From contig CALZHT010000021.1 of the NCBI GenBank assembly GCA_945787445.1, positions 1 to 39,539 of the forward strand: a stretch of 39,539 nt of DNA, read 5' to 3'. Positions 1-39,539 of this stretch are shown piece by piece (the stretch's first letter is position 1; every line of letters begins with the position of its first letter). Origin of the DNA: an uncultured Desulfobulbaceae bacterium. GTDB lineage: Bacteria > Desulfobacterota > Desulfobulbia > Desulfobulbales > CALZHT01. The translations under genes were made by a program, and so were the position numbers. Under the pieces are notes generated by a model. That model had not been told where the DNA came from, ran no database searches, and worked only from the letters and a program-made list of their open reading frames with translations.

Positions 1-64
1 TTTCAACCCCGGTCCCCAAGGGTGTTACCAGGCCGACCCCTGTAACAACGACTCTTCTCGCCAC
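1..64 (-). CDS. fabF: Beta-ketoacyl-ACP synthase II, N-terminal 21 codons only
   Basis: Only the first codons are inside the window; the rest lies beyond base 1. Reading the minus strand from a GTG at 64 gives VARRVVVTGVGLVTPLGTG, the N-terminal signature of FabF-type condensing enzymes (RRVVVTGxGxVTPLG). An AAGGAG ribosome-binding site at 75-70 sits five bases before the GTG, which supports this non-ATG start. FabF elongates acyl-ACP in type II fatty acid synthesis in the cytoplasm. It follows acpP on the same strand after a 178-base spacer, the usual fabG-acpP-fabF order. The catalytic residues cannot be seen here. Confidence 0.9.
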   Translation of the reverse strand, partial: MARRVVVTGVGLVTPLGTGVE

Positions 65-242
65 CTCATCTCCTTATTGTAGGAATTTCCTATCAGAATG
101 GCCTGTCAGGAACTCTAAAATTGTTCCGGAAATTCGGCATGGGCATCATCAAATAGAAATTCAATATCTGTTATCAGATACAGTATGCAGAAAACAACAA
201 GAAAAAACAGTTCCTGCACATTCTCCTATGCAATCCTAAACA

Positions 243-476
243 TCAACTGGCCACACTATTAACATGGTTAATGGCATCCTGAACTGTTACAATCTTTTCT
301 GCCACCTCATCTGCAATTTCAATATCATATGCTTCTTCCATGGCCATGATAAGCTCGACCAAATCAAGAGAATCAGCACCAAGATCATCAACAAATGATG
401 CCTGGGAAACAACTTTATCCCGGTCGACACTCAACTGCTCAGCAATGATATCAATAAGTTTCTCTTCTACAGACAT
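243..476 (-). CDS. acpP: Acyl carrier protein
   Basis: This 77-residue acidic protein has the usual length and fold pattern of ACP. The [12 protein letters not shown] motif contains Ser36, the expected attachment site for 4'-phosphopantetheine. It carries growing acyl chains for FabF, FabG, FabH and PlsX, several of which are encoded in the same cluster. An AGGAG-like ribosome-binding site precedes the ATG. The upstream 189 bases, up to fabG, hold no recognisable gene, and acpP may have its own promoter there because ACP is usually needed in large amounts. Identification is secure. Confidence 0.97.
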
Positions 477-665
477 GATTCTTCTCCTTGTTTTTAAACA
501 ACCCTACGTTTTATGCGTATTACTTTGCAATGAAATTGAAGCTCTCAACGGCCCCGCTAAAAACCGGATCTCCGCTCAGCTCCGACAAGCCGCGGGAATG
601 TCCCGAAGCACCCCGCCAGGGAGTATAAAAGCCCAAACGCGCACCGTTCGTGTGCAATTACTCTT

Positions 666-1357
666 CTATCCCATGTACATACCGCCATTTACATGAATGC
701 ACTGGCCGGTCACATACCGTCCATCTTCCGAGGCCAGGTATGCAACTGCACCGGCAATATCCTCTGCAAACCCTAATGTACCCATGGGAATCTCCGACCG
801 AATTTTGCCCTTCACTTCTTCGGGTAAGTCCCGGGTCATATCCGTATCAATATACCCAGGCGCCACGCTGTTGACCGTCACTCCTCTCGAGGCAAGTTCT
901 CTGGCAATGGACCTGGTCAAACCAATCATCCCTGCCTTGGCGGCAGCATAGTTGGCCTGCCCGGCGTTGCCGGCAAAACCGACGACCGAGGTGATATTGA
1001 TTATCCTTCCCCAGCGCTTCTTCATCATTGAGCGGTAAACCGCCTTAACGCAGCGGAAGGCTCCTTTTAAGTTTGTATCGAGAACAAGGTCCCAGTCTTC
1101 TTCTTTCATGGTGACAATCAATCCGTCCCGCGCAATGCCGGCATTGTTGACCAGGATATCAATGCGGCCGCAATCGGAGATGATCTTTTTGAAAGCGTCC
1201 TGCACCTCGGAACTATCAGCGACATTGAACTTGACCGTCTCTGCTTCTCCGCCGGCCTGCCGGATTTGGTCCACGGTTTCTTCCGCCGCATCCGGTCGGC
1301 TGACATAGTGCGGCTGCCACCGGTGACAACGGCAACCTTTTCAGCCAAACTTGTCAT
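666..1357 (-). pseudogene. fabG: 3-oxoacyl-ACP reductase, frameshifted by an N-terminal deletion
   Basis: FabG reduces 3-oxoacyl-ACP with NADPH. The minus-strand ATG at 1357 overlaps the etfA stop (ATGA) and encodes [16 protein letters not shown], a normal FabG start, then leaves the family sequence at about base 1310. The family sequence resumes in another frame with [12 protein letters not shown] and continues intact to 666, including NNAG, the catalytic Ser in NITSVVG, and YAAAK (Tyr and Lys). Intact plus restored residues total about 229 against the usual 246-248. About 17-19 residues are therefore missing, including the GIGRA part of the Rossmann NADPH loop, and the deletion is not a multiple of three. 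A product starting at the GTG at 1274 would lack the cofactor loop. Because FabG is normally essential, an assembly or sequencing error, or a second fabG elsewhere, are both possible. Confidence 0.8.
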
Positions 1358-2547
1358 TTGCCCTTTCTCGCTTTAAGCTTTTCAAGCAACTGCGGAAGAA
1401 TTTCAAATATATCGCCTACAACACCACAGGTGGCTACATCAAAAATTGGTGCATCCGGATCCTTGTTAATGGCTATGATGGTGTCTGATGACTGCATGCC
1501 GACCACGTGCTGGATCGCCCCTGAAATTCCGCAGGCAATGTAAACCTTCGGACAAACGGTCTTACCGGTCTGCCCAACCTGGTGCGGGTAAGAAACCCAG
1601 CCACTGTCCACTGCCGCTCTGGATGCGGCAACCGCTCCTCCGACAAGATCCGCCAGTTCATGGAGCAGGGCAAAACCTTTCTCGTTTTCCAGGCCACGGC
1701 CTCCTGCCACCACGATATCAGCCTCAGTGATATTTACCTTGTCCTGCTCTTCCATAACACTGCGGAGCACCCTGACCCTGGATTCCAACCGGTTTGCATC
1801 CGGTATGACATCAATAATTTCACCTTGACGATCAGAGTCAAATTCATTGGGACGCATAACCATCGGCCGAACCGTGGCCATTTGCGGCCTGGTGTGTGGA
1901 CAGATAATGGTGGCCATGATATTGCCGCCAAAAGCAGGCCTGGTCTGCAACAGAGCCCCATCTTCCTCACGTATTTCAAGACCGGTGCAGTCAGCGGTTA
2001 ATCCGGCATCAACCGTAGTCGCCACCCGCGGAATAAATGACCGGCCGATGGCGGTTGCGCCGGCCAGCACTATCTCTGGTTTGTGCTCCCGGACCAGGTC
2101 TTCAAGCACATTACCATAGGCATCATCGGTAAAATGGGCCAGAGCTGGATGATCGACCCTGTAAACCGTGTCAGCACCATAGCCGATAAGACTTTCCGCA
2201 TGCCCGTCCAAACCGCTTCCCATGAGAACAGCAGACAACGATACACCCAACTGATCAGCCAGCCTGCGGCCGGCGCCCAGCAACTCAAAGGCGACAGGCG
2301 CTATCCGCTTGTTCCTGAATTCGGCAAACACCCATACCCCGGACCATTCGGAAAGATCAGCTCTGGCTGCTTTTTCCTCTCTTTCTATGGTAATGGCCTC
2401 AACTTCACATACATCAACGCAGGCCCCGCAAAAGTTACAGCTGTCATCCACCCGGGGCTCGCCGTCTTCCAGGGTAATTGCGCCAAATGAGCAGGTCTCC
2501 TCACAGACACCACAGCCGATACATATATCCAAATCAATACGTAACAT
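1354..2547 (-). CDS. etfA: Electron transfer flavoprotein alpha subunit with N-terminal 2[4Fe-4S] ferredoxin domain
   Basis: The 397-residue protein begins with a ferredoxin module: Cys9, 12, 15 and 19 and Cys37, 40, 43 and 47 form two classic CxxCxxCxxxC(P-less) clusters. An ETF alpha domain follows from about residue 70. The C-terminal FAD-binding part shows [18 protein letters not shown] and [10 protein letters not shown], as in the family. With EtfB it forms a flavoprotein that passes electrons between acyl-CoA dehydrogenase and a partner. The added clusters suggest transfer to or from ferredoxin or a membrane iron-sulphur oxidoreductase, as in anaerobes. It lies downstream of acd and etfB and overlaps fabG by four bases. 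No strong ribosome-binding site precedes the ATG, and a 127-base spacer separates it from etfB. Confidence 0.93.
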
Positions 2548-2674
2548 AAAATTTCAAATCCACTGGCCAGACCGGCAAAAGCAACCGGAATGATCCTATA
2601 TTATTACTCATTTATTATTACTCATTAAAGCCCTGGAACGGTATCCAGGCCGAAAGCTCTCACCGTAAAGGTGA

Positions 2675-3457
2675 TTATGACAGACAATCTTCCAGTTTTT
2701 CGAACAGTTGCTCGACTTGCTCTGCGACCGTCCCGGTGATCATGGAGCGATCCCCTCTCATTTCCGGCGAAAAAACACGAGCCACCTGGGTGGGTGAACC
2801 TTTCAGTCCAAGGCAATTCGGGTCGGCTTTCAAATCCGCTGCCGTGTATGTGGTAATCTGCAGCTTTTTGGCCTTCATCTTGCCCTTCAATGAAGGAATC
2901 CTAGGTTCGTTGATTTCCTTAACCACGGTCAGCAATGCCGGAAGATCCATTTCCACCTCATCATACCCATCATCTGTCATACGCTCCAAGCGGATGACCT
3001 CCCGGGTACATTCATTTATCTTTCTGGCATATGTAATATAAGGGATGTTCAGGCGCTGGGCAAGACCGGGGCCGACCTGGGCAGTATCACCATCAATAGC
3101 CTGTTTGCCGCACAATACAAGGTCATACCCATCCAGTTTCTCAATGGCCTTAGCCAGTGTATAGGTTGTTGCCCAGGTATCGGCACCGGCAAAGGCCCGG
3201 TCTGAGACCAGAATTGCTTCATCTGCGCCGCATGCCACCGCATCCCGGAGCACTTCTTCGGCCTGGGGCGGTCCCATGGTAAGCACCGTGACCGTTCCGC
3301 CATACTGCTCCTTGAGACAAACCCCTGCCTCCAAGGCATGCCGGTCATAGGGATTCATAATGCTGGCCACACCTTCCCGCGCCAACGTATTGGTTTTGGG
3401 ATCAAGGCGGACATCCTTGGCATCCGGCACCTGTTTAATGCAGACAACGATCTTCAT
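2675..3457 (-). CDS. etfB: Electron transfer flavoprotein beta subunit
   Basis: The 260-residue protein matches EtfB throughout: it starts MKIVVCIKQVPDAKDVRLDP and contains CGKQAIDGDTAQVGP, the AMP/FAD-binding signature of the family. It pairs with EtfA to accept electrons from the acyl-CoA dehydrogenase encoded immediately upstream, and its ATG overlaps that gene's stop by four bases, so the two are probably translationally coupled. Cytoplasmic. Whether this ETF is bifurcating cannot be settled by eye. The usual length supports an intact gene. Confidence 0.95.
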   Translation of the reverse strand: MKIVVCIKQVPDAKDVRLDPKTNTLAREGVASIMNPYDRHALEAGVCLKEQYGGTVTVLTMGPPQAEEVLRDAVACGADEAILVSDRAFAGADTWATTYTLAKAIEKLDGYDLVLCGKQAIDGDTAQVGPGLAQRLNIPYITYARKINECTREVIRLERMTDDGYDEVEMDLPALLTVVKEINEPRIPSLKGKMKAKKLQITTYTAADLKADPNCLGLKGSPTQVARVFSPEMRGDRSMITGTVAEQVEQLFEKLEDCLS

Positions 3458-4620
3458 GAGTTCCTGGTATACTCCTTGTTCAATTCCTGGCCAATAACAT
3501 TGCGTTGGATCTGATTGGTGCCTTCGTATATCTGCAGGATTTTAGCATCCCGCATCATTTTCTCCACAGGATATTCCCGCATATAGCCGTACCCGGCAAG
3601 AACCTGAACAGCATCTGTTGCCACCTTCATAGCCATATCAGTGGCAAAAACCTTGCACATGGAAGAAGCCTTCGACATGGACTCGGGATGGGCGGCAATA
3701 TGCTTTGCCGCATTATAAACCAGGGCTCGGGACGCCTCTACTTCAATAGCCATATCGGCCAGCATATGCTGCACCGCCTGGAATGAAATGATCGGTCTGC
3801 CGAATTGTACCCTCTGTTTAGCATAGACAACCGCCTCGTCCAAGGCAGCCTGACCCAGTCCAACTCCCAGCGCGGCAATTCCCGGCCGGGAGAGATCCAG
3901 GGTCTTCATGACCATAATAAATCCCATCCCCTTTCGCCCGACAAGTCTGTCCTTGGGGATACGGCAGTCTTTAAAGACCAGTTCACGAGTGGCCGAAGCG
4001 CGGATACCCAACTTTTTTTCCTTGGGGCCGTAAGAAAAGCCCGGGTCAGTGTCCTCAACCACAAACATGCTCGCCCCCCGGGCGCCCTTGCTTTTGTCGG
4101 TAATTGCGACAACCGTGTAAATTTGAGCCTCACCACCGTTGGTTATCCACTGCTTGGTACCATTCAGCACCCACTCGTCGCCATCCAGCACTGCGGTCGT
4201 CTGGATACCTGAGGCATCACTGCCGGCATTGGCTTCAGTCAAGGCAAAGGCAGCCCTTTTCGTACCGCTTACGATTTCCGGTAAATATTTATCTTTCATC
4301 TCCTCGCTGCCGGAGAGCAATACCGGGTAAATGCCAAGAGCACTGGCTGCATAACTTGTAGCCACCCCAACACAACCGCGGCCGAACTGTTCCAGGGCAA
4401 GCACAATTTCAAAACAGCCGCCACCATATCCCCCGTATTTTTCAGGGACATAAAGACCAAAAAGGTCGGCCTGGGCAATAGCACCAAGAATTTCGTGGGG
4501 AAATTCTTCCTTTTCATCCAGTTCCGCCCGCTGTGGTATTATGAGTTCATCGGTAATCTGTCGGGCCACATCAACGATCATCTGTTGTTCTTCGGTCAAG
4601 AAATAATCCACTCTTCTCAC
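3454..4620 (-). CDS. Acyl-CoA dehydrogenase
   Basis: This is an FAD-dependent acyl-CoA dehydrogenase that introduces a trans-2 double bond into acyl-CoA and passes electrons to the ETF encoded next to it. The full family length (388 residues) is present, with ALTEANAGSD and WITNGGEA (FAD/substrate-loop regions), and the C-terminal YEGTNQIQR carrying the likely catalytic Glu, as in short-chain (butyryl-CoA type) enzymes. The open frame begins at a GTG at 4620, but family members usually start near DYFLTEEQ, so the GTG at 4611 is equally likely. Placement between fabH and etfBA, inside a fatty-acid biosynthesis cluster, is notable. It may act in beta-oxidation, in branched-chain precursor supply, or in reverse. 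The chain-length specificity is unknown. Confidence 0.93.
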   Translation of the reverse strand: MRRVDYFLTEEQQMIVDVARQITDELIIPQRAELDEKEEFPHEILGAIAQADLFGLYVPEKYGGYGGGCFEIVLALEQFGRGCVGVATSYAASALGIYPVLLSGSEEMKDKYLPEIVSGTKRAAFALTEANAGSDASGIQTTAVLDGDEWVLNGTKQWITNGGEAQIYTVVAITDKSKGARGASMFVVEDTDPGFSYGPKEKKLGIRASATRELVFKDCRIPKDRLVGRKGMGFIMVMKTLDLSRPGIAALGVGLGQAALDEAVVYAKQRVQFGRPIISFQAVQHMLADMAIEVEASRALVYNAAKHIAAHPESMSKASSMCKVFATDMAMKVATDAVQVLAGYGYMREYPVEKMMRDAKILQIYEGTNQIQRNVIGQELNKEYTRNS

Positions 4621-4675
4621 CCTTTATATACTGTTTTGAAAAAGCACTTTTCCGACCAACATAAATGGTGTCATT

Positions 4676-5662
4676 TCACCATCTAATAATGCTTGCCCCC
4701 CAGGTAAATCCTCCCCCGAAAGCACAGAGCAAGAGCAGGTCATCGTCCTTTAGGAGACCTGCCCTGTTTGCCTCATCAATAGCAATGGCTACACTAGCCG
4801 CCGATGTATTACCATATTTGTGAATATTTATGTATATTTTTTCCGAAGAAATACCCAACCGCTCTGTTAAGCTGTTGATAATACGGATATTTGCTTGATG
4901 AGGGACGACCAGACTTACCTCATCAGCCGAGATGCCCTGGGAATCAAGGAGTTGCAGAACAGAATCTTCCATGGCCCTGACTGCATATTTAAATACATCC
5001 TTGCCGGACATCTGAATATAGGAGCCGTTGCGTTCGGGCCGAACCAGATCAGGATTCATGCTGCGGGCGCTTTCCATATAGAGAAGATTCCAGAGCTTAC
5101 CATCGGAAAAGAGGTTGCTGGCCAGCAGACCACGGCCTTCATGGCTGCCACTCACAACACACGCCCCGGCCCCGTCGCCAAACAGAACGCAGGTGTTCCT
5201 GTCTTGCCAATTCGTGCGGGATGAAAGGTTTTCGGAGCCAATCACCAATATCTTCATTTCAGGGGTGCTCTGGATATATTTATCCGCCAGATCCAGGCTG
5301 TAGAGAAATCCCGAACAGGCGGCGTTCATGTCAAAGGCAAATGCATTGGTCGCTCCGATTTCCTTCTGAATAAGGCAGGCGCAAGAAGGCATTGTCATCT
5401 CGCACGTCATGGTTCCGACAATGATAAGACCTATTTCCTCAGGAGCTACGCCGGCCATGGCCAATGCCCTTTGGGCGGCGATCGCACCTATCCTGGAGGT
5501 CTCTTCCCCTTTTTTCGCGATCCGTCTATTCTTAATGCCTGTTCTGGTGGTTATCCACTCGTCCGAAGTGTCCACCATTTTTTCAAGATCACTGTTGGAA
5601 AGAATCTTTTCAGGCAGACAAGAACCAGTGCCGACTATGGCAGTTCTGCATCCCATTCTCAA
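4676..5662 (-). CDS. fabH: Beta-ketoacyl-ACP synthase III
   Basis: FabH condenses an acyl-CoA primer with malonyl-ACP to start fatty acid synthesis. The 328 residues are of normal length and hold the Cys-His-Asn triad: Cys in NAACSGFLYSL, His in VVPHQANIR and Asn in GNTSAASV. The chosen ATG at 5662 overlaps the plsX stop (ATGA). A second ATG two codons later could also serve. It precedes the acyl-CoA dehydrogenase gene by 55 bases and belongs to the same presumptive operon (rpmF-plsX-fabH). Cytoplasmic; identification is secure. Confidence 0.97.
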   Translation of the reverse strand: MRMGCRTAIVGTGSCLPEKILSNSDLEKMVDTSDEWITTRTGIKNRRIAKKGEETSRIGAIAAQRALAMAGVAPEEIGLIIVGTMTCEMTMPSCACLIQKEIGATNAFAFDMNAACSGFLYSLDLADKYIQSTPEMKILVIGSENLSSRTNWQDRNTCVLFGDGAGACVVSGSHEGRGLLASNLFSDGKLWNLLYMESARSMNPDLVRPERNGSYIQMSGKDVFKYAVRAMEDSVLQLLDSQGISADEVSLVVPHQANIRIINSLTERLGISSEKIYINIHKYGNTSAASVAIAIDEANRAGLLKDDDLLLLCAFGGGFTWGASIIRW

Positions 5663-6711
5663 CTCCCGGAACCAGCGGTAACCGCATTATTCTGTTGTCC
5701 GGCGACCTCAAAATAATTGCTTTCCCGCAGTAATGCCAAAATATGACCATTCACATCATTTTTGATAAGTTCAGCAGCAACGCGAATGGCATTTTTTATT
5801 GCCCGGGCGTTGGACATGCCGTGACAGACGATGGCAGTGCCGTTCAGACCGAGAAGTGGTGCGCCGCCGGATTCCGCATAATCGATACGTTTTTTGAGCA
5901 CATCAAATGCACCTTTTGCAAGAAGGTAACCGGTCATCGCCATAACCGATTTCTTGATCTCCTCCTGCAACATGGCAACCACCGCCTCTGCCAAGCCTTC
6001 ACTCAATTTCAGGCAGACATTGCCGACGAAGCCATCACAGACAATAACATCAACATGTCCCTGAAAGGTGTCCCTTCCCTCAACATTACCAATGAAATTC
6101 AGCGAACTCTTCTGCAAGTATTCATGGGTTTTACGGACAACGACATTGCCCTTGCCCCCTTCCTCACCGATACTCAATAGTCCGATGCGTGGTTTTTCAG
6201 TGCCGAACAGTACTTGGGAAAAGGCTGCCGCCATGATGCCAAACTGAAAAAGATGCTGAGGCCGGCAATCTACATTGGCTCCAACATCCATCATAACGAC
6301 CGGCCCTTTAAGGGTCGGAAACACGCTGGCAATGCCGGGGCGGGAGATATTCTTCAACCGGCCCAGAAACTTGATGGCCGCTGTCATGGTTGCCCCGGAG
6401 TTTCCGGCGCTCACAACCGCTCCTACCCGGCCGGTTTTATGCAAATGAAAAGCCTGGACAATGGATGAATTCTTCTTTCTTCTGACTCCTTCAACCGGGG
6501 ATTCATCCATGGTTATAACTTCCGGAGCATGTACTACTTCTATTCTGTCTGTCGCCCTTGTCTGCTTTTCAAGGGCCTTCCAGAGTAATCCCTCATCACC
6601 CAGAAGGATCACTTCGATATCCATTTCATTGACGGCTTGAACAGCCCCAGAGACCAGCTCATCCGGGCCTCTGTCACCACCCATGGCGTCCAGGGCAACT
6701 CTAACCATCAT
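5659..6711 (-). CDS. plsX: Phosphate acyltransferase PlsX
   Basis: PlsX converts acyl-ACP to acyl-phosphate, the donor used by PlsY in phospholipid synthesis. The 350-residue protein opens with VRVALDAMGGDRGP, the family signature, and contains SAGNSGATM and MMDVGANVDC, typical conserved loops. It starts with tandem ATG codons (6711 and 6708) and lies three bases after rpmF. Its stop overlaps the fabH start by four bases. The rpmF-plsX-fabH order is widely conserved in bacteria. It is a cytoplasmic, membrane-associated enzyme. Confidence 0.97.
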   Translation of the reverse strand: MMVRVALDAMGGDRGPDELVSGAVQAVNEMDIEVILLGDEGLLWKALEKQTRATDRIEVVHAPEVITMDESPVEGVRRKKNSSIVQAFHLHKTGRVGAVVSAGNSGATMTAAIKFLGRLKNISRPGIASVFPTLKGPVVMMDVGANVDCRPQHLFQFGIMAAAFSQVLFGTEKPRIGLLSIGEEGGKGNVVVRKTHEYLQKSSLNFIGNVEGRDTFQGHVDVIVCDGFVGNVCLKLSEGLAEAVVAMLQEEIKKSVMAMTGYLLAKGAFDVLKKRIDYAESGGAPLLGLNGTAIVCHGMSNARAIKNAIRVAAELIKNDVNGHILALLRESNYFEVAGQQNNAVTAGSGS

Positions 6712-6714
6712 TAT

Positions 6715-6906
6715 TTACTCTAATTCGTCCTCGTTGAGATTCACTATGGAACGGCCCTTGTACGAACCGCACCCGGAACATAAACGGTGTGGCAATTTGG
6801 GTTCACCGCATTCCGAGCAGGCCGTTACATTTGGGGCAGACAGTCCGTCATGCGCCCGTCTTTTTCTCGTTCTTGAACGGGAATGTCTTCTTTTTGGTAA
6901 AGCCAT
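6715..6906 (-). CDS. rpmF: 50S ribosomal protein L32
   Basis: This small basic protein (63 residues from MALPKRRHSRSRTRKRR) is L32 of the large ribosomal subunit. Two CxxC pairs (CSECGEP and CSGCGSY) form the zinc ribbon of the C+ type. An in-frame ATG four codons upstream (6918) exists, but the family start is MALPKRR, preceded by a GGAGGAAAT-like ribosome-binding site. It lies directly before plsX. Confidence 0.96.
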   Translation of the reverse strand: MALPKRRHSRSRTRKRRAHDGLSAPNVTACSECGEPKLPHRLCSGCGSYKGRSIVNLNEDELE

Positions 6907-7169
6907 TATTTCCTCCATTGGTCCATATTGTATTTCCTGACTCTATTCTGGTTGCTTTACAAAGCTGGTCCAGAACAAAGTCGGGATAAAGTTTGTATGC
7001 CGATTAATTTCAAACAGGCGCCCTGCGCCTAAATATAACAAAAAAATTGTCGATGTTGATTTTTGTCTTATTAAATTAGCTTGTGACGTTAGCCACAGGC
7101 CCAGTTGAAAATTTATAGCGACGAAGTCGCGTTTAATACAAAATTGCTGTAGTTAGCAATTTTGCGTAG
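6907..7169 (-). other. rpmF-yceD spacer with a hairpin after yceD
   Basis: No gene is seen in these 263 bases. At 7140-7163 a perfect nine-base inverted repeat (AAAATTGCT, six-base loop, AGCAATTTT) lies just after the yceD stop, with a smaller GCGAC/GTCGC hairpin beside it at 7118-7130. On the minus strand neither is followed by a long T run, so a full terminator is not convincing. They may trim or partly attenuate the transcript between yceD and rpmF. Confidence 0.45.
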
Positions 7170-7718
7170 TTACTGTTTCAATTTCTCAAGAGCACTGAAA
7201 GGCGAATACTTATTTTCCCCTGTGCACCGGCATTCTTCAACGTTGCGATTTTTTCCACATGTGCCGCAAAGACCCTTGCAACCCTCAGAACATAATCTCT
7301 TCCGAGGCATGGCCAGGATAACCTGCTGTTCCAGCATATCGAAAACCTCGACGGCAGGCTCATCGATGTAGATGACATCCATCTCATTTTCCTTGCAGGA
7401 ATGGTCTTTTTCGATTACTGGCGCTCCGCCTTTTTCATTGGCTTCCAGATCCGTCTGAAAATCAAATCCAAATGGTTGTATGGTTTCTTCGAGACATCGA
7501 TCACAGTTAAAAAAAATCTGTGTTTCGATGCGCCCGGTGGCCAAAACTCTTCTGATGCCGATCCTTTCAAGAAAAAGGCTGGCAGTGACTGGCCCGGAAT
7601 GGTTAATTTCACGATCAGGGAACCAAGATTGGTCCGTGATGTTCACTCTCAACCCGCTGTCCGGGATTTCATCAAATGTAATCCGCAAAAAAACCGCCCC
7701 CTTAGCAAGGGAAACCAA
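7170..7718 (-). CDS. YceD/DUF177 family protein (23S rRNA accumulation protein family)
   Basis: The 182-residue protein has the DUF177 pattern, with a conserved RVLATGRIETQIFFNCDRCLEE core and a C-terminal cysteine cluster (CSEGCKGLCGTCG followed by CRC) likely to bind a metal. DUF177 proteins are regularly encoded upstream of rpmF, as here, and in E. coli the family member YceD is linked to 23S rRNA accumulation. The exact biochemical role is not established. It is cytoplasmic and appears to be the first gene of the cluster running to fabF. The start at 7718 is the only upstream ATG that keeps the conserved N-terminus. Confidence 0.85.
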   Translation of the reverse strand: MVSLAKGAVFLRITFDEIPDSGLRVNITDQSWFPDREINHSGPVTASLFLERIGIRRVLATGRIETQIFFNCDRCLEETIQPFGFDFQTDLEANEKGGAPVIEKDHSCKENEMDVIYIDEPAVEVFDMLEQQVILAMPRKRLCSEGCKGLCGTCGKNRNVEECRCTGENKYSPFSALEKLKQ

Positions 7719-7830
7719 AAAACATTAAACCGATGAAATATAAGAAATGATAATGTAATGTCAAGACATTTCACCACCGGATATCCTATATACCCTTTTT
7801 TTCCCGGCGGATATTCTATTCACTCAACAA

Positions 7831-8066
7831 CCTCCGTCTAAAGACGGTGGGTTTTGAATAAAAAGAATTGAAAATCCGGATACGGATCAAATAGACCCGT
7901 TTGTATCATGCTCGTACTCGTGCTCGTGCTCGTGCTCGTAATCGTAATCGTAAAGGAAGCATTACGTGTTTGATTATGAATACAAGGAAAATCGATTACG
8001 ATTACGCACACGAGCACGGATATAACAAATACGAGCTAAAGCTGCCTGCCTGAAAGGCAGGGGTAT
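7831..8066. mobile_element. Possible non-autonomous IS200/IS605-like element or remnant
   Basis: The left hairpin CCTCCGTC-TAAA-GACGGTGG (one internal mismatch) is followed by GTTTTGAATAA. The right hairpin CCTGCC-TGAAA-GGCAGG is followed by GGTATTTAC. Subterminal imperfect palindromes of this kind, without inverted terminal repeats, are typical of IS200/IS605 ends. No transposase or TnpB reading frame lies between them, so this would be a deletion derivative or a mobilisable element. The link to IS200/IS605 is inferred from hairpin shape only. Confidence 0.4.
7909..8018. repeat. Hexamer microsatellite with inverted counterpart
   Basis: Bases 7909-7953 are a run of near-perfect hexamers (CTCGTG/CTCGTA changing to ATCGTA). 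Bases 7992-8018 hold the complementary pattern (CGATTACGATTACG then CACGAGCACG). Together they could fold into a long imperfect hairpin or, by slippage, vary in copy number. No function is known to me. Confidence 0.75.
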
Positions 8067-8162
8067 TTACCTTAACTGAGACAATAAAACATGGGAACAC
8101 ATTCACTGTTGAGCCGAGTTCTGAACAGTATTCTTACGACATTTAGTAAAACAAGATAGGAC

Positions 8163-8648
8163 TTAAAATGGCTCCAGCAGCTTGGACAACCGTTCCACCG
8201 TCTTGCTGAATCTAAGGCTCACAACATGAATAATCCGCTGCAACAGTTTGACTGCCAAAGATGGATTTGCTTCGATAAGTTTTGCCATATTTTCAAAGGT
8301 AAGGATCAAGAGATCGCTCTTCTCCAATGCTACTACCGTGGCATTACGGTGGGAAGGATTAACAATTGAAGCCTCACCCACAAGAGAGCCCTTTTCAAGA
8401 ATCGCCATAAGGACTTCTTTGCCTGGAAAAGACGTCTCCTTCCTCACCGAAAGTTTACCGCTTAGCAGAAATCCCATAAAATCCCCAGGCTCGCCTTCTT
8501 TCATGATTACAGCCTCTGCCGGCCATGTCTGAAGCGTGGTATAGGGACAAAGCGTTGATATCTCTTCTTCAGAGAGAAACTTGAATACTGCTTTGATGCT
8601 CTGCCGGGGAAACTGTTCACAGGCTGATCCTTGTTTTTCTGAGCTCAT
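8163..8648 (-). CDS. Cyclic nucleotide-binding domain protein
   Basis: The protein (161 residues from the ATG at 8648) is a single Crp-type cyclic nucleotide-binding beta-roll. It shows EGEPGDFMGFLLSGKLSV and a phosphate-binding-cassette-like stretch (LVGEASIVNPSHRNATVVA), with GEAS and RNATV at the positions where cAMP receptors have GE and RxA. There is no helix-turn-helix or enzyme domain, so it probably acts as a regulator or accessory protein. A longer in-frame start at 8711 would overlap mlaC, so 8648 with GATAAGG upstream is preferred. It is the last gene of the mla operon, four bases after mlaC. Which nucleotide it binds, or whether it binds any, is unknown. Confidence 0.8.
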   Translation of the reverse strand: MSSEKQGSACEQFPRQSIKAVFKFLSEEEISTLCPYTTLQTWPAEAVIMKEGEPGDFMGFLLSGKLSVRKETSFPGKEVLMAILEKGSLVGEASIVNPSHRNATVVALEKSDLLILTFENMAKLIEANPSLAVKLLQRIIHVVSLRFSKTVERLSKLLEPF

Positions 8649-8652
8649 GACC

Positions 8653-9300
8653 TTATCCAGCACTTTCACCTTTTTCGTTCTTCTCTTCCAGTTTCTTGAG
8701 CAAAAATTCAAATCCTTCCTTATTCATAATCTGATCAAATTGCGTCCTGTAGTTCCTGACCAGGCTTACTCCTTCAATCACGACATCATAAACCATCCAC
8801 TGCTGCTTCTTTTTCTTAAGCCTGTATAAAATGGGGGTTTCAATGTCATTCTTTATAAAGGCGCTGTTAACAATAGCCTTGTTCTTTTTTACCAGTTCTT
8901 TCTGAAAAACGATTTCTTCACCGGAATAATTTTCCACTTTACCTATATAGGTATTTTCAAGAAGCCGGGTAAATAAACTTACAAAACGCTCCTTATCTTT
9001 CTCGGAAATTTTCTTCCAATGTTTTGCCAGAGAACGTTGCGACATTTCATAAAAGTCAAAACGTTGATGCACAATCTCCATAATACGTTTTCGTCTTTCT
9101 TCTCGTTTGCCGGGAACAGAAAGGCTCTCATCTCTTAGCAGAGAAAGGATCTGATCAACCGTGGATTTTACCTGATCAGTAGGCTCGGCAGACATCACTA
9201 CCTCGGAACACAAGAATCCTGCTGCAAAAATTGCCAAACAACCAATTACAAACTTCTTTACCGTACTTTTTGAAAGTCTCATTTTATTCCTCAAAATCAC
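8653..9300 (-). CDS. mlaC: MlaC/Ttg2D-type phospholipid-binding periplasmic protein
   Basis: The 215-residue protein has an N-terminal signal segment (about residues 11-35, VIGCLAIFAAGFLCSEVVMS) and an MlaC domain with FYEMSQRSLAKHW and FTRLLENTYIGKVENYSGE, family hallmarks. MlaC shuttles phospholipids across the periplasm between MlaA at the outer membrane and MlaFED at the inner membrane. It lies one base from mlaA and four bases before the cyclic nucleotide-binding gene, consistent with one transcript. Confidence 0.9.
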   Translation of the reverse strand: MILRNKMRLSKSTVKKFVIGCLAIFAAGFLCSEVVMSAEPTDQVKSTVDQILSLLRDESLSVPGKREERRKRIMEIVHQRFDFYEMSQRSLAKHWKKISEKDKERFVSLFTRLLENTYIGKVENYSGEEIVFQKELVKKNKAIVNSAFIKNDIETPILYRLKKKKQQWMVYDVVIEGVSLVRNYRTQFDQIMNKEGFEFLLKKLEEKNEKGESAG

Positions 9301-10181
9301 TACTCCTTAATCTTACTCTGCCGGTTCTGCAGATAGGCATCCCGGAGCGCCACATAAGGATCAATGGAAATTTCTTTTAACTGTTCATAGTCACCAATTT
9401 TCAGGGAAGTGTTATTTACAGTTTCCCCTGCAAAAAAACCATACACAGCATCTGTATCAGACCATGTAAGATAGGTAAGAGGCTTCAGGAAGTAATCGCC
9501 ACCCCTGCCAAACGAATCCCTGATATTGGAGGGCCCGAAGAATGGCCAGTAAAGATAAATACTATCTCCAACTCCATAGACCCCGAGAGTTTGCCCGGAG
9601 TCTTCTTCAGAAGGGGCGTCAAGACTAAAGTTTAGTTTTGCAGGATCAAAAAGCCCTGCCACCCCGAGAGTTGAATTGATCAAAAAACGTGCCAGTTCAA
9701 TACTCGACGCTTTCCACTTTGCTTGCAGAAGAGTATTCACCCCCCTCACTGGAAATTCAAGATTTGTAAAAAAATTGCGAACGGAAACGCGTAAATCTTC
9801 CGGGATGACAAATGCATACCCTCTTGCCATAGGTTTTAATAACCAGAAATAGAGTTTGTCATTGAATTGAAAGAATACGCGGTTTACCGGTTCCAAAGGA
9901 TCTGAGATGACAATATCCCCATCCTCAATATCGTCTAAATCCTCCTCATCGAGCAGCCACCTCTCCTCTTCAGAAAGCTGTTCTTCTTCCGGCTGTTCAT
10001 CGATGCCATCAATAATGCTTTCCTTAGCAGCACACTCTCCAGACAGCATCGCCGCCATCATCAGGAGAACACAGAGTTCCAGAAAACGGCGGGAATTGAG
10101 GGAAAAAGAGCTTTTCTGTATTTCAGCAAACAAATTTTTATTTAACCTTGCCGAAGATAAATTTACTAACCAACGATTCAA
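9300..10181 (-). CDS. mlaA: MlaA/VacJ-type outer membrane lipid-asymmetry protein
   Basis: The family core begins at DPLEPVNRVFFQFNDKLY and continues with FFTNLEFPVRGVNTLLQ, INSTLGVAGLFDPA, EDSGQTLGVYGVGDSIYLYWP and GPSNIRDSFG, all typical of MlaA. MlaA removes mislocalised phospholipid from the outer leaflet of the outer membrane. An acidic stretch rich in Glu and Asp precedes the domain. The N-terminal hydrophobic segment (LELCVLLMMAAML) ends with SGEC, a poor match to a lipobox, so lipoprotein status is uncertain. The open frame overlaps mlaD by 44 bases, and the true start may lie downstream of 10181. Confidence 0.9.
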   Translation of the reverse strand: MNRWLVNLSSARLNKNLFAEIQKSSFSLNSRRFLELCVLLMMAAMLSGECAAKESIIDGIDEQPEEEQLSEEERWLLDEEDLDDIEDGDIVISDPLEPVNRVFFQFNDKLYFWLLKPMARGYAFVIPEDLRVSVRNFFTNLEFPVRGVNTLLQAKWKASSIELARFLINSTLGVAGLFDPAKLNFSLDAPSEEDSGQTLGVYGVGDSIYLYWPFFGPSNIRDSFGRGGDYFLKPLTYLTWSDTDAVYGFFAGETVNNTSLKIGDYEQLKEISIDPYVALRDAYLQNRQSKIKE

Positions 10182-10587
10182 GATCCAATGCCGATTCCGT
10201 CTCGAACATCAGATCATTATCCGCAAGGAACTCGTCAGACCCGCCTTGAACTATCTTAATATATTTATCTCCTATTATTCCATGTGTTTTAATGGAGGCA
10301 ATAGCATCATCCGTTATTCGCACTTCCTTTGCCACCAGCATAACAACATTGGCGCGGTCATCGGCGGAAAGGGTAATATCAAACACCTTCCCCACGTTGA
10401 CGCCGGCAATTTCCACCACAGCTCCTTTCTTTAACCCCGACACACTATCAAACTCGGCATTGATGGTGTAGTTCTTTTCCATGGCAAATACGGAAAATTC
10501 CCCCAACTGCAGAGACATGTAAATAAAAGAAAGCAGTCCTCCGATTAAAAACAGGCCGACAACGATATCAATGTTCGTTTTCTTCAT
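10138..10587 (-). CDS. mlaD: MlaD-type MCE domain protein
   Basis: The 149-residue protein has one N-terminal membrane segment (about residues 9-28) and a single MCE domain with FDSVSGLKKGAVVEIAGVNVGKV, the conserved MCE core. MlaD forms a hexameric ring in the inner membrane complex with MlaF and MlaE and contacts MlaC. It is five bases downstream of mlaF in the same operon. Length is typical. Confidence 0.93.
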   Translation of the reverse strand: MKKTNIDIVVGLFLIGGLLSFIYMSLQLGEFSVFAMEKNYTINAEFDSVSGLKKGAVVEIAGVNVGKVFDITLSADDRANVVMLVAKEVRITDDAIASIKTHGIIGDKYIKIVQGGSDEFLADNDLMFETESALDLESLVSKFIFGKVK

Positions 10588-10592
10588 GGTTG

Positions 10593-11360
10593 TTATTCCA
10601 ATTCATTGCTGTGGTATATATTTCCCATTGTTTTATCGACCAAGGCTTGAATGCTCGGAGCACCTGAGCCTTGAATATCCTTCGCACCTTTAAAAATAAG
10701 AACCTTCCCCATATTTAAAATAATAACCTGATCCGCTAGATTAAAAATCTTTGGGATATCATGACTGACAATGACGGAAGTATAGCCGAATTGCTGCTGG
10801 GTTTGATAAAAAAGCCGGTAAATATCCATGGATTTTTCAGGATCAAGCCCTGTTGTGGGTTCGTCAAAAAGCATGATCTTGGGCTCAAGCATGAGGGCCC
10901 GGGCAAGTCCGACCCTTTTCTTCATACCGCCGCTGAGCTGGGCCGGAAACTTACTTTCATGACCTTGCAGTCCAACCCTTTCAAGCATCTCAATTACTTT
11001 AGCGGAAATTTCCTCATGGCTGAGCCTGGTTCTCTCTTCAAGGGGCAGGGCAACATTAGCAAAAACAGTGAGAGAATCCAGCAGGGCCGCTCCCTGAAAG
11101 AGAACACCGAAATTCGTTCGTATCCCGTTAAATTCCTTGCGCCGCATCCGGGTAATGTCCTTGCCATCCACAAAAATCCGGCCGGCATCGGGTGATAGCA
11201 GGCCAAGGATAAGCTTCAAAATCACGCTTTTTCCCTGACCGCTTGCTCCGGCGATGACCGTGGTTTTGCCAGTGGGGATGTCAAAAGAGACGCCCTCCAA
11301 CACCCGTTGATCTCCGAATGTTTTGACCACGTCTATTAATTGAATAATGGACTCATTCAT
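10593..11360 (-). CDS. mlaF: MlaF-type ABC transporter ATPase
   Basis: This ATPase of the Mla lipid transporter has Walker A GASGQGKS, signature LSGGMKKR, Walker B IMLFDEPTTGLDP and the H-loop VSHD. The preferred ATG at 11360 overlaps the mlaE stop by four bases (ATGA); an in-frame start ten codons upstream would run into mlaE. From 11360 the protein has 255 residues, close to the family's usual size. It powers phospholipid movement with MlaE and MlaD at the inner membrane. No MlaB-type STAS partner gene is seen in this cluster. Confidence 0.95.
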   Translation of the reverse strand: MNESIIQLIDVVKTFGDQRVLEGVSFDIPTGKTTVIAGASGQGKSVILKLILGLLSPDAGRIFVDGKDITRMRRKEFNGIRTNFGVLFQGAALLDSLTVFANVALPLEERTRLSHEEISAKVIEMLERVGLQGHESKFPAQLSGGMKKRVGLARALMLEPKIMLFDEPTTGLDPEKSMDIYRLFYQTQQQFGYTSVIVSHDIPKIFNLADQVIILNMGKVLIFKGAKDIQGSGAPSIQALVDKTMGNIYHSNELE

Positions 11361-12148
11361 AACATCATAGCGGTGATGAGATAGTCCCAAACCAGGACGG
11401 AAATGGAGGACAGGACAACAGCCTGGGTGGTCACCCGGCTGACTGATTCCGCACCATATCCTGCGTTGCGGATCTTATGGACAAAATAGCCCCTGCCGGT
11501 GCATACCCACACGATGATGAGGGCGAAAACGAAGGACTTGACAATGCCGAGGTTAATATCTCTATTGACCACGCTGAGCTCCATACTGGAAAAATAAGCC
11601 CCCGGATTGACGTCAAGCAGGTAAACACCAACGACATACCCTCCGTATATACCGACAAGATTGAATATTTGGGCAAGAACGGGAATAGATACAATGGTGG
11701 CGAGAACTTTCGGACTTATCAGATAGCGATAGGGATCTATGGCCATACATTCCAAGGCGTCAATCTGCTCGGAAATACGCATTATGCCAATTTCAGCGCA
11801 CATTGCCGACCCAGCCCTGCCGGTGACCATAAGTGCGGTCAGAACCGGCCCCAATTCTCTGATAAGGCTAAGAGCTACAGCAGAACCCAAGGCGCTTTCC
11901 GAGCCAAATTTACGAAGAGTATAGTATCCCTGCAGCCCCAGAACCAAACCGGTGAAAGCGGCAGTAAAAAAGATGACCGGAAAAGAGTTGCCGCCGATGA
12001 CCCTGATCTGTTTAATAAACTCGGAAAAGCGAAATGGTCTTTTGAAAATCCCGGCCATGGAATGGAACAAAAAAATGCCCATCCGCCCAAGGTCCTGAAG
12101 ATAATAGAGGGTGGATTCGCCTATTTTTTCAACCTGATGGAGCATCAT
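11357..12148 (-). CDS. mlaE: MlaE-type ABC transporter permease
   Basis: The 263-residue protein shows MlaE family motifs: FTAAFTGLVLGLQGYYTL, ELGPVLTALMVTGRAGSAMCAEIG and a series of hydrophobic segments (four to six by eye). It is the inner-membrane permease of the lipid transport complex. It is the first gene of the operon mlaE-F-D-A-C plus the cyclic nucleotide-binding gene, so the promoter should lie upstream of 12148. Two ATGs (12148 and 12145) are adjacent. Confidence 0.94.
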   Translation of the reverse strand: MMLHQVEKIGESTLYYLQDLGRMGIFLFHSMAGIFKRPFRFSEFIKQIRVIGGNSFPVIFFTAAFTGLVLGLQGYYTLRKFGSESALGSAVALSLIRELGPVLTALMVTGRAGSAMCAEIGIMRISEQIDALECMAIDPYRYLISPKVLATIVSIPVLAQIFNLVGIYGGYVVGVYLLDVNPGAYFSSMELSVVNRDINLGIVKSFVFALIIVWVCTGRGYFVHKIRNAGYGAESVSRVTTQAVVLSSISVLVWDYLITAMML

Positions 12149-12542
12149 ATATTTTCAGACGGCTCTTATGTTTATAAGAAAATTTACCGGGCACGATACA
12201 ACTTATGAATGGCTTTGAGAATTTTAGATTGTGTTTTCCTATTTTTTCGCAAGTCTCTACTTATGTACCAGACACTTTACTGAAAAAGGATACTCATTTT
12301 CCATGTCTTGTTCAAGGAATTGTTTATAAAAATCAAACAGATTGCAGAGAGTTGCCGCAAAACCATTCATCTAATAAGCCCCTGTACAAATAGAACATTT
12401 GGCAAAACAATACCCCTTTCAAACTGCTATCTTCCTCGAATACTATAATACATTTCTTTAGTAGACATTTTAAGCCATTGTGGATACTATAATATTTAAC
12501 ATATTGATATTATGACAACTTTCTGTTGCAGATATTTTCACC
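12149..12542. other. Divergent intergenic region, no gene seen
   Basis: These 394 AT-rich bases lie between divergent mlaE and the metallopeptidase gene and presumably carry both promoters. A 62-codon frame at 12205-12393 has no family resemblance or clear ribosome-binding site and was not called. No strong terminator or repeat is visible. Confidence 0.5.
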
Positions 12543-13109
12543 ATGACAAAAGCGAGCATTATCAACATACGAGGAGTCGGCCCGGTGCTCTTTGAAAGAA
12601 GCAGGCGGGCAAAATATCTGAATATCTCGGTAAAGCCCTTTAAAGGGGTGAGGGTGGCTGTGCCGCAGGGTGTGTCGTTCACAATCGCAGAACATACCGT
12701 GCATTCCAAGGTTCATTGGATACAAAAACACATTGCCAGAATAAAAAGGTTAGAAAAGAATTATATACTTGTCTCTAATGACAATATTGAAATTGACCGC
12801 AAAAAGGCGCGGGAAATTCTGATAGGCAGATTGGATTTTTTAGCAGAGAAATTCGGTTACAGCTATAACCGGGTCTTTATCCGCAACCAGAAAACAAGGT
12901 GGGGCAGTTGCTCCACCAAAAACAACATTAATTTGAATATTCGCTTGCTTCTTCTCCCTGAAGAATTAATGGATTTTGTGATCCTCCATGAGTTGATCCA
13001 CACCAAATTCAAAAACCACGGCAAAGAATTCTGGGAAGAGCTCCTTCAAAAAGAACCACATGCTGGAATCTTGGACGATCAGATCAATAGATACAACATC
13101 GGTCTTTAG
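12543..13109 (+). CDS. YgjP-like (DUF45) zinc metallopeptidase-fold protein
   Basis: The 188-residue protein has the DUF45/YgjP layout: a beta-rich N-terminal half with RRAKYLNISVKPFKGVRVAVP, then TRWGSCSTKNNINLNIRLLLLP, then the zinc motif ILHELIHTKFKNHGKEFWE (HELxH with a downstream conserved His). The family is related to SprT and M48 peptidases, and E. coli YgjP has been described as a UTP pyrophosphatase, so peptidase activity should not be assumed. Single gene on the plus strand, divergent from mla. The ATG at 12543 is the first in frame, and an earlier start is not supported. Confidence 0.88.
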   Translation: MTKASIINIRGVGPVLFERSRRAKYLNISVKPFKGVRVAVPQGVSFTIAEHTVHSKVHWIQKHIARIKRLEKNYILVSNDNIEIDRKKAREILIGRLDFLAEKFGYSYNRVFIRNQKTRWGSCSTKNNINLNIRLLLLPEELMDFVILHELIHTKFKNHGKEFWEELLQKEPHAGILDDQINRYNIGL

Positions 13110-13422
13110 AAAGCTTTAACTCTATTAAGATTGCTCCTGCGAAAAAGCGTTTCCTCTCCTTTCAGCCGGATCCTTTTTTCTTTCATCGCAAAACCACAAG
13201 TGGTGATGCCTTTGTACCAGATAAATGTCAGTGGTTGTAAAAGGTTACCAGGATAGCCATCTTGAATCCCTCATCAAGCGATGACTCTATCACAAGCGTC
13301 CAAATCTCTTCATTTATTTGATATGTATCACTATTTTTTGATATAATTTCATATTGCCATGTCTTTAACGGGCTCGCGTCATATGACGAACTTTATGCAC
13401 TAAAAGTAATCTGGAGTGGAAT
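13110..13422. other. Intergenic region, no gene seen
   Basis: No coding sequence, tRNA or strong terminator is recognisable in these 313 bases. The last 30 bases should hold the leader of the outer-membrane protein gene, with GGAGTGG as a likely ribosome-binding site. Confidence 0.5.
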
Positions 13423-14214
13423 ATGAAAATTGTACTGAAAAAATTTGGCTTTATGCATTCCGTGACAATACTTCTTTCGGCCTTTCTCCTGGCAGCCGGT
13501 TCTTTTCCAGGCCAGGCGCACGCGTTTGGATTGGGTGGTTACGCTTCAATCGGCGGGGGAACTGCCGAATATGAAGCAGAATCTGCAGGAGGCACCACTG
13601 AAGTAGACTTAGATTCAGTCATTAAGGAATTTGGTTTTGTTATGGATACCAACCTGGCCATGGACAGGCTCTTCAATTACCGCGTGAACCTTGGCTATCA
13701 AATGGTTGAACATGAGAATGGGGCTTCTCCAATAGAATTGGAAGGTTTTGTGCTTAACCAGGATTTTGGATTTGCTGTTATGCGCAACAGGAACCTGCGA
13801 TTATGGCTTGGGCCTGAGTTGCAGTTGAGTTATTTATCCGGAGAAATAGATATCAACCCAAATTGGGATATAACATTATACGGAGTTGGTCTCGGACCTG
13901 TTGTGGGCATGAATTTCAATATTGGCCGTTCGCTGACCCTTGGCCTGAAGGGCGGGTACCTTTTTACTTATCGTCAGGGTGATGGTGAAGATAATTCGGG
14001 CGGTGGGAGTAGTTTTGATTATGAAGTGCAGGAGCATCTGTTTTTTGTTAACCTGGCAGTGCTTTTTCGGATCAATGACTCGTTCAGCAGAGGAAGAACC
14101 GCTTCACCTGCTCGCTCACCCTCCTTTTCATCATCTCCGTCCTCATCAATGGATACGACACCGTCGCGTAGTAACGACACAGGAGAGGTCGAGTTTAAAG
14201 AAATTATTCCATAA
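13423..14214 (+). CDS. Outer membrane beta-barrel protein, function unknown
   Basis: The 263-residue protein starts with a signal peptide (about residues 1-35, ending in GQAHA). It then shows alternating polar and hydrophobic strands rich in Gly, Tyr and Phe (RVNLGYQMVE, LWLGPELQLSYL, ITLYGVGLGPVVGMNF, LTLGLKGGYLFTYR, LFFVNLAVLFRI), typical of an eight-stranded OmpA- or OmpX-like barrel. The last 35 residues are a Ser/Pro/Arg-rich tail that is probably outside the barrel. I do not recognise a specific family. It stands alone on the plus strand. Confidence 0.75.
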   Translation: MKIVLKKFGFMHSVTILLSAFLLAAGSFPGQAHAFGLGGYASIGGGTAEYEAESAGGTTEVDLDSVIKEFGFVMDTNLAMDRLFNYRVNLGYQMVEHENGASPIELEGFVLNQDFGFAVMRNRNLRLWLGPELQLSYLSGEIDINPNWDITLYGVGLGPVVGMNFNIGRSLTLGLKGGYLFTYRQGDGEDNSGGGSSFDYEVQEHLFFVNLAVLFRINDSFSRGRTASPARSPSFSSSPSSSMDTTPSRSNDTGEVEFKEIIP

Positions 14215-14392
14215 TCCTTGATGCCATTTTGTAGGCAAAGAGGCAAGGAGGCCCTTAAGGAGACGAACCTGATGGTCCGCCACGGCTGATCGAGGAAGCC
14301 GACGACAGCAACAAAGTTAAAATTTACATGGACATGGTATCACTTTATGACCAAGGAAATTCAAGTGGGTTCTTGTTTTTGATGTGAATTCC

Positions 14393-15379
14393 TTACGGAG
14401 CATAAAGGCAAACCTGATTGCGGCCTTTATTTTTCGCGTTATACAATGCCATGTCGGCATAGGCCAGGAGGCTTGATTTGTCTTGGGCATCAATGGGAAA
14501 GGCAGCCACCCCGATGCTTATGGTGACTTTTTTCATGGGCTGTGTTTCCCGCCCCGGGAAAGGATGCTCCGCTATGATGCGGCAGATATCTTCGGCTACA
14601 TAAAGGGCATGATCCTTCTCGGTTTCCGGCAGTACAACTACAAATTCTTCACCACCGTACCGGGCAGTAAAATCTGATTTCCGCAGACGCCCGCAAATAA
14701 CCTCTCCAAGTGAGCGAAGCAATTTATCACCTGCCAGATGCCCATGGGTGTCATTATATTTTTTAAAATAATCCACATCCAGGAAAAGAAGAGCAAAAGT
14801 CCTGTTATGCCTGAGAGAAAGTTGTACTTCCGTTGCCATGTGCTCTTGAAAGAAACGATGGTTGTATAACCCTGTTAGTCCATCTCGGACTACCTGCTCT
14901 TTCAGAAGAATGTTAGCCTCTTCAAGTTGCAGATTCTTTTCCTTGAGTTCCTCAACAAGTTTCTTGTTTTCATCTATCAGATTGAGTTTGTCGATTGCCC
15001 TGTTGGCTACTGCTGTGATCAAATCAGGGTCTTCAAAAGGTTTAGAAATATAATCATAAGCACCTGAACGGAGCGCATTGACAGCCGTATCGAGCGAGGC
15101 ATAACTCGTTACCACGATAACCTGGGTGTCGGAATGGATTTTTTTTATTTCCTGGAGAAGTTCAATACCGCTCATTTCCTCCATCACGATATCGGTGAAA
15201 ACAACGTCAAAGGAAGTCTCTTTGAAAACATCCAAAGCCTGCTCGCCACTGGCCGCCTCTACTACGTCATGGCCTTCTCCCGCCAAAGTCTGTGATAAAA
15301 CAACCCGCAGGGCTTCATTGTCATCCACCACTAAAATACGCTTGCTATTTTCCATTGTCTCCATGGAAGATTCCTTCAC
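14393..15379 (-). CDS. Response regulator with diguanylate cyclase output (REC-GGDEF)
   Basis: Residues about 13-130 are a receiver domain (acidic DD at 19-20, phospho-acceptor Asp63 in FTDIV, Lys113 in KPFEDP). A coiled coil (about 132-165) leads to a GGDEF domain. The active site is GGEEF at 242-246; Asn209 and Asp218 are the expected guanine-binding pair of canonical diguanylate cyclases, arguing against the Ser-containing Hypr type. RKSD at 233-236, five residues upstream of GGEEF, is an intact inhibitory I-site, so product feedback is likely. It would make cyclic-di-GMP from two GTP, controlled by phosphorylation. The start may be the Met at residue 1, 6 or 9. It is 517 bases downstream of the riboswitch-led gene set and its receiver closely resembles the one encoded at 15897-18134. 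Confidence 0.95.
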   Translation of the reverse strand: MKESSMETMENSKRILVVDDNEALRVVLSQTLAGEGHDVVEAASGEQALDVFKETSFDVVFTDIVMEEMSGIELLQEIKKIHSDTQVIVVTSYASLDTAVNALRSGAYDYISKPFEDPDLITAVANRAIDKLNLIDENKKLVEELKEKNLQLEEANILLKEQVVRDGLTGLYNHRFFQEHMATEVQLSLRHNRTFALLFLDVDYFKKYNDTHGHLAGDKLLRSLGEVICGRLRKSDFTARYGGEEFVVVLPETEKDHALYVAEDICRIIAEHPFPGRETQPMKKVTISIGVAAFPIDAQDKSSLLAYADMALYNAKNKGRNQVCLYAP

Positions 15380-15896
15380 CTGTTTTAAAATTTTAGAAAT
15401 AACATATATTTTGGCATGTCAGAGAGTATTTTTCAACTATCTGTTGAAATTTTGAACAATTAGTAACCTGATTACCACTAAAGCTCTGCTATTTTTTTAT
15501 TCGCGCTTTAGGATTCCTTGTCATTTCGAGCACAGCGAGAAATCTTATTGCCCCAGGAATAGATTTCTCACCTTCGTTCGAAATGACAGACACAGCAAAA
15601 ATCAAAAGGTTATGCTTTGTATTGTTTAGGTAGCTGAGAAATGATGGTAATCAGATAACAATGTAAAACCAATCAGAAAATCAATTTCAAGATTGGAAAT
15701 ACCATGCAGCAACATTCTTAAAATCTTCGACTTTCCGGATGGCTACTGGTTAGTTGGTGTCCGTCCATAAATGAGCGTTTTGTTCGAGATCGCGAAGCGA
15801 GAAAATTTTAAAAGCGCAGTGTATTAGGCGTACATGAGCATTTCAAAAAACCGAGCGACAAAGATATCGGACAAAAAATCCATTTATGGACAGGCA
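15380..15896. other. Repeat-bearing spacer between the two cyclic-di-GMP enzymes
   Basis: No gene is seen in these 517 bases. They contain a 68-base palindromic repeat (15520-15587) and an element bounded by inverted repeats (about 15757-15896). The spacer separates the REC-GGDEF gene from the upstream gene set, so the cyclase probably has its own promoter next to 15380. Confidence 0.6.
15520..15587. repeat. Long palindromic intergenic repeat
   Basis: The left arm begins GTCATTTCGAGCACAGCGAG (15520-15539) and continues AAATCT. The right arm begins AGATTTCTCACCTTCGTTCG and ends AAATGAC at 15587. The arms are inverted copies with a few mismatches around a 15-base loop. Such GTCATTTCGAGCGNAGCGAG-type palindromes occur as dispersed intergenic repeats in many bacterial genomes. 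A cruciform or an RNA hairpin is possible. Confidence 0.8.
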
Positions 15897-15899
15897 CTA
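15757..15899. repeat. Short element bounded by inverted repeats, abutting a stop codon
   Basis: GTCCGTCCATAAATG (15759-15773) and its inverted counterpart CATTTATGGACAGGC (15881-15895) differ at two of 15 positions and enclose about 107 bases. The inner part resembles neither neighbour and has no gene. The right end meets the TAG stop of the REC-PAS-GGDEF-EAL gene (15897-15899). This could be a MITE-like element. No target-site duplication was recognised. Confidence 0.5.
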
Positions 15900-18134
15900 G
15901 TTGGCAAACATGCAGGTACCAAGCGCTTCCGGAGCCTCTTTCCCTGCCAGGCTCTCTTGGATATATTCCAGCAAATCCTCTACTGTTAATGGCCGGCTTA
16001 AAAAATACCCTTGTACTTCATCACATTTGCGGGAGGTTAGAAACTCAAGCTGTGCATTGGTTTCCACCCCTTCGGCAGTTACCTGCAGATCAAGGCTGTG
16101 AGCCATGGTTATTATGTTTTCAATGATAGAAGCATCATGTGAATTGGAATCGACGTCCCGCAGAAAAGAACGATCAATCTTAATTCGGTTAAATGGAAAA
16201 TGCTTCAGATAGCTTAACGATGAGAATCCAGTGCCAAAATCATCAATTGCCAGATGAACGCCAAGGCTCTTCAGTTGGTTGAGACTTTCCTTCGAGTATT
16301 CGGTTACTTCCATTAGAACGCTTTCCGTCAGCTCCAGTTCCAACAAACGGGGATCCATGGTGGTTTCCTTAAGGATGGCTTCAACCATTTCCACAAAATC
16401 ATGCTGTTTGAGCTGATGGACAGACATATTAACCGCTATCTGCAGGGGCGGATATCCATTCTGCTGCAAGGTCACATTCTGTTTGCAGGCAGTGCGCAGC
16501 ACCCATTCGCCAAGAGGTTGGATCAGGCCGATTTCCTCTGCCACCGGGATAAACTGATCTGGTGGAATCATTTCACCTTCTGGATTACGCCAGCGCAAAA
16601 GGGCCTCCATCCCAACCATAGTACACGTTGGCCCATCAAGTTTAGGCTGATACACCAGGAAAAATTCTTCCTCCTTGAAAGCCCGTCGTAAGTTGACCGC
16701 CATGTCCCGACGCGTTATGGCCTTTTGCTTCATTTCTGATGAGAAAAGCTGGAAGTTTTTCCTTCCCGCTTTCTTGGCCTCGTAGAGCGCGGTATCGGCA
16801 TTTCTCAACAGGGTGCTCACGTTCATGCCGTCAGCGGGAAAGAGGGCCATACCAATGCTTGCTGTAATAAAAACATCTTGGCCGTCAATAGAAAAGGGCT
16901 CGTTAAACAGTTTGAGTATTTTCCTGGCGACAGCTTCCATCTGAAACTGGTCTTTGTTCGTTGTCAAGAGCATGGCAAACTCATCGCCGCTTAATCTTGC
17001 CACTGTATCACTTTTACGGATATTGTTTTGGAGACGCTTGGCAACCGCTTCAATGAGCAAATCACCGACAGTGTGTCCAAGAGAATCGTTTACTTTCTTG
17101 AAATGATCAAGATCGATGCACAGTAAAGCGGCATCACGCTCTTCCCGTTTAGCAAGAGCTATAGCCTGGCTCAGACGATCATTAAAAAGTGTTCTGTTAG
17201 GAAGGCTGGTGAGGTTATCATAATAGGCTAATCGTTGGATCTCCCGCTCATCCAATTTATTCTGCGTAATGTCATGAATTACTCCCTGTACCAATGCTTT
17301 TTTATCTGCTTCATCTACATAGTTCTGGATGAACTCTTTGAGCCAACGAATCTTTCCGTCTTGCCTCAGGATCCGGTATTCCAAGATGTCTGAACTGTTT
17401 TCCTCACTGATAACTTTTTTTCTCGCTTGCAATACTCTATCCCGATCATCCGGATGAACCACATCGTGCCAGTGGGGATTGCCGGACATAAATGCTTCTT
17501 CCTTGTAAGTTGTAATCTCCTCCAGCGCACCATGTAAAAATACCGGTTCAGACTGCAAGTCCCACCTGAAAGCAATCCCATGGAAATTTTGCACGAATGA
17601 TCGATATTTTGCCTCGCTAAACCGGAGAGCGTTTTCCAATATCTTTCGTTTAACAATATCTTCTTCGAGCTGGGTGTTTATCTGCTTCAGGGTTTCATTC
17701 TTTCCTTTGAGTTCTTCAACAAGCAGCTGGTTTTCATGATGAAGTCTAATTTTTTCCAAGGCCCGATTGGCTATCGCTTCTATCAGATCAGGATCCTCAA
17801 AGGGCTTCAGAATAAAATCATAGGCGCCAAGCCGCAGGGCGGCAAGCGCCCTCTCCTGGGTGGCAAAGCTGGTCATGATGACCACTTCGGTTTCAGGCTG
17901 AATCCGCTTTATTTCACCTAAAAGCTCCAGGCCATCCATTTCTTCCATGACTATGTCTGTAAAGACAAGATAAAACAGTGACTTTTTAAAGAGGTCAAGA
18001 GCTTCTTCAGCACTTGCAGCCTCCACCACCTCATGCCCGGCCTCTTGCAGGACCTGTGAAGTTACCGCCCGCAGGCCTAAATCATCATCAACAATCAGGA
18101 TGGAAATTTTCGTTTCGCTGTTGAATTCTTCCAT
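15897..18134 (-). CDS. Response regulator REC-PAS-GGDEF-EAL, cyclic-di-GMP turnover
   Basis: The 745-residue protein has a receiver (Asp60 in FTDIV, Lys110 in KPFEDP), a coiled coil, a PAS/PAC domain (about 170-295, ending VIHDITQ), a GGDEF domain (about 300-465) and an EAL domain (about 475-730). The GGDEF motif reads SGDEF (382-386), with the I-site RKSD at 373-376 and the canonical Asn349/Asp358. The EAL domain keeps EALLRW (510-515), ELTES, DDFGTG (631-636) and AEGVE (687-691), so it should hydrolyse cyclic-di-GMP; the SGDEF half may be weakly active or act as a regulatory GTP-binding domain. It follows the histidine kinase gene by 15 bases and is its most likely phospho-acceptor. It is the last gene of the set headed by the riboswitch at 29610-29690. 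Confidence 0.95.
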   Translation of the reverse strand: MEEFNSETKISILIVDDDLGLRAVTSQVLQEAGHEVVEAASAEEALDLFKKSLFYLVFTDIVMEEMDGLELLGEIKRIQPETEVVIMTSFATQERALAALRLGAYDFILKPFEDPDLIEAIANRALEKIRLHHENQLLVEELKGKNETLKQINTQLEEDIVKRKILENALRFSEAKYRSFVQNFHGIAFRWDLQSEPVFLHGALEEITTYKEEAFMSGNPHWHDVVHPDDRDRVLQARKKVISEENSSDILEYRILRQDGKIRWLKEFIQNYVDEADKKALVQGVIHDITQNKLDEREIQRLAYYDNLTSLPNRTLFNDRLSQAIALAKREERDAALLCIDLDHFKKVNDSLGHTVGDLLIEAVAKRLQNNIRKSDTVARLSGDEFAMLLTTNKDQFQMEAVARKILKLFNEPFSIDGQDVFITASIGMALFPADGMNVSTLLRNADTALYEAKKAGRKNFQLFSSEMKQKAITRRDMAVNLRRAFKEEEFFLVYQPKLDGPTCTMVGMEALLRWRNPEGEMIPPDQFIPVAEEIGLIQPLGEWVLRTACKQNVTLQQNGYPPLQIAVNMSVHQLKQHDFVEMVEAILKETTMDPRLLELELTESVLMEVTEYSKESLNQLKSLGVHLAIDDFGTGFSSLSYLKHFPFNRIKIDRSFLRDVDSNSHDASIIENIITMAHSLDLQVTAEGVETNAQLEFLTSRKCDEVQGYFLSRPLTVEDLLEYIQESLAGKEAPEALGTCMFAN

Positions 18135-18149
18135 TATCCTACTCCCAGT

Positions 18150-19973
18150 CTAGTTCTCTTGAGCAATGGCATGCTGTTGAGCTTTTAAAGAATTATCTTC
18201 AACCGCTTTTTTTACGGGAAACTTGATAATAAACGTGGTGCCCTGACCAGTATCACTCTCAACCGTAACCTCGCCTTGGTGATCTTTGATGATGCCGTAG
18301 GTTACCGAGAGACCAAGCCCTGTACCGCTTCCAGCAGATTTGGTTGTAAAGAAGGGATCAAATATCTTTTTTTGTATATCCTTAGGTATACCAGGGCCAT
18401 CATCGCTGACCCGTATCTCGACGAGATCAGCATCAATACACCGGGTACTGAGGGTCACTTGGCCGGGCTGCCCTTTCATGGCCTGCTGGGCATTGATTAC
18501 CAGATTCAACAAGACCTGTTGGACCTGGTTGGCATTTCCGGTGATTTCCGGAAGATCGTGTCCAAGTTCCTTTTTCAGCTTAACTTGGTGGGTTCCTAAT
18601 TGATGGTGGACAATTGCTGCCGCGTCTTCTACCACGGTATTGATATCAAGGGCATCAAAGGCCACCTTCTCCTGTCTGGCGAACTTCAAGAGATTCTCAA
18701 TAATCTCCTTGCAGCGGCGGCACTCTTTTTCTATGAGCGCGAGGTTTTTATGGACAAGGGTATCTTTTTCAGCTTTTCGCAAAGAGATCTGGGCCAGGCC
18801 CAGGATGCCGAACAGCGGATTTTTCACCTCATGGGCTATACCGGCTCCCAATTGACCGAAGGCGGCCATCTTTTCCGAATGGATGAGGGCGGCCTGCGCA
18901 TCCTGCAGTTCCGTGGCCATCCGGTTAAACGATTCTGACAACTCCCCTATTTCATCCTTGGAAGATGGTTCTACATGGATATCGAAAATCCCCCGGGCCA
19001 TCATCTTGGTTGCATCGGAAAGCTGCTCTATGGGCCGGGTTATCCGCCGAGACCAAAAAAGGCTCAAAAGGGCGGAAGAAAGGAGCAGGATCAGTGAAAC
19101 TCCTACCAAAGTTTTGAGCAGTTCCCTGGCAGTCAGATAGGCCGCTTTTTTGGGGATCTGGACTCCGACAAGCAAGTCACCAATTGCAACCGGCGCAAAG
19201 CCGCCCACCATTAAAACTCCATTATTGCTGTATTCCATACTGCCTCCCAGGCTCTGCCCGCCGGCGACCCCTTGCAAACTTGAAAGCCAATCAACCTTGT
19301 TGCGCAGGGCGACATTGCGAGGATCATCATGGACCAACAGTACTCCTTGGTTGTCCACCAGATACGTATCAAAGACCTGGGAACTACGGGCTAGGCGGAG
19401 CAGCTTATCAAGCCGGATTACTCCGGCAGCCACAGCATTTTTACCGCCATTGAATGAGGGCATAGGCATCGCTATTGTTATTGTGGGAAGACTCTCTGCA
19501 ACTGTTGAATTTTCAACAAAAATCTTACCTTCTATGATGCGGTCCATGGGTAAAGGATTTTGGCGCCGGAAAGTTACGAGGTCTTGCCTTGATACTCCTG
19601 TCGATTTCAGGGTGATTGCATCATATATTGATCCCTTCTCCTCTTTGTCCACATACAGAGTAACCATGACGAATTCGCGAAAATCCTCAAACAGCTTCTT
19701 CAGTATCTCCTCCTTATGCTGCGGGGTAAGTTCATCATCAACCATGATTTGATAGAATACCTGCAGGCTTTCGCGATATCCCATCAGGTGTGAATCGGCT
19801 TCCTCCGCGGTATGGACGGCCATTACCGAAATAAGGTCATGGATATAGGCTGTTTTATCAGTATGAAACACCTTGGCCATAGTGTAGGTGATGAGTCCCA
19901 AAACAACGGTTACCGCAAACAACTGGGTGACGAGAATTTTAAAGCGAATGGGTATCCTGAATCTTCGTAACAT
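18150..19973 (-). CDS. Membrane sensor histidine kinase with HAMP domain
   Basis: The 607-residue protein has a first membrane segment at about 13-34, a periplasmic sensor of about 245 residues (Cache-like from pattern and size), a second segment at about 286-307 and a HAMP linker (about 308-360). The kinase core has His381 in IAHEVKNP, the N-box [11 protein letters not shown]1 DDGPGIP, the F-box FFTTK and G2 GSGTGLGLS. It should autophosphorylate His381 in response to an unknown extracytoplasmic signal and pass phosphate to a receiver. The REC-PAS-GGDEF-EAL gene starts 15 bases downstream, which makes that protein the obvious partner. FecR-domain and surface-protein genes lie directly upstream on the same strand. 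Confidence 0.94.
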
Positions 19974-19990
19974 GATGAACTTCCTTTAAT

Positions 19991-21346
19991 TTAAAATTGT
20001 CTTTGGACAATGTAACTCTCATATGAAACGTTTCCTGCCTGGTCCATTGCTTCCACAGTGATATTGTTCAAACCCAACCGTAATGGCAGCTCTAGAGAAA
20101 AGGAACCGCCTGCAGAGGGAGTGATCTTTTCCTGGCTTACAAAAACCTGAGCGCCGGGCTCAGTCTCTCCTTTTACTAAAAGGAGGTCTTGATTAACCGT
20201 TTCCCCGGGCAGATCAACCTGCAGTAAAGGCGGTTCACTATCTTGAACCATCTTCACTTCCTTCACAGGGCTCTGCTTTCCTTCGCATCCCAGGCGGAGG
20301 CTGCTCACCCGCCAGTAATAGGTGCCATTCTTCAAATTGCCATGTGAAAATCCCGGTTGGCTGACAATTTCATCAGCCATTATTTCGCTAAAATCCGGGG
20401 TTCTCGCCAGTGTAAATCTGAATTCTTGAATCTCTGGCGGAGCTGACCAGGAAAAGTGTACTGCCGGGGGCACGTTACGGTAGGCCATTACACTTTTTTT
20501 GCTCGGGGAAATTGGTTTAGGAGGAGGAGGCAATACAATTATCGGGTGTGGTGCGTCACCGGGAAGAATCCGTACGCCATGATTTGCCTTAACGGTGACT
20601 GTCTTTCCTTGGGCGATAACTTCTGCGGTGCCACCATAGACAACAACATTGGAAGACTTTCCAGGATCGACCGAAATCTTGAACTCTGCCTCTTTGCCTT
20701 TTCCCTTACTGGGCTTAAAGCGCGCCACCGCATCCGGCATGGTGATTTCCATCTGGACCGCCTTCTGGTTTTTCGCGGAGATTTTTCCGCTGAGTTCACC
20801 TTCCATCATTACCATGAAAGAGCGGCGGTTGTTAAAAACCGGGTCCTTTTCCAGCCGTTTGATGATCACCAGTGAGTTGCTGCCCATGGAGAGATAATTA
20901 TCTTCATCAAAGGTTATTTGTGCTCTGGAAGATCCAAAAGTCTGCACAGCATCTTTGTCATAAAGCTCCATACCGGTTTCAGCAGGACCCCAGGCAATGG
21001 AAAAGGAACGCTTACTTTTCACCTTGTTCCATGTTTTACTCAGAAAAGCGGTCATATCTTCGTACTCGACTTCTTCACTACTTATGCCCAACTCCGGCAA
21101 AGGCAAAGTCGGGCCTTGCAACATCTCACGCTCATGACTCGCTTGGCGCCCGATTAACTGCTTAAAGGAGGTGCCGGTCGGGAAAAACATATTGAGCAGC
21201 CCCAAAAAGCCACTGAAAAAGAGGAGGACAAGCAACAGCGTGACAATAATCTCCATCATCCGGGCGGAAATGGATTTCAGCCTTTTTTTTATGCTGCTTT
21301 CAGCCTGTTTCTTTTTGCCATTTCCTAACATGTTCTCTTTTCTCAC
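19991..21346 (-). CDS. FecR-domain membrane protein
   Basis: The 451-residue protein has a basic cytoplasmic N-terminus and one membrane anchor (about residues 31-53). A periplasmic FecR-like domain follows (about 100-270; strands such as VVVYGGTAEVIAQGKTVTVKANHGVRI). Next come a fibronectin-like segment (PPAVHFSWSAPPEIQEFRFTLA) and a C-terminal Ig-like domain (about 375-445, ending MDQAGNVSYESYIV). No sigma factor gene is next to it, so a classical FecR role is not supported. In similar loci FecR-domain proteins accompany sensor or cyclase genes. It lies 48 bases after the 2101-residue OmpA-domain gene and 17 before the kinase, and may link the envelope to the kinase. Confidence 0.82.
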   Translation of the reverse strand: MRKENMLGNGKKKQAESSIKKRLKSISARMMEIIVTLLLVLLFFSGFLGLLNMFFPTGTSFKQLIGRQASHEREMLQGPTLPLPELGISSEEVEYEDMTAFLSKTWNKVKSKRSFSIAWGPAETGMELYDKDAVQTFGSSRAQITFDEDNYLSMGSNSLVIIKRLEKDPVFNNRRSFMVMMEGELSGKISAKNQKAVQMEITMPDAVARFKPSKGKGKEAEFKISVDPGKSSNVVVYGGTAEVIAQGKTVTVKANHGVRILPGDAPHPIIVLPPPPKPISPSKKSVMAYRNVPPAVHFSWSAPPEIQEFRFTLARTPDFSEIMADEIVSQPGFSHGNLKNGTYYWRVSSLRLGCEGKQSPVKEVKMVQDSEPPLLQVDLPGETVNQDLLLVKGETEPGAQVFVSQEKITPSAGGSFSLELPLRLGLNNITVEAMDQAGNVSYESYIVQRQF

Positions 21347-21394
21347 TCGTTTCCTTTTGTCCTATCACCAAACGGTTTACTCACCCCGTTTCTC

Positions 21395-24300
21395 CTATTT
21401 CTCGCGCGCGCGCGCCAGCAGTTTTTCCTCATCCAGTGACAGATTGACCTGCAGGTGGGAAAGGCGCCTGCAACCAGAGTGGTTTTCGACTACCACTCCA
21501 AAAAGGTTTTTTCCCTTCTTAAGTTTCAGATCCGCAACAAAACTGCCGTCAGCATCGACCTCGATCTCTATTTTGTCCACTTCCACCCTGTTTCCAGGTG
21601 CGGTTTTACCTGAAAGCCTGTATACCATGACCTCATCATCTTGATCTGCCGAAGCGATATCGGTATGAGTGAAACGGAATTTCTTGCTGGTGGCGCCCCA
21701 TGGCAGCTTTGTCTCTTCTTCAAGATTTACAATCTGCAAATCGGGCACCTGGACCGAAGTCTGTATGGACTTACCTTGAGAGTCGGCCATATAGACTGTC
21801 ATTGTCTCACCGGCAGCAGACAGAGTGCCGGCAAATCGGCCATGATCGTCAACATCCAGGAAAGTACCATTGATCTTTACTTGCGGGGTGGCTCTGTAAA
21901 GTTCGCGGATATCAGTTCTGATAATCTCCTCATATTCACCCTTCACCTCAATGCGTCGGTTCAAGGCTCTGCCCTCAGGAAGTGCATTGCTTGTTATGGG
22001 CCTTTCCTCACCGAACCAACGGGTAATAATGCGTGTTGACGGGATATTTTCATCACTGACCATGAATGTCTGGGCAGCTTCGCTCCTTCGCTTGGAAACC
22101 TCCAAATTGGCCTCTGCAGAGCCGACCGAATCACTGTGTCCCTCGATGACAATCTTTTGTTCCGGGTAGACGCGCATAATCTCGGCATGCATTTCAAGCG
22201 CATCTTTTGCCTCTACACTGAGAATATCGGAGTTGAATTCAAAGGCTCCACCTGAAAGTCTTAGCGAAACCGGATTAATTCGGTTCACCCCAAACACACG
22301 TCTTGGGCTGCTTGCTTTGCTGCCGTCGCTGAATCGAACCTCGAGCTGATAATGATACACATTGCCGCCCTCAAGCGGTTCATTGTTTTCAGTGCGGCCG
22401 TTCCAGGCGATTGATTCAGGAAGTCCATCCTTGCCGGTTATGGTGTGAAAAACGGCACCATTATTGGTCATGATGAGGCAGTTCCATTGATCCACTTCTG
22501 CAGCAGACACTGCTTTAATTTTGAATTGCATAGGCTGCACGAGAGCGCCGTTAATCTCCAAGATATCATGGAAAAGGTCTTGAAGCTGGATATCCACTTC
22601 AGGCAAAACGGCCCGCTGTCCATTCATGTAAAGGGCCGGCATTTCAAGGCTGCCGATAATGTTCACGAACTCTTCCGCCCAGGTACTATTGAGAACTGCA
22701 TAGAGCTTCGTCGGTTCGGGGACCGAGGTAAGATCCGGCAATGGCGCCGGGATTTCTGTTGGTGCCAGGACAGGCACTTCGGGCTCTTTCCTTGTTTTAC
22801 GTTTGAAATCAAATGATGTTTCATCAAACTTGAATTTGAACTCGAGGAAGAATCCCTGTCTCTGGTAATCTTCCCCTTCAAGATCACGGTCTCGCAACTC
22901 TGACAGGTTGTATCCTAAGCCCAGGTAGGCGTTCTTAAAGATCCGATATCCTGCCTTGATGGTGCCGCCGGTGGAGAGGGTCCTGGTGGAGTACTGGTTC
23001 ATCACCTTGCCGAACACCCCCACATCCCATCTATCGGTAATATCGTAGGTCAGACCGGTAATAAGGAGATCAGTATACGAATTGAAGGATTTGTCATCCA
23101 AAATTTCCCAACTGTATTTGCCGGCATACTTGCCGGTAAGGGTCCAGCGCGGAGTAAAACGGTAGGAAGATTCTGTGGAGGCAATGAGACTTTTCACCTC
23201 GTCCCCGGTGGCTGTGCTCCCTTTCTTGTCAAGCTTGTAACGAAGTGTACTCAAATTATAGTGCGATTTTTTTCCCAGGGCCCGATAGGCAAAGCCGAGA
23301 GAGCTGTCAAACAATATATCGGTGCCGGTATCCTTATCGCTGTTCCACAGGGACATCTTGCCTAAGAAAGAGAGGCTGTCACTGTATTTGATGGCGCCGC
23401 CGATGGAATACAGAGTCGTGGTATCGCTATCTGTCAGCCGCAGTTCATATCGGCCGCTCACCTTATACTCATCGCTCTTGAGATATTCAGCACCAAGGGT
23501 GAAGGTTTTCCTGTCTCCTCCATCACCACTTTCTATGTTTTCCAACATTTCCGCCGTGGAACGGAGGGTCAGGCCATTGAGGATTTCATATGCGGTATTT
23601 AATCCAAGGATTGCCTGGCTTCTCTCTCCTGAAAGTGAGTTTTCCAACTGATATCCGGTTTTGGTGCCCAGGCTTAAAGGAGAGTCTCCTCCCCATTTGG
23701 TATTGAGTTCCACATTATTTAATTGACTCAAGCCATCCGCGCTGTCTTCCATTTGATATCCCGTTGACAGGGCCATATGGTCATTGAGCTTACTCTCCAT
23801 ACCAAGAACAGTAATGTTTCTGTTGTCTTCACCTTCTTGATACTCCTCGGTGAGATACGCTCTGGTTTTATCGGTGAGTCGGTAATCAAGCTTGAGAGCC
23901 GTCCTGGTCGGGTAATCTTCTACCGTGGTTGCGGTAAGGGCCTGCTCCCGCCGCAGGGAAGCGCCGAGTTTCTTGGTAAGGCTGCTTGCTGCTTCGGCAT
24001 ATACCATATCGGATTTCTTGTCAGGATCAGTTGCACTGCTTTCTTCAATATGTTGGAAACCCGCCTCGGTTTTGACTTTGGAAATTTGCTGCTGCACGCC
24101 GATGGAATTCTTGGCCAGCTCGGTGTCATTGACCGTATCCGCCTGGACAAAACTCTCCGCTGTAATTCTCGTCTTTTCAGTTACATCATAGTCTGCCTTT
24201 GCGCCGTATTTCTCCGTGCCTGACTCGTTTCCAGTCATGGAGGGATTTTCAAATTCCGCCTCAACATCGCGGTAGTAGGTGTCCAGTTGCAGTTTTTTGA

Positions 24301-27300
24301 CCTTGGTGGACAGCTCAACCTTCCAGGCATTGCCTTTTCCCTTCGCCAGGGTGTCACTTGCGGCAACTTCACCTTTAATGGAGGTCTTTTCAGTCAGTTT
24401 CAATTCACCGTCCGCGCCATACAAGGTCGAGTCTTTAAGGGCATTTTCTTCAACAACCGCGCTCACACCTATGTTGGATCCGTTTTTCGACCTGACCACC
24501 CCTCTGGTGCCATAGATATAGTATTTGTCGCCGGGATCATCGCTCTCATATTCCACCACGATGGTGACTGGATTGAGATTGCTGTCCAATGAGGCGACGG
24601 GTTCTTTAAACAGGATGGCGCCGGTGACATAATCAATGGTGTAATCCGTATACCGAGTCTTCTCGACCGAGGATATAATTCTTTCGGAATGGAATCTGTC
24701 CCGCACCTCAATATGAATTCTTTCGCTGTTCTCAATAACCGGCTTTTTGCTGAGGAAATAGTATCCGGAGGTGCCGTCCCCGGGGATCTCATCCTTGGTA
24801 AATGTATGGTTTGTTTCACTGACAAAAGTTTTCAAGGTTTGCCTGTCTGTATTGATATCCGCCTTGATGCCGTTAAAGGCCCTGGTATATCTGCTCAGTT
24901 CCGTATCGGAAAAATCAGCATTAAAATCACCAACCAGAACCGACGAACGTCCTTTCTCCAGTTTGAGGTACAGCTTTTTCTGGGATTCAGCCTCATATCC
25001 CGCCTCGCTGGCATCGCCATAAATAGGATAATATTTTTCCGGATCGATCTGCTGGAACAGTCCGTCACGCTCTTCTTTGCCGGAGTCATAGGCAGCAGTC
25101 AAAAGATACTTGCCGAGAATCTTTCCTTTGGCAAAGAAGGCAAGTCTTTCATCATGATAGATCTCATCATCAAACCGGTCATCCTCAGTGATTTTTTCCA
25201 CCCGGCCCTGTATATCACTGTTGCCCACGGTCAAGGTTCCCAGACCGACCACGATCCAGTCTCTGAGGGCTGCTGTGTAATAGATGTCTGCTGTTGCGTT
25301 CAAATTTGTGCCCAAAGACACCTGGAAATCTTCCTGTCCGCTAGTGAGAGGTGCACGGAGTTTGAACTTTGCAATGCCTTTATTACTTCTGATCTGGTGT
25401 CCTTCCCTGGAAGGATCAAGGTCCTTTTCAACAATCTCGCCTTTCTCAAGAAAAACTGTAAGAATTTGTTTGCCCGTGGTGGCTCTGTTCCATTGGTCAA
25501 GCAGGTGAATGGTAAAGGGTACGACGGTTTTGCCGTCAGCCGGGATATCCGCCTTTTCCGGGCTGATAACTACCTTCTCAGGATTGCCGGGGACGATGAC
25601 CACTACTTCTTGGGCTTCTTGACTGCCGTCCGGTTTATGGATTTCCAGAGAGATGATGTTAGAACCGGCATTGAGGTTCACACCAACATACTGACTTATG
25701 CGAATCTTCTTATTTGTTTCCTCGATTGTCTTGCCGATTTGACTTTCCAGCAAGGGGATGCCATTCACTCTGAGGATATACTCTGCAGAGTCCGGTACCC
25801 TGATGACAATATGGCTCCATTTTTTTTCAAGAACGGTTCCATCTTTAGGCTCCAGAATCTCCGGTGTAGAGGGCATTGAAAAAATCTGTTTTTCCCAGGG
25901 GAGTGGTGCAGCATTGTTGTTTACTCCAAAGGTAAATTGCCCTTTTCTTTTCTTTTTAGAATTCTTTTCCTGATCTTCTGCTTCATTTTGTTCTTTATCG
26001 GGATCCTGAGATACAAGGGCGAAATCCCCTCGTGCCGGACCGCCGTAGGGTGCGGTGATGAATTGCGAACCGCCGTCGCCGGCAAAGGCATTACTATGAG
26101 GTACGGAAATAAATCCATCCGTGATCGTGCTTTTATCAATCTTTACGACATGATCTCCGGCGGTTATACCGACGAATGAATATTTGCCCGCCCCATCGGT
26201 GATCGCATGCGAGCCGTCTTCCAGATAGAGGCGGACGCCTTCCATGCCCGGTTCATCAGCATCAGGCATCTTGTCACGATTCTGGTCAACGAACACTCGG
26301 CCCAGAATTATGGTTCTGCTGTTCAGTACACCTTCCTCGATCTTGACCGTTGCTCGTGCCGGCCCAGTAAATAAATTATTGCCGCCAGGACTGCTGCCTG
26401 TTGCAGCAGCAGTGTTTGTGCCGTTACCAAGCGGTGCGTCAATGGAAATGATGGTGCGGTATTTCAGGGTTTTACTTTCTCCCGGAGCCAGAGCGCCGAT
26501 CGCCCATTGCGATGTCGTACCGCCTATGGGATCGCTGACAAGGGTATTGTCTAGGAATGAACTCCCTTCCAGATAGCGAAAACCCTGGGGCAGATTGTCG
26601 GTAATCATCACCGAGCTTGCAGTCATTGTTGTGCTGACATTTTCCACCGTAACCGAATAAACAACATAATCGCCGATTTCAGCCACTGTCCTGTTTGCGC
26701 TTTTATTCAGCCGCAGCGGCTGCTCAACCACTACATTTGCCACAGCGTTGGATACCTGGGCAACCGGGGTCTGATCGCTGGTCATGCTGATAGTGTTCTG
26801 TACAGTAGTGTCGGAAAGAATTGCAGGATCGATGCGCGACTGGAATTGAATCGTTCCCACATAGCCGGCCGGGATTGAAGGAATAGTCCAGGTTACGGTT
26901 CTGACCACCGGATCATAGACGATGGTGGTACCGGAAATTCCTGCCGGTTCTGTTGCCGAGCCGCTAATGTAGATCAGATTGGCATCAAGGATGTCGGTGA
27001 TTACAATGTTGGTTGCGGGAATATTTCCGCTGTTGCCGAAGGTATTGGTATAGGTGACGATGGTGCCGGGAGTTACCTGCCCTGCCGGGGACACTGTTTT
27101 TACCAGGGGATCCCAGAACTGGGCCTGAAGAATTGTATACGTATCAGTGATACTTCCGTTCACCGTTGGATTAACAGCAGATGTTCCGTTGACCAACACA
27201 TTGTGCACTGAACCAGGCGTCATGCTGATATCGGCAGTGACACGCACCACGATATCCCTGGATGTGGATTCTGTCAGCACGCCGGTATCGATTCTGCCAT

Positions 27301-27700
27301 CGGAATCGCTGTCCGTCAGTGGAGTGACGCCGTCAGCTGCGAAAAAGGCGGCGCTTAAACCTGCAGGAACTGTTGCTTCAAGATTAACGGTATCATTGAC
27401 ATTTCCGTCATTGGTGACCGTATGGACAATATCGATGAAATCGCCGGCCTGAAGAACTTCAGTCCTGGAGGGCAGGATGGTTATTTGGGTGACACTGTTA
27501 ACTGTTACGTTGGTTTGGTTGGAAAGAAGGGTTTGGCTGCCGCTCAAATCAACAAAATCAACGGTTGCCGTATTGGAGATAACGGTTCCACCGGATGTTG
27601 CAGCCATGGAAATTCCTGAAAAAAGCAAAAAGGCCACCGTAAGCAGCGCTAAAAGCGTTGTTATCGGTGGCCTTCTTATGCCGTTCAGAAACATTAACAT
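21395..27700 (-). CDS. 2101-residue DUF11 / SdrD-B / beta-barrel / OmpA outer membrane protein
   Basis: A signal peptide (about 1-34) is followed by several DUF11 domains (about 35-455; GTIVTYTNTFGNSGNIPATN, RTVAEIGDYVVYSVTVEN). Then come an SdrD-B/Cna-B-like domain (about 460-560, GRVFVDQNRDKMPDADEPG), a charged linker and an invasin-like Ig domain (about 700-800). A long strand-rich region (about 810-1630) resembles a large beta-barrel (SLSFLGKMSLWNSD, KAGYRIFKNAYLGLGYNL). Near 1815-1920 an OmpA-C domain (IEGHSDSVGSAEANLEVSKR, GRALNRRIEV) should bind peptidoglycan. It may be an anchor or export platform for the surface layer made with its neighbours. A (CG)n run at 21402-21415 encodes the last codons. 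Function is inferred from domain order. Confidence 0.85.
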   Translation of the reverse strand: MLMFLNGIRRPPITTLLALLTVAFLLFSGISMAATSGGTVISNTATVDFVDLSGSQTLLSNQTNVTVNSVTQITILPSRTEVLQAGDFIDIVHTVTNDGNVNDTVNLEATVPAGLSAAFFAADGVTPLTDSDSDGRIDTGVLTESTSRDIVVRVTADISMTPGSVHNVLVNGTSAVNPTVNGSITDTYTILQAQFWDPLVKTVSPAGQVTPGTIVTYTNTFGNSGNIPATNIVITDILDANLIYISGSATEPAGISGTTIVYDPVVRTVTWTIPSIPAGYVGTIQFQSRIDPAILSDTTVQNTISMTSDQTPVAQVSNAVANVVVEQPLRLNKSANRTVAEIGDYVVYSVTVENVSTTMTASSVMITDNLPQGFRYLEGSSFLDNTLVSDPIGGTTSQWAIGALAPGESKTLKYRTIISIDAPLGNGTNTAAATGSSPGGNNLFTGPARATVKIEEGVLNSRTIILGRVFVDQNRDKMPDADEPGMEGVRLYLEDGSHAITDGAGKYSFVGITAGDHVVKIDKSTITDGFISVPHSNAFAGDGGSQFITAPYGGPARGDFALVSQDPDKEQNEAEDQEKNSKKKRKGQFTFGVNNNAAPLPWEKQIFSMPSTPEILEPKDGTVLEKKWSHIVIRVPDSAEYILRVNGIPLLESQIGKTIEETNKKIRISQYVGVNLNAGSNIISLEIHKPDGSQEAQEVVVIVPGNPEKVVISPEKADIPADGKTVVPFTIHLLDQWNRATTGKQILTVFLEKGEIVEKDLDPSREGHQIRSNKGIAKFKLRAPLTSGQEDFQVSLGTNLNATADIYYTAALRDWIVVGLGTLTVGNSDIQGRVEKITEDDRFDDEIYHDERLAFFAKGKILGKYLLTAAYDSGKEERDGLFQQIDPEKYYPIYGDASEAGYEAESQKKLYLKLEKGRSSVLVGDFNADFSDTELSRYTRAFNGIKADINTDRQTLKTFVSETNHTFTKDEIPGDGTSGYYFLSKKPVIENSERIHIEVRDRFHSERIISSVEKTRYTDYTIDYVTGAILFKEPVASLDSNLNPVTIVVEYESDDPGDKYYIYGTRGVVRSKNGSNIGVSAVVEENALKDSTLYGADGELKLTEKTSIKGEVAASDTLAKGKGNAWKVELSTKVKKLQLDTYYRDVEAEFENPSMTGNESGTEKYGAKADYDVTEKTRITAESFVQADTVNDTELAKNSIGVQQQISKVKTEAGFQHIEESSATDPDKKSDMVYAEAASSLTKKLGASLRREQALTATTVEDYPTRTALKLDYRLTDKTRAYLTEEYQEGEDNRNITVLGMESKLNDHMALSTGYQMEDSADGLSQLNNVELNTKWGGDSPLSLGTKTGYQLENSLSGERSQAILGLNTAYEILNGLTLRSTAEMLENIESGDGGDRKTFTLGAEYLKSDEYKVSGRYELRLTDSDTTTLYSIGGAIKYSDSLSFLGKMSLWNSDKDTGTDILFDSSLGFAYRALGKKSHYNLSTLRYKLDKKGSTATGDEVKSLIASTESSYRFTPRWTLTGKYAGKYSWEILDDKSFNSYTDLLITGLTYDITDRWDVGVFGKVMNQYSTRTLSTGGTIKAGYRIFKNAYLGLGYNLSELRDRDLEGEDYQRQGFFLEFKFKFDETSFDFKRKTRKEPEVPVLAPTEIPAPLPDLTSVPEPTKLYAVLNSTWAEEFVNIIGSLEMPALYMNGQRAVLPEVDIQLQDLFHDILEINGALVQPMQFKIKAVSAAEVDQWNCLIMTNNGAVFHTITGKDGLPESIAWNGRTENNEPLEGGNVYHYQLEVRFSDGSKASSPRRVFGVNRINPVSLRLSGGAFEFNSDILSVEAKDALEMHAEIMRVYPEQKIVIEGHSDSVGSAEANLEVSKRRSEAAQTFMVSDENIPSTRIITRWFGEERPITSNALPEGRALNRRIEVKGEYEEIIRTDIRELYRATPQVKINGTFLDVDDHGRFAGTLSAAGETMTVYMADSQGKSIQTSVQVPDLQIVNLEEETKLPWGATSKKFRFTHTDIASADQDDEVMVYRLSGKTAPGNRVEVDKIEIEVDADGSFVADLKLKKGKNLFGVVVENHSGCRRLSHLQVNLSLDEEKLLARAREK

Positions 27701-27765
27701 GGTTTTTACACCAGGTTTTCTATCATGAGATTTACCTCATCAGTCGTTACTTCCTTTGCCTTTGA

Positions 27766-28809
27766 TTAATCAACGTCGACTCGGAAGAAGATATAGACTG
27801 TTGATCCGGGAGCGAGACTGCCGCCGGTGCCGCCACCGCCAGTCTCATTAGATCCGGTGCCGAGGTAGGCGGTTACATTCCCGGTACCATCGACACTGCC
27901 ATGACCGCAAGCATCTGCGACACAGGCAACACCGCCTGCGTCATCGTCATCTTGCGCAGTATTAAGAGGGGCATTATCGTCATCGGCACCGATCCACATT
28001 TCACCGGTTCTGTAAGTGGTGAAAGGAGTGTTATTATCCGTCAACACAATATTGACTGCTGCTGCTGCTCCAGCAGCGTTAGTCACAGTTAATCGGTACT
28101 CAAGGATCTGACCTGGATCGGCATTGGTTGCTACTTGGGGATGGGTTTCCGCAGGACCAACAACACTAGCGTTTATCACGCTTTTTACAATTGTAATGGC
28201 CGGGGCCGAGGCCGTACTGGTTACAGTGTCTGGATCGTTGCCACCTGTACCAGTTGCAGTAGTTATAGTATCATCCGTTGTTCCATTGGCGGTGCCTCCT
28301 GGGATGGTTACCACGGCAAAAAAGCCTAAAGTTGCATCGGGACCTAAACTCACACCCGGTCCAGGATAAGGAGTTACCTCATTTGGTTCCTTGATCCCGT
28401 TGCCTGCAATTGAGCCCACACCAACACCATCATCGAGAACTAAAGAAACTGCCCAGTCTGGAAGAGTAGCTTCTGATACTGCAGCCATAGTGATAGTATC
28501 ATTCGTGTTACTCGTGTTAGTTACCGTATAATAGTAGTAATCACTGCTACCCGCGGCCCAGCTCTTATCAACGGGTGAGTCCAGGGCGACACTGTAAACC
28601 GCATTGACTGTCGTGGTAACAGTATTGGAGTTGGCAACATAATTATTGAGGCCAGCATCCTGATAGTTAACCGTTGCTTGGTTGTCGATGTCAGTCCCTG
28701 CCGGGGTGCCCAAAGCATGGACCATTGTGGTTACACCAAGCAGACAGACAAGGAACGAAGCCATCAATAAGATGATTCCTTGTTTGCTTTTGCTTCTGAA
28801 CGATTTCAT
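27766..28809 (-). CDS. Secreted DUF11-type protein
   Basis: The 347-residue protein has a signal peptide (about 1-32, ending VHA) and two DUF11-like beta-sandwich regions. The first (GTDIDNQATVNYQDA, NSNTVTTTVNAVYSV) resembles the N-terminus of the 2101-residue protein encoded next, and the second has PGQILEYRLTVTNAAG. An Asp/Gly-rich stretch near residues 275-325 may bind calcium. It has no membrane anchor and ends in an alternating strand (YIFFRVDVD), as its DUF11 neighbours do. It lies 24 bases after the 28834-29340 gene and 65 before the giant gene. Its role is probably structural at the cell surface; no enzyme motif is seen. Confidence 0.8.
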   Translation of the reverse strand: MKSFRSKSKQGIILLMASFLVCLLGVTTMVHALGTPAGTDIDNQATVNYQDAGLNNYVANSNTVTTTVNAVYSVALDSPVDKSWAAGSSDYYYYTVTNTSNTNDTITMAAVSEATLPDWAVSLVLDDGVGVGSIAGNGIKEPNEVTPYPGPGVSLGPDATLGFFAVVTIPGGTANGTTDDTITTATGTGGNDPDTVTSTASAPAITIVKSVINASVVGPAETHPQVATNADPGQILEYRLTVTNAAGAAAAVNIVLTDNNTPFTTYRTGEMWIGADDDNAPLNTAQDDDDAGGVACVADACGHGSVDGTGNVTAYLGTGSNETGGGGTGGSLAPGSTVYIFFRVDVD

Positions 28810-28833
28810 GATTGCCCTCCTTTGTTTGTTTGC

Positions 28834-29340
28834 CTATTTGACTTTGACTTTGAAGCCCAGGGTGCCGGTAGAGCCTGGAGCAACAGGCTTGGTTAATATC
28901 CAGCGGATATGGGTATACATGTCTGGGGTAACTACATATTCCTCCTCTGTTCCGTCTTGATTTCTTACTTTGTATGTGAGCATGGGGGGTGCTTGGAATG
29001 CTTTGCCGTCCATGCTGAAGGTGATGTCCGCATCCTGACCCGTGGCACTGTTGGCAACATACACAGTGCCTCGCGGGATCGGATCATTGATAACAACACC
29101 CTTTGCTTCGACATCGCCTTCATTGGTGTATTGGATTGAATATTTGAGCATATCGCCGGGATTGGTATCTTCCGTTTGTTGCCATTCAAGCCGGGTTTTG
29201 CCCTCTTCATCAGTGACAACCATTTCTTTTTCCACTTTGAGTTTGAGAACGATGTTCGGCTTTGCATCCGCATATGCCATTGCCGGTATGCCGACCATGA
29301 TTGCCAACAGAGATATTGCTATTGAACGTTTCAGATTCAT
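28834..29340 (-). CDS. Small secreted DUF11-family protein, first gene after riboswitch
   Basis: From the ATG at 29340, preceded by AAGGAGAAG, the protein has 168 residues. A signal peptide (about 1-24, ending AYADA) precedes one DUF11 domain (NPGDMLKYSIQYTNEGDVEA, then VVINDPIPRGTVYVANS). A longer frame start at 29391 would remove the good ribosome-binding site and was rejected. It is the first large gene downstream of the GEMM-I riboswitch, two terminators and a possible 66-codon leader ORF whose stop overlaps this ATG. It is likely a subunit or spacer of a surface structure, by analogy to other DUF11 proteins. Confidence 0.82.
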   Translation of the reverse strand: MNLKRSIAISLLAIMVGIPAMAYADAKPNIVLKLKVEKEMVVTDEEGKTRLEWQQTEDTNPGDMLKYSIQYTNEGDVEAKGVVINDPIPRGTVYVANSATGQDADITFSMDGKAFQAPPMLTYKVRNQDGTEEEYVVTPDMYTHIRWILTKPVAPGSTGTLGFKVKVK

Positions 29341-29537
29341 GCTGCTTCTTCTCCTTGCTTGTTTTTGTTGGTTTGCTCTGGTTGAACACAAAAAAAGGGC
29401 GTCCTATGCAATTGCACAGACGCCCTAATGAATGTATATCGGCTTTTCACCGTTAATTTTAAATACGAATACACCTTGAGTGAGGTGTATTCCCCGGCGG
29501 TTACTTGGGAAGATTTTTTATGGCTCCGAGATGCCAT
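29337..29537 (-). CDS. Possible 66-codon leader ORF spanning terminator 2
   Basis: An ATG at 29537 with GGAG seven to ten bases upstream opens a 66-residue basic frame (MASRSHKKSSQVTAGEYTSL at the start, EEAA at the end). Its stop overlaps the ATG of the DUF11 gene (ATGA), and it runs through the terminator at 29390-29426. Ribosomes translating it would melt that hairpin, so it could couple translation to read-through. I recognise no protein family and chance is a real alternative. Confidence 0.35.
   Translation of the reverse strand: MASRSHKKSSQVTAGEYTSLKVYSYLKLTVKSRYTFIRASVQLHRTPFFCVQPEQTNKNKQGEEAA
29390..29426 (-). terminator. Second intrinsic terminator in the DUF11 leader
   Basis: On the minus strand AGGGCGTC, a 15-base loop with TGCAATTGCA, then GACGCCCT is followed by seven T's. 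This is a strong Rho-independent terminator shape placed between the riboswitch and the first full-size gene, in the same orientation. It would block the operon unless read through or suppressed. Confidence 0.85.
29467..29492. repeat. Perfect 10-base inverted repeat in the leader
   Basis: GAATACACCT, a six-base loop, and AGGTGTATTC lie between terminators 1 and 2. In the minus-strand transcript this forms a stable hairpin without a T run, so it is not a terminator. It may be a protein-binding site or part of a further RNA structure. Confidence 0.7.
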
Positions 29538-29551
29538 TGAAGTTTCTCCAC

Positions 29552-29583
29552 AAAAAAAGCCTGTCACCGATTGGGTGACAGGC
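29552..29583 (-). terminator. Riboswitch expression-platform terminator 1
   Basis: On the minus strand GCCTGTCACC, a five-base loop and GGTGACAGGC form a perfect ten-base stem followed by seven T's. It starts about 25 bases after the GEMM-I aptamer. Its GTCACCC segment (29579-29573) is complementary to GGGTGAC in the aptamer (29668-29662), which offers an antiterminator alternative. Confidence 0.9.
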
Positions 29584-29609
29584 TTTTTCTCCAAACAGAG
29601 TCTGAAGAA

Positions 29610-29690
29610 AACTTCGGCAGCCCCTCGATCCCGCCTCATAAGACAGGACAGGTAGCTTTGCGTCACCCGGTTACCCGAGTTTTGCCGTTT
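29610..29690 (-). promoter_or_regulatory. GEMM-I (cyclic-di-GMP class I) riboswitch aptamer 1
   Basis: Read on the minus strand from 29690 the RNA matches the GEMM-I pattern. It has CGGCAAAA, a stem ACTCGG-GTAA-CCGGGT with a GNRA loop, the conserved GACGCAAAGCTA, a second stem CCTGTC/GGCGGG, and the closing CTGCCGAAG. The outer helix is CGGCA with TGCCG. The bases aligned with G20 and C92 of the Vibrio Vc2 aptamer are G and C. This favours cyclic-di-GMP over the cyclic-AMP-GMP variant, which has A at position 20. It precedes a terminator and the six-gene DUF11-to-EAL gene set. Confidence 0.93.
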
Positions 29691-30088
29691 CGGTTTAATT
29701 TAAAGATTTACTACTCTGTAGTTTTTTCTCCTAATAAATTTATTTTAACCAATTAATTAATTATACCATTTCTTCCTGATAGAAATAAAACAAAATCGGA
29801 CATTTAAGCTTACTTTTTTAATACAAAGAAAATACTCTAATTAATCTCGCAACTTGTTGAAATTAGAGAAATAAATAAAAGGGGAACTATTTTTTATACA
29901 AAATAGGTAAAAAATATTTTTTAAAAAGCACCAAAAAATGCGTTTTGTTGATTGTTTATAGTGATACAGAAAGATAAAATGTGAAGCGGTGAAGGAAAAA
30001 GCTGGAATTCTTGACCTCGTTCCGACTGTAGAATTTGCAAAGCGCGTTTAACCATTCTATATATTTCGAATCACACTTTGTCGCCTCG
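29691..30088. other. AT-rich upstream region of riboswitch 1
   Basis: No gene is visible in these 398 bases. The 29700-29960 part is strongly AT-rich and should include the minus-strand promoter for the riboswitch transcript, but I cannot fix a -10/-35 pair with confidence. Confidence 0.45.
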
Positions 30089-30250
30089 TTATAATGTCAG
30101 GGCATCCGTGAGGGAAGCGGCATTGGTCCCTGTGGTTGTATAGGTGAGTTCCTCGCCCGGATCGGCTGTTGGTATATCAACAACCTTATCAAATAAATAT
30201 TTGCTGAAGTGGATGTGGTCGTGGCTTTGGCCTGTTCGATCTTGGTCCCG
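30089..30250 (-). pseudogene. Decayed C-terminal fragment of a DUF11 surface-protein gene
   Basis: Translating the minus strand gives GTKIEQAKATTTSTSANIYL, then after a one-base frameshift DKVVDIPTADPGEELTYTTT and GTNAASLTDALTL before a stop. This matches the stretch TSANITLAKNVDKPNANPGD...TYTTTGTNAVSLTDAS of the 32479-38445 protein and its paralogue at 38829. No start, upstream domain or downstream end remains. It sits directly upstream of riboswitch 1, as the intact paralogue C-terminus at 38829 sits upstream of riboswitch 2. Confidence 0.82.
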
Positions 30251-30347
30251 TATTGGGATTTTCGGTCCTTTTATGCTTTTGAGGGTGGTTGTTAACTTGT
30301 ATAACTAATTACTTATGAAAATGGCAGTTTGACAGGAGGTTTTTTGC

Positions 30348-30425
30348 ATGATACGGTTATTGTTATATATCAAATATTTGATGTATCATCCCTTGATGAA
30401 AACCGTTACGAAACTCCATATGTAA
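30348..30425 (+). CDS. Possible 25-codon small ORF ahead of the GT-C/TPR gene
   Basis: An ATG at 30348 follows GGAGG by eight bases, the best ribosome-binding site in the area. It encodes MIRLLLYIKYLMYHPLMKTV plus five residues, a hydrophobic, basic peptide. The stop lies 20 bases before the ATG of the large membrane protein, which itself has a weak site, so translational coupling is possible. A palindrome lies inside it. It may be a leader peptide or a chance frame. Confidence 0.35.
   Translation: MIRLLLYIKYLMYHPLMKTVTKLHM
30365..30386. promoter_or_regulatory. Palindromic site, possible operator
   Basis: ATCAAATATTTGAT (30369-30382) is a perfect 14-base palindrome, and with its flanks 22 bases match except for one mismatched pair. 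Its size suits a dimeric repressor. It lies within the 25-codon frame upstream of the membrane/TPR gene. Its AT-richness means chance occurrence is possible. Confidence 0.35.
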
Positions 30426-30445
30426 TAAACTGAATTCCAGTTGCA

Positions 30446-32419
30446 ATGGTGAAATTGAAAACTATCCCGCGGGCAGAAGGACAGAGTGTTCTCAAACACC
30501 TTTTTTTCCCCGTGGTCATGGTTATTGCCGTATTTTTTTGTTATGGAAATACTTTTGATTCACCGTTTCTATTTGATGACGTATCACACATTCCTGAAAA
30601 CAATTTCATCAAAGTCAAAGATCTATCATTTTCCTCTTTAACAGAAGCCGCAATCAGGAGCCCGTCTAACCGCCGCCTGCTACCGAACCTTTCGTTTGCT
30701 CTTAATTATTACTTCAACGGTCTCAATGTCCAGGGCTATCATTATGTGAATATTCTTATCCATATCGCCTGCGGTATCTCCCTCTATTTTCTGTTTCTGC
30801 AAACCCTCTCACTTCCGGTTATAAAGGAAAAAATTACCCATCCGAGGGAAATCGCCCAGGTTTCAGCATTTCTCTGGCTGGTGCATCCATTGCAGACCAA
30901 CGGTGTGACCTATATCGTGCAGAGGATGACCAGCATGGCCGCCCTGTTTTTCATTCTCTCCATGCTTTTCTACATCATTGCCCGCTTCACGCCTTCTGCC
31001 CGAAAACGCATCCTGCTCTTTGCCGCAAGCGGTTTTGCCGGTATATTAGCCATATTGTCCAAGGAAAATGCGGTCATGCTCCCAGTGATGATATTCGCCT
31101 TTGAATTCTTCTTTTTTAACGGCCGGGATGAAGACAATCGGAAAAGATTTTTTGCATCTGCTGCAATTGTCTTTGCAGTCTGTTCATTTCTGATCGTGAT
31201 CTTCTATTTCAAGGGCAGGAACCCGATGAACTCCATTCTCGGAAATTATGAGATCCGTGATTTCACACTTGCCCAACGGCTCCTCACCGAACCTCGGGTC
31301 ATTTTCAAATATCTTTCCATCCTGATTCTTCCTCTCCCATCAATGCTCAATCTTAATCACGATGTCACTGTTTTCAAGAGCCTGCTCGATCCAGTGACCA
31401 CGATTGCCGCAATTGCAGGTATACTTATTATGGCAGCCGGAGTGGTTTTGCTTTTCCGCAGGAATCGGCTTCTTTCCTTTGCCCTTTTCTGGTTCCTGGG
31501 AAATCACCTCATCGAGTCGAGCCTCATCCCCCTTGAAATCATGTACGAGCACAGGATGTATCTTCCGGCAATGTTCCTGTTTCCGGCCGCTATAGCTTTT
31601 GTTTACGAGCAGTATGGAAGTCGAGGAATCCCTCTGCGTGGCGGCCTGTGGATTGCAGCAATAATTTTGATGATTTTTACCTGGCAGCGCAATACGGCCT
31701 GGCAGAGCGAGATCAGTTTCTGGACCGATGTTACCGGCAAATCACCTGATCTCGCAAGGGCCCATACTAATCTTGGCGAGGCTTATGTAAAAAAAGGGAA
31801 GTATTCCGAAGCGGAAAAAGCTCTCAGGCGGGCGATCACGCTTGACCCGGGAGACGGCAATGCCCACTTGAATCTTGCCACGGCTCTTGAAAAGCTCAAT
31901 CGGCTTGACGAGGCAATGAAACATGCGGATATCGCCTTGACCACAAGAAATGCCAACCTGGCAAAAATTCACCAGGTGCGCGGTATAGTGCTGGTCAAAC
32001 AGCAGAAGTTGCCGGCAGCCATCGCGGAAATGGAAGAGGCTCTCAGCCTGACCCCTTTTGCATACCCGGCGCTTGTAAACATGGGGATGGCATATGGGAT
32101 GTCAGGCAAGCACGAAAAAGCAGAGGAATATTTCCGCAGGGCTATGTCCGTAGAACCCGGAGACGGTTCAGCATACCTGAATCTCGGCATTTGCCTGGAA
32201 GCGCAGAACCGCCTGAACGAAGCCGCGGAAGTGCTCAAGCATGGTCTGTCGATCGCCCGTACCGATAAGGGGATTATCTGCGCTAAACTGGGCGTCATTT
32301 CAGTGAAGCAGGGAAAACGTGATTATGCATTGACTCTTGCAAAACGCGCCAGGAGTCTCGCCCCGAATCACCCGGAAACCCGGCGGCTTTTCCAGCTTCT
32401 CAGCCAAACAGACGGATGA
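30446..32419 (+). CDS. Polytopic membrane protein with C-terminal TPRs (TMTC/GT-C-like)
   Basis: The 657-residue protein has about ten or eleven membrane segments in the first 420 residues and about six TPR repeats afterwards (from AHTNLGEAYVKKGKYSEAEKA, residue 433). The first extracytoplasmic loop has SPFLFDDVSHI (Asp44-Asp45), resembling the acidic catalytic loop of GT-C glycosyltransferases. LPNLSFALNYYFNGL, LSKENAVMLPV and EHRMYLPAMF resemble TMTC-type O-mannosyltransferase relatives. It may glycosylate exported proteins using a lipid-linked sugar, and the neighbouring secreted proteins are Ser/Thr-rich. Donor and target are unknown. It is convergent with the large DUF2341 gene. The ATG at 30446 has only a weak ribosome-binding site. 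Confidence 0.82.
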   Translation: MVKLKTIPRAEGQSVLKHLFFPVVMVIAVFFCYGNTFDSPFLFDDVSHIPENNFIKVKDLSFSSLTEAAIRSPSNRRLLPNLSFALNYYFNGLNVQGYHYVNILIHIACGISLYFLFLQTLSLPVIKEKITHPREIAQVSAFLWLVHPLQTNGVTYIVQRMTSMAALFFILSMLFYIIARFTPSARKRILLFAASGFAGILAILSKENAVMLPVMIFAFEFFFFNGRDEDNRKRFFASAAIVFAVCSFLIVIFYFKGRNPMNSILGNYEIRDFTLAQRLLTEPRVIFKYLSILILPLPSMLNLNHDVTVFKSLLDPVTTIAAIAGILIMAAGVVLLFRRNRLLSFALFWFLGNHLIESSLIPLEIMYEHRMYLPAMFLFPAAIAFVYEQYGSRGIPLRGGLWIAAIILMIFTWQRNTAWQSEISFWTDVTGKSPDLARAHTNLGEAYVKKGKYSEAEKALRRAITLDPGDGNAHLNLATALEKLNRLDEAMKHADIALTTRNANLAKIHQVRGIVLVKQQKLPAAIAEMEEALSLTPFAYPALVNMGMAYGMSGKHEKAEEYFRRAMSVEPGDGSAYLNLGICLEAQNRLNEAAEVLKHGLSIARTDKGIICAKLGVISVKQGKRDYALTLAKRARSLAPNHPETRRLFQLLSQTDG

Positions 32420-32478
32420 TGAACTTTTTAATAGATGTATAACGCATATACTATTCAGGCGGGAATAAGATGAAAAGT

Positions 32479-35400
32479 TCACTTAACCCGAACAACCATC
32501 TCCACAGAAAAACTTGTATTGGTCGGCATATTGCCGGTCATGATCCATTTCACGTCTGTTACGCAATTGTCGTATCCGGCAGGCGCCGAACAGCCGGTGC
32601 TTACCGGCGTATAGGTCCAGCTGGTGCCATTATCGTCCGAGTAGGTAATACCGCTGGTCAAAGTGGAAGTTAAAGGATTGAATGTGGCGGTACCCACCTT
32701 GAATCCGGTATTGGTCGGGATTTGGTCGGTTACCTCTATATTAGAGGCATCCGTAAGGCTGACTGCATTTGTGCCTGTGGTGGTATAGGTAAGGTCATCG
32801 CCTGGGTTGGCATTGGGTTTATCGACATTCTTCGCAAGAGTAATATTGGCTGAGGTGGATGTGGTGCTCCCCTGGACCTGGTCGGTCTTAGTGCCGTCAT
32901 TGCTCGATGTGGCAGTAACAGTTACATCATAAGAAGTGCCGCCGACTACCGGGGTGGGGTTGCCGGCCGGGGTAACATTCAAAGTCCAGACTTTGCTCAA
33001 TCCCGCCCCGAGGCTTGCTATCGTATACCCCGCACCTGTAACATCTGCTGTACGGTCAGTGGCTGTATCATCCAGATACTGGATAGTAAAGTTCGAACCA
33101 TCACCTGTGCCGGTGATGACAAGATCGTCTGTTGAGGCGCTGTCATTCTCAAATTTGAGTGTATAGGAGACTGTGGAACCGCTGAGTACGCCCTGGGATT
33201 TCACTTGAATCGCAGCAGTTGCCTCATATGTATTATCGGTCATATAGGCGGGGTCACCCTCAGAAGAGAGTTTGATCATGGCATCAACTAGGAAATCGAA
33301 CCAGTCAATGGTATTCCCGCCGTCAAGTGAATTGGCAGGATTGATGGGTTTCTTTGCAGCATCGGAACCGGAAGCATCGGACCAGGATACATCAACATAG
33401 TCAATGGCTCTAGTAGCCGTGGCGCTCACCACAATCTCCCAATAATTGCCGGGGCTGTCGGATACCAGGTTGATGCGGTCGTCATCATCCAGACCGTCCA
33501 GAGTCAAAGTTCCATTGATGGTTTGAGTTGCAGTGTTATCAAAGGTAAGTGTTACGTCAGATCCGTTATTGGTCGATTCTGACTTGGTCAGGTTATTGAA
33601 TGTTGTCGAACCACTGATAGTCTGGTTTCCACCATTAAGCTCAATGGTGGACGTTCCGGCAATGAAGGTATCATTATTTATCCAGTCGCCAGAAACATTC
33701 CAGGTGGAGCTACCAGCACCAATAAAATTGGTCCCAGGATTATCAGTAGCAGCAATGATGACATTACCTCCAACAGTGACGGCTGCCGAACCAGCGTTGA
33801 ATGAGGCATATCTTGTATTGTTGCCTACATCACCAATGATCAGGTCACCACCGATAGATATGTCAATATTCTCAACCGTATTATCGAAGGAGAGGGTTTT
33901 ACCGACTCGGTCATGCCAAATGGTGAGTGTTCCCGGAACTATGAAGTCACTGGTAGTATCTCCCGGCGCTCTACCTAAAAAGCATGCCCAGTCCATACTG
34001 CCCCAGTTTTTGATAGTCACTTGGTTTCCATAGGTTGTTGCTGTAATGGGACGGGCAATCGACCAGGTCCTGATGGTATACAAAAATGTATCAACCGAAA
34101 TAGTGCCGTTATTGACGATGTGAGTCGGCGTATCATCAACCGCTCTTTCAAAGATACCAGCTCCGGTAATTTCACCAGTTGGATCAATTGTAAGATTATT
34201 ACTTGGATAGACAAGGGACATAGTAAGCCCTGCAGGTATAGTGAGGGTTCCGGTTACTGTCAACAAACCATATACTTTTATTCTGTCGACTCCTGTGCCT
34301 GAATTGATATCAATATCAGCGCCATTGGCAATCGTCAGGTTATAGAATATGGCACCGGTCCAGGTAGCAGCCGGATCGGTTGTGATGGTGTTGCTCTGGC
34401 CATTTGTACCAATGATGACCGTGCTTGTATCATAAGTAAATGTGCCGCCGGTAGTATCCCAATCTGCAGAAATTGTGAAGATATTGGCACCGGCTGTAAT
34501 CGTACCGTTGAGATCAATATTCCCGCCTGGCCCTTGGGTAGTCACATTGCCACCTGGTGTAAAACTATGCCCGGTGGGGATAAAAAGCTCTGCCCCAGCA
34601 ACTGCTGTCAGGTTATTGCTTCCATCCACTGAATAGAGAATCTCCGAGTCGATGTAAGGCTCAACAGCTGTCTTCATAAGAGCGTTTGTTAATGCACCAG
34701 CATTGTCATGGCGTGTAATAACTTGTTGATAGTAGATATCGAAGCCATTAAGGGTTTTCCCATCAGAAACGGTGACAGTTGTACCATCTGTAGTAATGTC
34801 CAAATCATCTTCATCAATATAAACAAGCAGCTGATCGCCGACACCTGGATTGGCAGAGATGCTGTAAACACCTGATGCATCAGTATCATCCGTTCCCGAA
34901 TTAACGCCATTTATAAGCAAACGAACAGTAACTCCAGCTCCTACATCGGTTGTCCCTTCATCTGAGTAGACAGTCCCTGAAATGAATGTACCAAACCAGT
35001 CGATATTATTACCGCTGTCCACAGAATTGGCTGGATTTACCGGAAGTTTGGTTGCATCGGACCCTGAGGCATCAGAATCAGTCACATCCACAAAATCAAT
35101 CGTTTTAACAGCTGTAGCGGCAAGGTTGAGGGTCCACTGATTGCCCGGGCTGAGCGAGACCAAGTTGATACGATCGTCGGCATCGAGGCCGTCAAGAGTG
35201 AGTGTACCGTTGATGGTTTGTGTAGCTGTGTCGTCGAAGCCAAGGATGACGTCTGTAGCATCATTGGTTGAATCAACCTTTGTAAAGTTGTTGAAGGTTG
35301 TTGAACCAATGATGTTCTGGTTACCTCCATCAAAAGTAACAGAGGAGGTGCCAGGATTGATATTTAGTATTCCAGTCCCTAATGCTGCACGCCATACCCC

Positions 35401-38400
35401 CTCATTGGTTATGTTTGCGCTGTTGAGGTTTAATGTATGGCTGCCGCCATTACTCCCTACCCTGAGACCTCCGCTCCCAATATCTACAGTCGAACTGCCA
35501 AAGTTAAACGTTGAAGAACCGGCCCAACCAGGTTCACCAAATGTCAGTTGATTTACAGTAATCGCATTATTTTGTGTGTTCACCGTAACGCCGGAATTTC
35601 CTGTTTCAACATCAACAAGCAGAACACTACTAATGGTCAATGGTCCTCCAATATTAAAAGTAGCATTGGAACCGCTGGGCCAGAGCCAGAATTGGCAGGT
35701 ATAATTTGTACCGCCCGTAACGGTAACGGTTCCATTTGAAGGACGATAGTAGAACGCGCTGATATTGATTATGGCGCCAGTATCTGTCAGCGGGGTGCCG
35801 CTGTTGGCAAACAAGCCTAACTCAAAAGCACCGGTGACAGTGCCTGTGCCAAGAGTGAGGTTATTAGCAACTCCGACATGGGATTGAAGTGAAGTTGTTT
35901 TGGTGGCTGCCGCCATATTGAGGTTATAAAAATGGGGGGTGTATTGCGTGCCAATTGTCTTGAGATTTGCGCTCTCCATCAGGTCCACGGTGCTGGTGTT
36001 ATAATTGAAGGTCCCCAACGATGAATCCCAGTTACCGGAAACCTGAATCATAGACGAACCTGCAGTGAGGATATTGTCACCGGAAGCGTTAGAGGCATGA
36101 ATCGTCAGATCGCCGTTGATATCGAGCGTTCCAGACCCGGAAATAACCTCCGTATAATTATCAGGTGAACCGTTTTCTCCGATGATCAGGTTGTTAATGG
36201 TGATATTACGATTTTCTACCGAGTTATCAAAGACCGTGCGGATCGTAGACGTTCCACCGGCGATAGTTAGATCCCCATTCACTGTGAGGTCACCATCGGA
36301 CAGATAGAAAAATGTATCGAAGACCATGCCGGAGCTGTCAATGAGCAGGTTGCCGTCAAAGACTCGACCCTGAATCGGTTTACCAGGCAGAACATAAGTT
36401 GCGGCATTCGCATAAAAGTGGTAGGTGCTGACCGAGATGGTGGTATTGACTCCATAGGTGTTACCGGTATAAATATTTCGAACTGACTGGCGGAAAGTCC
36501 CGGCCCCGCTCAGTGTGGAATTGTCGTTCATTGTCAGATTATTTTGTGTATAGACCGTGTATCCTGCTGCAATATTGAATGTACCGGAAATAATCAGCGA
36601 CCCACCGATAGCCGTACCAAAAGAACTCTGGGCAGTAATGTTTGCGCCCGAATTTATCGTGAGATTATAGAACTGATTACCGGCAGGGGCTGTCATATCA
36701 TTAGCTGCCCCGGTCATCACCACGGTACTTGTATCGTATGTAAAGGTTCCACTGGAATGATCCCAATCGCCACTTACGGTGAAGGTATTACCATCAGCTG
36801 TCAAAGCGCCAAGAATCTTCATATGCTTGGTTATCACATTGCCAGAGCTTGCAGAATCGGGCCGATAGGTGTTGCCGGACTTGATATACAACTCTTCGTT
36901 GATCAAGGCGGTGGTGGTATCAACAGTCAGGTCATTAGAGGCATCAACCTCGTGGAAGACATCTTCACTACCTGAGACAGAATTGTCATATTGACTAAGA
37001 TCGACATTGGACAAGGTCTGGTTATCATCACTACCGATGGTCAGGTGCTCTTCTATGAGCTGGATGCCGGTGATGTTGCCGGTGCCGTCATACTTAGTCA
37101 CCGCCACTGCTTCGTTGGCATTGGCTGCACCTTCGATATAGACCGTGATCACATCACCGCTGTTAGGAGGGGTGACCCCCTCGATAGTCCAAATCCCGGC
37201 AACAGTTGGTTGTGTTTCTGCCTGCAGGACGCCGTTGACAGCTATCCGGATAGTGCCGGTGTCAGTACAATCAGTCGATTGATCAGACTGTTTACAGGTT
37301 CCGGATATGGATGTGACTGGAGATCCAAAACTTAGATAAGTGGCAGGACTACTTTGATTGTTGAATTCGGTTCTGATCCAATCGGCACCACGGCTAATTC
37401 CCGAGATGCGTACTTCATCAATAGTGCCGTCAAATCCAGTCCCATATCCTATAGTATGGGCTTGCCCTGATGAGTCTCCAATACTTCCTCCTGAACCTGA
37501 GCTGGCATCTTCCAGGCCGTTTATGTAAATTTTCCTGTCGGCTGCATCAAGAGTGCCTACAACATGAGTCCATAAATTTCTTGGAACAGTGCTGGTTGAA
37601 CAAAGCCCACCATTAGATTTCCAATGAATCAAATCAGTACCACAATTTTCTCCAGGAGGCATAACGCTATTTTCATAATGAAGCCACCATCCACTTGCTA
37701 CAACTCCCCTTTTATTTGTAATGCCTTGCTGTGTAACGCTCCCACCTGTTGGTTTAATCCATGCTGAGACTGTTATATCCCCTGTAATATTCAAGCTGGC
37801 AGAGTCTGGAGATTGAATATAATATATTGGGATATTATCCGGGCTGCCAGCAAAATTGAGACTCCCGTCAACCTTACCGCCCACCTGATCTCCTGGGCCC
37901 ATACCGCCCATTGATGTTCCGTCATTATTGAAGGAAGTGCTGTCCTTCATCTGTGGCGGTATCCCGGAGGGATCTTCGCTCAAATGCCAAACACCCTTAA
38001 AATTATTACTCCCCCCTTCGTCCCAGGTACCGGGAACATTCTCCTGATTAATGCACCCACTATTTCCATAGTAAATGTAGATAATCGTATCAATAGAACT
38101 GGACAGGGTTTCAATTTCAACCCATGCAACAAGTTCACCGGTGCCATTGTTAAAATCCTCGATTTCGTGGTCAATCTTGGTAGTTCCATCCGATTTTGTG
38201 AAAAGTATATCTTCACCGTTTGGGCATGCACTGGCTGCAAGTTGACCATCAGTTGCTTTGTATATCAGTGCCGGAAACCATGATCGGTCAGTATTCGGCG
38301 TCATGGAGGCATCGATTATAATCTGTTTACGATAGTTCCAGTTGCTATCGTACCAACCTGCGTGAGCAGAGGTGGCAAAAGCAAAGAATAACAGGAGAGA

Positions 38401-38445
38401 AAGGATAACCAATGGGGCAATCCTTATTTTACGACGATATTTCAT
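32479..38445 (-). CDS. Very large secreted DUF2341-LamG-repeat-DUF11 surface protein
   Basis: From the ATG at 38445 the protein has 1988 residues; the frame is open to a GTG at 38574. The chosen start gives a clear signal peptide (MKYRRKIRIAPLVILSLLLF, cleavage after SAHA). Next come DUF2341 (GWYDSNWNYRKQI, IYIYYGN) and a LamG/concanavalin-like domain (GVWHLSEDPSG, ITVSAWIKPTGG, GTIDEVRISGISRG). About 1400 residues of strand-rich repeats follow (GTFTYDTSTVVMTG, GTFNYNTSTVDLM), probably a beta-solenoid, and two DUF11-like domains end the protein (ITLAKNVDKPNANPGDDLTY). No anchor, sortase or PEP-CTERM signal is visible. It is likely an adhesin or surface-layer protein, and expression should depend on riboswitch 2 immediately upstream. 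Confidence 0.87.
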   Translation of the reverse strand: MKYRRKIRIAPLVILSLLLFFAFATSAHAGWYDSNWNYRKQIIIDASMTPNTDRSWFPALIYKATDGQLAASACPNGEDILFTKSDGTTKIDHEIEDFNNGTGELVAWVEIETLSSSIDTIIYIYYGNSGCINQENVPGTWDEGGSNNFKGVWHLSEDPSGIPPQMKDSTSFNNDGTSMGGMGPGDQVGGKVDGSLNFAGSPDNIPIYYIQSPDSASLNITGDITVSAWIKPTGGSVTQQGITNKRGVVASGWWLHYENSVMPPGENCGTDLIHWKSNGGLCSTSTVPRNLWTHVVGTLDAADRKIYINGLEDASSGSGGSIGDSSGQAHTIGYGTGFDGTIDEVRISGISRGADWIRTEFNNQSSPATYLSFGSPVTSISGTCKQSDQSTDCTDTGTIRIAVNGVLQAETQPTVAGIWTIEGVTPPNSGDVITVYIEGAANANEAVAVTKYDGTGNITGIQLIEEHLTIGSDDNQTLSNVDLSQYDNSVSGSEDVFHEVDASNDLTVDTTTALINEELYIKSGNTYRPDSASSGNVITKHMKILGALTADGNTFTVSGDWDHSSGTFTYDTSTVVMTGAANDMTAPAGNQFYNLTINSGANITAQSSFGTAIGGSLIISGTFNIAAGYTVYTQNNLTMNDNSTLSGAGTFRQSVRNIYTGNTYGVNTTISVSTYHFYANAATYVLPGKPIQGRVFDGNLLIDSSGMVFDTFFYLSDGDLTVNGDLTIAGGTSTIRTVFDNSVENRNITINNLIIGENGSPDNYTEVISGSGTLDINGDLTIHASNASGDNILTAGSSMIQVSGNWDSSLGTFNYNTSTVDLMESANLKTIGTQYTPHFYNLNMAAATKTTSLQSHVGVANNLTLGTGTVTGAFELGLFANSGTPLTDTGAIINISAFYYRPSNGTVTVTGGTNYTCQFWLWPSGSNATFNIGGPLTISSVLLVDVETGNSGVTVNTQNNAITVNQLTFGEPGWAGSSTFNFGSSTVDIGSGGLRVGSNGGSHTLNLNSANITNEGVWRAALGTGILNINPGTSSVTFDGGNQNIIGSTTFNNFTKVDSTNDATDVILGFDDTATQTINGTLTLDGLDADDRINLVSLSPGNQWTLNLAATAVKTIDFVDVTDSDASGSDATKLPVNPANSVDSGNNIDWFGTFISGTVYSDEGTTDVGAGVTVRLLINGVNSGTDDTDASGVYSISANPGVGDQLLVYIDEDDLDITTDGTTVTVSDGKTLNGFDIYYQQVITRHDNAGALTNALMKTAVEPYIDSEILYSVDGSNNLTAVAGAELFIPTGHSFTPGGNVTTQGPGGNIDLNGTITAGANIFTISADWDTTGGTFTYDTSTVIIGTNGQSNTITTDPAATWTGAIFYNLTIANGADIDINSGTGVDRIKVYGLLTVTGTLTIPAGLTMSLVYPSNNLTIDPTGEITGAGIFERAVDDTPTHIVNNGTISVDTFLYTIRTWSIARPITATTYGNQVTIKNWGSMDWACFLGRAPGDTTSDFIVPGTLTIWHDRVGKTLSFDNTVENIDISIGGDLIIGDVGNNTRYASFNAGSAAVTVGGNVIIAATDNPGTNFIGAGSSTWNVSGDWINNDTFIAGTSTIELNGGNQTISGSTTFNNLTKSESTNNGSDVTLTFDNTATQTINGTLTLDGLDDDDRINLVSDSPGNYWEIVVSATATRAIDYVDVSWSDASGSDAAKKPINPANSLDGGNTIDWFDFLVDAMIKLSSEGDPAYMTDNTYEATAAIQVKSQGVLSGSTVSYTLKFENDSASTDDLVITGTGDGSNFTIQYLDDTATDRTADVTGAGYTIASLGAGLSKVWTLNVTPAGNPTPVVGGTSYDVTVTATSSNDGTKTDQVQGSTTSTSANITLAKNVDKPNANPGDDLTYTTTGTNAVSLTDASNIEVTDQIPTNTGFKVGTATFNPLTSTLTSGITYSDDNGTSWTYTPVSTGCSAPAGYDNCVTDVKWIMTGNMPTNTSFSVEMVVRVK
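33296..33640 (-). repeat. Internal duplication, C-terminal copy
   Basis: Encodes GGNQTISGSTTFNNLTKSES through to the segment ending NTIDWF. It is a close copy of the 34990-35330 segment, with long shared stretches such as TATQTINGTLTLDGLD and DRINLVS. Each copy ends a larger module (regulatory-like Ig domain, solenoid repeats, this segment), so the protein seems to have grown by module duplication. Confidence 0.85.
34990..35330 (-). repeat. Internal duplication, N-terminal copy
   Basis: Encodes GGNQNIIGSTTFNNFTKVDS through to NNIDWF, the counterpart of the 33296-33640 segment. Upstream of each copy an INGV-type Ig-like domain and TFTYDTSTV strands recur, consistent with a repeat unit of several hundred residues. 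Confidence 0.85.
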
Positions 38446-38612
38446 GCCACTGGTAAATAGAGATTTATGCCCAGCAGGGTGTGGTCCCCGTCTGATGGTT
38501 AGTTTTTTGAGTATATGGGGTTTGCTTATTGGCATAAAAGCATCAAGTTTTTGGTTATTAATTCTTCTTTGCACCCTTTATATCTTTGTGGTTTAATTAG
38601 TTGTCAGCCAAT

Positions 38613-38645
38613 AAAAAAAGCCTGCAGCGGGAGGGGTGACAGGCT
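38613..38645 (-). terminator. Riboswitch 2 expression-platform terminator
   Basis: On the minus strand AGCCTG, a 15-base loop, and CAGGCT precede seven T's. The stem is shorter than in riboswitch 1 because the 3' arm has diverged, but the GTCACCC segment (38640-38634) is kept. That segment is complementary to GGGTGAC in aptamer 2 (38723-38717). Confidence 0.8.
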
Positions 38646-38668
38646 CTGTCTCCTAACATCGTTTGAAA

Positions 38669-38745
38669 ACTTCGGCAATCCCACTATACAGCCATGGGCG
38701 GGACAAGTAGCTTTGCGTCACCCAGTTACCCGGGATTTACCCTTT
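38669..38745 (-). promoter_or_regulatory. GEMM-I (cyclic-di-GMP class I) riboswitch aptamer 2
   Basis: On the minus strand: GGGTAAA, the stem CCCGG-GTAA-CTGGG with GNRA loop, the conserved GACGCAAAGCTAC, a second stem TCCCGC/GTGGGA, and the closing TTGCCGAAG. The outer helix is GGTA with TGCC, including a G-U pair. The G20- and C92-equivalent bases are G and C, as in aptamer 1. It lies between the paralogue ending at 38829 and the large gene starting at 38445, which it should control. Confidence 0.92.
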
Positions 38746-38828
38746 TGACCATACATTTCAGTATTTTCTCATCTCATCTCTTCTTTTAAAGAGGTTTTTA
38801 AGCTAAATTCCCCTTTAATCTTTCACTT

Positions 38829-39539
38829 TTATTTAATTATTACAATCATTTCCACACTAAAATTCGTCCCTGTAGGCATATTGCCGGTCATGGTCCATTT
38901 CACGTCAGTGAGGCAGTAGTCATATCCTGCCGGCGCCGAACAGCCGGTGCTTGCCGGGGTATAAGTCCAACTGGTGCCGTTGTCGTCTGAGTAGGTTATA
39001 ACGCTGGTCAATGTTGAAGTTATAGGATTGAAGGTGGCGGTACCCACCTTGAAACCGGTATTGGCCGGGATTTGGTCGGTTACTTCTATACTAGAGGCAC
39101 CTGTAAGGCTGGCTGCATTGGTGCCGGTGGTGATATAGGTAAGGTCCTCGCCTGGGTTGGCATTGGGTTTATCGACATTCTTCGCAAGAGAGATATTGGC
39201 AGAGGTGGATGTGGTGGTCCCCTGGACCTGATCGGTCTTGGTGCCGTCATTGCTCGATGTAGCGGTAACAGTTACATCATAAGAAGTACCTCCGACCACT
39301 GGTGTTGGATTTCCGGAGGGAGTGACATTAAGTGTCCAGACCTTGCTGGCGCCGGCGGCCAAGCTGCTGATTGTATATCCTGCTCCTGTTACTGCTGCGG
39401 TGCGGTCAGTGGCTGTATCATCCAAATACTGGATAGTAAAGTTCGAACCATCGCCTGAGCCGGTGATGACGAGATCATCTGTAGCAGGGCTGTCATTCTC
39501 GAACTTAAGTGTATATATTGCTGTAGAGCCGCTGAGCAC
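38829..39539 (-). CDS. DUF11 surface protein, C-terminal part; paralogue of 32479-38445
   Basis: Only the C-terminal 236 residues lie in the window; the frame continues past base 39539. They are nearly identical to the last 236 residues of the 32479-38445 product (DLVITGSGDGSNFTIQYLDD, NVDKPNANPGEDLTY, GYDYCLTDVKWTMTGNMPTG), ending VEMIVIIK. The upstream part is presumably another large secreted protein. Such close similarity points to recent tandem duplication or gene conversion. The first Met seen in the frame is internal and not a true start. Confidence 0.85.
   Translation of the reverse strand: MLSGSTAIYTLKFENDSPATDDLVITGSGDGSNFTIQYLDDTATDRTAAVTGAGYTISSLAAGASKVWTLNVTPSGNPTPVVGGTSYDVTVTATSSNDGTKTDQVQGTTTSTSANISLAKNVDKPNANPGEDLTYITTGTNAASLTGASSIEVTDQIPANTGFKVGTATFNPITSTLTSVITYSDDNGTSWTYTPASTGCSAPAGYDYCLTDVKWTMTGNMPTGTNFSVEMIVIIK

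Follow-up and report, generated by a model that had tools for sequence, protein, structure and literature searches.

A probably degraded c-di-GMP-I riboswitch copy with a detached terminator ahead of a giant surface-protein gene of a Desulfobulbaceae bacterium

In this work, we analyzed a minus-strand element lying ahead of a giant DUF2341-LamG-DUF11 gene in a contig stretch of 39,539 nucleotides from an uncultured Desulfobulbaceae bacterium (hereafter, the window). This element (site 2; Table 1) is probably a degraded member of a well-known riboswitch family, and one of many copies. The reading that we prefer, with moderate confidence, is that site 2 is a true paralogous c-di-GMP-I copy of the kind with a detached terminator (OFF), which has lost its pairing constraint and probably binds c-di-GMP only weakly or has lost binding altogether. 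It is then doubtful that c-di-GMP controls the giant gene.

An earlier note on this DNA had claimed a second GEMM-I aptamer at this place and had proposed a covariance search as a check. The search with the Rfam model RF01051 (GEMM-I, c-di-GMP-I; curated cut-off of 35 bits) bears the claim out: it finds both sites in the window, some 9 kb apart and both on the minus strand, site 1 with 62.7 bits and site 2 with 38.8 bits, the latter only 4 bits above the cut-off (E = 2.9e-4 for the window and 3.6e-6 for positions 38400-38900 alone). The best match of site 2 within the clan is RF01051 and not RF03167. An independent covariance model (R1), built on 15 related aptamers with site 2 excluded from training, gave 45.0 bits (E = 1e-13) for site 2 and 74.1 bits for site 1. 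Because R1 still finds site 2 although trained without it, we regard site 2 as a true homologue. A third candidate of the window (31493-31428), lying within a TPR gene, scored 12.8 bits and was set aside as a chance look-alike.

Table 1 Features of site 2 and its surroundings (window coordinates)
Feature	Position	Strand	Remarks and basis
c-di-GMP-I aptamer copy (site 2)	38671..38751	-	core intact; P1 and P3 pairing largely lost; RF01051, R1
Site 1, c-di-GMP-I aptamer that looks intact, comparison copy	29613..29696	-	RF01051 62.7 bits, R1 74.1 bits
Giant ORF	32479..38574	-	intact; likely ATG 38445 (~1988 aa), alternatives ATG 38535 and GTG 38574 (up to 2031 aa); DUF2341, LamG, C-terminal DUF11-type repeat (TIGR01451)
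Upstream DUF11-type gene	38829..39539	-	truncated at the contig end; lies 77 bases upstream of the aptamer
Linker hairpin GTTTTC..GGAGAC	38648..38670	-	aptamer-terminator spacer, common to paralogue S04; free fold, paralogue comparison
Intrinsic terminator	38613..38646	-	stem AGCCTG/CAGGCT, 7-T tract, about -10 kcal/mol; detached from the aptamer
GGGTGAC, P2 3' strand and core	38717..38723	-	candidate antiterminator strand; perfect 7-base complement of 38640-38634; own-versus-swapped test
GTCACCC, terminator 5' arm and loop	38634..38640	-	partner of 38723-38717; complementarity
GGTAAATCCC	38732..38741	-	5' strand of the competing 9-bp misfold; free fold
GGGATTGCC	38674..38682	-	3' strand of the competing 9-bp misfold, from the aptamer 3' strand; free fold

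The core motifs of site 2 match those of site 1, as the earlier note stated; its further statement that the stems had changed with pairing kept did not hold. Compared with S04, the closest paralogue (contig C81), site 2 carries 11 substitutions at paired positions, which break 5 of 23 pairs with no double compensation, and the same substitutions placed at random break 4.99 pairs on average. Between S04 and site 1, five paired positions differ and no pair is broken; between S04 and S13, a paralogue on contig C13, 12 paired positions differ; one pair is broken and four are restored by double changes. Stem by stem, in site 2 (i) P2 keeps five of its six pairs and the GTAA loop, (ii) P3 has four of 15 pairs broken and its segment is unable to close (-2.8 kcal/mol vs -19.9 in S04), and (iii) the 5' arm of P1 reads TGGTC where ATCCG stood, mismatched to the 3' CCGAA. 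Forcing the aptamer pairs costs 17.4 kcal/mol in site 2, the worst value among 124 relatives (median 1.6). By energy models that leave out tertiary contacts and the ligand, the aptamer fold lies 13-21 kcal/mol above the free fold in site 2 and 0-6 kcal/mol above it in three paralogues, or 4.5-10.6 vs 0.4-2.7 kcal/mol with softer constraints; the ranking was stable over three parameter sets at 10, 25 and 37 C. The computed free fold of site 2 contains a 9-bp helix, GGTAAATCCC/GGGATTGCC, which destroys P2 and P3.

The earlier note was silent on the direction of control; the architecture of the platform suggests an OFF switch. Among elements of the window type and their relatives, detached terminators start 12-48 nt past the aptamer, and the linker and terminator 5' arm of site 2 are nearly identical to those of S04. 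The segments GGGTGAC and GTCACCC are perfectly complementary in site 1, site 2 and S04. Over 41 distinct relatives with detached terminators, own pairs gave a mean duplex energy of -9.36 kcal/mol and swapped pairs -8.50 (p = 0.0007, or p = 0.006 without this genome, both values being optimistic because the sequences are related). This advantage of own pairs supports an antiterminator in the ligand-free state and hence OFF logic. An antiterminator formed by the aptamer 3' strand and the terminator is also complementary, yet no better than swapped pairs (p = 0.57), and the evidence that core position 34 covaries with the terminator is suggestive only (Fisher p = 0.057). The window-type platform belongs to a Desulfobulbales subtype with a terminator complementary to the P2 3' strand, and is predicted to act as an OFF switch. 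In the inherited design, bound c-di-GMP would lock P2 and P3 in the aptamer and leave the terminator 5' arm free, so that transcription stops; without ligand, GGGTGAC would pair with GTCACCC of the terminator and transcription would continue. Since P1 and P3 fail to form and the misfold dominates, site 2 today would most likely be a weak attenuator ahead of the giant gene, largely insensitive to ligand.

Several features count against decay of site 2, namely the intact giant gene, the unchanged core and the S04-like linker and terminator arm. Site 2 retains the core motifs AAAAGG, GACGCAAAG and TGCCGAA, and all the ligand-contact residues (G20, C92 and GACGCAAAG in Vc2 terms, with Rfam columns assigned to what we take to be the Vc2 numbers of the crystal structure). 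Position 20 is G in both window sites and not the A of cGAMP (GEMM-Ib) riboswitches; c-di-GMP is therefore the expected ligand of any member still binding. In the GEMM-Ib aptamers of Geobacter, A20 underlies cGAMP selectivity and the A20G exchange leads to c-di-GMP (PMC6456294). Relative to S04, none of the 27 unpaired core positions has changed, compared with 11 of 46 stem positions (Fisher p = 0.005). As far as sequence comparison goes, residual selection, recent decay or rewiring could each explain the unchanged core; base composition may contribute to the contrast, given that C to T exchanges make up many of the changes and that the core is A-rich. A working c-di-GMP OFF switch of lowered affinity, whose intact core binds at high c-di-GMP and then shuts off the giant protein, would accommodate the score above the Rfam cut-off, the retention of every core and ligand-contact position and the conserved platform, including the GGGTGAC/GTCACCC match. 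The broken P1 and P3 and the large energy cost of the aptamer fold speak against it, and we consider it unlikely, although it is the alternative to be taken most seriously.

The location of an aptamer and terminator ahead of a protein of about 1990 residues, as originally described, was confirmed by an intact reading frame of ~1988 aa from ATG 38445. No ribosome-binding site was clear enough to mark its start among 38574, 38535 and 38445; a start at 38535 may give the giant protein a long basic N-terminal extension (MPISKPHILKKLTIRRGPHPAGHKSLFTSG; window 38535-38400, minus strand) before the signal peptide. In 146 genomes of the order no orthologue of the giant protein was found, only weak DUF2341/LamG similarity, and a contig search with it turned up partial matches to a MAG with the label Thiomicrorhabdus. 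The DUF11-type gene on the same strand stops 77 bases ahead of the aptamer, no further terminator was called in this gap, and promoter scans ahead of site 2 showed nothing above chance. Site 2 might thus now serve mainly as the terminator of this upstream gene, the giant gene being expressed by read-through or from a downstream promoter. We hold this to be improbable, as simple promoter scans are weak evidence and an unchanged aptamer core is unexpected from a terminator alone.

In a further, still less probable reading, the unchanged core beside unpaired stems reflects rewiring of site 2 and not decay: the substitutions A17T, G73A and C74T (aptamer numbering) together complete the 9-bp GGTAAATCCC/GGGATTGCC helix, and the resulting switch would differ in its resting fold, have a shifted threshold or bind another ligand. 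The idea that this fold is under selection found no support, random placements of the substitutions being equally stable (p = 0.44).

The RF01051 model finds 24 copies in the genome of the window, with site 2 third-lowest by Rfam score. Nine of these copies are canonical and nearly all of the other 15 have a flipped C21-G46 pair (Vc2 numbering); many flipped copies are now filed by Rfam as c-di-GMP-I-GGC (RF03167). Elements of the flipped subtype usually build the 5' arm of the terminator from the 3' strand of the aptamer itself (54 cases), a construction from which ON control is predicted. Such ON platforms occur commonly both here and across the order, and class I switches of adhesins, Bc2 among them, are of the ON type (PMC6366702), so that site 2 might be imagined as a working ON switch of the same kind, with c-di-GMP opening the giant gene; this is very unlikely, given that its terminator is detached and the aptamer 3' strand is not used, unlike in the ON subtype. 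Chance similarity, with no riboswitch copy at all, could appeal to the margin of only 4 bits over the Rfam cut-off and is effectively refuted by the E value from a model trained without site 2; the linker and terminator common to S04 also speak against it.

Other genomes of the order also contain many c-di-GMP-I copies; 24 was considered as a record for this genome and set aside, as others reach at least 19. Some copies are clustered, with three within 5 kb on contig C41 and two each on C24, C88 and C87 (contigs of G000). Two further copies (C87:1743 and C46:38723) have scores no better than that of site 2 and may be worn too. In two genera of the family, the same riboswitch subtype stands ahead of homologous small proteins (L066, at C13:108690, and L139, on contig C132 of G002), a pair that is apparently orthologous and conserved.

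Clostridioides difficile 630 carries 16 c-di-GMP riboswitches, 12 of class I and 4 of class II, of which only 11 regulate, the rest being less well conserved (PMC6366702); these non-regulating copies are a direct precedent for a worn site 2. Like other RF01051 members, site 2 has the core motifs, G at position 20, the P2 hairpin and a place before a surface-protein gene, and it differs from them in its largely lost P1 and P3 pairing and low score. Class I switches of C. difficile follow OFF logic, and Cd1 resembles site 2 in its detached downstream terminator, in a candidate antiterminator that takes an aptamer strand and in a design predicted to be OFF (PMC9262584, PMC6366702). However, the candidate antiterminator supported here is the P2 3' strand plus core, whereas Cd1 uses the P1 strand, and Cd1 controls flagellar genes. 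The RF03167 family belongs to the same clan and is common in this genome, and S04 itself scores best with it; unlike site 2, most of its members in this genome carry a flipped C21-G46 pair, and their ON-type terminator overlaps with the aptamer. Bc1 and Bc2 of Bacillus thuringiensis are likewise class I elements with terminators, Bc2 standing before the adhesion gene cap, and the genes downstream of Bc1 are unaltered when c-di-GMP is changed (PMC11218506, PMC6366702). In contrast to site 2 as explained here, Bc2 is an ON switch and Bc1 still binds its ligand, masked by a second terminator. Within the literature collection searched, we found no publication joining c-di-GMP riboswitches with Desulfobulb- names.

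The case illustrates that an Rfam match barely over threshold is not evidence of control, and that genomes rich in c-di-GMP-I copies probably include some worn ones, as has been reported for C. difficile. It also bears on the proposal that two transcripts of the window answer to the same messenger: site 1 looks intact, but joint control through site 2 finds no support, given its low score, its lost P1 and P3 and the energy needed to form the aptamer. Should the giant gene no longer be under c-di-GMP control while the site 1 operon still is, the two surface systems would not be co-regulated as assumed. In addition, for a Desulfobulbales subtype the comparison yields an antiterminator model that can be tested, in which the P2 3' strand pairs with the terminator.

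Site 1 is followed by six tightly spaced minus-strand genes (window 29391-15897), encoding two DUF11 proteins, a 2101-aa DUF11-OmpA giant, a FecR-like protein, a histidine kinase and a response regulator with PAS-GGDEF-EAL domains. In the last of these (window 18134-15897, minus strand), the GGDEF motif is SGDEF and the EAL motifs look intact, so that the protein is probably a c-di-GMP phosphodiesterase. As this gene is among the six behind site 1, the apparently intact riboswitch may act on the gene of a c-di-GMP enzyme and so form a feedback loop; riboswitch control of such enzymes is said to be rare (PMC6366702). Upstream of site 1, at about 30250-30090 on the minus strand, lies a short DUF11-like coding remnant (KYLFDKVVDIPTADPGEELTYTTTGTNAASLTDAL), apparently a pseudogene fragment.
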